From the NCBI RefSeq assembly GCF_965363235.1, contig NC_134841.1:62641078-62705077 (forward strand): a DNA stretch of 64,000 bases. Reading direction: 5' to 3'. This document shows, in pieces, positions 1 through 64,000 of the stretch (position 1 is the stretch's first letter; every line of letters begins with the position of its first letter). The notes under the pieces were generated by a model. That model had not been told where the DNA came from and ran no database searches. It saw only the letters and a program-made list of their open reading frames with translations. The position numbers and the translations under genes are program-made. This DNA is from Mytilus galloprovincialis (Eukaryota > Mollusca > Bivalvia > Mytilida > Mytilidae).

Positions 1-477
1 GTCTTATGTAGACGAAACGCACGTATGATGTATTAAATTATAAGCTTGCTACCTTTGATAATTATTAGCATGTCGAAATGTTCTATTGTAATGTTTCTTT
101 GTGTATTTCTCTATCCGTAATGTTCTTGCATTTATTTGTACTGTAGTCCTGTCATGTAGTGTTATCGTTTTAGTGTTACATTTAACATTGCCACAAAAGC
201 GCGAGGTTTGGCTAGCCGCAAAACCAGGTTCACCCACCTTTTTTCTTAAAATGTCCTGTACCAAGTCAGAAAAATGGCAGTTGTTATCTTAAAGTTCGTT
301 TCTGTGTGTGTTGCATTGTCGTTTTAGTTTAGTGTTGCACTTCATTGTTTCTGTTGTTTCGTTGTTTTCCTCTTAAAATTGATGTGTTTACGTCAGTTTT
401 AGTTTGTAACCCGCATTTGTTTACTCTCAATCGATTTATGACTTTGAACAGCGGCAAACTACTGTTGCCTTTAGAAT
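1..477. other. Intergenic, probable dispersed repeat fragment
   Basis: No convincing gene. A 63-codon open frame at 101-292 begins with a hydrophobic stretch, but the whole stretch reads like a dispersed bivalve repeat and its T-rich base use is not coding-like. The first 30 bases include a fragment (gacgaaacgcacgt) resembling the repeat seen again near 16.1 kb. Confidence 0.4.
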
Positions 478-912
478 GAAATTCAAAACAGTGTAGCTGT
501 GGCCATTTATTGACACATTAAAACCATCCATTGACTGGGACAATTTAGGTGAACGTTTGTATGTAACGACCAATGCTCACTATGTACTTTTTAAAGACAC
601 TTAAACTAAGGGGTCACCAAAGGTTCTCAACACCTAAATAAAGTAATTCAAAAAATTAATCATAAATAACACGATATTTTGATGAATATCAATTATATAA
701 ATCAAAACACAAAAGTTATTCCTGATTAATTTTTCGAATTATTTTATAATTAAAGGCGTTAAGAAACCTTTGGTGACCCCACAGTTTAAATGTCTATCGT
801 AGGTACGTCGTGAACAGTGGTCGTTACAGACAAACGTTCACGTAAATTGTCCCAATCAATGGATGATTTTAATGTGTCAATCAATGGCCATAGCTACACT
901 GTTTTGAATTTC
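478..912. mobile_element. Foldback MITE with arms of about 180 bp
   Basis: The left arm starts GAAATTCAAAACAGTGTAGC and is the imperfect reverse complement of the right arm, which ends CTACACTGTTTTGAATTTC. Similarity continues inward over roughly 180 bp per side, leaving a short AT-rich centre. There is no open frame. I see no clear target duplication, so the superfamily is unassigned. The arm divergence suggests an old copy. Confidence 0.75.
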
Positions 913-1175
913 TATTTACCCCTGTCAGATTTGCTCTAAATGCTTCGGTTTCAGAGATATAAGCCACAGGCTACATTTTACCCCTAAGTTTTATTTTTAG
1001 CCATAGCGGCCATCTTTGTTGGTTTGTCGGGTCATCGGACACATTATTAAACAAGATACTCCAATGATGATTGTGGCCAAGTTTGTTTAAATTTGGCCCA
1101 GTAGTTTCAGAGAAGATTTTTGTAAAAGTGAACAACGACGGACGCCAAGTGATGATAAATGCTCACTTGGCTACA
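913..1175 (-). repeat. Fragment of the large repeat at 52.4-53.7 kb
   Basis: Read on the minus strand this matches the start of the element at 52410-53735: the ggccaagtgagc-type end, the 'acttggcgtccg' segment, 'aaaatcttctctgaaactactgggcc' -like text and the 'gccgctatggctaaaaa' segment appear in the same order. It is truncated on the left, where the MITE at 478-912 abuts it. Confidence 0.7.
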
Positions 1176-1669
1176 AAGAACTGAAACCCTGAAATCAAAA
1201 CTATTGTTTTCTTTTTTCTGTTGGCTGTTTATACTATCCATCACCACTTACAGCAAACATGATGTCTTCAATTCTGCATAAACTTTTAAGCAAATAGAAA
1301 TAATTGAGTCCAGATAAAAAAAAAATTTATAGAAAAAATGAACTATTTTATTCCACTCCATGTTTCATGCACCGGAAACTGGAGTTGTAATACAAGACTG
1401 GTACCAAAAGCATTTGATTGAGCACTGACGGACTGACTGATGAACGGATCAAAAGTTATATATACACTCGCTGCTTCGTAGCTTGTGGTATAATAACAGA
1501 ACCATGCCAAAAAAAAAAAAAATTCAAATAGAATATATTTGTAGAACACCAACATGACATAAAATCAAATAATGTAACACAAGACATCTATGGCGTTATT
1601 TGGTTTTATTTCTAATTTCTGCATACTCTCAATGTTATAATATAGATGATGTACTATCTATAATACTAA

Positions 1670-1952
1670 GGCAGCAACCATTTGATTTTCTGGGGGGGGG
1701 GCTATGTTTTTTTTTGGAAAAAAAAGTTTGTTTCCAGTTTTTGGAGAAAAAAATAATTTTTTTTGAATTCTGAAAAAAAAAATTGTTTGTTACACCCTCA
1801 GCTGCCACTATATGTAATGCTAAAATTGAAAGAAAGAAATTGTTTTCAACTTGTCGCGAAAAAAATAGTTTGTTTTTCGGCGCAGGCGAAAAAAAAAGTT
1901 TGTACAGAAAAAAAAACCATAGTCCCCCCCAGAAAATCAAATGGTTGCTGCC
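1670..1952. mobile_element. PIF/Harbinger-like MITE, 283 bp
   Basis: The terminal inverted repeats are about 29 bp: GGCAGCAACCATTTGATTTT at the left, and the same sequence on the opposite strand at the right end. The flanks carry a 3-bp TAA duplication (1667-1669 and 1953-1955), the TWA-type target used by PIF/Harbinger elements. The interior is A- and T-rich homopolymer runs with no transposase, so it is non-autonomous. Superfamily follows from the target site only. Confidence 0.75.
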
Positions 1953-2002
1953 TAAAATAACGAGGTCCAATTTGTCAGCCGTCATCGGGTAAAAACAACA
2001 AA

Positions 2003-2697
2003 TCAAAGAATTCAACTTTATATATAGATAATATAGGACAATGGTGTAGATTAAAAATTACACCACTCCAGACCCTTTTGTTTTCCACATAATTAATATT
2101 GCCAATAATTAACACGTTCCGGGTCGAATCCGATACCGATACCAATAGTATATTCACCTGTTACCTATTACCTTATCTGTACGCTCCGCATCTGACAGGC
2201 GCACCACCAAACGCGTATTTAGGATTTTCAGAGGCGGATTAAGGGGGGTTTGCAGCCCCCCCTTTTTGGGAAAAAAATTGGTTGCTTATATAGGGAATCA
2301 CTGAAGCGTGATGGAGCCCCCCCCCCCCCCTTTAGGCAGTCAGTGGGCCCCCACTTATGAAAATTTCTAGATCCGCCAGTGATTTTGCTATATACACGGG
2401 TCATAATCACGGGATTAACACTACTAAATTCAAGCATTGTCAAATTGTTCCCTGTTGTAGTATTTTAATCAGTAAGACTTTCTAAGATAACAATACGAAT
2501 ACTAAAAATCTGGACTTAAAATAAGGCGTATAGGTACAGTTTTCAATTTGATAGCGGACATGGCATAAAACATCGAATCAAAGAATTCAACTTATAAATA
2601 ATATAGGACAATGCTGTTGATTAAAAATATTCCATTCCAGGACCTTTCGTTTTCCAAATAATTAATATACCAATAATTGATAAGTTCCAGGTCGACG
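2003..2697. repeat. Diverged direct duplication (2003-2130 and 2578-2697)
   Basis: About 120 bp starting 'aaagaattcaact' occurs twice in the same orientation, with shared text through 'aatataggacaatg' and 'ttttgttttccacataatt'-like sequence. The copies differ by many substitutions. The MITE at 2229-2381 lies between them. Confidence 0.6.
2229..2381. mobile_element. CAGWGGCGGAT-family MITE, copy 1
   Basis: The ends are CAGAGGCGGATTA and, inverted, CACTGGCGGATCT. The 5-bp duplication ATTTT lies at 2224-2228 and 2382-2386. The inside is G- and C-run rich and has no open frame. Sister copies with other 5-bp duplications are at 11564-12545, 11879-12014, 17751-17908 and 38249-38410. Confidence 0.85.
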
Positions 2698-3775
2698 GGT
2701 TCAAACAGAAAAAAAATGAAAGCAGAGAAAACAATGTATCTTATAATCGGCATGACTTTTAATATCAGATGACAATACCAATACTAAAATAAGGCTTAGC
2801 AGGGCCGTAACTACATTGAGGCAAAAGAGGCAAATGCCTCCTGTTGAAAATTTAAAAAAAAAAATGAAACAAAAGGTTGTCTTCATATCAAATTGTTTTC
2901 ATGGAAAGTGTCTTGCAAGAATCAAGTTCTTTTCACTCTGATGTTTTAGTTTTCAGAGTTGATGGTCAATTGTTTGTACTTCTGTGTCCCGGGTTTGTCC
3001 TTGTATTATTATAATCATTGTATATACATGTAAATGATGTTTTTTTACTATAGAGACGGTGTCACAATTATGTGTAACTTGCTTTAGATCTGAAATGAAT
3101 GGATGTATAGGCACATTATCAAATCATATACCTTTGCAATAATTCTGTAATAATTCCTATCTGACAATCCATATATACAGTATACAAAATGATTCAGATT
3201 AACTGACTAACGTGATCAAGGAATTCTTGGCTTTACTGGCTCAGTATGGAAAATAGATGTATTGTACAGGCAAAACAAAAATCCCGAATAGCTCATTCCT
3301 GTGTATAAATAATAGTTAATTTATGGCTGTAAAAATCGTCTGTATTTTATAGGAGTGTAAGATTTTTTAAGTTATATACAGGAACTTCAATGATCTTTAC
3401 TTTACTGAGCAACGATATACAATCAAGACTCTCACGAATGAAATTAACTGTTTTTAATTTACGAAAAACAAAAAAAATCGTTCTACACAAAATTCGTGAT
3501 AATTTTAAGCACTAACAAAAACATTTTGATTCATTTCAGTCACATAATTTTGAACAAAAAAATAACAGCTAACATATATAAACATTCAATACAATTCTTC
3601 GTTCTTGAACAACACAAACAGCTAACATGTAACAGCTAACTACTTGAAACATTAAATTCAGTTTCTTTGCATGTAACGTTTTATCATTATCAAATCCTAC
3701 TGTAGATATAGGTAAAGTTAATATAACAAGTTTTTGAATGTCTCAACTTAAATCTGGTCCTTTTTATGTCCTCTT
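2698..3775. other. Region downstream of the kinase gene
   Basis: AT-rich, no convincing coding frame. The part next to 3775 probably holds the 3' UTR of the minus-strand kinase gene. I found no strong poly(A) signal on the minus strand, so its end is undefined. Confidence 0.4.
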
Positions 3776-6310
3776 TCAATCAATTTGATAAATAGAATCA
3801 AACTGCAATGCATATTCAGCAAAGCGTTTGGAGGTTGGACGCCGTCTTGGCTCACGGTCCCAACATTTATACAGCAGACGAAGCACATTACTATGCAGAG
3901 AGACGTCAGAAGGTATTTCTGGAGTAAGGCCCAACTCGCCAACTTGTTTTCTCAGCTGTTGGTAGGTTAACTTATAAAACGGCTCATCTTCACAGCAAAC
4001 TTCGAAAACAATCAAGGAATATGAATACATATCAGACATCTTCAAATCCCGAAGTTGAAGATCTTCACCTCTCAAATTCTCTGGGGATGAGTATCGAGGG
4101 GTTCCGATGTTGCGTACGTAATCTCCACCTGCAGAAGTTGACGTTTCAGTTTCGTTTTTCATCATACTAAGTCCAAAGTCTGTTATCTTAGCAACAAGGG
4201 TTTCACCAGCAACAAAGTCAAGTAAAACATTCTGGGATTTCATATCGCAATGGGCAATATTAGCATCATGCAAGTATTCTAGGCCAAGAGCAGTGTGCTG
4301 GATTATTTCAATTTTTTCTTCCTCTGAAAACTCTACGTCATCTTTGATATGTAGCGCATCAAACAAACTCATCTGCATATATTCCATTACAATGCACAAA
4401 TTTGGAGTGACGACTGAAGCACCGATGAACTTTACTATGTTGGGATGCTCCAATTCACAGAGAAGGAATATCTCATCTGTAAATTCCTTCAACCTACGCT
4501 TTGAAACTCTTTGAACACGAAGTTTTTTGGCCGCAACGACGGTTCCTTGCCACTTAGCAAAATGGACGTCACCAAATCCACCGGAGCCGATTTTCTGCAT
4601 GATTTCAATGTCTTTAAAATCAATTTTAGTCCCTCTGTAATTCTGCAGCACCCGATCGGAAGTGTGCGGGTCACGTGCCGTACTAGTCTCCTTTTGCCAT
4701 CTCATCACCTCCTCCATTCTATGTATAAGACTGAGGGCCACATCACAAGCTTCATATTGCTGTTCTTCATCTATTTCCATTCTTGAGAAATCGATTTCTC
4801 TTACCTGCAAAATTAATTTCAAAATATAATTCAATCATTAATATGTTACTTTACAGTACAGTAGTGTGAAACTCCTCTCACACAATGTTTGCAATCAGAG
4901 GAAAAAACATAAATAAAGAGATGGAAGAAACCTAGATAGCACTCATAATTCTCAAAACTCATAACTCGAAAGAAACCAATAACGCATTAAAAAAACGAAA
5001 GTAGACGAAAAGACAAAATCATACAAATATATGATAATATATCAAGGGGACACTCAAAACGCATGTTGCAAAAAAAAAAAACTGACAGCATCCTGGCAAA
5101 ATATGAAAGAAGACGCGTTCATATGACATTATTTGTAAAGCAAAGACACAAGGATACATTTAGAATAACTCAATGAATGGCGTACTAACTTAAACGGTGA
5201 ATAGAAAGCCATCTGCAAAGCTAGAAACATTTCCATAATTATTAAACTGATTTTTTAACATAAGACATAATTGTTTTTAATTTCTCCGTGTCAAGAACTG
5301 TCTATTATAGATGATATACAATAATTCAAAACTCTTGATTACATTAAAAATCGTGATCTCTTCCCAAAATTCAAAAAATCGCAGTCGATACTTGCAAACT
5401 AGTGGACGAAATTACAACAAATCCATATTTTTTCTAAGGCTAAAAAATAATACAAACTTACAGGATTCCTCATATAATTTCTGTATATATCCGAAGCTCC
5501 AGACGTTGTCTTACTCTTTCTAGAAATAGACATAGATCCTAGAGGCTTTCCAACTCTCCCTTTTGACCTGTTGAAAGCGTTGTCAACGTATTTCTTAGTT
5601 ACTGGAGATGCTGGTGCAAACGAGTTTCTTGAATGTACAGCAGAACCATGCGGCAAACCAACTCGTCCAAGACTACGATTGAGAGGATTATCTTTATAGA
5701 CTTTGGCGGCAGGTGATGGTGACGGAGATTCGAAGAACGAGGCTCCAATACCACTATCATTGAATACATTTTCTCTGTAACTCATTGGACTTTTGCCAGA
5801 TACCACAGCAGTACCATGTTCCAATCCTACTCGTCCAATGCTTCTGTTGTATGAGTTATCGACATATGACTTGGTCCCACTGCTAGATGCTCGACTCGAG
5901 TTATCACTTGAGCCACTCTTTGAAACAACCATGCTACCAAGTGGCATTCCGACTCTACCTAAACTACGGTTAGACGAGTTATCTACATATGTTTTGGAAC
6001 TAGTATCACCAGAACTATAACTACTCCCACTAGAACGAGATACTGGCATGCTACCATGGGGCATACCGACCCGACCTAAACTTCGATTGGAAGCGTTATC
6101 TACATATGTCTTTGTATTTCCTCCTCTAACGCTACTGTAACTACTACCACCGCCACCATAACTACTACCTCCGCCACCATAACTACCACCACCGCCACTG
6201 TAACTACTGCCACCCCCACCACCTGAACGAGAAACAGGCATGCTGCCGTGGGCCATCCCGACTCTACCCAAACTTCTATTCATAGAATTATCCACGTACG
6301 TTCTCGGCAT
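3776..6310 (-). CDS. Six-repeat N-terminus fused to a TKL-like protein kinase
   Basis: Two exons: 6310-5462 (starts MPRTYVDN) and 4804-3776 (ends FDSIYQID then stop). The donor (cct|gtaagt) and acceptor (ttttgcag|gta) are good and both in phase 0, giving 625 aa. Residues about 4-264 hold six copies of a ~25-aa unit, consensus YVDNxxNRSLGRVGxPHGS, near 4, 68, 107, 148, 204 and 240, plus a weak seventh near 178. Gly/Ser/Tyr-rich linkers separate them. The kinase spans about 348-610: Gly loop GSGGFGDV (~355), Lys376 in VAAKK, HCDMKSQN (~468-475), DFG (492-494), PRYSSPE (~519-525). Arg of HRD is Cys, so this is a non-RD kinase. All catalytic residues are present, so Ser/Thr or dual-specificity activity is expected. 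The fold is TKL-like by eye (RAF/LISK-type). I do not recognise the repeat. A likely 5' UTR acceptor (ttcagtttcag) lies just upstream of the ATG. Confidence 0.85.
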
Positions 6311-6757
6311 CTTTTTTTTTTTATTTCAATCTGAAACTGAAGGAACATTTTAATTATTTTATTGAAAAATGTATAAATCTACAGGTGTCTAGAAGTGTTA
6401 TTATAAATTTCTGCAACACATCTAATAGTATAAAGTGAATTTAACAGAAATACCAAGCGGGAAGTCTCTAAGCAAATGGCAAAATCAAAACCTCAAACAC
6501 ATCAAACGAATGGAAAACAACTGTCATATTCTTGACTTGGTACAGATTTTTTTCTTTCGTAGATATTTTGAGTCTTGTAAGATTTGTTTACGCTGGTGAA
6601 TAGCCATCTATGTTATAATTTGTGCAGAGCGGAACAAACTTGATATAAGTAAGATAAGATAAATTTTATTTCCAATAGAGGCCCATGCATTATAACTAGT
6701 GTCAAGTTATCTAGCAATTCTCATCCTACAATTCTCTTTATAAAAAGCTATCCTGCA

Positions 6758-7270
6758 GTTAAGTCCAGGATGTGATTCGTATTAACGCATGTTTAACCAA
6801 CATTTGCGATTTTCGAAACTCATATTAACGACTAAAAATATAGAATCTATAGATTTGATGTAAAATAATTTGTTTCATGGTATACCCGACTTCTATTTGG
6901 TACATTTTCAAACCGATTGACTCGGCAGTTTTTTCTGGCTAGGGATTTTATAAAGAACTACCAAGACAATAGGTCGATAAGTGGGTGTCCCCAATGCGTA
7001 CAAATGTATTTGATCGAATTTGGCATTTATTTCCATGTTTCAGACGACATTTTCGGCCTTTAAAATGCTTACCACAGAAATTCATTCCCCTCCCGCTGTA
7101 GTACTATCCAGTAGCTCGTCGGAAATGTGAGTTATGAAGTTGTATTGTCGGTATACCATGAAAAAAAATCATTTTACATCAAAATTCTATATTTTTAGTC
7201 GTTAATGAGTTTTGAAAATCGCAAATGTGGGTTAAACATGCGTTAATACGAATCACATCCTGGACTTAAC
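6758..7270. mobile_element. MITE with arms of about 125 bp
   Basis: The left end reads GTTAAGTCCAGGATGTGATT, and the right end is its inverse, ending CCTGGACTTAAC. The arms stay similar inward for about 125 bp to 'catggtatacc' and its complement. The centre is unique and has no open frame. No clear target duplication. It sits upstream of the kinase gene. Confidence 0.8.
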
Positions 7271-8779
7271 AGATAATACTTTGTTTGAATCGTCGTCAGG
7301 ATTTTTTTTATATATTGTGAATGCTAATTAAAAAAAAATCATAATTAGAAATCTACAAACTAAAGTTAGAATTTTGTTAATGGGATATAAAAATCTTTAT
7401 ATAAATCTGACGTACAGGGGTCAGGGGTTTAACGTTAGAATAATTTTGAGGTATCAAACACTTCGAATTCTCTCTCATTCAAGTGCACGTGTTGATACGA
7501 CCTTATGTAATAAACTAAGGATGTGAAAATTATTTAAAGGGAATTCAATGCCGATACTTAAATTTTAATTATTTCTCAAAATTAAATTTAGTCCTAAAAA
7601 CTCAACAAATAGCATATGAACAATGAAGCGTAAAAGTCGTGTAAAATTTGTGTATTTTATGGGGTGTCATATAGGTCATCATGGTTGGTTGACTTGCAGA
7701 AAATAAGCACGTATAACGTTATAAATACTCGTGAACATTTAGTCAAAATCAATGCTCACACTTTTCTTTCGTCATGTTCGTTTTCTCACGTTCTGAATTT
7801 CTGAAATCGAAAATAGTGAAATCCCACCTCATACGTTAATTAAATATTAATAACATACATCAATATAAAATTATGTTTTAAACACAACTTTATTAATTTT
7901 AAAATAGCAAGTATAATATTGTTAATCCATTTGTTGTCTGTTTTCTTCAATACATTAAATAATCTTAACTAGGTTAGTCTGCTGATTTTCCGGAAACTGC
8001 CACTTTTTAATACATATGTAATATGAGAGTATGGCTTCTTTCTGCTCAGTCTCAGTCCAGTTTAGGCCCCAGTTTGACTTTTACTAAATTGTAATCATAG
8101 CAATTTTATATGACATTACAATTTTGAATGAGTTTTATATGAAACGACAGCACATCTTTTTCTGCTTTCCAATTCATGAACGACTTCACGTATTTTGAGG
8201 AAGTTTTTCAAGATTCTACTCGGGGAAACATAAGTTTTACTGAACACGTCTTTATAATGTCAGGATCGAATGAAATTTCAGAAGGACCGTCTGCCAGAGA
8301 TTTTAATCTTTCAATCTGCGATATTTTGTGTTTACACACTGACTTACCTCTTAAAGATATAACACTATTCAATATCTACAAGTCAAAACATAATTTTCCC
8401 GCAAATAAATGGAACTTCTCTGGGTTTTTCAGTTACGTTCTAAAAATAAATATTCAATAACAACGTGAGACTACATATGCGTATTACACAAACAACAAAC
8501 ACGTTTATATATAAATTTTATTTTCCAAATTAGGTCCTCAGGGGGCATATACACATAACATATATGATTGATACAACATACTGTATTTTACATAACATTG
8601 TAAAATAAACTATTGAAATAGTCATACAGGTATTATTTGTTAAATAAAAAAGTATTTGAGAGTTGCTACTCCAGAGATGTGGCAAAGCCCCATTTATTTA
8701 TTTACTTTTTTTTTCTCACTTGATTTTATAATATTTTGCTGAAAATGTATAAATATAAAATATAAAATAAATGATTGTT
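7271..8779. other. Intergenic, no recognisable gene
   Basis: AT-rich. A 94-codon frame at 8176-8460 has a mixed composition but no known domain, no splice context and no partner, so I do not call it a gene. The right part (from about 8.5 kb) may already be the 3' tail of the minus-strand LINE. Confidence 0.4.
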
Positions 8780-11280
8780 TAGCTGCAACAGACACCAAGG
8801 GACGATGCTCTAGGATTGTGATCTTAAAAGCTCTAACAATCCTCCTCGTATCTGATGCAGAAAAACAAACATAAATGAAAAAAGTTTGTGTATATTCACA
8901 GCGAATAACATATACTGCAGTAAACAGGTATTGAGAATAGTGTAGGTTTCCCTACTGCAACAGACACCAAGGGGCGGTACTCAAGGAGCTGTGGTATTTA
9001 CACAGTCCTCCTCGTGTCTGAAGCAGACAAGAAAGCCACATAATTAACAATTTTTCGAAATAAATTTACATGCAGCAGTGAGAATAGATTTATCTTCTGT
9101 GTTCATAAGCCATATCAGTTTATCTCTTGCGTTAAGAGTTAAAAAGTTGGGGCAACTTTTAGTTATCTCTTGAAATAGATGATTGCGGTCATCATTAAAT
9201 TTAACACATTGGAATAAAAAATGATATTCATCCTCCACATCTCCGGAGTTACAACGAGTACAAGTTCTGTCATTTAGGAGAGTACCCTGATACCTTCCGG
9301 ACTCAAATCTTAAGTGGTGTGATGACATTCTGAGCTTTGTTAAGCTTCGTCTCTGTTCAAAATTCCCAATAATGGAAAGATATTTTTCTCTTCCAAAAAC
9401 TGATTTAAATGTAACATAAGTTCTAAGTTTACCATCTGAATGCTTTACCAATTCAGTGTTCCACAAGTCTATAAAATATGATTTTAATATTTTTTTCATA
9501 TTAGCTTTGAAGCTATTAATTTTTGGTAATGGTGAAGATAGATGATTGATGTCTGGGATCATTTCAAGAATTGACTTCATAGAGCCATACCAAGATGTTT
9601 TTTTTTGAGTGAGAAAGATTCTGTGATGTTACATAAGCATCTTTAAGAAGAGAAAATTGGGAATCAAGATTTTCCAAGCGATACCAGTAATTTAACATGG
9701 ATTTAATCACATCATAATACAGTGGGAATCGTCCTAGCTCGGATAAAATTCCAAAATTCATGGATTTTTTTATGAACACCTAAAACCAGTTTACAAAATT
9801 TTATATGTAGTCGCTCACATTTTAAACTGGAATAGATTTTTTCAAATGGTAAAGTTCCATTTCTGAATCTTGCTGCGAATGGATTAAAAGTTCCCCATAT
9901 TTCAGACCCATATAGGAGTATTGGTTTTATGGTATGATCAAATACATGTAAGCTGGTACTTATGCTTTGATTAAGTGATAATAAATTCTTGTACAATTTA
10001 TAATAAGCCTTCAAGGAATTTTTATACAGTTCATTCTGAGCATATGAAAATGACCCTGATGCACTAAAGTGCAAACCAAGATATTTATAATTATTAACAC
10101 TCTCAATCAACATATTTTCATAAGTAAATTTTTCACAAATGTGTCTGCCTGCTTTGTTGAATATCAGAACATTTGTTTTGGTGTGATTTACACTTAAACA
10201 CCAATCTTTACAATATTTTTCTAGGATGTTTAGTCTTGTTTGCAATCCTTTAGCAGATGTTGATAAAAGGACCAAATCATCTGCATATAATAAGCAATCA
10301 ACTGGTTTCTCATTAAGTATAACAGGGTCTTCACTTTCTTTTAAATACTCTGGCAAGTCATTTATAAATAGATTGGGACTTAAATGGTCCCCTTGTTTAA
10401 CTCCAAGTTTTATTTGGAAAAAATCTGTTACTCTGGATTGAATTTTAACACAAGATTTACTTGATTCATACATGTGTTTAATAACATTATAAAATGAAGT
10501 ACGCAGATAGTAATTTCAACTTAATACCAGTATGAATGACTGTGTCGAAAGCTTTCTGAAAATCCACAAAGCAGGCATAAACCCTTCCATCCTTTGAATT
10601 ACAATATTTATCAAAAATACATTTAATAATAAACATGTGATCTGAAGTTCTAGCTTTTTTTGTGAAACCTAATTGACATTCATGAATTAATTTATGTTTC
10701 AATAAAAAAATCATCAAACCTACTATTTAGAACACTATTAAACACTTTTCCAATGGCACTGGTCACTGTGATTCCTCTATAATTGTTAGGATTTGTAATG
10801 TCACTAGATTTGTGAATTGTTGAGATGCAACCATCACTCCAGCACTTGGGATAAATTCCAGAAGAAAGACAAGTGTTAAAAAGTTTTTTAAGAATAGGTA
10901 ATAGAATTGATTGACCATGTTTTAACATATTGTTTGAGATGTTATCCATCCCTGGACTTTTGTTAGGTTTTAGTTTAGCTAAAGCTTTTGATATTTCAGT
11001 GTCTTTTATGGAAATATCAAGCTCATTAAAGCATTTTACTGTCTCTAATTTATCTAGCTGTTTTTGTAATTCTTTCAGGCGTGCCTTGAATTTGTCCTGT
11101 AAAGTATTCAAATTTTGAAAATGTGAAAACCATGTAGATGAATCAATTGTAGAATAATTTTCATCATGTTTTTTGGTGTCCTTCAAGTCATTTATAAGGT
11201 TCCAGTATAGTTTTGGATTGTCTGCGTGTAAATTTTCTAATTGATTAAGCAAGGATTGTTTGTATTGTCTGTATGTAAAG
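8780..11280 (-). mobile_element. Decayed non-LTR retrotransposon (LINE), 5' truncated
   Basis: Minus-strand frames in order 11252-10692, 10717-10487, 10473-9712, 9779-9564 and 9580-9044 together read as a LINE second ORF. They show the RT entry (LKPNKSPGMDNISNNMLK), NPNNYRGITV, FVDFQKAFDTV, KQGDHLSPNLFINDLP, the catalytic YADDLVLL, NHTKTNVLIF, and a C-terminal CTRCNSGDVEDEYHFLFQC cysteine/histidine motif. Adjacent frames overlap or are offset, so at least four frameshifts break it. No endonuclease domain is present upstream of 11280, so the copy is 5' truncated. The motif style suggests the Jockey/CR1-like broad group; the clade is uncertain. The 3' UTR lies to the left (about 8.8-9.04 kb). 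Confidence 0.88.
8786..9035 (-). repeat. Duplicated ~80-bp motif in the LINE 3' region
   Basis: Segments at about 8786-8865 and 8957-9035 both start CAACAGACACCAAGG and both continue through 'cctcctcgt.tctga.gcaga'. They lie just 3' of the LINE coding remnant, so they are probably part of its 3' UTR. Confidence 0.7.
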
Positions 11281-11563
11281 TGAACTCATGGTTCTCAAGC
11301 ATAGATTGTATTTAAAAAAAAGCTGTACCGGTACATACACACATACTTTTATTTTTGGCATTGTACTACAACTACAAGTCATGTCTTATTTGACTGTCCA
11401 TGACGTTAAATACTATAAAACCCTGGGATGTGTTTTAGTTGATTTTATAGTCTCTGTGGTGCAAGATTTTGTATTCATGATTAATTGTTATTCGCTTTTA
11501 ACTAGCTTTCAGTATCTGCGAGTACTCTCAAATTGTACCTTAGTCCTTGTTTATTTGACCTGT

Positions 11564-12545
11564 CAGGGGCGGAAACAGGATTTTGGAAAGGGTGGGCGAA
11601 GTAATTTTTATTTTTACCTTTTTAGGCTAAAAAACATAAAATAAGTGTACAATGAACTTTTTACACGGTTCCTGAAGTTGGGCATGCATATTTTATAGTT
11701 GCTGTAAAGTGTAAGGGTCGGACATTTTTGATGCCGTATTCTCCCATTATAAAATGATTGGATAGATCGAAAGCCATGTACTAATATAATTGATGCAGTA
11801 AAAAATGGACATGGAAATTTCTCGTTTGTTTATTTAGTAAAACCTCACAATTTATTTGTTGTAAACAACATAGACGCCCAGTGGCGGATCCAGAACTTTT
11901 CCTAAGGGGGGGGGGGGGGGGCGCTGACTGACCTAGGGGGGGGGGGGGCTCCAGTCATGCTTCAATGATTCCCTATATAATCAACCCCCAGCCCCCCCCC
12001 TGGATCCGCCTATGACGCCGGGCTATCGATGCATGGAATTTACAATAGACCTACACGAGATAAGAAACAAACAAACATTTTTTGTCCAAATGTTTGGTTG
12101 AAATGATTCAGCCAACAAGGGAAGTGAGGGTTCCAAATTAACCAAAGTCTACGAATGAGTCTGAAAGGACAACGAATTTATGAATGACGGTCGACAAATG
12201 GAGACATAATGGCCACACCAAGCAGGCAGGTTGCAGTCGGGCCTTAAAAAAAGTATTCAATATATCAGTTCGGCGAAACAAATATTCCGGTCAGATATGG
12301 GATTTACATGCAAACCCCGGCAACAAAAAATAACACCCGTTTAGTATTCATCATGTTCATTTTATGCTAAATTATTATGTTTGAAATTTTTGTTTCTAAT
12401 AGCAAATAAGTGGACAAAATTATTGTTTTCAATCCAGATATATACGACCAGAATTTTTGATTAAGACAAAAATCAGGGTAAGATTTTTTCTCTCAAACTT
12501 CTCAGATCATTGCCCCCTCAACGCCACCCTCTGGATCCGCCACTG
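11564..12545. mobile_element. CAGWGGCGGAT-family element, long copy (982 bp)
   Basis: It starts CAGGGGCGGAAAC and ends GGATCCGCCACTG. The 5-bp duplication CCTGT flanks it at 11559-11563 and 12546-12550. The interior has no transposase frame. A short sister copy (11879-12014) with its own duplication sits inside, so family members were mobile after this one inserted. Confidence 0.75.
11879..12014. mobile_element. CAGWGGCGGAT-family MITE, nested copy
   Basis: It starts CAGTGGCGGATCC and ends GGATCCGCCTATG, flanked by ACGCC at 11874-11878 and 12015-12019. The interior has long G and C runs. It lies inside the 982-bp sister at 11564-12545. Confidence 0.85.
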
Positions 12546-12639
12546 CCTGTTGATACCATTTGTAGTGTGTTTTTTTTTTTATTTATTTAATGTTTACTTA
12601 TAATCATAATTAAGTGTTTCTCGTTTGTCGTTTTTTAGT

Positions 12640-13905
12640 ATAGATTGGGTCGTTGGTTTTCCCGTTTGAATGGTTTTACACATGTCATTTATGGGGGCCT
12701 TTAATTGGTGTGAGTCAAGGCTCTGTGATGAAGACCGTACTTTGGCCTCAAAAGAAACTTTAAGAACAACAGTTCAGAACAAAACCGCCAAATTTTGAAA
12801 TCTTCGGAGGAATACAAAAAAAATGTAGATAAAGCAATTATTGCACATAGAAAGAAAATTTACACATTGAGACTCAGATCCAATAAATCAAAACAGTATT
12901 GGAAACTACCTAACAGTAGAAAAAGAGGGACCAACCTGACATCCCTATCAACAAATTGTTCGATTTTTTCAAAAGTCTGAACGTCGCCTCAGTTGACGAA
13001 GAAAATACAAATATTCCAACTCTAAATTTCACACTGGTATTATTCCTGACTGTTGGTTAATTGGTTACATTAAGCCTGTTTATAAAAATAAAGGTAGCAA
13101 GTTGGACCTCAAACATTTTAGACCTATTATACCATTTGTTCATGCTTAAACAGAATAAAGACTATTCTAAACGAATGTGGTATCCCAAATGTGTGTGAAA
13201 CGCAATCTTTTATAAATTGCAAATGGTTAGTTTCATTCATCAAACTCAGACTTATAAAGATCAGTTTGTACACGTCTGGCATTCTTTACTTGAAAACTCA
13301 CCAAAAGCAATATATTACAAACTTTAAAAAAAAAATTGGGAAAAGAAGGTTATTTTGAAATTCTTGGGAACAAACTGTCCATTGATTTGTGTATATTTAG
13401 AACACAAATCACAAGCTCCTTCTGAACAAAGTAGATGGAATAATATAGTTAGAAACAAACGACTTCTATGTAAAAACAATGATATTGGCAATGAATTGCA
13501 TTATATATTAGAATGTAAATACTTTGAAGAAAACATGAAACATTACATGTCACATTACTATTTAAAAAATGCAAATTTCGTCAAATACAAGCAGATTACG
13601 TCTTAAAAACCAAATCAGAATTGATTAAACTATGTAAGGTCATAAAGATTATTAACACAGGTGTATGTGCTCCTGGCTAAAACAGACTTCATATTATATT
13701 GTCTTAGCAACTATTTTGTTTGTTCTGTCTTGTTGTAAATATTGTACATAATTGTCTTCTCTATACCTATATGTATATGGTTAATTTAGAATAAAGATAT
13801 ATTTATATTTACCTATAATGATTTATTTTTACAAATTGTGACTTGGATGGAGAGTTGTCTCATTGGCACTCATACCACATCTTCTTATATCTATATGTAT
13901 TACAT
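12640..13905 (+). repeat. Dispersed repeat split by a LINE fragment
   Basis: The left half (12640-12752) has 'ttggttttcccgtttgaatg' and 'gaagaccgtact'. The right half (about 13806-13905) has 'cctataatgattta' and 'gagttgtctcattggcactc'. In the uninterrupted copies at 17388-17610 and 62098-62300 these halves are joined, so the ~1 kb between them is a later insertion. Confidence 0.7.
12785..13800 (+). mobile_element. Degenerate LINE fragment
   Basis: Broken plus-strand frames resemble a LINE: AIIAHRKKIYTLRLRSNKSKQYW near 12830-12910, the RT-entry-like KPVYKNKGSKLDLKHFRPI near 13075-13130, and a late C-terminal region near 13355-13606 (ELHYILECKYFEEN). It has several stops and a large internal loss. 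It ends in an AT-rich tail (gaataaagatatatttatat), as LINE 3' ends often do. Confidence 0.7.
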
Positions 13906-13909
13906 CAAC

Positions 13910-14260
13910 TTCCCAACCAGTATCTACTCCTTTGCAACATTTATCAAAGATAAGCTAAATAGAAACTCTCTCCATTTCTGGAAGGAAAATAGAAATAAAA
14001 ATATTTCAATCAGATCAAGTAAAGGCAAGCTCAATGCTTATTTTTCCTTTAAAACTCTATTTTGTGTTGAAAAACAATTGGATCTGTGTATTAGATTAGC
14101 ACAATCAATCTGTAAGATTAGAATAAGTGCTCATCCATTAAAGATAGAGACTGATAAATATGCAGAACTCATAGAAAATGTTTACACTGTACATTGAATA
14201 AAGTTGAGGATGATATACACTTGGTGACTGAATGCACTGGCACTATTTGTCAAAAATAGA
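13910..14260 (+). mobile_element. Second LINE 3' fragment
   Basis: The frame reading FIKDKLNRNSLHFWKENR through KLNAYFSFKTLF to ISAHPLKIETDKYAE corresponds to the region just before the Cys/His motif of the LINE at 8.8-11.3 kb (SYFIDLWNTE, LRTYVTFKSVFG, MSSHHLRFESGRYQG). The frame breaks before that motif, whose decayed remainder (EDDIHLVTEC-like) follows. It is a separate insertion from 12785-13800, since it repeats an earlier part of the protein downstream. Confidence 0.65.
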
Positions 14261-16063
14261 ACCATAGATGTATGGGTTTACATCTATGATAGAACTGAGT
14301 GCTTTACTGAAATTTCATTAACTGCAATAATTTTCAATTTTAGACAATTTTTCGAAGTTTACATGTATATTTACACAAGAAAATTTAGATGTATGTAAAT
14401 GTTTGGGAAAGCATTTAAAAAAAATATGGAGATATGGATGAATATTTAATTGAAATGCAAATAAGTTACACGTATATTCTTATTTTGAGTGGTATAAGGG
14501 CTATAGTAATGGACTGTTAATGTTATTTGTATAATCTGGTTCTGTCCCGGCCTTATATAAGTTATTGTCTAACAAAACTTTAGTACATAAGAGATGATTT
14601 CAACTTCCAAGTTGTGAACTTTACATTTCTATATATAGCAACGTTCAAGTGGAACCTGCATATGGAGTATATATCTCCAAGTTGATACGATCTTTCAGAA
14701 CTTGCATTTCCCATCATGATTTCCTTGAATGAAGTTTCTACTTACTAGGAAGTTATTAAACCAACTTGAGTCCCAAGTATAGGGAAGTTGACAGCATCCC
14801 TTCAAAAATTTTAAGATCGCTATCACGAATTGGGTTTAGTTTAAACATATTTTATTGTTCAAAATGACAAAAGGATCAGACACAAGTTCTGTCCTCTTTC
14901 CCTCGAATTTGACTTACCTAATCACTCTCAGACATAAGCCCGAATTTACAATATACATTGTATTTCTACAAATTTATCTCAGCATGTGATCAGTAATCTG
15001 TTATAGATAAATAATGTGGTCACACTTTCTAAATGGTTCACAAAAATAGAATTGCTAAAATTAACTTTTATTTGCCTTTTAAAATCAATTTGAAGTTTGT
15101 CATACACAGCGTGAAATGAATAGAAAACAAAAACTAACAGATTTTGGGAAAAAGGGGGAGGGCTAACAAAAATTGTCCTTGAGTACTTTGATATATGGTG
15201 CAATATTCTTACTTTAATAAATTTTTAAAGATAATTATCGAATTTTAACTTATTTTGGAGTAGACGGTTTAGGTTTTATCATGTATTTGACTTTTAAAAT
15301 TATGAGTCCTAGGGATTTTTCTCTACACGGCATTTTTTTGGGGCTAAATTCATCTTCCCGAGTAATTTATTTCCAGGGACCAAAAGTTTTCCCTTAATGT
15401 CTTTAGCAAAGGATTCAGGTCTAAAGTTGCATTCAATTTCCCCAGACTATAGTTTTAAAAGACACCCTTGGCCCTCTACAAGAAAATCTGGCATAGACCT
15501 GTGCAAAATGAAGACCTTCTGACAAGTAATTCTGTATAAAACAATTTTCATTTTTTGGCATTGAAACTCATATGCCATTTGTTTTCCCAGTCTACCAATG
15601 CTGATAAGTCTTTCTGGAGAAGTTCAGTCTGCTTGGTTGGCCCACGGTGATGTTACGAAAGAGAAACCAGTCATCCGCGAATTATTTGGTCTTTAATGTA
15701 GATGCTGTTTCTAGCATGTCGTTAATATAGGCCAGGAGCAGTAAAGGTCACTGAATTGTGCCGTGGGGGTACTACAGAGAGTAATGGTACTTGGGTGGAG
15801 ACAGCTCTCTCTAGTATTACGCTCTGATTCCTGTATGTAGGAAGGAGCGAATCCATTTGTTGGTTTAAGTATATGGTTTTAAGTTTTATTATATAAACTG
15901 ACATCTGTACGCTATGTTCTAACAGACAGATATATAAATACAAATGTACCATACATGTCTCTGAAATTAAGGTCTCTTTTAAGTCATTATTCAAAATTTC
16001 GTGCTAGTGAAAGAACTACAAATTTTAAATAGCGAAAATAAACTTAAGACTTAACAAATAAAC
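14261..16063. other. Intergenic, nothing recognised
   Basis: AT-rich with only short shadow frames on both strands. No splice-bounded exon, RNA gene or clear inverted repeat was found. Confidence 0.4.
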
Positions 16064-16260
16064 TCATCATAGATACCAGGATCCAAATTTTATATTTACG
16101 CCAGACGCGCGTTTCGTCTAAAAAAAAGACTCCTCAGTGACGCTCGAATCAAAAAATGTTTAAAAGGCCAAATAGAGTACAAAGTTAAAGAGCATTGAAG
16201 ACCAAAAATTCCTAAGTTTTGCCAAATACAGCTAAGGTAATATATTTCTGATGATTAGAC
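16064..16260 (+). repeat. Dispersed bivalve-type repeat
   Basis: The segment with 'taccaggatccaaattttat', 'gccagacgcgcgtttcgtct' and 'ctcctcagtgacgctcga' is one I recall as a dispersed repeat in mussel and oyster DNA. A scrap of the same repeat opens the window. No protein is encoded. Confidence 0.5.
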
Positions 16261-17149
16261 TTTTTTTTTGCAATGTTGCATGATGTATTATTTTATTTTG
16301 ATTGGTGTCAAAGTCAATGGAACTGAGTAATTGGAGAACTACACGTAGGGTAAAATGTCAATTAACAACGATATTTTAATTTCGATGATATATATGTATA
16401 ACGGCTTGAATATGGGTCTTTAAATATGTATTTTTATTTCTTCGCCCATAATTTTGTTTCTTTTAGTTTTAGAATTAGAACCCTTTCAAAATATCTCAGA
16501 GTATTTTTTCTGTACTCTTTACTCTTGTATTTGAAATTATTCTCACGCAAAAACAATTTGCCTGACTGGTCAAGATATTCGACCGAAGAAGGCTCACAAG
16601 CTAGATGATCATCTATATTTATCTGACTTTGCTTTGGATATGATTAGTTAAATCTCGTTGCTTCAATATTGCCCCCTCCCCTTCCCAATGTTGTCGATGG
16701 TTTTTTTTTACTACGACATATTTATACTATCGCAAAGAGGATGTCCGGGGAAGGAAAATGTTCCATAAGACTTGAATTTGTAAAAGGTTGTGAACCAATA
16801 ACAGCAACTAGACTGTACAAGTCGACTCGGTATATCATATAGTGTTAAGTAGCGATTCTACTACATAAGGTAGAAATAGTTTTAAAATATTGAAAAGGTT
16901 TTTTATTTGTTTACAGAGGCGTATAGTTGCAACGTAAGTTACGACGACGCCAATGATTCGAGCAACCTTTTTTATAGGGGCTACCCCGGCGGCAACTTAG
17001 AAATTTCTTACTTTCCAAACTTCTTACTTGCTAAGGACTGGATTCTTTAAAAGAATGTTATAAGTCCACTAGACGGAGAATGAGACAGCAATTCTTCTGT
17101 AACTATTTATGTTGCCGTCCTCACCACGCTCTTCTTACGACCTGACTAC
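16261..17149. other. Intergenic, nothing recognised
   Basis: AT-rich. A 60-codon frame at 16426-16608 is hydrophobic and has no recognisable domain. From about 17.08 kb the text acquires CG-rich words (ctcaccacgctc, ttacgacctgac) that recur at 18.05-18.2, 19.8 and 20.2 kb. Confidence 0.35.
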
Positions 17150-17317
17150 GTTCATACTACGATCATCATTATCATTGTCATTTTCACATAAAATATATTA
17201 AATCTGTTCATACTACGATCATCATTATCATTGTCATTTTCACATAAAATATATTAAATCTGTTCATACTACGATCATCATTATCATTGTCATTTTCACA
17301 TAAAATATATTAAATCT
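17150..17317. repeat. Three tandem 56-bp units
   Basis: Units start at 17150, 17206 and 17262, each beginning GTTCATACTACGATCATC. The three units are nearly or fully identical by eye, so the expansion is recent. Confidence 0.9.
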
Positions 17318-17387
17318 CTCCAGGTTTTGTTTGTCTGTATGTAATTAGGACTTCTTGTCCATTTTCTCTAACGGCTCAACCATGCTT

Positions 17388-17610
17388 ATCGTTTTTATAT
17401 AGATTAGACAGTTGGTTTTCCGTTTGAATAGTTTTACGCCAGTAATTTGTGGGGCCCTGTATAGCTTGCTGTTTGATGTATAGCTTGCTGTTTGGTCCGT
17501 GTAGAAGGCTGTACCTTGGCTTATAATGGTTTACTTTTATAAATTGTTACTGACTTGAATGGAGAGTTGCCTCATTGGCACTCATACCACATCTTCCAAT
17601 ATCTATTGAC
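17388..17610 (+). repeat. Dispersed repeat, uninterrupted copy
   Basis: It contains, in order, 'gttggttttccgtttgaa', 'ggggccctgtatagcttgct', 'ctgtaccttggcttataatg' and 'gagttgcctcattggcactc'. Sister copies are at 12640-13905 (split) and 62098-62300. A 17-bp internal duplication, 'tatagcttgctgtttg', is seen in this copy only. Confidence 0.7.
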
Positions 17611-17750
17611 AGACCTGTGTCATCTCTGCTATCGTTCACTAAAATATCGTCATTTATGCTTGATGGACCAGCAATAGTTTGTATATTTGTTGGGTTGGTC
17701 AAACCGACATCTCTGTTGGATCAGGATTCGTTACTATCAGAGCTCCCTCT

Positions 17751-17908
17751 CAGGGGTGGATCCGGCCATTTTAAAAGGGGGGGGGGGTCCTAACCCAGGA
17801 CAAAAAAGGGGGGTCAAACTTCATGTCCCCATTCAAATGCATTGATCGTCCCCAAAAAAATTGGGAATTCCAACCCCTGGACCCCCCCCCCCCCTGGATC
17901 CGCGCCTG
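17751..17908. mobile_element. CAGWGGCGGAT-family MITE, copy 4
   Basis: It begins CAGGGGTGGATCC and ends GGATCCGCGCCTG, with CCTCT flanking at 17746-17750 and 17909-17913. The termini are more diverged than in the other copies. No coding content. Confidence 0.75.
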
Positions 17909-17913
17909 CCTCT

Positions 17914-18795
17914 GCCTCTACATCAACCTCTACCACCACGCCCACCGTGTTCTAGTAGATTTTGGTGGAATAACTGTATTGTTTCCGAAAAATCTACGTA
18001 TTAATCAGAAATAGAAGGAATGGAACTGTATTTATATGGAACACGATGTTGACGTTATTGCTAAGAACGTAGTAAAATCGCGGTATGAACGTAACGTTAG
18101 TATAATCGTGGTATGAACGTAACGTGCTATAATTGCAGTAGAAGCATGGTAAGATCGTTTTGCAATCGGATAATTCATTGTATGGGCGTAGTAAGAATTA
18201 ACGTGATGAGCGTACAGTGGGGTGCTCATTTTCGCCATATCTTTCCGCATGTTTTTTTTTCAGTTTATGTTCAGGTCTTTATGTTTTTGAAGTATACAGA
18301 TATTTCTATATGAAGATAACTTCAAATGCAAAATATTCTTAGCTTTAAAACGTGTTTGTTTTGAGAAAAATCATTTGAAATGTTGGATTAAAGGGTGTTT
18401 GAAATTTCCTGATGTTTTGTCAACGGGGGACACATATTCGCCGTTGTTACACATCTATTTAAAACCAAATAACTGCAGCTTATATTTATCAAATACATAT
18501 CATTATAGATGAATAGCAGACATTTGAAAGGTGTAAAAAACTGAAATTTAGGGCAATCAGTCAAAGAATTACTAAAGAAATACTTCTTTGAAATCGTTCT
18601 TTCATTCAGGAAATTGGCTGAAAAGTTTTGTCTGTTTTTCGGTCCCTTTGGTCTCATTTTCAAAAATAATCATTTTTGTTATAAAAATATAATTTACCGG
18701 CATCATATTTCTTCAACTTCAACCATCCTTTGAAGTTTTTACACCTCAAAATCATAAAACGGCGAAATTGTGTCCACGGCGAATATGAGCGCCCC
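17914..18795. other. Repeat-derived intergenic DNA
   Basis: The stretch 18050-18200 repeats words such as 'cgtagtaaaatcgcggtatg' and 'gtggtatgaacgtaacg', related to text near 17.1, 19.8 and 20.2 kb. This suggests one old element with internal subrepeats. The rest (18250-18780) is AT-rich with no gene seen. Confidence 0.4.
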
Positions 18796-19785
18796 CACGG
18801 GGGGGTGGGGTAACTTCCTATTTTTGGGTATACGGGGATGTGCCAAAAATATGGGTCATAATTTTGCGAGATTTTATATAACAAGAATGTGTCCACAGTA
18901 CACGGATGCCCCACTCGCACTATCATTTTCTATGTTTAGTGGACCGTGAATTTGGAATAAATTCTCTAATTTGGCAATAAAATTAGAATGATTTATTTAT
19001 TTATCAAAGGGAACATGAATACTAAGTTTCAAGTTGATTAGACTTCTACTTTATCCAAAACTACCTTGACCAAAAACTTTAACCTGAAATTTGCACTATC
19101 ATTTTCTATGTTCAGTGAACCGTAAAATTGGGGTCAAAACTCTAATTTGGCATTTAAATTAGACATATCATATCATAGGGCACATGCATACTAAGTTTCA
19201 AGTTGATTGGACTTCAACTTCATCAAAAACTACCTTGACCAAAAACTTTAACCTGAAGCGCCGGGACAGACGGACGAACGAACGGACGAACGAACGGACG
19301 GACGGACAGACGGACGGACAGACGGACGGACGAACGGACGCACAGACCAGAAAACATAATGCCCCTCTACTATCGTAGGTGGGGCATAAAAATGACCCTA
19401 CTTTTTAATGACATCCTATATTAAAATGCATTTACGTTTGATAACTGTATATTGATTTGGGGTATGATCTACATATCATATATAAATATGCTATTGAGAA
19501 TATATAACGATAAAATATATGTGCACCAAACGATGTCAATTCATATAAAAACTTATGGGTAGCTGGTATATTTGTGAATTATGAGTGATGATGAGTTAGT
19601 GCTTATATACAAGCATGGGTCATATTTTAAATATTGTATATAAGTATAGGTCATTCTGTCTTGAATATTTATATAACTATAGGGACTGAATTTCAGTGAA
19701 TGTTATATTAAAATGGGTACATTTTTTGAGGCAAAAATGGCACACCCTACCAAAAAAATATCGAAGTTACCCCCCCCCCCCCGTG
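18796..19785. mobile_element. ~1-kb TIR element with 8-bp duplication
   Basis: The ends are CACGGGGGGGTGGGG followed by TAACTTC at the left and, inverted, CACGG, a G run, then TAACTTC at the right. An exact 8-bp duplication AGCGCCCC lies at 18788-18795 and 19786-19793. That length fits hAT-like or other 8-bp-target DNA transposons. No transposase is present. A dispersed repeat (18881-19390) has inserted inside. Confidence 0.75.
18881..19390 (+). repeat. Dispersed 'gggcataaa' repeat, long copy
   Basis: It runs from 'aacaagaatgtgtccacagt' to 'gtaggtggggcataaaa'. It has two internal copies of a ~190-bp unit ('ctatcattttctatgtt' ... 'accttgaccaaaaacttt') and a CGGA/CGAA microsatellite at about 19263-19340. 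Related copies are at 59432-59693 (plus) and about 34238-34330 (minus). Confidence 0.8.
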
Positions 19786-19793
19786 AGCGCCCC

Positions 19794-20600
19794 ACTCTAG
19801 CCTGAAAGATCTCGATAAGCGTAGTGAGGTCGCAGAATAAGCGCGGTGACAACGTGGTATAATCGTAGCGGGATCGCTGTAGTGTCAACGTATATTTGTT
19901 ACACCTAACAGAAGTTCCAATTGAAACATGTGAAACTTTGTTATAAACAATGTCATAATATCAATTCCTGTTAGAACACATATTCTGTACCATTTATTCC
20001 GTTAGGAACATTTACTGTAATATTTATTCCAGTGGAAATAATATTCCAGAATGATGTTTCCATTTGGAACTTATATTATGAAGGAACTTCTATTCCGTGA
20101 CAGTAGAAGTGTAACTGGATGAGGACGTAGTTGCATCTTGAAAGCAACGAAAATTTACATTTTCATGCCGCTCATACCCGGCCGCGACCTCACCACGATC
20201 CGTTAATTTATTTTAGATCGCGGTGAGCGTGGTTCGATAGTGGTCTAGTGAGACAGGGGCTTTATATTCTAAAGATTGACATGTACATGCACAAACTCCG
20301 AAACAGTGATCTGGCTACGCTTCTTTTGTATGACCCGAACGATAACGCTGTATGGAGTCCTATGGAGTTTGGCACATGCATAGCCGACATCTATGGACTA
20401 TCTTCAATCATGAACCTATCCCCCTTTTAATGATAGCTGATTTCAGGGGACGGACAGATATATGTGAAGCATCTTGGTTTTTTTGCGATATGCATGGCCG
20501 ATTGACCAGATCTGACTTATTGTCAATATTTTATTTGAATGGCCTACAATCGGAACAACTCGGCCTTTCTGGTTGCACGAAGAAATAAGCTATTGTACTG
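19794..20600. other. Intergenic, repeat-derived
   Basis: Words at 19800-19890 (cgtagtgaggtcgc, gcgcggtgacaacgtgg) and 20170-20250 (gcgacctcaccacgat, atcgcggtgagcgtgg) resemble each other and those near 17.1 and 18.1 kb. They are partly inverted relative to one another, perhaps the remains of one element's termini. No gene seen. Confidence 0.35.
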
Positions 20601-21048
20601 CGTAGCGAGAATGGCCGAGTAGTTACGATTGAATGGCCTAATCAGTCAGTTCAAAGGGAGATAATCGCACTTTTTAAAAGACTTGTGTAAAAGTGATCAC
20701 ATGATCTAGCCAAATAACTACGTTTAAAAATATAGTTACCAACAATTTTGCATTGAAAAACATTACCATTGATTGTCACACAGAATGAAGACGATTTCGT
20801 AAATGAATTTAGTTCGTTTATTTATGTTCCTTATTGACATGAACGATACTTGTTCAATCATGATTATAAAATCATAATGAAAGGCGGAATAATTTTAGCA
20901 CTGGAATATGCACGACACGCAGTCTGAGGAATCGCTGTTGATCATTTAGAGCTAAGTTCCATTACAGTGGTACGCAGTATTTCATAAGTGACTGCATTTA
21001 TTATTTGTCCAAGCACAGTATTAAAAAAATACCTACATTTTGCATTTT
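20601..21048 (+). promoter_or_regulatory. Probable USP3 promoter and 5' UTR region
   Basis: This is the ~450 bp before the USP3 start codon. I see no TATA box at a convincing place. The word GAATGGCC (or its ATGGCC core) recurs at about 20537, 20610, 20631 and, inside intron 1, near 21285 and 21450. The transcription start cannot be placed from sequence alone. Confidence 0.35.
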
Positions 21049-24000
21049 ATGGAGTGTCCGCACCTCGAAGAAGCCGTGAAAATATTAGCGCCACCTACAA
21101 TTGCAGACACAAAAACGCATTTTGTTTGTGCAGGTGAGATATTTGTCATTTCCCAGCAAGATATCCAGTTTTCCTCATTATATTTATTGAATTGCAATTT
21201 ATTATTTTATTGTGTAAATGAATCGTTCCATCTTCAGAAAATTTCAAGAACCATGTGCTTGAAAAATTGGGTCACGCGCCGTCATTGAATGGCCAAATGT
21301 CAGATTAAGTTAAAATCGTTTGGTTACTCGAAATTTAAAAGCCGATGCATAAGTATTGAAATGTGTGTTTTGACCGTCATCTTTGGTATAGCTTTACAAC
21401 AAAGGATTTATTTATAGCGTTACTATACATAGTTGTGAGCAATCAAAACAATGGCCATTCAAAAGATTAGGGGCCATTTCAAAGAAAAAAAGGCACAGCA
21501 AGGCCATTCTAACAAAAAAAATTATAATAATAATTTTTGATCATCACTTAATGAAGTATTGGTGAAGCAATAAGGAGTGGTGGCATGCAAATAAATCCAA
21601 AATCGGAATACCAGAATGAATTTGTTTCAATTTCTCTCATACAAGTTCAAATTTCTATAGTACACCACAGTTCAAGTCTGTTGTTACATGTATTATTATA
21701 TTATTTCATTACAATATTATAAATAACCTCCATGCTTAACTTCCAACACAGTAGTCTAAACTTTAATACCAATGCAATGTCTGAAAAATTAAAATGTGTT
21801 ACCATTATCATCTTTGAAATTTTCCCCATCTCTGACAGTTACTTTGTTATAATGGGTGGCTATGTAAACACAGACATATGCACCAGTGTATCAGTCAACT
21901 GTAAAATCCAGAAGGACAAAGAACATGAAATCTACACCTTAAATTAGATGTCGGCAAACCTTGTTTAATTTCTGAAAATATTTTTTATTGCAGCTCATTT
22001 ACATATGCAAGCATTCAACTCTGACATTAAGATTAAGATGAATAAACTATGAAGGTATACTTGAGGAAGTGAAGATAACATTACTTTTCTCTAGTCTACA
22101 ATATTATTTTACACATATTTTAATAATTTATCACAAAAAAGCCATGGATAGCAGGGAAAAGCAGAGTTCTAATTTTTTTTTTATGTCTGGTGGTTCACGA
22201 AGAAAAATTGCTGGTCTTCTACTATTTCTATTACAAAATATCAAAAATTGTGTCTGTCCTTTGCCAAAATTGGTGATAAAATCTCTTGTACCATGACTTT
22301 TCGTGAACTCTGGAACAGGGTTCAAACATAATTTCAATTATACACATTGTATATTTATACATTATATGGAAATGAAGGTAAATAAACATGCATGGAAAAC
22401 TTCTGGAGGGGGTACTTAGCATATTTGAGTTGTATTGTGTAGATATTTATACATGTACATGCACTAGTATTTACATAAATTTGTGTCATTGAAGTCTTTA
22501 TTTTTTTAAATATTTAAATTTTGTTTGTATTTCATGTTTGATTATAGAATTGAAAATCAATATTTTTTCTGCTGCAGTATGTAACACAGAAAAGAATCCA
22601 TGGATTTGCACAAACTGTGGAAAAATACACTGTGGGCGGTGAGTAGTCAATATATGCAGTTATATTTTTAATACCTAAAAAAAAATCAGTTCAGGACCTA
22701 TTATTGTTGCAAAATTCAATCACTCATCAAACTTTTATTTAGAGGTGATGTATTTTTTTGCTGATAATTTTGTGTACAAAACAGTATCACTTGGAAATAT
22801 TTGTTATTTTACCTGTACAACAGTTGTGAACAAACTTTCAAAATCAATATGTCAGACCATAGAAACAACGTTTCATACCAAATTATATTACAACTGATGT
22901 AGATGACTGATGGTTATGTTGGTGAAATGAAATATGACTTTTTCCTTGGGTGGAAAAATATTTTTAATGATTATTGTAAAATTGAGTTTAGTAAATGTGT
23001 TTAGATTTACAATTATAGAAAACCATATGCTAATTCAGTAGAAAATTACAATGACCTCTAAGTTGTGGTATGGCTGAAGTACAAATGAACAGTAAAGAGA
23101 TGATTTGGTCAATCCTTACAATCGTCATTTGAATTTAAAAACATGTCATGTAAATTATTCACATTTGCTTAAATCGTATCCATTTTATCTGGCTGCACCC
23201 TTCTGTCAAAAGATATTTCATGGTAAACCACAGAAATGAGTCTTTAAATTTAAGATTGTATTTCAATTTGATATATTTAGGTATGTTAATGGTCATGGAA
23301 AGTTACACAATGAAGAAAATCCCAACCATTCAGTATGTATGGACTGTGAATCCTTTGCTGTATTCTGGTAAGTATATCATAATATTATACTTGTCATGCC
23401 CAAAATTACAAAAGATAAGCACAAACATATTCATTAAACTATAGAAGAAAACAATCACTTTTAAGAAGCCTATCTTGCTGTTAGTTGATTCCAAAATGAT
23501 ATTGAAATCATGAGTAACTCTATAGAATTTACAGAACTGCAGTATTCAACAGAAAGAAAAAAAATTAAAGATTGCATGAATGCTTATGAACACTTATGTG
23601 GCTAAGAAAGTTACATTAATATGTTAATTTGTGCATGCAATAAATATCTGTTCTTCTACAAATCAATGCCATTGTTTGTGTGGGAAGTAATATTTAAGAT
23701 TAGAGTTGTCTTCCTTTGTCCATAACTGCAGTATAACTAATAATGCTAAATACACTGCAATGTGTATTATTTTTTATTTCTCACTGAATAATGAATGATG
23801 CAATTATCACCCTGTTGCTTTTTCTACATTATTTTAATCTACTGAAAATAAGTTGGTATATTAATAAAGTTTGAATTGTAACACTCCAGTTTAGTGTCTA
23901 ATAGATTACTTTATATTTCAGTTATGCCTGTGATGAATTTGTAATAAATGATACAGAACAGGGCCACCTAGACAAGTTGCGGAGACATGTGGTTCAGCTG

Positions 24001-27000
24001 TTGATGAGGTAATGCTATACTATATCAGTCTCCGTTAATAGTTTTCATGATAATTAATGTAGCCATTATGCTTTAAGGGAAACAGTGTTTTAATTTGTTA
24101 GTTATGCTCACAGTTATTTAAGTGCATTTTATGACTAAAGTTGAAGAAGCAAGAAGTAACATCCAGAGTCACAAGACTCAACAAGTGTTAAAAGTTTGAT
24201 TTATAGATACTTTTGTATAAAACAGATTTTTTTACTGGGTTGGTAATTTAAGCATGTTTTAATTTTTCAGAGTTGACACATGTTCAAAGCATGAACATTG
24301 TGATGAAAATTCAGAAAATAAAAGGTAAGTGAAAAGAAGTTGATCAGTAAAATACTCTATGATTCTTTTTGAGGATTCAAATTATCTGTCTGCACTGTTT
24401 TATTTTACAGAGGCACATTTACAATGGGTCCTTTTTATTATCCTTTCAGTCAATTCAGATTTGCCAGCTTATATGTGAATGTTACTGTTTCAAACTCCAT
24501 TCCTAAGGATTTGGTTTTACTTTTACCCCTTTTAATTTGTCTATAATGTAGACAATGTGTAACTGAAAAAATTGAACCAATCACAATTACTAAAAACATC
24601 CTTATACTTATTATTTATTGTGTACATCTTTCTCCAATTTTTTGAAAGTTGTAAAAACCTTTTATTATCTCCATAGCTATCATGAAATAAAACTGATGTT
24701 CAAGTGATAAGAATTATTAAAATTTTCAACCTTGATATTACTGACTTGTATGAACATGATGAAGTTGCCTTCCAAGATTTTAAGTACTAATCATGTGATG
24801 CAGAAATTTTTCCTTGAGAAATATTGCTCTCTGTTCAGCACATTTTCAGTTGTATAATGATTCAAGTTACCCTTGTATTAGTAAACATGTTTGGTATTTC
24901 ATGTAAGAAAATAAAATGTGTAAGTTTAGATGTATCTTTTGCAGTTCACAGAATCGCACACAGTTAACATTACGACCAAAAGTTAGAAGAAACTCAACAG
25001 AATCACAAGAAAATGTCCCAATCAGTAAGCGAAGAAATTCAACAGAAACGCAAGAAAATGATCCAAAAAGAAAAAGATTAAAAAAGGTAATGCAAAAAAA
25101 AACTATGCTCAACAAAAATCATTAAATCACAAATAAAATATGACTTGTATTAATTTATAAAAAATTCTACTTGAAAATTTTAAAGTTATGTTTTCTAATT
25201 TCAGGAAGATAGAATATCTCGACCCAGATCATCTGGTCTCCGTAACCTTGGAAACACATGTTTCATGAATGCAGTATTACAGTCACTAAGGTAGAGATTA
25301 TATATAATTTGTAATAGTTGATATATTTGTAATGGCTTTGGTACAGCTTTTATTCAGATTATATAACCATGCATATATGTGACTAAAAACAAACTATGAG
25401 GGAGAAGGAATAACATCAGTTCTTTGGTTTATCATGAGTATTTCTAACTTGTCAATCTTATGCAAAAAACAAAATTGATGTGTTACAATGTATCTATGTT
25501 GTAAATCTATGAAAACAAACAAACAGCCTTTGTTGCTTAGGAATCGAGTAATATTTTTGAACTACACTCTTGGTTTTAGAAACAAAAAAGATTGTATGTT
25601 CATTGTATAATGGTAATTATTAATACTGGTAGCAGTTATATATTTATAGAATATTTTCCAGCATGCTGTATGTGATATGTACAAATGTTTCTTTGAACTT
25701 ACTTTATTATATAATAGGTTTATATAATTACATAAAATCAGATTTGACTGTGTATGAAATATTTTTTTAGTATAGAATATTAATAAAGCATTCTCTCCTT
25801 ATTTTTAGTAACATACAGCAATTCTGTGGGTATATCAAGCAGCTGCCATCATTAGAAGAAAAGTCAACAAAAAAGAAACACATAACAAGAAAAGCCTCAA
25901 AAACAGAAGAGGATATGTAAGATTATATTAATTGGTGTACAGATAATAGTGTTTTTGTGATGTTTTAAGATTTATAGAAAGTTCTGGCTCTTTATTTTTC
26001 ATTGAGGAACTCTTGTACAGGCCTTCATGCTTAATTTTTGAGTTCACAAGCCAGAAGCTCGTTTTTTGGAAAATTTTAGTTGGATTCTGTTTGCTTGTAG
26101 AGAAGAATTTTACAAGCCAATGCCTTTCGACTTGTGGTTAAGTGTGAGGACTGCTAGTATACCATTAAGATTTGTTAAACTGCATGTTTATGATGTCTGT
26201 TTTGACTTTATTAGTGTAGAATTATATATTGAAATTTCTTCTCTGGTGGAAATGTATCTTAAATTCAATGAAAATTGGACTAAGTAATGTGGACTTTGGC
26301 TGACCTAAAAAAACAATGTTGAGTGGGAAAGTGTTAAATTGAATTGGATTTATAAATAGAATGAAAATAAAGTTTGTAGCCACACATTTCACACAGCATT
26401 CTGGTAAACAGATTGTTCCAAACAGTATTGGTATTTTTTTGGTAATTTTGCTTGTTTATCATGATTTCTATAGGAATAAGACCCATGGCTTTGTTCAATG
26501 AGTATTACATTTTCAACTTTTTACTTTGTAGATTGTTGATAGAGGAAGTGAGAAAAACATTGATAGCATTATGGCAGGGAACAAAAGGAGCCATTTCACC
26601 TGAATCTCTTTTCTGTGTTATTTGGAAAGTAGTTCCTAGGTTTAGGTAAGTTAGCCAAAAATATAAGTTATTAATAAATTTGTATTTATATATTGGAACA
26701 AAAATACTAATAAAATTGAGAATGGAATTTGGAAATATGTCAATGAGACAAGAACCAGACCAAAGAGCAGGTAACAGCCAACAATGGGTCAACACAGCAA
26801 GAAATCCTGCACCCACAGGTGGGCCTCATTTATAACCATACACTGTAATGAAGTTGTGGTATTCACAGGAAGAAGCCTGTTTTTCCCCCAAGATAATGAA
26901 TTAAGTTTATTGTGATGTTTTCTTAACAACATTTGACAAAGCTGACTAATAACTATGCAATTTTCTGTTAATCCCCCCTTCTGAAAAGAAAACCAACCCT

Positions 27001-30000
27001 TAATTATTTACAGGATAGTCATATATCATGATATATAGTGTAAATTTTGATAGTCTATTGATAATGTTACACAGAAGGGACTTAGGCATGCTATTTTTTC
27101 ATCATTGGTGCCATCTCTGTATATATTATCAATTCTGTCAGTTTAAATTGAACCCTTTATTGTTAGACGATGATAAGCCGTTCTTGAACCATGATGCAAA
27201 TCTAATAAATGGTGTTATGTATAATGTAGGACTAAACAGATCAGTGACGAATCAATCAGCCGACATCCTTACTCATCTGATAAACTGTGATATCAAATGA
27301 TAGGACTGAGATCTGTCCAATATTCTATTTGATATAGGATAACTTTTTCGTGATCTATTCAGGGGGAGAATTTTTTCCTGATCTATTGAGTGGGATTATA
27401 GGTATTTATATCCTGTGAAACCAAATAATTATTTTATACTGAAGCGTTCAGATTTTTGTTCTAATTACTTTTCCTACATGATATTTCTTGATACTACTGA
27501 TGTTCCAGGTTGAGTAATCAGTATGTATATATGAACAATTTCAACTAATGTACATTTTAGTCATTTATTCTTTGTTCATTTCAGAGGTTATCAACAACAA
27601 GATGCCCATGAATTCATGAGATATTTATTAGATAGACTGCACACAGAACTTCTTTCATTGTTACCATATCCAAATAATAATAGTCCGTTTATAGGTCCGA
27701 AAGGAAAAAGTACAATTGTAACTGCCATTTTTGGTGGATTACTTCAGAATGAAGTCACATGTTTGGAATGCCGAATGGAATCTAAGAAACATGACCCATT
27801 TCTAGGTTAGTAATGCTGACACAGACACCTACAGTGTTCTAGGATTTTTTTGGCACCTTGACTTACCACGGGTAAGATCAATAAAAAAATTACTTACCCA
27901 CATCTAAAAGTTAAATCCGCCAACCAATGTGGACGGCGCAAAGTATACCCCCTGGTCCTTTTTTCAACATCATACAGTTTGTCTCTCTGCTTTTTGTCAA
28001 GTTTGGGCTTTTTTGGTGGGGGTGATGCTTGATTTATATCGTTTAACCTTTTTGAAGTAAATCCAAACTTATGCAAACTCATGATCTACAGATTCAGTTT
28101 GAATTTTCCGCCATAATAACTTTGAATATTGTAATTTACTGAACAAAGCTGGATTCGGATACGATTGAATTTTGTACAAAATTTAAAAAAAACGATTTCT
28201 TACTAAATTTGACAAATATGTTATAGTTATTACTATGTCATTTATTAAGAGCTATAATAAATGCAACTGTAAGTTTATTTTCCTCCGATGACAAGAAAAA
28301 AAATCGTTTATGTCCCGATTTAAGCACCAGTTATCAATCCGGATTTTCCGATTTTACCGACACCGTGACCGACTTTGAGAATGATAGGAGAAGAATGTGG
28401 TCTCTTTTGCGCTTGATTACACCTAGTAAACGAGTGCTTGAATAAAAGCGCTGATAGACATCGACAAAATCTTCGATCTTTTATCAAAGTTTTTTCTCGT
28501 GATTTAATAAAAATAAAAAGCAGATATGGGAAAATTGAAGAGGACCGGGAAATTTCAAGAGTTTTTCGGCTTCCCCGAACTTGAAAATTGACTTACCACC
28601 GGGTGACAAAGGCTAAAAAATGACTTACCCGTTGTCCTAATCCACTTACCCCGGGTAACGGGTAATGGGAATCCTAGAACACTGCACCTAGATTACATGC
28701 ATAAACATTGAAATAGGAATAGTTCATAGAAGTTATCAAATGGAGATGTGGGTAAAAAGTACCATTATATTAATAATACATGGGTGATGGGTATCAGAGC
28801 AACTTTTCACACTATAATGCACTATAATTCTAAATTACAATAGTCTGGGTGGCGGGTGCTGACAAAAACTGCCTTCCAACCCCCATACATTTTTTTCCTG
28901 GAGTAGCCCTTGAAAGTACCTGGATTGGATACCTCATACATGTTTTAATGACAAACCATTAACATACATGATTTATATAACCACATTTAGCTTATTGTTG
29001 GTTTTTTTTTTACAGATCTTTCACTTGATATTCCACCTCAGTTTAGTACCAGATCCTCAAAAAATAAAGAAGGTGATCCAGTATGTCGTTTAGAAGGTAC
29101 ACAATAAAATAGTAGAACCTATTCAAATATATTGCAACCCTTATACCTCAGGAATTATGAATATAGTTTGTCAATTTCTTAGTAAAATATGACTCGAACG
29201 CATTGACAACAGCAAAATTTAAAAATGTTTAACCAGTCATACTGTTAATTTGTTAATGTTTGTGAATTGAGGAAAAGTGTTTTCGAGGATACTAGGAATT
29301 TGTGATTTTAATGAAATTTTGAAGTCATGGTTCACCTTTCTGACTAAATCAAGCAGTATATGTCTATTGAACTCGGCATATAATAATGATTTCAAAGTAC
29401 ATCTGTTCACAATAATGATTTGGGAGTTAAGTTGAAAATTCTGTCAACAAAATTAATGAATTGTACATAATCTGTAAAATAACTGTTTATTGTCCTGAAT
29501 AAATGATTTGGTAAAGTAGCATTATTTGTTAAAGAACAAACATGTATTCGTTTTCTTTTTCCAGATTGTCTTTCAAGTTTCACTGAGTTAGAAGAATTAG
29601 AAGCTTCTGAACTGTATATGTGTAGTAATTGTAAAAAGAAACAACGTTCCACAAAGAAATTCTGGATCCGCAGGTTGCCAAATGTAAGAAAATTCAACAA
29701 GTTGTTAAGACAGTGTTGGCTGTTTGTTTTTTTTCTACCTATTTTTAGTGTAAAGCTTGTGATTAACAGTAAACTATATCATGTATGTATAGCAAGTAGG
29801 TACTACCAAAGAAAGATACAGATTCACTTAGAAAAATAGTTAAGTGAATGCAGAAAAATGAAAGTAAACAGATCAGTGATGAATCAATCTGCCGACATCT
29901 TTTTTGTCTGATAAACTGTGATATTAAATGATAGGACTGAGATCTGTTTTACTTCATAAATATCCCGTTTCAACATCTTGAAGTGTAGCTTTTCTGATCT

Positions 30001-33000
30001 AAAATGACATGAACAACAGCTAATAATCTTTTCCATTGTAAAATTCAAGGATTTACTTTCCTACGCTTTATTCAGATATAATGAATCTGGCCTTTGCATT
30101 ATTATTTTTTTGCATCACATCAGTAGTATTGTCTTTTATTACACTGCATACACCTCTGTTGAAAGTAGGGAAAGTGCATTCTCTGGAGAAAAGTGCTCAC
30201 CAGGTCTTGGAACTGCTCAGCTTTTCATATGTTGATCATCATTATCTAGAGATATTTCCTCTCTGTCTCTCATGATTATACATTAATTCAACTGTAGAAT
30301 TAGATTTAGTGTTTAACAACGATTAGAAAAAGGCAAAAAAAAAGAATTCTGTAAAGGCCTTAAACTAAAATAAAGTGTTGCTATGCAAAGGAAATTAAAA
30401 GAGTATTATTTTTATTAAATAAGAAATGTTATTTGTGACACACAGTAATATAAGTAATCAGATCAGTGATGAAATAATCAGCCGACATCTTTTTTGTCTG
30501 ATTCACTGTGATTTTAAATGATAGGACTGAGATCTGTTTACTTTGTTTCATTCCATTTACCATCTCAAAGATTGTCTGATTTGATAAACATGGACAGCAG
30601 CTGAATTTTTAACCTCCATAATAATGAACGAGGGTATGTTTTCATCGGAGTACCAGAGGATTTGCGTTCATATGTTTTATCTTTATATGATGTGACAAGC
30701 CTATGAAAAAGATCAGCATTGCCTTTTTATCAAGATGTAATTATTGCATTGCTTCTGTTGTTCACTTTGCTTGTTTCAATTTTGTGGCATCTAAAGAGAT
30801 TTTGTGAGAGGGTTGTGGATATACATGTTAACTCCCTGACATCCCAACCATATTTAACAACAATCCTAATCAGCTTGTGCTTTTCAATTAATTTTTTTAT
30901 TTCTAAGTGTGTTTTTCAATAGAGGCTTTAACCTTGGATATTTTTCCCAACGGGAATTGAAAATATTGTTTACTGTTTTCTTTAGAATTGTACTTCTGTG
31001 TTGGTAATGTTGTACCCATGTTCATTTCATAGTTTTGAGAAATTAACATGAAGATTTATTTCAGAAAAGTTTCTCGTGTGTCGAGAACTGTTGACTAAGC
31101 TTCAATACCACTGTAAAATTTTCTTTGGTGTTAATCTATACATAGATGCCAACCATTACGATTTTTCCGTAGTTTTTCTGATTTTGCGAAAAAAACTACG
31201 CTATTACGGTCAAAGTCGAATAGTTACGGATTCCCAATCATCGACGTTCAATTTTGTAAAACGCGGATTTATATCATTACTTTTCCGTCCTGGTCCAGTA
31301 TTTAGGAAACGCCAATGTAATGCTTCTGGTTTCTCGGGAGTTATCAACCTATTGTTGGGTAACTAACTGACTTCCGAAGAGGCAAACTTGCATTTTATTA
31401 AGTAGCTTTCCCCCTTTCTCTACTTCTCCTTGACAAAACAAAAATGTTTGAGTCGAGAACATCTGAACAATTAATGAATGGAATACACAATTAGAAAAAA
31501 AAAGACAATAACAGAATTATTTAAAGGTCTTAATGTGATAACCCTTTTATTAAGAAAACTTTGATTTTAAAAATAACTAGTTTAAGTAAAATACAGTAGA
31601 AGAAAAATAACAGATCAGTGATGAATCAATCTGCCGACATCTTTTTTTGTCTGATAAACTGTGATATTAAATGATAGGACTGAGATCTGTTTTATTTCAT
31701 TATTCTTGATTCATTCCATTTCTAATCATGTAAGTACAGATTGTCTAACATAACAATGTTAGAAGTACAACAACACTTCAAGTTCAGGTCAGGAATTTTT
31801 TTTTTTACCAAACATTGACCAAACATGTCTAATAATAAATACCTGGTAAAGACTTTGATAACTGAACAATATAAACTTTTTATGGAAGATTAAAATAATA
31901 CTTAACACTAAAACTACATCTTCTTGTATATGTTTTCTCTGTGGTTGCAGAATTGCAATCATATTGAAAATATTAACCTCCCTTTTGTACTGAATTTAAT
32001 TATTTCTCGACTTTCCCATGTGTAGAACTCAGGTTATTTTTATCATTGAATGTCAAGGAGAGTACCTTGATTTTGTCTTCTACCATATGTAATCTGGTTG
32101 CATCTGTGACAAGTAATTTGAGAATTTTTCAATATATACATGGTTCTAGGGAAAATAACATAGTGCAATGCCAGTTCAGGCACAATATTGCTGTTGTTAT
32201 GTTTAATCTTGCTTGCTGTCTCTTTCTGGTACATTTTATAATTTGTTTAAATGGTGTTTAATGGAAAGTGATGATAGAAATGTTACTATAATATCAAATT
32301 AAGTACCAAATTCATATTAATATTTGAAATACAGAGCCTTTTAACACTGAGAAATGTTGCTGGATCTATGATGAAATCAAACTGCAGACATATTTAATCA
32401 TCTGAAAAACAATGATACTTATTGATAGGACTGAGATCTGGCATTAGTTATTGAATTCTTCATTCTGATAGAATGCTACATTTATAAACTTTTGCATGTT
32501 TATATTGACTTTTAAAAAGATAGTAAATACAGTTCAGAAAGGGTTAAGCTCAGTACACATGTAGAATATATCCATTAATTTATGAAAGAATGTATCTGAA
32601 CATGATAGAATGACTAAATCATCAAAGTATTTATTGTCCCTAAGTAAACATATCAAAGGCTTACATAGTCCAGCCATTACACATGTAGAATATATCCATT
32701 AATTTATGAAAGAATGTATCTGAACATGATAGAATGACTAAATCATCAAAGTATTTATTGTCCCTAAGTAAACATATCAAAGGCTTACATAGTCCAGCCA
32801 TTACACATGTAGAATATATCCATTAATTTATGAAAGAGTGTATCTGAACATGATAGAATGACTAAATCATCAAAGTATTTATTGTCCTTAAGTAAGCTTA
32901 TTTGGTTGTAAACATGGCCTATTTATCCTGTTTCATTACATTGATAAATTTCCATATAGAAATTAGGTAGAATTAAAGAAAAGAATTACTTATTAAGATA

Positions 33001-36000
33001 ATTGTGAATATTTGTATAAAAGAAAGTAAACAGATCTGTGATGAAATAATCTGCCGACAGCTTTTTTGTCTGAGTAACTGTGATTTTAAATGATAGGACT
33101 GAGAACTGTTTTACTTCATAATTCAATTAGCGCTTCAACCTAGGGTTTATCATTTTTCATTTAACTTTATTCTTACTTTGCACAGAGATAATAATTAAAT
33201 TGAAAATGAGGTCTCTAATTTTGGACCCATTTAATTATTTTTTTGTGGTTGTCATGTGTGGAACTCAGTTATTTTTGCCATTTAATAATGAAGGGGGAGC
33301 CTAGTTTGTGTTTTATGTCAACAACTTCTACAATATGTATTTTGATTGTTTGCATAATCCATCCCTGTGTAGGGAACTAGTCATAAATAGGACATATTTT
33401 CTTCAGCATCTTAACTTCTTATGAGGAAAATTGTTTTTAAGTGAAGTTCAGTTAATAAAAGTAAACAGATCAGTGATGAATCAATCTGCCGACATCTTTT
33501 TTGTCTGATTAACTGTGATATTAAATGATAGGACTGAGATCTGTTTAAATCATGTTTCTTCCATTTCATCAACTTAGTGCTGAATGTCTGATATAAAAAA
33601 AAAACATATTTATATCAGCTGATGTAAGAAATGCAACACCTATTATAGCCGATTGCATTGAGGGTGGAGACAAAGGTAATATCTTTAGTTAGCTTGCTTG
33701 CTAGCTGAACCGTGAAGTAATTATTAGGTAAGGTATACCATCCTTATTTCAACATAGCTTTGTCCTTCAGACAGATAGATAGGTTATCTGTTGGGGTAGT
33801 CAACTCGTAAAGGAGGATAGTTTACCTAACCTAATAACAACTTCACAGTTCAGCTAGCAAGCAAGCTAAACAAAGATAAAACCTTTGCCTACACACTATT
33901 AATTTCAGATTTCTTTTGTCTTTCGCACATCATTATGTTGGACTATGAAATCCTTTGATAGTTCATGGAACAATATAAACTTGATGAAAGATTGTCACAT
34001 GCAACTCTGCTTGATCTATGATGAAATCAAACTGCAGACATATTTAATCATCTGATTAACAATGATACTTATTGATAGGACTGAGATCTGGCATTAGTTA
34101 TTGATGGGTCGCCATTTAGTCTTCATTCTGACACATTAAATTTTATAAATTTGATATTAACTTGAAATTTCTAATATGGAAAAAAACACATTGGCAACAG
34201 CTTTATGTTAGGATTACAACACCATCAAAGTTGTTATGCCCCATTTATGGGCATTATGTTTTCTGGTCTGTGCGTTTGTTCGTTCGTCTGTCCGTCTGTC
34301 CCACTTCAGGTTAAAGTTTTTGGTCTAGGTAGTTTGTTTTCTGAAATGTTTTGTCTACCAACCATCAACCAATGAAAGCCTTTGATACTGTGTATTCATT
34401 AATCTTTGTTGGAAATTTTTTTTCATGGATTTTATGGGAACAGGGGAACCAGGAATTTTACTGTTCAACAAAATACAAATACCCTGACAAACATATGCAA
34501 ACTTTTCCATAACAACAAATTTAAATATCCACAAATATGCAAGTTTCCCTCAATCCATGAAAATAGGTTCCCACAAAAATAGATGAATCATTATGAATCC
34601 ACAGTAATTCATGGAACACTTATCAACTTGATGAAAGATTGTCACATGTAACTCTGCTAGATCTATGATGAAATCAAACTGCAGACATATTTAATCATCT
34701 GAAAAACAATGATACTTATTGATAGGACTGAGATCTGGCATTAGTTATTGATGGGTCGTCATATATTCTTTATTCTGACACGTTATAAAGTTATTATAAA
34801 CTTACACAACTCTGCGGACTTAGTTTTGGTTAAGAAGAACTTTGATATTGTTCTTCTGTGTAAAAAATAAGTCCTGCATGAATGACGTTTATAAAATATA
34901 AACAAAAAAGAAATGATCTCAAATGAAATAATCTCGAATTAGGATGATGTTAAAGTGAAATACAGTACTAAAAGTAAACAGATCTATGATGAAATAATCA
35001 GCCGACATCTTTTTTGTCTGATTAACTGTGATTTTAAATGATAGGACTGAGATCTATTTTACAAATTCATAAATGTCTGCTTCCGTTGTTATTGTGTTCT
35101 TTGTTCTGTTGAATAAATAATGTATGGCAATTTGTCTCTTTCTAGGCAATTAGTGAGGAATAGGACATATTTGCTTGTATTCTATTAACTTATTATTAAA
35201 TCAAATGGTTTTAAAACTTCTATACAGATTTAAAAATAAAAATGATTGAATTGTTTTATGCTCATTGTTTAGTCTTGCATGAATGACATGTTTAACAAAA
35301 TAATATAGTAGTATTATATTTAACCCTTTCCTCCATTGACATTTTTTTTACACATACCTGATTCGCATAGGATTTTTTCAATTAAAAAAAATCATCAGGT
35401 TTAAAGTATCAATGCATTGCAAAAAGGAATATTTCATCAATGAAATTCCAGTCAAATATTCTCTTGAATATCATTTTTATATTAGATACAAATTTTATAA
35501 GTTCTGATAAAGATTTTTCCTTGGTAAGATGTTTCAACTGAAGCACTACACAGGCGTCAAAAGGCGTCATTATGGAGTAAAGGGGGTGGCGTCAAAAAGC
35601 GTCATTATTGAGGAAAGGGTTAAGGAAACCAAAATATCTTACAGAAAATTCATGTAAAGGGGGAATATACAGAAAAATGTAAACAGATCAGTGATGAATC
35701 AAACAGCCGACATCTTTTTTTGTCTGATTGACTGTGATATTAAATGATAGGACTGAGATCTGTTTAATAATAATTAAATTATTATTCATAATTCATTCCA
35801 TTTCACATCTTGAAAGTACAGATTGTCTGATATATAAAAAAAAAACCCATTGCTAACAGCTGAATGAAGCAATTACATTAACCCTGTACTTCTGTTGTAA
35901 TTTTTCAATACCAACCAAAGAGGAAACAAATCTTGACTAAATTACCACAATTAAGAATTATCTAGTCTGTAAGGTGCTGAAAGCTGTTCTCCAAAATAAA

Positions 36001-39000
36001 CAGTAAACTGCATGTCAATACACAATACTGGTAATGTTGAATTAACTTTAGCTCTAATAGTGTTTAAATAAAGTTTATGAAAACATCAAAATTAGTAGTT
36101 TGTCATTTAGAAATGTTGCTAGATCTATGATGAAATCAAACTGCAGACATATTTAATCATCTGAACAACAATGATACTTATTGATAGGACTGAGATCTGG
36201 CAATAGTCAATTATGGCAATGTAACAACAAAAAAAAATATATTTTTATTTTTAACTTTTAAGCATTATTTTGTGAAATCACAATAATTTCCTTTGCATAT
36301 TTGTACATTGCTAAAAAGAAAATGCACTCTTAAATTTCTGATGAACAGTATATGTTTATATATTAAAGTTGCACATCTTAGTTTAAGTAGAACCTAAAGA
36401 TAATTTTATCAAAAATCTAGTACAGCTACTGACATGTAGAAAAGTTTAAAAAAGAAAAATAATAGTATTATAAAGAAAAAAAGAAATCTGTTGAAAAAAG
36501 TTGTGGAATACATTTGAAAAAAGTTGTGGAATACATTTGAAAAAAGAAATTAAACAGATCAGTGATGAAATAATCTGCCGACATCTTTTTTTGTCTGATT
36601 AACTGTGATTTTAAATGATAGGACTGAGATCTGTTTTATTTCATTCCATCTAATTATCTTAAAAAGTAATAACAATAATTTAAAACTTATGCAGTCTGAT
36701 ATTTAAAAAATTGCATGAACATGTCTTGTGTTTTGATCGCAATTACACTGAAGTTCATGTTTTTAAATGAAGCATATTGTAAATAAATTATATGATTGAT
36801 ACCAATCATAGACAAAACAAGTCTTGACTTGAAGATAAATATAAGTTTGACGAAACATTAACATTGTCGATGTGCACCTCTAATTTGGACAGCTTTGAAA
36901 TGATTCTCAGGTTTAATTTTGGTGGAACTTGGTCAATTTTGTCATTGAGTTTATAAGGGTACCCTATTTGTGTCATATGTTTGCAACTGCCTTTAAATTT
37001 TCATACTGAAGCACTTTGATTGGTTGTACCTTTGACACACTAAATTCTTACTTTTGATCATTTTACTAAATATGTTAATAGTAATGGCTGTACTTTAAAG
37101 CTGCACAGTGCATTTCAGGTCCAGGCACACTATCGGTCTTGCCTGATTGACCTTGTCTTATTTTTCTGTGTATGATACACATTTTATAATTTATAAATGG
37201 AGTTTAAATAAGGTAGATGAAGAATATTTATCTCTTGTAACAAATCTAAAATCAAAACTGTTTTAATTTATATATCTTAAATTGTGTTTTTTTTTTCTTT
37301 TTATCACTGAGAAATGTTGCTGGATCTATGATGAAATCAAACTGCAGACATATTTAATCATCTGAAAAACAATGATACTTATTGATAGGACTGAGATCTG
37401 GCATTAGTTATTGATGGATAGTCATTTAATCTTCAGTCTGATAGAATACTGTAAATTCTTAAATTTTTCCATTGTTTTTATTATTGGAAAATTGTGCTGT
37501 GATAGGTGTGCAGAAGCTAAAAACTTTGTAATTACACGTTTGTAGGTGTGCAGAAACTAGAAACTTTGTAATTACACATTTGTATGGAGCATTTTCTGTA
37601 ATTACAATTATTTTTGTGCATTTTAGTTCATTGATCAATATTAGCAATATTTATTGCACAAAATCCTGTAATGACATGTAGAAAAAGAAATAAAAGTAAG
37701 TTGGAGTATTGAAAAAAAGGTACCAAAATCTCTCTTCAAAAAAAATATTGAGTGAAATGCATGTGTACAGTAAAAAGAAAGTAAACTGATCAGTGATGAA
37801 TCAATCTGCCGACATCTTTTTTGTCTGATTAACTGTGATATTAAATGATAGGACTGAGATCTGTTTAAATCCTGATTCATTCCATGTCATCAATTAAATG
37901 CTGAATTTCTGATATAGAAAAACAGCAACAACAGCTTGATGTAAGGATAGCAACACCAACAAAGTTTAATTCAGAACTTTTTTTATCTTCCAAACATTGA
38001 ACAACCATGTCATTCTATGAAAGCTTATGATAAATCATGGAACATTATAAACCTGATGAAAGATTGTCACATGTAACTCTGCTAGATCTATGATGAAATC
38101 AAATTGCAGACACATTTAATCATCTGAAAAACAATGATACTTATTGATAGGACTGAGATCTGGCATTAGTTACTGATGAGTCGTCATTTCATCTTCATTC
38201 TGAGATATTATAAAGTTAATATAAACTTGCACAATTCAGAGGACTTATCAGAGGCGGATTTAGGGGGGGGGCCCAGGGGGCCCGGGCCCCCCCTTTTTGG
38301 GAAAAAATTTGGTTGCTTATATAGGGAATCACTGAAGCGTGACTGGAGCGGGCCCCCTCTTAGGTCAGTCAGTGGGCCCCCACTTATGAAAATTTCTGGA
38401 TCCGCCACTGCTTATAGTTGATATGGTTCTTCTGTGTCAAAAATAAGTCCTGCATGAATGATAGGTATAAACAAAAAATATTATCAAATGAAATAATTTC
38501 ATTAGGAAGATTGTAAAGTAAAAAAACAGTAAAAGAAAGAAAACAGATCAGTGATGAAATAATCTACCGACATCTTTTTTGTCTGATTAACTGTGATATT
38601 AAATGATAGGACTGAGATCTGTTTTGTGTTATATTATTCCATTTGATTATTTCAAAGACAAATAATGTCTAATGTTTAAAAAAAACCCAAGGAAAACAGC
38701 TTAATGTTCATGTCAGAAATCATGTTTCAATTTGTTTTGCTGTGATGTGTCTGTTTTTAGTTTGGTCCAAATCACAGCTGTTCCTCAGTGTCAATTGAAT
38801 TTCAGGGACCTTCATGTACTTTGTGACCATCATGTACCTTGTACTTAATATTTTATATTGAGATAATCAACAGATGGAAATAATAAGTGATGTCATCTAG
38901 GAGTAAACAGATCAGTGATGAATATAATCAGCCGACATCCTTACTCATCTGATAAACTGTGATATCAAATGATAGGACTGAGATCTGTTCGATATTCTAC

Positions 39001-42000
39001 TTGATATTTGAAATTTTTTTCGTGATCTTCACAGGGAATATAAGTCCATATCCCTTGTGAAGCCGAACAATTATATTATATTTGACTTTCTGGATTTTTA
39101 CAGGAATTTCAGTTCCTATATATGTATCTTCTGTTTTGATCAGAGTATATGGACCAATACCCTTTCAAGGTAACCAATCAAAATTGAATGATTAGTTGGG
39201 ATATAAGTGATGCTTTCTTGAATTAAACAGATCAGTGATGAATCAATCAGCCGACATCCTTACTCATCTGATAAACTGTGATATCAAATGATAGGACTGA
39301 GATCTGTTCAATATTCTACTTGATGTAGGATATTTTTTTCATGATCTACACATGGAATATAAGTCCCAATCCCTTGTGAAGCTTTACAATTAAATACTGG
39401 AGTGTCCTTATTTTTACACTAATTACATTTTCCTAAATGTATTTTCTGTTTTGATCACAGGATATATCACTGCAGTGTGAAATTGTTATTCATACCTGTA
39501 GTTGAAATATGTTTATATGATATTAACACTCCCCATTTAGTTCAGTTCAGCTGGATTGGTGATTGTTTTACACTGCATCAGTTCAGTTCTGATTTGACTC
39601 TTAAGCAATCGTCAGAATAAACTTAGATTAATAGGTATATGCCCTGGCACTTATTTTTGGATATTTTTGTATAGATTATATTGGCTTGTAGAATTTTTTT
39701 TACATGCCAGTATTAAATTTTATTGACTGGGCTGTTAGAGACTGCCTAAAAAATAGATTAATGGACCCTTTGTTGAAATCCATGAAAACTGTCACTGTCA
39801 GTAGGTAAACAAACAGATCTATGATGAAATCAAACTGCAGACATATTTAATCATCTGAAAAACAATGATACTTATTGATAGGACTGAGATCTGTTATCAT
39901 TTTGCATGAACATGACAAAAAGATTGTCTATTTTAAGCAAAGTGTAACCTTGTTAAAACTGCACTAAAATTATTGTTTGGATATACTTTCTTGACTTATA
40001 ATCTGTAACACTTGACTTTTGAAGTTATCAATAATATTCCATTATTATGAAGTAATTCTAATAGCATACCAGCGCTAGCATTGCTATTAATTTTGGGGAA
40101 GCAGAGGTTTATCATGTTGTAACACCATGAACACATGGAATGACATTGGGTAAAGAGATCAATGATGAATATAATCAGCCGACATCCTTACTCATCTGAT
40201 ATAACTGTGATATCAAATGATAGGACTGAGATCTCTTTTACCTTTAGATTAAAGCCTGACATAAACTGCATTTGTCAACAAGATCAATTTCAAATATATT
40301 AAGCTCATTTGGCATATTTGATATATCATAAATATGTTAAATAACAGCTAACCTTTTGTCTCATAAAATGATAATCTGGTTTTATTTTATTTTTTCGTGA
40401 ATTCAACATTTCAAGGATTGAGGAAAAAATTGTAGTCTTGGATATTTGATTTCTTGGTTTTGCCAAAATCTGCAGACAAGCACATAGAAAATTTGTGTTA
40501 TAAGTTGTGTTGATCGTTTTACTTTATTATACAATTTTTCATTTCAGGTATTGTGTCTCCATATCAAAAGATTCCGATGGCAGTCCTATTTCAGGGTGAA
40601 ACTGGATACATTTGTGGAGTTCCCGCTGAAAGATTTAAACATGAACAAATATGTATTAAACAATCTAGTAAGTATTGGAATCACATTAAACTATTTGGAT
40701 TTATTTTGTTAGACATTATAATTGTGCGGGGGAAAAAGTTTTCCAGTTTATGGCAGGTTTTTGTCTCTGTTAAAGAATGTATTCACTTATCTGGACTCGA
40801 TATAAAGCTCACAAATGGTATATGGTAGACATTTTGTTATTGTTGAAGATAAAATTAAGCCTTTACATTTCTTTTATTTTTACTAATGTTTGTGTAACTG
40901 TCTGTATCTTGTATAAGTATGAATTAAGCAATACTATTTTATTTAATACATTTTTTTTAATGTTTATTTTTTCTTCATTTCAGCATGAGACGCGAGGAAG
41001 TGGTAAGGGAGCAGCCAATGAGTATGATTTAGCAGCAGCAATTGTTCATCATGGTTCTGGGTACGTTAAAGTAGAATGTTGATACCTTATTAGATCACAA
41101 AATTAATATAAAAATTCACTTTTCTTTCTGACAACCCACTGTTTTATGTGTTGACCCCATATAAGGCCACAAAGAAGATGGAAAATTCAATTTTCTTCCA
41201 AAGACCAATCCATCTAGTGTAAGCACCTGTTTTGTAGATACAAAAACACAAAATTCTGTTCTGAGAATTCGCTCAAGTACAAATCATGATTAACATGTTT
41301 TCTGTAGGAAATTTGTAGGTTGACCGACATCAAATATATGTTCCAGCAATACCCCCTACTAAATTGGACAAATACCAAATTTACTGGACTAATGTCAAAA
41401 GATATTCTGATAGCATTTTCTATTACTCATATCTTGCTATAAATGCAGCCTTGATTTGTTTCAAATATGATCAAGGGGAGGGAAGGGTAACAATTGGAAT
41501 TTATAGGATACACAATTGCAAAAACCAATGGATTTAGGTAGCGTTCATTTGTCATTATTTTATTTTAGGGCTGGATCTGGTCACTATACAGCATATGCAC
41601 AGCATGATGGTAAATATTGAATTCTTAAAACTATCTTTCAAATAATTCTTAAAGTCATATGAAACCTCAAATTAAAAAAAAATATGCATCTGTTTTTTAT
41701 AACTAAATGGATAGTTTTCATTATAAAACTTTTGTACATATACTTTTTTCTGAGGAAAATTCTTTAATTTGTCCACATTTAGAAGAAGTTCACTTATTTT
41801 TAATTGCTTGCTTCCAGGAAGCAATTCGCCGACATATTTTCCGTATGCATAGTGACCTGAGCGTAACCCTCCTCGTAAAAATCCGGTGATCGCAATACGC
41901 ATGAATCTGTCATTAAAATAAACAATTATCTGATTGTACATGTTAAGCACGTGCTCAATACCCATGCTTTTTGTTATTTATTTACTATAAGGTGACAATC

Positions 42001-42981
42001 GGTAAACTTCGGCTTCAAAACACGGCATTTAATGAGCAGCCATATTTGTTAAATCATAACAGACAGAGAGAAAAAAAATTGACGATTATACGATATATTT
42101 GCGTAAATAATGATAAAATCGTGCACAGAGGACTTAGTTTGTGATATATACATGCATTGGTTCAAGAATTGGAAAAACATTATTTTTCACCACTCACTCG
42201 TTTCATATGACTTTAAAGAGGATAATAACATTATTCAAAAGAATTTCAGTTTTCCTATTCATAGTATGGAAAATGATTACAAGTCTTTATTATAATGAAT
42301 ACCATAATAAAATAACTATTTTTCAAAAAGAGTGCAAAAAACAAAGATAAATGACAAGATTTTTTGAAAAAGAACACAAGTGGCTTGGATAATGATATAC
42401 AGTTGACAATCTATCATGTTCTCTGATAACAACACTAAAATGACACAAGTTCATATACAAGTGTAGAAAGATAAGATTTTTTTAATATAAAAAAGAAGAT
42501 GTGGTATGATTGCCAATGAGACAACTCTACATAAGAGACCAAAATGACACAGAAATTAACAACTATAGGTCATCGTACGGTACGGCCTTCAACATTGAGC
42601 AAAGCCCATACCACATGGTCAGCTTTAAAAGGCCCAGAAATGACAATGTAAAACAATGTAAAACGAGAAAGCTAACAGCCTTATTTTTTTTTTAAGAATG
42701 AATGATAAACAAACGACAACCACTGAATTACAGGCTCCTGACTTGGGACAGGCACATACATACATAATGTTTCAAAATCATAAAAGTACAAGATATTAAT
42801 TTTCTTTAATAGTAAAATTTATCACCATTTATATTTTTTAGGTCAGTGGTTTAATTTCAATGACAGTACAGTAACAATGTGTGAAGAACAGACAGTAGCC
42901 CGATGTAAAGCTTACATCCTGTTTTATATACGACGAGAGTTTAAAATTCCTGATTACTTCAATGGAACCTCACACAGATGA
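21049..42981 (+). CDS. USP3: Ubiquitin carboxyl-terminal hydrolase 3 (USP3), 16 exons
   Basis: A nuclear cysteine protease that, in vertebrates, removes ubiquitin from histones H2A/H2B. Exons: 21049-21133, 22578-22638, 23281-23367, 23922-24008, 24271-24324, 24945-25086, 25205-25290, 25809-25916, 26532-26645, 27585-27805, 29016-29096, 29565-29683, 40548-40667, 40984-41060, 41569-41609, 42842-42981. All junctions are GT/AG and in phase; the sum is 1623 nt, 540 aa (human 520, recalled). The start MECPHL matches human USP3. The N-terminal ZnF-UBP holds [29 protein letters not shown] and VCMDC. A basic linker (exon 6, two NSTE(S/T)QEN copies) precedes the catalytic core: Cys box [18 protein letters not shown] (exon 7), [16 protein letters not shown] (exon 10), zinc pairs CLEC and [13 protein letters not shown] (exon 13), His box GSGHYTAY and WFNFNDSTV (exons 15-16). 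No catalytic residue is missing. Introns 9 and 12 carry 21 snoRNA genes; intron 12 is 10.9 kb. Confidence 0.97.
27236..27316 (+). ncRNA. Box C/D snoRNA type A, copy A-1 (intron 9)
   Basis: Box C is GTGACGA (27244-27250, one base off consensus), D' CTGA 27277-27280, D CTGA 27306-27309. The terminal stem is a perfect 7 bp (ACAGATC with GATCTGT). It contains GCCGACATC and AATGATAGGA, both complementary to 28S rRNA. It is the only copy outside intron 12. About 200 bp of its downstream flank resembles that of A-13, so it arose by a segmental duplication between introns. Confidence 0.85.
27832..28684 (-). mobile_element. CAGTGTTCTAGGATT-ended transposon remnant in intron 10
   Basis: The left end CAGTGTTCTAGGATT and the right end AATCCTAGAACACTG are exact inverses, flanked by CACCTA on both sides (27826-27831 and 28685-28690). 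Near each end are further mirrored words ('acttaccacggg', 'cttaccccgggtaa'). A minus-strand frame at 28082-27894 ([12 protein letters not shown]...[15 protein letters not shown]) resembles the N-termini of hAT-related zinc finger proteins. The body is AT-rich and has no transposase core. Confidence 0.75.
29868..29947 (+). ncRNA. Box C/D snoRNA type A, copy A-2
   Basis: Box C GTGATGA 29876-29882, D' CTGA 29908-29911, D CTGA 29937-29940. The stem ACAGATC/GATCTGT is perfect and can extend to 9 bp with flanking A/T. GCCGACATC and AATGATAGGA are both present. It is the first of twenty copies in USP3 intron 12, 184 nt after the exon 12 donor. Confidence 0.9.
30459..30536 (+). ncRNA. Box C/D snoRNA type A, copy A-3
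   Basis: Box C GTGATGA 30466-30472, D' 30498-30501, D 30527-30530. The stem CAGATC/GATCTG is 6 bp. Both 28S-complementary elements are intact. The linker after D' reads TTCACTGTGATTTT, slightly different from its neighbours. Confidence 0.9.
31610..31690 (+). ncRNA. Box C/D snoRNA type A, copy A-4
   Basis: Box C GTGATGA 31618-31624, D' 31651-31654, D 31680-31683. The stem is a perfect ACAGATC/GATCTGT. It has one extra T in the T-run before D'. Both guide elements are intact. Confidence 0.9.
32358..32443 (+). ncRNA. Box C/D snoRNA type B, copy B-1
   Basis: Box C ATGATGA 32368-32374, D' CTGA 32402-32405, D CTGA 32431-32434. The stem TGCTGGATC/GATCTGGCA is 9 bp with two wobble pairs. The type B body differs from type A between C and D' (AATCAAACTGCAGACAT) but keeps TGATAGGA before box D. 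Its stem and flanks are nearly identical to B-5. Confidence 0.88.
32555..32892. repeat. Tandem repeat, 124-bp unit, 2.7 copies
   Basis: Units start at 32555, 32679 and 32803, each beginning ACACATGTAGAATATATCC; the third is cut short near 32892. The units are almost identical, so the duplication is recent. It lies between snoRNAs B-1 and A-5 and contains no C/D boxes in the right arrangement. Confidence 0.92.
33030..33109 (+). ncRNA. Box C/D snoRNA type A, copy A-5 (diverged)
   Basis: Box C GTGATGA 33038-33044, D' 33070-33073, D 33099-33102. The stem ACAGATC faces GAACTGT, giving one mismatch, and the 5' element reads GCCGACAG instead of GCCGACATC. This is one of the most diverged copies and may be losing function, though all boxes are intact. 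Confidence 0.8.
33465..33544 (+). ncRNA. Box C/D snoRNA type A, copy A-6
   Basis: Box C GTGATGA 33473-33479, D' 33505-33508, D 33534-33537. Perfect stem ACAGATC/GATCTGT, extendable outward. Both guide elements are intact. It shares upstream 'aagtaaac' and downstream 'tttaaatc' flanks with A-10. Confidence 0.9.
33667..33891. mobile_element. Foldback element in intron 12, ~225 bp
   Basis: The left arm contains CTTGCTTGCTAGCTGAAC and 'attattaggtaaggtat'; the right arm carries their inverses, GTTCAGCTAGCAAGCAAG and 'agtttacctaacctaataa'. The arms are about 80 bp with few mismatches. No frame and no clear target duplication. Confidence 0.8.
34008..34093 (+). ncRNA. Box C/D snoRNA type B, copy B-2
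   Basis: Box C ATGATGA 34018-34024, D' 34052-34055, D 34081-34084. The stem TGCTTGATC faces GATCTGGCA with one T-T mismatch. The body is otherwise type B consensus. The upstream flank (gaaagattgtcacatg) is shared with B-3 and B-6. Confidence 0.85.
34238..34330 (-). repeat. Fragment of the 'gggcataaa' repeat
   Basis: On the minus strand this matches the end of the repeat at 18881-19390: 'aaaaactttaacctgaagtg', the CGGA/CGAA-rich stretch, 'cagaaaacataatgccc' and 'tggggcataac'. Confidence 0.75.
34655..34740 (+). ncRNA. Box C/D snoRNA type B, copy B-3
   Basis: Box C ATGATGA 34665-34671, D' 34699-34702, D 34728-34731. Nine-bp stem TGCTAGATC/GATCTGGCA with one wobble pair. It appears to be the consensus form of type B, and both flanks are shared with B-2 and B-6. 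Confidence 0.9.
34978..35057 (+). ncRNA. Box C/D snoRNA type A, copy A-7
   Basis: Box C ATGATGA 34986-34992, D' 35018-35021, D 35047-35050. The stem ACAGATC faces GATCTAT, leaving one C-A mismatch. Both guide elements are intact. It carries ATGATGA where other type A copies have GTGATGA; both fit RTGATGA. Confidence 0.87.
35320..35623. mobile_element. piggyBac-like MITE, 304 bp
   Basis: Starts TTAACCCTTTCCT and ends AGGAAAGGGTTAA, so 12-13 bp inverted termini beginning CCCTTTCC sit inside TTAA target sites. This is the signature of piggyBac-type insertions. Near the right end 'aggcgtcattatgga' and 'aagcgtcattattga' form a short internal duplication. No transposase. It inserted between snoRNAs A-7 and A-8. 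Confidence 0.8.
35683..35763 (+). ncRNA. Box C/D snoRNA type A, copy A-8
   Basis: Box C GTGATGA 35691-35697, D' 35724-35727, D 35753-35756. Perfect stem ACAGATC/GATCTGT, extendable to 9 bp. Both guide elements are intact; it has AAACAGCC where most copies read AATCTGCC or AATCAGCC. Confidence 0.9.
36117..36202 (+). ncRNA. Box C/D snoRNA type B, copy B-4
   Basis: Box C ATGATGA 36127-36133, D' 36161-36164, D 36190-36193. Stem TGCTAGATC/GATCTGGCA with one wobble pair. One substitution after D' (ACAACAATGATA). Confidence 0.9.
36554..36634 (+). ncRNA. Box C/D snoRNA type A, copy A-9
   Basis: Box C GTGATGA 36562-36568, D' 36595-36598, D 36624-36627. Perfect stem, extendable with flanking A/T (AAACAGATC/GATCTGTTT). 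Both guide elements are intact. A 21-bp direct repeat 'gaaaaaagttgtggaat' type lies just upstream. Confidence 0.9.
37318..37403 (+). ncRNA. Box C/D snoRNA type B, copy B-5
   Basis: Box C ATGATGA 37328-37334, D' 37362-37365, D 37391-37394. The stem TGCTGGATC/GATCTGGCA matches B-1 exactly, including 'cactgagaaatgt' upstream, so B-1 and B-5 are recent duplicates. Confidence 0.9.
37785..37864 (+). ncRNA. Box C/D snoRNA type A, copy A-10
   Basis: Box C GTGATGA 37793-37799, D' 37825-37828, D 37854-37857. The stem ACTGATC faces GATCTGT with one T-T mismatch. Both guide elements are intact. The flanks match A-6 on both sides. Confidence 0.87.
38080..38165 (+). ncRNA. Box C/D snoRNA type B, copy B-6
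   Basis: Box C ATGATGA 38090-38096, D' 38124-38127, D 38153-38156. Stem TGCTAGATC/GATCTGGCA with one wobble pair. Two substitutions in the 5' half (AAATTGCAGACACATTT). The flanks are shared with B-2 and B-3. Confidence 0.88.
38249..38410. mobile_element. CAGWGGCGGAT-family MITE, copy 5
   Basis: It starts CAGAGGCGGATTTAGG and ends GGATCCGCCACTG, flanked by CTTAT at 38244-38248 and 38411-38415. The interior is close to copy 1 at 2229-2381 ('ttgcttatatagggaatcac'). It landed between snoRNAs B-6 and A-11. Confidence 0.87.
38543..38622 (+). ncRNA. Box C/D snoRNA type A, copy A-11
   Basis: Box C GTGATGA 38551-38557, D' 38583-38586, D 38612-38615. Perfect stem ACAGATC/GATCTGT. The 5' element is ACCGACATC, one base off the usual GCCGACATC; AATGATAGGA is intact. 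Confidence 0.88.
38907..38988 (+). ncRNA. Box C/D snoRNA type A, copy A-12
   Basis: Box C GTGATGA 38915-38921, D' 38949-38952, D 38978-38981. Perfect stem. It belongs to the subgroup (A-1, A-12, A-13, A-14) with CCTTACTCAT before D' instead of the T-run. The downstream flank ('atattctacttgatat') is shared with A-1 and A-13. Confidence 0.9.
39227..39307 (+). ncRNA. Box C/D snoRNA type A, copy A-13
   Basis: Box C GTGATGA 39235-39241, D' 39268-39271, D 39297-39300. Perfect stem. Nearly identical to A-1 from end to end apart from the box C base, and homologous downstream for about 200 bp. Confidence 0.92.
39813..39894 (+). ncRNA. Box C/D snoRNA type B, copy B-7 with type A stem
   Basis: Box C ATGATGA 39821-39827, D' 39855-39858, D 39884-39887. 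The body is type B, but both stem strands are of type A (ACAGATC/GATCTGT). The pairing is thus kept while both sides changed, which points to recombination or a paired exchange. Confidence 0.9.
40154..40236 (+). ncRNA. Box C/D snoRNA type A, copy A-14 (co-varied stem)
   Basis: Box C ATGATGA 40162-40168, D' 40196-40199, D 40226-40229. The stem is AGAGATC/GATCTCT: the usual C-G pair has become G-C, so pairing is preserved. D' to D spacing is 30 nt, one more than in all other copies. It is the last copy, ending 311 nt before exon 13. Confidence 0.9.
42487..42700 (-). repeat. Dispersed repeat in USP3 intron 15
   Basis: The start, 'aagaagatgtggtatgattg' and 'ccaatgagacaactct', is the reverse complement of the right end of the repeats at 17388-17610 and 62098-62300. 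It continues with 'gaccaaaatgacacagaaat' and 'gtacggccttcaacattgag', which I recall from mussel genomic repeats. Confidence 0.65.
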
Positions 42982-43414
42982 ACCTTGTGACCTTGTTGTA
43001 AAACGTGTATGATTGAGTAGAAAGTCCAAGGTGTTGGGTTGTGTTCTCCAGGAGAAATGTCATTGTCATTGATTGTAAGAGAGAGAAAAAGATAATGGAG
43101 TCAACACTGAAATTGCAGTGAATAAATGTAAACATTACTTGAATGAATTTGTCATACACATGTAATGATAGAATTGATTTAACCTTCATTGTAAACAAAT
43201 TTATTGTAATGTGGATACAAATAATTTATGAACAAAAACAAAAAAAATACTAGTCGTACAATCTTCTACTATATTTGTCATCAATGTCAGACTGATTAAT
43301 TCTTTAGTCTTTTCAATGGGCATTTTATAAGATGTACCTATTTTTGTTTCTTTGTTAGACTGACATTAAAAAAATTGTAGTGTCCATGCCATAAATTAAG
43401 TTTCAACTACTATC

Positions 43415-43620
43415 AATTCAGAAATTATTGCAATGTTTTTATTATTGCAAAAAATGCAACAGGGTCATCATTGCAATTTAAACTAGCACTTTGAAGTTTT
43501 AATATGAATATAAATAAAACAGGATTTTTCTCAATATCATGAATATCACAAAAATTAAAATCGGCTTTTAGTCTAAAATGACAAAATCACATAATAAATG
43601 CTCGCAATAATTTCTGAATT
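43415..43620. mobile_element. MITE-like inverted repeat, ~206 bp
   Basis: AATTCAGAAATTATTGC at 43415-43431 is exactly inverted at 43604-43620. The inside repeats 'attgcaa' words. No frame; the true ends may extend a few bases further. Confidence 0.65.
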
Positions 43621-46075
43621 TACAGTTTTGTAGTTTGACAGGATGTCTTGTAATTATGGTTTATAATATTTAATTTAATTTATTGCAAGCTTGCAAGTGC
43701 TTTTTCCTGTCTCTAAGTAAAGGCATGTAGTATAAGGAAGTCAAAAGAAAACCACCAAGGTATTATTTATTTGATTTTATGTAATGCTAATGGAAAAACA
43801 TTTCTATCACTCTTAACTTGCACAAAACAAGAGTAAAAACTTTATAAACAAATCCTTATAAAATCTCGGGGGTAAACTGCAAAAAAACATTTGAAGTCAT
43901 CTGGTCAGATGTATGTCAAATTCTTTGATTGGAGTTGTGTGTTTCTACTGTCCTTTATATTGAAAATGCCAAGATGATTTATTTGAAAGTATAAACACTT
44001 TTTAAAAAAAAGATATACCACCTTGATGGGTAGGCTTAGTGATAAACATCCTGTTTAAATAGTTTTCTTCAAGTTTTTTGAAAACTGAAAATTTCACCTT
44101 CTGCCACTGCAATCATTGAGTGGGTACATGATAAAAGCTTCAAGTATTCTGTTCAAATATTTAGTTTAAGAAGTCACTTGTGTAAACATGATAGATGATA
44201 CATTTGATCCTGCAAGTCATTAGATGAATACCGGTGTACAATTAAACTTCTGCAATATTTATATAATTTTCAAAATTTGTCCTGCAACCAAGTGATAGTT
44301 ATGACGATATCAGATAAAAAAAGACCTTTTACCTCTAACCATAATTAATCAATTGAATGATAAAACCACCATTTTGATACTGTGAGATGTGCATGAAACA
44401 TTGCAAAACATAAAGTGGTTTAAATATTTAAGTTGTTACAAGAAAAAAAAACTTGAGGGCAAAGCATGTCCTGTTCAATATTATGTCAAATACATGGATG
44501 ATGGATATATTATATTTTCCCTATCTTGAACTTTTCTAGATTTATTTGGTAAAAGACTTTTATTAAGAATTTTTTTTAGACATTAAAAAACTAATATCAG
44601 TGATATATAGAGTGTGGAAGTAGAAACAGAAGTGTGCCAATTTTAAATTCCTCAGTGGTTTGTCATATAAAACTTGTTGAATTTTGTAAACAGTTCATTT
44701 TACTTAATGTTGATCTAACTTCTAAGGAAAAAAGGAAAAAAATAGTCTGAAATTTTGTTGTGCTTGCGTGTCAAATGTAGATATTTAAAAAATGACAGCT
44801 TATTGTTTTCTTCATAATCTACATGTAAGTTCGAAAATCATTCAAAATAAAAACAGAAAAAGAAAAGAAATAGAAGAATCATCAGATTTGACCTTTATTT
44901 TAGAATCAGAAAAAAACATGGAACTAGAAGATGTTTTGTTTTTATCATTTTCATATGAAACACTTTAAATGATGGATTAAAAAACCTAGAAAGTAAAGAA
45001 CACGAAAATGTTTGATTTTGTAAAAAACATATTTTTAGTCTTTATTTAGTTACACAGGAAAGTTTTCACTCAAATTAGTTGTGTTACTGTGTTAACATAC
45101 ATTTATTTTAAATAAAAATATGATGTAGATTGAATTTTTATGTCTTTAATATCAACTTGTAAATTTTTTGTTAAAGTAAAGCAGAATTATCTCTGCAAAA
45201 TGTTTATAATAGAAGTACTTAAAATTTAAGGAATTTTTTTTTGACAACCTGTTAATATGTGATTTTTGAGTGTGATAAAAGTTTGGAAGTATTTTTCTTG
45301 TAAATATGAATGTATTTGATAAATGTACATTTTTTCCATTGTTTGTTTCATTGGCTTTCAAAGCAAGCATTAATCATCTATGTTAAGTATGCTTTGAATT
45401 TCTAATGGAAAGGGTCTTTCAGCTCTGCAAATTTTAGTCGTTGGTTCTGTGTATACACCTTATTGCTATTTGTCGGCCATTACTGGACACCACAAAAGTT
45501 CCCCTAAATTTTAAGGTCATACTAGAAACTATTTGAGACCTTAAGTGAAAAGTGATTGTTGTACGATGTCAAAAGTTCAAAGAGGGAATAGCGATAAGGT
45601 GTATAGTTTTGTATTATTAGACTCATTTGACAAACAAAAAAAAAGAGGAAATATCTGTATTGATGTAATTAAACCAGTTCAGTATTAAATGTATGTTAGA
45701 ATTTATTTTACATCATTAGATATGCAATACAGCACAATGAATATTTTCTAAAATTGGAACTAACTTAGATATGGAATTCTTTAATGATGAAGTACATTTA
45801 TTTTTAAATGTTGAAATGTAAAGATTTACTTCATAACCTGAACATTTCAAAAAATTTGCAGTAGTAGTCTTAATAATTTTTTATTTTCATTAACTAGAAA
45901 AATTTGCAGAAGTGGTGTTCATTTTTCATTTGGTTGCTAGTTCCTGCATGCATGTAGTTGATGAGAGAATGCCATAACCACAATGTGCTGGTCACTGTAT
46001 GACTGTAGCTGTAATCATTGTTCTGTTGTAGAGAATAATGTACAAATGAAGAGGTTATGTGGCCATGTTTTTGTC

Positions 46076-46081
46076 AATAAA
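46076..46081 (+). promoter_or_regulatory. USP3: Candidate USP3 poly(A) signal (AATAAA)
   Basis: AATAAA is followed within about 30 nt by a T-rich stretch (cttttatcttttctttct), a plausible cleavage context. It is one of several AATAAA words in the AT-rich downstream region, chosen for that context. Confidence 0.35.
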
Positions 46082-48254
46082 ATCACTAACTGCCAGTCTT
46101 TACTTTTATCTTTTCTTTCTTAGTTATAGTCCATTAGTTGTTTTACTAGTTACAAATCTGAAACCAAATCCAAGATGTGAATAAATGACAGGATTTAAAA
46201 ATCTTGATTCAGACCATACATGATTATTTTCTTCCTACATAGCCCCCAATGTATTTAATAAAAAAATATGATTGACATGAACACAAGAAATAATAGGGTT
46301 AAAGGTTTTCTTCATCAATGAGAAATCAACCATAAGGTGTTTAGAGCAAACTAGTCTTTCCACAAGCAACCAGTGTCTAAATCTTCCATCTATAGTAGTT
46401 GTGAATAAATAAAACAGACATTGAAATATGACATGGCACTACGGAAAGGTTCGATAACTTGGGACATTCACATGGATATGTGGATGAGTCAAACCAGTTT
46501 CTTGCCAGCAACAGTTGCAAGACAATAGGGTGCTAATCTGTTTGTGGCAATTACTATAAACCATATGTACAAAGCTTTATAATTTTGAGTGTCGGAATAC
46601 CTGGATCTTGTATACATATGATTTGTGTAAGAGTCTGTTGATCTTGACCAAATAATCGCTTTAGAGAATACCAAAAATTAATTTCATATTTATATTTTGT
46701 CTTGGAATCATTGCAAGGTCTACATGCATGAATCCTAGTTGTTCAGATTTAATGCCCAAGGTTATAAGCAATAGGTCAAATTGGTCAATTATATGTGGTA
46801 TATGGAATGATTGTAAGGTGAACATGTCCTGTTGGCAGAGTATATCTAACTCTTGCTCTCAATTTCATGGTTTATCAATGTTTATTTTTATATGGTTAAG
46901 TTTATTACTCGCATACTATAGGCATTGGTCTTCAGTATTTGGTGTATAATTGTAAGATATGCATATAGGTACTATAAACACATGCTTGTTTATCAATAAA
47001 ATAAGAATGTCCATAGAACAAGGATGCCCCATTTGCCATTTTCATTTTTGTTGTGCCTGTAACTTCTGTTGCTGAAAGCATGACGGGGATAGTGATCAGG
47101 CGGCAGCTTTCGATAACCTCTTAAAAGCTAAATATTTCAGAAGGTAGAAAACCTGAATCTGTCATACTTCATATATATAGATGCCTTATATTTGGAAGTT
47201 TCCGTCTGTCATTTGTCCATTGTCCTTAACCTCATTTTTAGCTCACCTGTCCTGAAGGGCCAAGTGAGCTTTTCTCATCACTTGGCGTCTGTTTTCGTCG
47301 TCGTTAACTTATTACATTTTGAATCTCTTCTAGAGAACCGCTGAATGGAATGAAACCAAACATGGCATGTATGTTCTTTATAAGGTGCTGACCAAGTGTT
47401 GTTACTTTGTAGCCGATCCATCATCCCAAGATGGCTGCCAGCGGTGGACTTAGTTTAACATAGGACCCTATTGGAAAAACATACAAATGTCTTCTTTTAG
47501 AGAACCACTGAATGGAATGAAACTAAACATAGCACGATTGTTTCTTATGATGTACTGACCAAGTGTTGTTACATTGTAGCCGATCCATCATCCAAGATGG
47601 CTGCCATTGAGGAACTTAGTTTAACATAGGACCCTATAGGAAATTCATTTCAAATGTCTTCTTTTAGAGAGCCACTGAATCGAATGAAACTAAACACAGC
47701 ATGAATGTTCCTTATGAGGTGCTGACCAAGTGTTGTTACTTTGTTGCTGATCCATTATCCAAGATGGCCGCTAGCTGGGACTTAGTTTAACATAGGACCC
47801 CATGGGAAATACATACAAATATCTTTTTTTTAGAGAACCACTGAATGGAATGAAACTAAAGTGTCATAAATGTTCCTCATGAAGTGTTGTTACTTTGTTG
47901 CTGATTTACTGTTCAAGATGGCCACCAGGATTTATTATTGAATTATGAGGCCAATATTATACCAAATTTGGCCTCAATCATTATTTAAGTATCTGTTATA
48001 TACAGACCTGATTTTCTTCCGTTTTTTAGCGGAATTCCGCTTTCCTCTCGACTTTTTTCCGATTTCTTGCTTTGAATTCCGTTTTTTTATTTATCACGGC
48101 AAAACCGGATATTTTTCCGCTCTTCTCCGAATCCGATAAAAATTATATAAAAAAACTTCCAAAAGCGGAAATAAGCTCATTTTTGATTGGCCATAGCTAT
48201 GTTTTAATAAAAGGACGAACGTGATTGGTCGAGATTTCAAAGTCGAGATGAAAG

Positions 48255-48566
48255 ATGGTTTCCCGTGTTGTACTTCAGAGGGACTCATACAATTTGGAAG
48301 TTGACAAAGGTGTCAAAAACTGTTGGAAATGGGATTGGGTTGAACGTTCGGTTTATGGCAACCCAGTAAGCCAGTTTATTAGGAAAATTAACTCAAGAGG
48401 AATTGCCAGATGTGAGTTATGTCAAAAAGACATCAATTACGCTGGAAGAGGCTGGAAAAGTTTGGAGCAACACTTAACCAAAAAACTTCACCTGGACAAT
48501 TTGAAAATGAGAAAAACAAACCACAGCCTGTCTGGTACGTTGAAATTTCTTTATTTATTTGTCTAA
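48255..48566 (+). CDS. BED-type zinc finger ORF inside the hAT-like element
   Basis: 103 codons as an unspliced frame. Residues about 26-83 read WKWDWVERSVYGNPVSQFIR, then CELC, then HLTKKLH: a Cys2/His2 arrangement with preceding aromatic residues, as in BED fingers that bind DNA. A possible donor (tctg|gtacgt) lies near 48534, but splicing to the acceptor near 48999 gives an early stop, so I cannot support a spliced product. It is probably a transposon leftover rather than a host gene. Confidence 0.5.
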   Translation: MVSRVVLQRDSYNLEVDKGVKNCWKWDWVERSVYGNPVSQFIRKINSRGIARCELCQKDINYAGRGWKSLEQHLTKKLHLDNLKMRKTNHSLSGTLKFLYLFV

Positions 48567-48998
48567 ATGTTCTGTATCTATCTTTTAAGCAATGAGGTAT
48601 GTTCTTTTAGGATAAGGAGAACTGTCCTACTCTCTTTGCTTTTCTTTCTTTGACCAAACTTTAAGGCCTGGGAAATTGGGGATAGGGGGGTATAAATTCT
48701 TAATTTCTAGGGGCTACTATGCCCAAATTTTTTGTAGGTCTGGACTTAGTTTTTTTCTGCAAATATTTCTTCAAATGATGTATAAGTCAAAGGGATGAAC
48801 ACCAACACACAGGTTGGGAACAATCCCTAAAGAGGGATATCCCTTAAATGTCCCAACCTGACAAAAGCAATCATTACCACTTAATCTACAATATAAAAAC
48901 ATTTTAATGCTGTAGTCAGACATTTTTTCAAAATGCATCTCAAGTCTCTTTTAACTAGATTGACTTGTTGTTGTAATACTTAACTTGTTTTATTTTTA

Positions 48999-49236
48999 GG
49001 TACATGAAAAGATAGATCCTCACCTGTGTAAAAATATGAAAACTGCTTGTAAGCAGTACAAGGAAGAACTGCTCAAAAAGAAATTAATCAATGAGGAAAA
49101 AAAAGCAAACTTACAAATCAAATCGCAGGAAAAAACAGTTTCCAAGAGAAAAGCAAAAGAATTGATTGAAAAAGCAGCCAAAAAAGCAAGATTAGGACAC
49201 ATTACCTCAGCTTCTCAAAAGACAAAAGGACACTAG
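48999..49236 (+). CDS. Lys/Glu-rich helical ORF inside the hAT-like element
   Basis: A frame that may start at the ATG at 49036 reads MKTACKQYKEELLKKK, then EEKKANLQIKSQEK, then AKELIEKAAKKARLG, ending at 49236. It is strongly charged, probably a long helix or coiled coil with nuclear-localisation-like KRK. A fair acceptor (ttttatttttag) precedes it at about 48999. It may be a second exon of the same transposon gene as the BED finger. I do not recognise the protein. Confidence 0.35.
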
Positions 49237-50630
49237 TGACAATGAAATCAATGAATTATGGAAATGAAATTGCCATTATATATTATTTATACACCATAAA
49301 TGTTTACCCTTATTAAATATTAATTATTTCCTTTTCTTATTTATTATCAGAAGTTGGCAGCAATTGAGAAAGTATGTTTTTTCTCTTCTTAAAATCTAAA
49401 AATGATAGAAGTTATATCATATTGAACATTTTTTTGAAAAATGGGGAAAAATCTTATATAAAAACAATGTTTTTTAAAACTAAATTTAAGTGCCAGGAAT
49501 AGCCCAGATTGCATAATTTTGCACCATTTATCCCAAAATTTTCTGGGGGCCTTAAGCGGCCCCCAGACCCCCGGCCGTGAAGGCCACCTCGCTGCGCGAG
49601 GTGGTTTGGGTCGCTTTGCGACCCAGTCTGTTTCAATATAATTATATTTCAGCTTTTTTTTTCTTACATCAAAATCAGGTCTGATTATATATATCTTTTT
49701 TTACATGATTTCAATGACCCAAATAGAGTCAGGTGAGCAACACAGGTTCTTGAGAGCCTCTACTAATGGTTAAGCATCTACTTGTAAAAAATGCAAGATT
49801 TTTAGTATTCTTAATTACTCTCTAATGAGTAATAGGATGACTATATTTGCAAGGTCCTCATGCCAGTCAGACAGTTTTGACATGGCCTCAATCTCATTTC
49901 ATGGATCAGTGAACAGGGTGAAGTTTTCGTGGTTCAGTCAATATCTAGGATACTATTAGCATTAGGTCTTCTATATTTGGTGTATGGAATGTTTGTAAGG
50001 TATACATGTCCAACTGGCAGGTTTTATCTTACCAGGACTTCAATTTCATGGTTCAGTGGTTATAGTTAAGTTTTTGTGTTTTGGTCTGGGTTTTTTAAAC
50101 TGCAATAGGTCTACTATATTTGGTGTATGGAATGATTGAAGGTGTACATGTCCATCTGGCAAGTGGCATCAACCATGAACTTATTTTCATGGTTTAGTGG
50201 TTATAGTTAAGTTTTTGTGTTTTGGTCTTGTTTTAATACTGCGTGCAAATAGGTCAACTATATTTGGTGTACAAAAATACTTTACAATGTACTGGTCAGT
50301 CTGGTATGTTAAGACCTTGACCTCATTTTTATGGTCATTGCTCAATGTTAATTTTTTGTTTTTTGGTCTGTTTTTCTTATACTTAAGGCAATAGGTCAAC
50401 TATATTTGGTGTATGGAATGATTATAAGGTCCATATGTCTGTCTAGCAAATATCATGACCATGACCTCATTTTCACGGTTCATTTATGCTTAACAATTGT
50501 TTAGTAGAAGACCTTCCATAGGTATTTGCAAAATTAGCAAAGTGGTTTCAGAGAAGAAAACAAAAATATAAATGGTCTTAAGATGGTGGCCAAGTGAGGG
50601 CAATAGCTCATTGCCCCATGGATGAGGTAT

Positions 50631-52409
50631 AAAAACAAAGATTACTGCAAAACTAATTCCTACATCTACATATCAAAATTAAACAAACAAGCAAATAACA
50701 AGAATTTTTTATTTCAGAAAAGTCTTCGTAATAAAGCAACAGAAACTACATTTCACATTTATAGATTTAGAATACATTTATGAAACAATTTAAAGAATTA
50801 CATTTTGTTTAGATTTCAAACAGACTTTTTCAAAGTTATGGCAAATAAAGGTTGAATTATATTTCCTAAAATTCATTAGTATAATTTTACGAGTTATTCA
50901 TACTGTAAACAAATACATCAATTGTACTGATAAATTCATTTTCAAGAGGGCAGTTGAAGACACCCCATACATTTTCATTACATCTTTAAAATCTAAAATG
51001 AGAAGGTTGTAGGTAAATAGATACATATGGATCATAAGGCAGAGGTAATAAAAAAAGAGAGACTACAAATGGATATTTCTTACAAAATAAGATACCAGAA
51101 AAATTTAAGTTCTTCCAAGAAAACATTTGTTTAGAAAATGATCACAATGTAAATCTGCAAATTCAGAGGAGGAATATATTTTGAAAGAAAATCTAAATAT
51201 AGAAATCACGGGAAATTGTGTATCTACATATAAACGAAGCAACAATTTAAAGAATTACTGGGTAATACAAGATTATCAGAAAGTTGAAACTTTAAAATTA
51301 CCGCTTGAAAATATAACATGTTTATATAATTTACTTTACACATATTTTTTTTTCTCTTTACACAAGCTAAATGAAAAGAATGACAATGTTTATTTTCCTG
51401 CCAGACTTGATAATTTGACTCAGGAGACATAGGAAAAGGCTTTAAAGAAAAAAATATCTTTAAAGGCTTCGAAAAAATTCAGAAACACAAAAAAACTTTT
51501 TTTTTAACTAATGCAATATCAATATAAATGGTTTTGTTAAACTGAATTATTTGTTCATACATGATTACACATGTTATTACAAGCATATTTACAAAATATA
51601 ACTTTTTGATAAACACTTGAAAACGTTATTGTATGGTCTTCCTGACCAAAATAATATATACTTGTAATAATGAACATGTAAAATAAACATCCTTTCTTCA
51701 ATATTATAAAAGTCTTATTATACAGAAAATCAATGTACTTTTAAATCTACAACACATTTTATATTTTTTTTCTCTCAATAACATACTGATATTTAAAGGA
51801 ATGCTTTGTAAGGAACATGAAACAAATTCATATAAACATCCATTTTACACCAATGGCATGTCAATCTGAATAAAAGATATAAGCACATATTAAAAATGCC
51901 TTATTTATCAGACAAGTTTGATATTTGTTGTACTTGTCAATATCACTTTATTACCTTTTTATATTATGTAAAGTTTAAGCAAACCTTAATAATATCAAAT
52001 CTAACAGCTTAATGCATATATGTTATCAATACATCTGACATATCATATAAAAACATTGATAAATTTTATTTAAGTATGTTAAATAATGTCATTGAGTTAT
52101 TTTTTTTTTCATTTATAGAAAAATGTTTAAAACCTTTTTTTTTATAATGGAAACGAATGCTGCAAGTTTTAAGGGTCAAAAAGACTACAATAAGAGCCTC
52201 AGAAACATACCATGTAAAACAAATTATATCGAAAAAGAAGACATCACTGAAGCCGTTTTATTTTCTATTTTTGACATACTACGGCTTGTCCTATTATTTT
52301 ACTTGAAAATTGTTATGTATAAATCATTTTTTTTTTGGCAACTGGTCATTTCAACTAAAATTCATCAAGTGGTATTTACAAAGTTATAAGATATTGAAAT
52401 CGTCCTTTT
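50631..52409. other. AT-rich region, no gene seen
   Basis: No convincing coding frame. It lies downstream of the minus-strand Tudor gene and could hold its distal 3' UTR; a minus-strand AATAAA occurs near 50709. This is speculative. Confidence 0.3.
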
Positions 52410-53735
52410 TAGCTCACCTGGCCCGAAGGGCCAAGTGAGCTTTTCTCATCACTTGGCGTCCGGCGTCCGGCGTCCGTCGTCGTCCGTCGTCCGTCGTCGT
52501 CCGTCGTCGTTAACTTTTACAAAAATCTTCTCCTCTGAAACTACTGGGCCAAATCAAACCAAACTTGGCCACAATCATCATTGGGGTATCTAGTTTAAAA
52601 AATGTGTGGCGTGACCCGGTCAACCAACCAAGATGGCCGCCACGGCTAAAAATAGAACATAGGGGTAAAATGCAGTTTTTGGCTTATAACTCAAAAACCA
52701 AAGCATTTAGAGCAAATCTGACGTGGGGTAAAAATGTTTATCAGGTCAAGATCTATCTGCCCTGAAATTTTCAGATGAATCGGTCAATCGGTTGTTGGGT
52801 TGCTGCCCCTGAATTGGTAATTTTGAGGAAATTTTGCTGTTTTTGGTTATTATCTTGAATATTATTATAGATAGAGATAAACTGTAAACAGCAATAATGT
52901 TCAGCAAAGTAAGATCTACAAATAAGTCAACATGACCTAAATGGTCAGTTGACCCGTTTAGGAGTTATTGCCCTTTATAGTCAATTTTTAACCATTTTTC
53001 GTTAATTAAAGTAATCTTTTACAAAAATCTTCTCCTCTGAAACTACTGGGCCAAATTAATCCAAACTTGGCCACAATCATCTTTGGGGTATCTAGTTTAA
53101 AAAATGTGTGGCGTGACCTGGTCAACCAACCAAGATGGCCGCCACGGCTAAAAATAGAACAAAGGGGTAAAATGCAGTTTTTGGCTTATAACTCAAAAAC
53201 CAAAGCATTTTGAGGAAATCTGACGGGATAAAAATGTTTATCAGGTCAAGATCTATCTGCCCTGAAATTTTCAGATGAATCAGTCAATCGGTTGTTGGGT
53301 TACTGCCCCTGAATTGGTAATTTTGAGGAAATTTTGCTGTTTTTGGTTATTATCTTGAATATTATTATAGATAGAGATAAACTGTAAACAGCAATAATGT
53401 TCAGCAAAGTAAGATCTACAAATAAGTCAACATGACCTAAATGGTCAATTGACTCCTTAAGGAGTTATTGCCCTTTATAGTCAATTTTTAACAATTTTCA
53501 TTAATTTGGTAAATATATGTAATTTAAATTTTTACCAAATATAGTTCTCTGTTACTAATGGGCAAAGTTCATTATAGATATAATTGTAAGAAGCAAAATC
53601 GTCCAGTAAAGTAAGAACTTCAAACACATCACCATCACCAAAATACAATTTTGTCATGAATCCATTTGTGTCCTTTGTTTAATATGCACATAGACCAAGG
53701 TGAGCGACACAGGCTCTTTAGAGCCTCTAGTTTAC
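52410..53735 (+). repeat. Dispersed 'agctcacctg' repeat, intact-looking copy
   Basis: It begins 'agctcacctggcccgaaggg', followed by a (CGTC)-rich microsatellite, and ends 'aaggtgagcgacacaggctc' with a small hairpin (ggctctttagagcc). Inside are two tandem ~502-bp units starting at 52515 and 53017, each with 'aaaatcttctcctctgaaac' and 'caagatggccgccacggcta'. The units are about 95% alike by eye. No protein is encoded. Confidence 0.85.
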
Positions 53736-56700
53736 AGGTGTGGGGGGTATGTAGAAACTTTATACATTTTTTTTTATAAAATAAACTCAAAAGTAGCCTA
53801 TCAATTTTGTACATATTACAAATGTAGAGAGAATTCAACTTTGAAAATAAGACGATATTCATTGAACTTTCAGATTTTGCAATTCTTTTGAGTATGTTTT
53901 TTGCCACACAAGATATTTTAAAAAGACATAAATAGTACTGCTAGAAGGTTGCACATTAAGTTTGCGGGAATAGATCTTACTTTTGCACTAAAGAAATTCT
54001 TAATTGTCTAAAAGGCATTACGTTTGCACGTAATTAACCTGTTGAAAAGTCGCTACTTTTACACAGATTAATTAAAAAAACAAAAATGTATATCTTCAAG
54101 ACAAATAAAGGACAAAATCCTTCATTTTTAATGATATACTTTACATTTAGATTCTAAGTTGAAAAACAGAGATATTTCCTGGAAATGCACCAAAAAAATA
54201 GGCAAATTTGTAGAATTTGGACTGACCGAGAATGCAAAGTATAACTAACAGGTACAAATGTACATAACCATGATATTGATAAACGCAAATTAGAAACCCG
54301 GCAAATTGGAAAGAAAATGATAAGAATGCTTCAGACATTTCCACCTGTCTGTCAAAAAATTATTTGTTAAAAACTTCAGGCAAATGGTGCTTCTGCCACA
54401 AGACTTAATGTGTTCTAATAATCATATTCATGTATAATGTGTTTTATTCATGACTGTATCCTATGAATGTTCCATTCCCAGATATTAACAGTATTTCAGT
54501 CATTAATCTCATAAGATAACTCACTATCCTCCAACAAAAAAATAAAAAATGTAAAATTCAGGTTATTCTTCTCAGGATTAAAATCTTCTTGCAACCGTTA
54601 AACTATTTCTTTGCACAAACATAATGCTTGTTATATTCTAATTCACACAAATGTAGGTCACCACTAAAGGAAATGTTGGAAATTTGTGTGGTCTATGTAG
54701 GATATATAGAAAAATAGTGCTTTATAAAAACATTTGTAAAATATGTTCTAATTTCCAGGTTAAATCGTCTAATACAAAAGATTTTCAAAAATGTAAACAA
54801 TAAGTTCACACACTTCAATATTCCTATCAAAGAAAAGGCAATTGGTAATCCTGATTTATTTACTTTATATTATTTAAAATATCTGAGTGCATATTGTTTC
54901 ATATATTCATCTTTTTCACTGCATTATTATTTGTCATCAATTCTATAACAAAATATTTGGGGACAAACCAAATATCACTTTAGCTCTGCGCGAAAACAAC
55001 AGAAGTTTATTTAACACTCTTAGCATATTATTATTACAATGTACTGTAACATATAAAATACATAATTTACTATTCTTTTTTATTTATTTATGAAAACATA
55101 TACCGGGTGAATTGAACGTACAATTTAAAACCGAGTAAGAAACATAATTTTGTAAGAGCAGATTTCAAAAAGATAAATACTTTGCAGACTTGAATAACTA
55201 TTTCTATGGAGAATAAGAAGTAACATATTAACATTTTAAGATTGACTGCAGCAACAGGCAGAATAAGATAATGGACAGACTTAATTCTTCAATGTCGGTA
55301 AATAAACTTAAAACTGATCTTCTTTGAAATATTGTCAATCAATGTAAATTTTGTGAAAGATGCTATGACATACAAAATGAATGTTAAATAATTTTAAAAT
55401 TATTGAGTTTTAATTACCTGGTACATTGCTAATTCAAGGAAATTTGCAAAACATCAGTCCAATTTCAAGATTGAGTGTTCGTGTAATATCCAGGGTAAAA
55501 TATTTCAAACATATTTAAGTGCAAGGTACAGCTCCCTAATATAAAACTTTTTTTTTTTTTAGTTTAAACACTTTTCTGCTATATCATAATACATTTTATA
55601 CTATTTGCACTAGGAAAATGTTCATGTAATGCAATTTTTGAATTAGAAACAATCAGTCATTTAACAGATAGCAAAATATTTAAAAAAAAATTACATTACA
55701 TACTACTCATGCTCATTATGATATGTGTTGCATATTTTTTTTGCCACTGTTTTCCACTTAAGATATCTTTTTTAACAATTTTAGCAATGAATCATTCATA
55801 CTCTGGTTCATGAATATTTAACCAAATACATAGCTGAAAAAAGGGGCAAGGTACAATATATAGTGTGACTTTAAAAGAGCGGTTATGATATTTTCCGTGG
55901 AAAAGTGTCCATGAAAACTTATTATATATCTGAGAATAAAAATGACACTAATTTTTCAATCAAGTGGGTTACCTAATGTAACTTCACAAAGACTATCTAC
56001 GCTTTCAAGTATTTGGCTGAATAATATGAATCATAAAAATTGAAAAAGGGGTCAATGAAACCCTGTGTGAACCCTGTGTCTAGCCTGTCATTGTCATGCT
56101 GGCTGACAATGTCATTTACAAAAAAATATATGGAAAATTGAAATTCAATTCAAACTCACTGTAGACTGTATTTTGATATTGACAACACTTAACATTGTTT
56201 AAGTGAGGCAAAAATTATCTTAGAGGCAGTATTTTCTACAGAATCAGGAAAGGTGTACAAAACCTTAGCCTAGATGCTATCAATTTCTTCCTCAGACCAA
56301 CATAGCTTTTAGTGGTGATGCTGCATTATTAAAGCAGTCATCTATCAATTTGATTTAAAGCTAAAATAATATTCAAAACATTTTATCCTTATATCAACAT
56401 ATACAGCATGGGTGTATTACATAACTAGATATCAATTTTAAAATATATAGGATGTCACATAAGAGTCTGGAAAGGGTCATTAGATTCAGCATTCTTTAAT
56501 TTTTAAAGTCCATTTTTCTGTATCCTTTATTTATTTTACCCATTTTTCTCCTTTTTGGCCTTAATATGCACTTTGAACGCTTTTATTTCATTCTGTAAAC
56601 CCCATCCAAACCCTCATATATTCTTAAATGTATATTCTTATCAATAAGTCTAAACAAAGTCACATATAATATGTATAGTATAACAAACTGATTGGCTAAT

Positions 56701-57003
56701 TGAAAAATACAAAATTCTTTTATGAAATTCCTCATTCATACAAAAAAAAAATAAACAATAACAAAACCATATGCTTAAAAGGTAATAAACTGATAGTTAA
56801 TAATGATATAAAACTTTATATATAAAATAGATGTTCCATAATTCAACAAGATTTCATCCACTATCCACAAACTTCTATAAAGTCTTCCTTCTATAAAACT
56901 CAATCTGTAGCTTAATCTGAATGATTAAAGGGGCTATCCAACTTGAAACTAATGAGCTTTTCAGGCCTCCATATTTAGCATCCGCTTACAATGGTTTTTG
57001 GAA
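53736..57003. other. Probable 3' UTR or downstream DNA of the Tudor gene
   Basis: AT-rich with no supported exon. It directly follows (on the minus strand) the stop codon of the Tudor-domain gene, so the right-hand part is likely its 3' UTR; the end is not defined. Confidence 0.35.
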
Positions 57004-60000
57004 CTATTCAGCAGGGCCTAAAACTTCTACTTCTGTTAAAAATCCCTGAAAATATAAAATTTAACAATAATGAAATTGATTAATTTCAAAGTACCAAGTA
57101 AGTGATATTATGGCTCATGTTTTTCCTACAATTATAAATTGACCTGACAAAAGTTCTTCAAGATTAGAAACTACCAGGCAAATGTTCTTTAAGATTATAA
57201 ATTGACCAGTCAAAAGTGCGTCAAGATTAGACATTTACCTGTACTTAAGTGTTTCTAGATTATAAATTGACCTTTCAAAAGTTTTTTAAAATCTAAGATC
57301 AGCCTTAACCTATTATAAAAGATTTAAATTCAAAGAATTCACCTGTAGTAATTGCATCAAGATTATAAATTGGCCTGTAAAAATGCTTTAAGATAAGAAT
57401 TTGACCTGTAATAAATGCTTTACAATAAGTTCACATTGTCAAATGCTGTGTAAGTTTTGCCAGAGTCTGAGAAAATGACTAAAAGGATTAGTAGCATCAC
57501 AAAGTGATGTATTTCTGTTTTTATTCAAGAAGGTAGTTTCCTATATTATGTTCTGCTACGATAGATGGGAAATTTCAAATATTCCTCAGTCGAGCATGTT
57601 AAAATCAATTATTCAGGTATTCAAGCATAAACTTTGGACTTGAGTACACATTGCCTTTTTTTATCTTATAGAATCCTTACGAAATAGACAAATGTTAATC
57701 CCACTCAAAGAGGATGTGTTAACCTTAAAAATATAATCTGCAACAGTCTTATCAGCACTGCCAAGTTTTAGTCTTCTTTTTAACCTTGGCCAAACATAAC
57801 CTTGAACCATTTTGAACTTCAAGATTACTGAGCACAGATCAAAGACAAAACAAGACATGAAAGCTGTTATACTGTACTAGCCATGTTAAGAGTTTCAATT
57901 TGGTATCCAATCTTCAAGCATTGTAGCATTCAGAGGAAAATTAGAGTCTTTGATGGGCTACAGAGATACAATAGCTATGAAACTATGATGTTAGTGAAAA
58001 TAATGTCATGCAGAAGTTAAGACAACATGCTTGTAAAAAATTTAAAAAAAAAATGAGATGATGAATGATGAACTTCAATTTGTGCAATGCAGTTCAAGAC
58101 TACAGGTATTCCAATTAATTTTAACAGACTTCCCAGAAAGCATTATATATTTAAACTTTTGTTCATGCCTGCTTTTGAATTTACAGTTATACATCATTCT
58201 CCCATAAAGACCTGCATTATCTAAATGGAAAAGTATCAATTAGATGTAACCAGAACTCATTGTGAATCTACCTATTACCATTGAACAGATTGGATACCAT
58301 TAATACACTCCTACCCCCTGCAATCTTAGAAGGGGTAAGAATAATCATCAAACATTATTCACTAAATAGTTATTTTTCCCTAAAAATCAAATTTGGAAAT
58401 GGGGTAGGTGTCTAGAAGACAGCAGCCGAAAACATTTTTTTTTTTAATTTAGCCGTTAGAGTATTCAGTAATCCCTTCATATATGGAATGTATCCATGTA
58501 TTTACACATCTAGTATACCATTTGTCTCAGAACAGATTATAAAAGCAAACAACAAAAAATCAATAAAAAAATCAGCACATGCAGCTAATATTATGCTGAG
58601 CAAAAATATTTCTAACATAAAATTAAGAAATGCAAAAGCTTATAAAGCAACTAAGTAAACTTGATAATGCATGCAAGGTTATACCTTAAATTCTCCAAGC
58701 AATGAAGAATTTTCTTCATTTTTCTACAACAGTCAGTAATACTAATGAGCCAATTTGCTATAGCATCAAATACTTTTTAAACTTCCAAAATCAAACAAGC
58801 ACAAATAAGACACCTAGTTTCAGTCCATAGCGACAGTATACTGAACAAAGGAAAGTACAAAGAAAGAAAGGAAGGGGCGAAGGAACAAACAATAGAATGA
58901 ATGAATGGATGATTATGAACTTCTATTCTTTAACTTGACTTTTGTCAAAAACTTATGTTTAGTAAGATTGTAAATAGTGTAATATAAAAAGTATTTGTTA
59001 ATCACTATAAATTGCCTAGAAATGATGTAGTAAATATAACTAGAAGAGTAGAAATTACTGAATGAATGATTAGTAAGAACCAGCGATAGATATAACATAT
59101 TATATGAACCATATTTACAACTCTTTTTAAAAAAGTGACAACAAAGTGGGATGAACCAATTTCAGACAGCTAAGATCAAAATTATTGCAGAACTGAAAGG
59201 TACTAAATGGGAACTTTGCCGATTGCGTATAAAGCATACACATTATTCAATACACAGATCTGGTAACTTACGGTTTCGTCAGCATTTGTAGCAGTCACTT
59301 TCGCTTTAAACAACATCTGTTCCATCGTCTTATCCATCTTATGTGATCCCTCTGTAAATAATTAAGCAAATTTAAAACACATACCGGTATACTGAAAATT
59401 TATATAATCTCATTTCTACAGAAATTTAATAAAACAAGAATGTGTCCATAGTAAACAGATGCCCAACTAGCACTATCAATTTCTATGTTCAGTGGACCGT
59501 GAAATTGGGGTCAAAGCTCTAATTTGGCACAAAAATTAGAAAGATCATATCATATAGGGAACATAGTTGATAAGACTTAAAAAAAAGACCAAAAACTTTA
59601 ACCTGAAGTGGGACAGAGGGATGAGCAGACGAACAAATGGACATACAGATCAGAAAACATAATACCCATCTTTTATAGTAGGTGGGGCATAAAATAATAA
59701 TCTTAAATCCAAAGAAGGACTGATGATACAGCTTCTTTAGCAGAGAGGAAAAACATTATTTTGGTCTTTGGAACCAGAGAGAGCCAGTATTGAAGATAAT
59801 ACATAAGATATCTGAATGGACGAAAACAAGAGCTTATAAATCTGATATTTCAGGTTCAACATTGTTTATCAACCCTTATAGATCAATACCCTTAATCCTG
59901 AATGGTTGGTTAAACAAGAGGTTGTAAATCCCAGATTTCAGGTTCAATATTGTACCTCATACTATAGATAACCTTGCATTTAATCCTAAACAGTCGAACA

Positions 60001-62819
60001 GGAGGTTGCTACTCCAAGATTTCAGGTTCAACAGTGTCCCTAATACCTTACAGAAATGTAACCTTTAATCCTAAATGGTCGAACAAGAGGTTGTAAATCC
60101 CAGACTTCTGGTACAGTAAGCGATGCTTCTTGTTAATAGAACTTTACCTTTAATCCTAAATGGTCGAACCAGAGGTTGTAAATCCCAGACTTCTGTACAG
60201 TAAGCGATGCTTCTTGTTAATAGATCCTTACCTTTAATCCTAAATGGTCGAACAAGAGGTTGTAAATCCCAGACTTCTGGTACAGTAAGGGATGCTTCTT
60301 GTTAATAGATCCTTACCTTTAATCCTAAATGGTCGAACCAGAGGTTGTAAATCCCAGACTTCTGGTACAGTAAGGGATGCTTCTTGTTAATAGATCCTTA
60401 CCTTTAATCCTAAATGGTCGAACGAGAGGTTGTAAATCCCAGACTTCTGGTACAGTAAGCGATGCTTCTTGTTAATAGATCCTTACCTTTAATCCTAAAT
60501 GGTCGAACAAGAGGTTGTAAATCCCAGACTTCTGGTACAGTAAGGGATGCTTCTTGTTAATAGATCCTTACCTTTAATCCTAAATGGTCGAACGAGAGGT
60601 TGTAAATCCCAGACTTCTGGTACAGTAAGCGATGCTTCTTGTTAATAGATCCTTACCTTTAATCCTAAATGGTCGAACAAGAGGTTGTAAATCCCAGACT
60701 TCTGGTACAGTAAGGGATGCTTCTTGTTAATAGATCCTTACCTTTAATCCTAAATGGTCGAACGAGAGGTTGTAAATCCCAGACTTCTGGTACAGTAAGC
60801 GATGCTTCTTGTTAATAGATCCTTACCTTTAATCCTAAATGGTCGAACAAGAGGTTGTAAATCCCAGACTTCTGGTACAGTAAGGGATGCTTCTTGTTTA
60901 CTAACTACAGCTGTTGTTCCATAGTCTACATTAAATACTTCTATCGTAAAATCTCTTCTGTCCGCTATTATCCACGATCTGGAAAAGAAATTTGGCAAAT
61001 TCATTTCTTTGTAAAGACATTTAGTAACGTAATGGAATAGTAATAGGTAAAATTTGTAAGGGTTCAGCAAAACCCAGTGTCTTGCCTACTTTTGCTGTTG
61101 TCTATGTTTTTCAGTGTGATAGGGGAATGCACATAATAGCTTTACAGTTAATGAAATGGTTTATGAATCTTATAAATGATTTAAAAACTTTAACTGCAGA
61201 CTGTATGTAAAGTTAACTGGACAAGAAAGTCCATTTATAAGTACATGTGTAATATTCTGAAAAACAGGAAATGAATTTTTGCAAAATTCCTTACAGATAC
61301 TAGAATTTGATCATTAACAAGCTTCTGTGCCTTTTTTTCTTTTTTTATAAACAAGTCCACACCTGTAAAAACTATCTAGAAACACTGCATAACGTAACAC
61401 CTGTCTTCTATCCTAGGCAGGGCATTAAAATATTGTAACCCTACTTTGAACCCCTATAATAAACGTACCTATACCATTCATCATCAACCTTAGCAGTACA
61501 TCTCCCTAAACCTTTTGTGAAACCTATTCTACTGTCAGGGTGTTGTAACTGTTCCATTACGTTTTCCAGATCTTCTAATGATGACACCTACAAAAACAAA
61601 ATAATTCATTGAATACCTGGTTTAATAGAAAAATAATTCAGATCATACATTCAGACTGTTCAATGGTATGCTTTAAATTTATTGATTTTTTTTCTTTTTC
61701 AGCGATATATCAATATGTCTTTCAGATAAGATTTCAATAGATTTGCCCTGAGGGTTATCAGTTGGGAAGATCCACATTTATGAATCGAATGCGTTTTGGG
61801 TAAAATTTGCAAAGGCTTACACCTAAACAATCTGATAATCTTATAATTTTCCAAACAATTGAGAAATTCAACCAATGACCTGACATTGTTTTAATTTTGG
61901 GGTATGAACCTAACTATGGTCCTTTCGATTCTGAAATTGAATTCCGAATCATTAAATCATTAGTGAAATTAAGCAACTGAGTGGGGATCTTATGATTCAA
62001 GTCCTTTTCAACTTATTTCAACTTTGTTTTTAGGTTGTGCTGTTACATCACTGTCCAAGGTAAGGATTAAGCATCACATAAAAGTTTAAAATCACCATAT
62101 CCTTGGTTTTCCCGTTTGAATGGTTTTACACTAGTAATTTTGGGGCCCTTTACAGCTTGTTGTTCTGTGTGAGCCAAGGCTCCGTGTTGAAGACCGTACA
62201 TTGACCTATAATGGTTTACTTTTTTTTCAAATTGTTATTTGGATGGAGAGTTGTCTCATTGGCACTCACACCACATCTTCCTATATCTATATCCTTTATT
62301 ACCTGAGCCAAGTCAGGGACCTGTATTTCAAGAGATGTCGGTGGTTGCTTTACGTCATTTTTGTTTTTGCATTTGAATTGTTTTTAATTTTGTAATTTAA
62401 GGGCCTTTCCTAGCTTTAGTATACAGAATGGGTTTTAATCATTGTTGAAATCTGTACATTGACCTATAATTGCTTATTTCAATATCCTATAATCTTTGCT
62501 GGATAGTTATTTCAATCAATATTTGTGTTAAAGGACAAAACAGATGCTTAATATTGATTCCTAAAGATCAATATCCTGAACCACAAAAAAAAGTAACTTC
62601 TTACATCAGCATCCTTAATAATCTGTCCCCAGAAAGTCTTCTCATCAAACACTGAAGTGATAAAAACCACGATTTCTTCATACGGTTTGAACACAATATC
62701 TCGAACACGGGTTCCCAACTTGTTCATAACTAGCTTGTATGTAACCATTAAATTTCTGAATGACTTTCCTACTGCACCAGTTGAAGCTGAAGACTTCAAT
62801 GAATCCATACTTTCTGCAC
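57004..62819 (-). CDS. Tudor-domain protein, last five exons (5' end outside window)
   Basis: Exons in transcript order: 62819-62605, 61587-61469, 60978-60827, 59351-59272, 57045-57004 (stop TAG). All have GT/AG ends and matching phases, giving 201 residues plus part of a codon. The product contains an extended Tudor domain: lead-in FKPYEEIVVFITSVFDEKTF (ligand-side strand common before eTud domains), then LGRCTAKVDDEWYRSWI, then FTIEVFNVDYGTTAVV, and a tail LFKAKVTATNADETGFLTE. Tudor domains with the aromatic WYR and DYG motifs bind methylarginine, and such proteins typically act in germ granules and the piRNA pathway. I cannot say which TDRD family member it is. Upstream exons must lie beyond 64000 or be missed. 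The third exon's 3' end and donor are part of an 85-bp tandem array to its left. Confidence 0.88.
57130..57440. repeat. Degenerate short repeats in the last intron
   Basis: About six imperfect copies of a ~45-bp word containing 'aagattataaattgacctg' and 'aaaagt.cttcaagatta'. It lies in the intron between the last two Tudor-gene exons. Confidence 0.6.
59432..59693 (+). repeat. Dispersed 'gggcataaa' repeat, short copy
   Basis: It runs from 'aacaagaatgtgtccatagt' to 'gtaggtggggcataaaa', like 18881-19390, but has only one internal unit and a degraded microsatellite. It lies in an intron of the Tudor gene. Confidence 0.8.
60082..60930 (-). repeat. 85-bp tandem array made from a coding exon and its donor site
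   Basis: Ten near-identical units start at 60082, 60167, 60251, 60336, 60421, 60506, 60591, 60676, 60761 and 60846 (one is 84 bp); three older, diverged units lie at about 59830-60080. On the minus strand each holds the coding text for PEVWDLQPLVRPFRIK, then the donor gtaagg, then a short intron piece. The unit nearest the gene is the real end of the exon at 60978-60827. The last six units alternate in two positions, making a 170-bp dimer. Confidence 0.92.
62098..62300 (+). repeat. Dispersed repeat, uninterrupted copy
   Basis: It contains 'ttggttttcccgtttgaatg', 'gaagaccgtacattgacct' and 'gagttgtctcattggcactc' in order, as at 17388-17610. It lies in an intron of the Tudor gene. Confidence 0.75.
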
Positions 62820-64000
62820 CTGAAATAAAACATGAAAGTAGTCATGTGAATGCAGAGTACACAATGCAACCGTGCTTAAAGATAATGTCATGCCGGATTT
62901 GTTTCTTACTGGACCATCTTCAGACGTAATAGTGTGGCATAAGTCTGAGGCTCATTTGATAGTTTTTTGGCTATCATCTGTTCCAGATAACATATTAAGT
63001 ATATACAGTTATCAGTTCTGCATACAAATATTATCCTTTTCAGGATGAATACCCAGTCCATTCAAAGAAATTCTGCTTACTGGATCATTTATTGTGTTAT
63101 ATGTCAATGGTTAGTCAGCTAATAATTCAGCTAAATACAGTAATTTTTGTGCTAAAAGACATTCCAGAACAAGTGTATAACATTTAAGCACCAGTTTTCA
63201 AAGGTAAAGGCCATCAACCAGTTATGCATGCAAAATAATGCATTTTTAGGCATAATAGAATAAACTGTTATCACAGAGATATGTCTCGCCTTTTTGGAAT
63301 TTAGATTATGCAAATGTTGACATCAAAATAGCAATAACATCTTACACAAGTCATGCAAATATTCAAAGTCAATGAACCATTACTGAGTTACATGGCTCAA
63401 CAATCTCCATGTAAATGAGATGTGCCAATGCTAATACAACTGCATACCAAATACCATTGACTTATTATAAGTCGTTCCCAAACCTAAATACAAACATTAA
63501 CTTGTAAACTATATAAAAGTTTCAAAGTCAATGAACCATAAAGAGGGGGTGAGGCTATATAATCTCCATGGAAACGATACTTGCAAATGCCAATAAATAT
63601 GCATACCAAATATCATTCACTTAACATTTAATAGAAGTTCATCTTAAGGTTCCACTAAAGTCAAAATATAGGACACTTCATAAACATCAAAACTTTGCCT
63701 GTATTTTTCAACCTAAAAAGAACAAGTGAAACTGCGAGCTACTGCTCACTGATGATACCCCCGCCGCAAGTGGATAATATTAATAGTGTAAAAATATGCA
63801 AGTGTTCAGTAAACAGGAAGTTGTCAAGTGATGAATCTGAAAACGCATCACACGGTATAGCTGACTTATAAAAATCCTGAAACCAAATTTCAGAAATCCT
63901 TGTATTGTAGTTCCTGAGAAAAATGTGACGAAAATTTTCAACTTGGCTATCATGTGTAAAATCATACAAGTGTTCGGTAAACAGGAAGTTGTCAAGTGAT
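62820..64000. other. Tudor gene intron or upstream DNA, repeat-derived
   Basis: No further exon could be supported. Two related segments ('caaagtcaatgaaccat' near 63367 and 63518, then 'gcataccaaatatcatt'-type text) form a diverged tandem. From about 63730 a known-looking dispersed repeat appears, with 'aaacaggaagttgtcaagtg' at 63813 and again at 63980. Confidence 0.45.

Follow-up and report, generated by a model that had tools for sequence, protein, structure and literature searches.

Introduction

Two families of box C/D snoRNAs, snoMe28S-A3420 of Drosophila and ceN53 of C. elegans, resemble the locus described here in C/D architecture and in a D guide, AAUGAUAGG, that adjoins box D (the next nucleotide is A in the fly and U in the worm); the fly family also shares the upstream CGACAUC with the mussel units. 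Both families are low-copy, whereas the mussel locus holds 21 copies in one gene.

Animal introns commonly carry one snoRNA each, and the usual route of release is end trimming of the debranched lariat (PMC11028025). Clusters with several snoRNAs per intron are described in rice and Drosophila (PMC2780460; PMC11028025), and in sno-lncRNAs two snoRNAs in one intron may shield the RNA between them (PMC11028025). Chicken snoRNA paralogues are described as arising by tandem duplication within one host gene (PMC2653536), and SNORD115/116 as dozens of C/D paralogues that were generated by local duplication and undergo birth and death (PMC4063771).

Here we analyse a 64-kb window (the whole stretch of 64,000 nucleotides that was searched) of the mussel Mytilus galloprovincialis. 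The locus is an intronic snoRNA cluster, a known kind of arrangement, at an extreme size: 20 predicted snoRNAs lie in a single intron (29684–40547, + strand) in the orientation of the host. It resembles SNORD115/SNORD116 and SNORD113/114 in consisting of dozens of locally duplicated C/D paralogues (PMC4063771). Those loci are tandemly repeated introns of a non-coding, imprinted gene, whereas the mussel copies occupy one intron of a coding gene and carry a ribosomal guide; a layout in which a non-coding host has repeated introns with a single copy in each is not seen here. Compared by arrangement, cluster sizes aside, the mussel locus differs from the cited rice and Drosophila clusters in that its 20 members are paralogues with one guide in one coding-gene intron. 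Vertebrate cis-duplicated paralogues mostly occupy different or adjacent introns, whereas the mussel copies share one. A first-pass annotation of the window, made from its letters, knew of no description of this locus. We found none in the snoRNA literature on mussel, bivalve or USP3 among the matches listed, which is consistent with, and does not prove, the absence of a prior description.

Results

Twenty-one units in the USP3 gene

A tblastn search with Mytilus edulis USP3 resolved 16 coding exons and identified the host as a Mytilus-like USP3 (96% identity across the 303 residues searched), the conserved deubiquitinase that the first-pass annotation had named. The exon map places the array between coding exons 12 and 13, so that the annotation's "intron 12" was correct; this intron is 10.9 kb long. 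When the host protein was searched against the PDB, it matched other USPs, most closely USP4, and the best 60 of 62 matches included no chain of USP3.

Units were located by a regular-expression search with RTGAYGA for box C, CTGA for D′ and a D lying within GGACTGAGA, which returned 21 units on the + strand of the 64-kb window and none on the − strand. Twenty lie within 29866–40238, as expected from the annotation's count of 20 units of ~80 nt in host orientation in one USP3 intron. The remaining one, copy 1 (box C 27244, GTGACGA), falls in USP3 intron 9 on the exon map; this additional copy, a division into three subfamilies (10 A, 7 B and 4 C, 21 in total) and an identifiable ribosomal guide in A and C go beyond that account. 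The features are as follows.

21049–42979, + strand: USP3 host gene, 16 coding exons (tblastn)
27234–27318, + strand: copy 1, subtype C, in USP3 intron 9; box C 27244 GTGACGA; two outermost stem pairs broken
29684–40547, + strand: USP3 intron 12, housing 20 copies; 5′ splice site GTAAGA, 3′ splice site TTTCAG
29866–29949, + strand: copy 2, subtype A
30456–30539, + strand: copy 3, subtype A; one stem pair broken
31608–31692, + strand: copy 4, subtype A
32358–32443, + strand: copy 5, subtype B
33028–33111, + strand: copy 6, subtype A; one inner stem pair broken, accessory element 7 nt
33463–33546, + strand: copy 7, subtype A
34008–34093, + strand: copy 8, subtype B; one stem pair broken
34655–34740, + strand: copy 9, subtype B
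34976–35059, + strand: copy 10, subtype A; one stem pair broken
35681–35765, + strand: copy 11, subtype A
36117–36202, + strand: copy 12, subtype B
36552–36636, + strand: copy 13, subtype A
37318–37403, + strand: copy 14, subtype B; no difference from copy 5 across the 101-nt query
37783–37866, + strand: copy 15, subtype A; one stem pair broken
38080–38165, + strand: copy 16, subtype B
38541–38624, + strand: copy 17, subtype A
38905–38990, + strand: copy 18, subtype C
39225–39309, + strand: copy 19, subtype C
39811–39896, + strand: copy 20, B body with A-type terminal stem
40152–40238, + strand: copy 21, subtype C; terminal stem C-G changed to G-C, D′–D spacing 30

A stretch of 125 bp that includes copy 1 is 94% identical to 39224–39348. 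Transposon-like sequence occurs nearby, at 38248–38410.

We searched the 1.38-Gb assembly with a subtype A query and with a subtype B query (101 nt). All 21 matches to the former and all 18 to the latter fell inside the USP3 gene, these counts being lower bounds as the search skips very common words. The unit is therefore not a dispersed repeat, and the thousands of unrelated sites that the first-pass annotation had named as a refuting result were not found.

Box architecture and terminal stem

Box C reads RTGATGA in 20 of the 21 units, that is, in all array copies, and GTGACGA in copy 1. Boxes D and D′ are CTGA in 21 of 21, and a C′ box of the form RTGATNN is present. The distance from the start of D′ to the start of D is 29 nt in 20 units and 30 nt in copy 21 (box C 40162); both the box C sequence and the spacing, with its single exception, had been read correctly at first pass. 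A loose scan of the window (RTGATGA, then CTGA 45–129 nt downstream, with a stem of at least 5 bp) gave 20 matches on the + strand and none on the − strand, the sole + match off the units being at 9319, compared with a mean of 0.3 in 20 shuffles of the + strand in 2-base blocks. With the D′–D spacing fixed and stems of 4 bp or more required, a scan that excludes the spacing-30 copy by construction, 19 matches were found on the + strand, none on the − strand and none in each of 200 dinucleotide-preserving shuffles. Minimum-free-energy z-scores for five folded copies ranged from −0.9 to −3.2; strong folding is not expected of C/D RNAs.

A terminal stem of up to 9 bp joins the ends of the units, with 93.9% of 180 cells paired. 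Sixteen cells are altered on both sides, i.e., by compensatory changes, and 15 of these come from subfamily B. The stem covariation score was 0.291; shuffled controls gave 0.130 and slid controls no more than 0.091. Two of the five measures in the stem test did not rise above the shuffles (double-change pairs, 108 of 500; further pair types, 399 of 500). The boxes and their spacing, the compensatory stem changes, the conservation confined to the unit and the worm- and fly-like guide described below together support the prediction that all 21 units are box C/D snoRNA genes, which agrees with the initial reading. The end of the last box D is separated from the 3′ splice site by 318 nt, more than the distance at which splicing-coupled C/D snoRNAs usually lie.

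Conserved units in diverged flanks

Identity across all copies drops to background inside ~25 nt of each RNA end, and mean ungapped identity is 0.28–0.34 outside −20 and +24 nt. The DNA between copies had been called largely unrelated. This holds for the copies as a whole but not throughout, since subtype C copies stay alike for ~50 nt past the 3′ end of the unit (0.63, then 0.53), and several spacers can still be recognised as paralogous. In four block pairs that we chose, unit identity was 0.95, 0.97, 0.98 and 1.00 and that of the aligned spacer 0.80, 0.77, 0.79 and 0.70. The guide core with box D (TGATAGGA-CTGA) is identical in 21 of 21 units. Subfamilies A, B and C differ in the stretch preceding D′; subfamily B is split off with 100/99 support, and its copies are 97–100% alike across box C and D′–D. 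Gene conversion could hold units alike without each being used. As to promoters of their own, the identity profile of the copies showed no conserved block farther than ~20 nt upstream of box C. In the 50 nt examined after each unit, A-runs reached 9 behind copy 12 and 2–5 behind the other 20 copies, and retroposition was rejected on the single orientation, the shared flanks and the absence of a poly-A tail pattern.

The guide and its predicted 28S target

No family reached its gathering score in an Rfam search. The best scores were 32.2 bits for ceN53 (RF01641; E 0.002, gathering cut-off 50 bits) and 32.2 bits for snoMe28S-A3420 (RF04327; E 1.2 at best, cut-off 60 bits). At the loose threshold used, SNORD33, SNORD34 and other families also matched weakly, SNORD33 with an E-value of 0.051, better than that of the fly family. 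Both alignments span the D guide, and that with the fly family spans CGACAUC as well. Orthology to SNORD119 or SNORD63 was considered and dropped: the site could not be located from human coordinates, and the human sequence disagreed with their numbering.

In A and C copies the D guide is AATGATAGGA, adjoining box D, and in 14 of the 21 units it is complementary over 10 nt, abutting box D, to a conserved segment of 28S rRNA. An accessory antisense element of 8–10 nt is present in 13 units, and one of 7 nt in copy 6; in A and C copies it lies upstream of D′, is of the GCCGACATC type and pairs with the adjoining 28S GAUGUCGGC, which we take to be located at the peptidyl-transferase centre. In the seven B copies the in-register pairing next to box D is limited to TGATAGGA (8 nt), after which comes a mismatch; the accessory match is 4–5 nt, and the longest match to the 28S segment (9 nt) covers the C′ box and lies 13 nt upstream of D. 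In all 21 units the fifth nucleotide upstream of box D is T, which pairs with the A of UCCUA. By the D+5 rule, the nucleotide pairing with this position receives 2′-O-methylation. We take this A to be Drosophila A3420, from the name and guide of the fly family.

The mussel 28S segment had no match in the assembly, whether exact or with 2 mismatches allowed, nor in a separate collection of genome contigs, so the target is defined by bird and insect primers. These primers, GTCGGCTCTTCCTATCATTGTG from birds (PMC10864109) and CACAATGATAGGAAGAGCC from insects (PMC6717496), cover part of the segment, the GAT before GTCGG excepted. A cluster of Nm at Drosophila 28S 3415–3420 is called fly-specific in a comparison with human in the cited passage of a preprint (PMC13228274); a literature search for A3420 found nothing. 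On the complementarity described above, the snoRNA family probably directs one 28S mark, the A3420-type methylation.

Comparison of the D′ guides with one transcript, the USP3 coding sequence, gave no convincing new target. The A D′ guide has a 10-nt match there that rests on a T-run. A possible 8-nt match of the B D′ guide to 18S would be near chance.

Discussion

We consider it likely that the 21 units arose by repeated local duplication, within USP3, of one old protostome 28S A3420-type guide. The D guide would pair with 28S at UCCUAUCAUU and direct 2′-O-methylation of the A in UCCUA, and the accessory pairing upstream of D′ in A and C copies probably aids docking on the adjoining 28S. The A and C copies have an identifiable ribosomal guide and in this differ from the orphan SNORD115/116. 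Each copy has its own terminal stem, up to 9 bp, which should allow snoRNP assembly away from the usual position near the branch point, and many particles could thus be assembled on a single intron ahead of splicing or trimming. Amplification would plausibly raise dosage. Subfamily B, whose pairing is weaker but whose sequence is strongly kept, is the candidate for a changed target. Compared with sno-lncRNAs, described with two snoRNAs per intron, the mussel intron would hold 20 possible roadblocks. A bolder version, in which the intron is a polycistronic precursor on which 20 C/D snoRNPs assemble independently of splicing, to be cut apart by an endonuclease or left strung, with subfamily B retargeted, is speculative and in our judgement rather unlikely.

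The likeliest alternative is a retargeting of subfamily B, and perhaps also of C by way of its separate D′ guide, so that the array diversifies guides instead of adding dosage, which is possible although we do not favour it. There are three subfamilies with distinct stretches before D′, B is separated with 100/99 support, and its copies stay 97–100% alike although their D guide is mismatched after 8 nt and the accessory match is down to 4–5 nt. The D guide core TGATAGGA of B is unchanged, however, and neither the USP3 coding sequence nor the near-chance 18S match offers a convincing new target.

It is doubtful that only a few copies are processed and active and the others are decaying duplicates, alike through youth or gene conversion. 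Stem pairs are broken in six copies (one each in copies 3, 6, 8, 10 and 15, two in copy 1), copy 6 has a shortened accessory element, and the SNORD115/116 copies are described as undergoing birth and death (PMC4063771). Decay sits poorly with the four block pairs, where spacers have diverged by 20–30% and units by 0–5%, with the unbroken D′, guide core and box D of all 21 units, and with the compensatory stem changes.

That intron 12 is really several short introns, with unannotated exons between copies and one snoRNA in each, would suit the common animal arrangement (PMC11028025), but the reading frame continues across the flanking coding exons, and their match to Mytilus edulis USP3 leaves no additional residues at the junction; we regard this layout as improbable. 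A dispersed mobile element with C/D-like boxes, whether snoRNA retroposon or MITE, might account for a short conserved unit being present in many copies near transposon-like sequence, but it is refuted within the limits of a search that skips very common words: no match lies outside the USP3 gene, the orientation is single, there is no poly-A pattern and shared flanks tie the array copies together.

Local duplication of a ribosomal guide, our preferred reading, would mean that such a guide has been multiplied on a scale comparable to the SNORD115/116 arrays. It predicts that a 28S methylation reported as fly-specific relative to human, in the passage cited (PMC13228274), occurs in a mollusc. 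With 20 copies in one intron, the locus offers a direct test of whether animals release many snoRNPs from one precursor.

Twenty box C/D units in one USP3 intron

Joining the exons that flank the array gave a protein whose best match was Mytilus edulis USP3 (96% identity, 303-residue query), and tblastn with the Mytilus edulis USP3 protein placed 16 coding exons, all on the + strand. The first-pass annotation had placed an array of twenty box C/D snoRNA genes in intron 12 of this gene. The exon map agreed with that placement, and a motif expression run over the window counted 20 units there. It also found one further unit outside the array, which the exon map assigns to intron 9. All 21 units are on the + strand; the − strand gave no match.

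27234–27318, + strand, further unit in USP3 intron 9 (copy 1)
29684–40547, + strand, USP3 intron 12
29866–40238, + strand, array of 20 units (copies 2–21)

From the 5′ splice site to box C of the first array unit is 192 nt, and 318 nt separate the end of the last box D from the 3′ splice site. The stretch from box C to box D covers 65–68 nt across the units; the distance from D′ to D, described earlier as 29 nt in all but one copy, measures 29 nt between box starts in 20 of the 21. A scan for fixed D′–D spacing plus a terminal stem gave 19 matches, and none in any of 200 shuffles that preserved dinucleotide composition. A looser scan returned 20 matches on the + strand, including one at 9319 away from the units, and none on the − strand (mean of 0.3 on shuffles of 2-base blocks).

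Conservation and the terminal stem

The units fall into three subfamilies, A (10 copies), B (7) and C (4). Averaged over all pairs of the 21 copies, identity was 0.91 for box C, 0.85 for the D′-to-D interval, 0.73 and 0.77 for the 10 nt containing the two stem sides, and 0.28–0.34 past −20 and +24 nt, which bears out the proposal that the conserved unit is the RNA itself. Within subtypes the 3′ border was softer (successive bins from D+14: B, 0.70 then 0.42; C, 0.67, 0.63, 0.53 and 0.42).

The terminal stem that had been noted was recovered as nine pairs, with 93.9% of 180 cells paired across 20 distinct rows; 5 of the 11 unpaired cells were at the outermost pair. Both sides had changed in 16 cells spread over 4 pairs, and the covariation score was 0.291 versus 0.130 when shuffled and ≤ 0.091 in slid controls. 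Two of five stem measures were not above shuffles, namely double-change pairs (value reached in 108 of 500) and further pair types (399 of 500). Subfamily B supplied 15 of the 16 doubly changed cells, which therefore reflect few events; copy 21 has its own C-G to G-C change.

A dispersed repeat, which the first-pass annotation had expected to show as thousands of unrelated sites, was rejected: across the assembly (1,384,861,812 bases, 331 contigs), 21/21 matches to a subtype A query and 18/18 to a subtype B query fell inside the USP3 gene, the counts being lower bounds with very common words skipped.

A guide adjoining box D is antisense to 28S rRNA

At gathering scores, an Rfam search of the window gave no match; a loose threshold gave 103. 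The lowest E-value belonged to ceN53 of C. elegans (0.002; 32.2 bits), and Drosophila snoMe28S-A3420 had equal bits (E 1.2). The alignments of both run through the guide AAUGAUAGG adjoining box D, from which the worm RNA differs by one base before box D; the fly family also aligns through CGACAUC. There were also weak matches to many other families, among them SNORD34 and SNORD33 (E 0.051); the SNORD33 alignment covered mainly boxes and stem.

The 28S segment in question is documented by a bird primer, GTCGGCTCTTCCTATCATTGTG (reported in PMC10864109), and an insect D9–D10 primer, CACAATGATAGGAAGAGCC (reported in PMC6717496). In 14 of the 21 copies the guide AATGATAGGA, directly abutting box D, is antisense to 28S TCCTATCATT. 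Thirteen copies have an accessory element of 8–10 nt and one has a version of 7 nt (GCCGACATC and variants); it is antisense to the neighbouring 28S GATGTCGGC, whose leading GAT we take to belong to the segment. The seven B copies have TGATAGGA, an 8-nt match abutting box D with a mismatch at the next base; their accessory match is down to 4–5 nt, and their longest scripted match to the 28S segment covers the C′ box, at a distance of 13 nt from D. All 21 copies keep the guide core and box D unchanged. The methylated base is chosen by the D+5 rule, which predicts the A in UCCUA. The fly family takes its name from A3420, and Drosophila 28S 3415–3420 is reported to hold an Nm cluster, called fly-specific in a human comparison (PMC13228274, preprint). 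Neither a 31-nt 28S segment nor a 23-nt segment with ≤ 2 mismatches was found in the mussel assembly, and rDNA is therefore probably missing from it.

The T-run before D′ varies by one T among A copies, an argument against an exact target for the A D′ guide. In the two subtype C copies that were folded (39225–39312 and 40152–40241), the sequence preceding D′, TCCTTACTCAT, is similar to the 28S target; the fold predicts that it pairs with the copy's own D guide, possibly as a guide-masking hairpin or by chance.

Release from the intron

In animals, most intronic snoRNAs are alone in their intron, and exonucleases trim them out of the debranched lariat; a release route independent of splicing has been described as well (PMC11028025). 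Trimming from the ends would by itself liberate no more than the outermost of the 20 copies. Stems up to 9 bp are present in all three subfamilies, and stems of this length favour splicing-independent assembly. For these two reasons we favour a route in which many snoRNPs would assemble on the pre-mRNA or intron and internal cuts would then separate them.

Duplication history

In a tree, B split from A plus C with support of 100/99; support was weaker for A (72/78) and C (83/66). The copies run C in intron 9, then A A A B A A B B A A B A B A B A C C B C in the array. Block duplications are visible from spacer similarity, for example 34600–35090 with 38026–38640. In four block pairs that we picked, unit identity was 0.95, 0.97, 0.98 and 1.00 and spacer identity, over aligned columns with gaps left out, was 0.80, 0.77, 0.79 and 0.70 in the same order. 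The contrast suggests either purifying selection or a conversion that acts on the units alone. A 125-bp stretch of intron 9 that includes the unit there is 94% identical to copy 19 and its 3′ flank.

Between copies 16 and 17 the spacer carries a short insert (38248–38410) that resembles a transposon and has inverted ends. It is lacking in the paralogous spacer 34744–34967, so its insertion probably postdates the block duplication; relatives occur at 2255–2378 and 11879–11986. The spacer after copy 5 contains a 124-nt tandem repeat (32554–32895; 2.8 copies, 99% matches), and an 85-nt tandem array lies downstream of USP3 (60061–60898; 9.9 copies, 97% matches).

Relation to known snoRNA clusters

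We found no description of this locus among the literature matches listed, which were partly the best of longer lists. Rice and Drosophila also have snoRNA clusters within introns (PMC2780460); intragenic snoRNA duplication is reported as common in chicken (PMC2653536), and mammals have arrays with dozens of C/D paralogues (PMC4063771). Clusters in introns, duplication and arrays are already known; what we regard as new here is the roughly twentyfold amplification of a ribosomal guide within a single intron of a coding gene.
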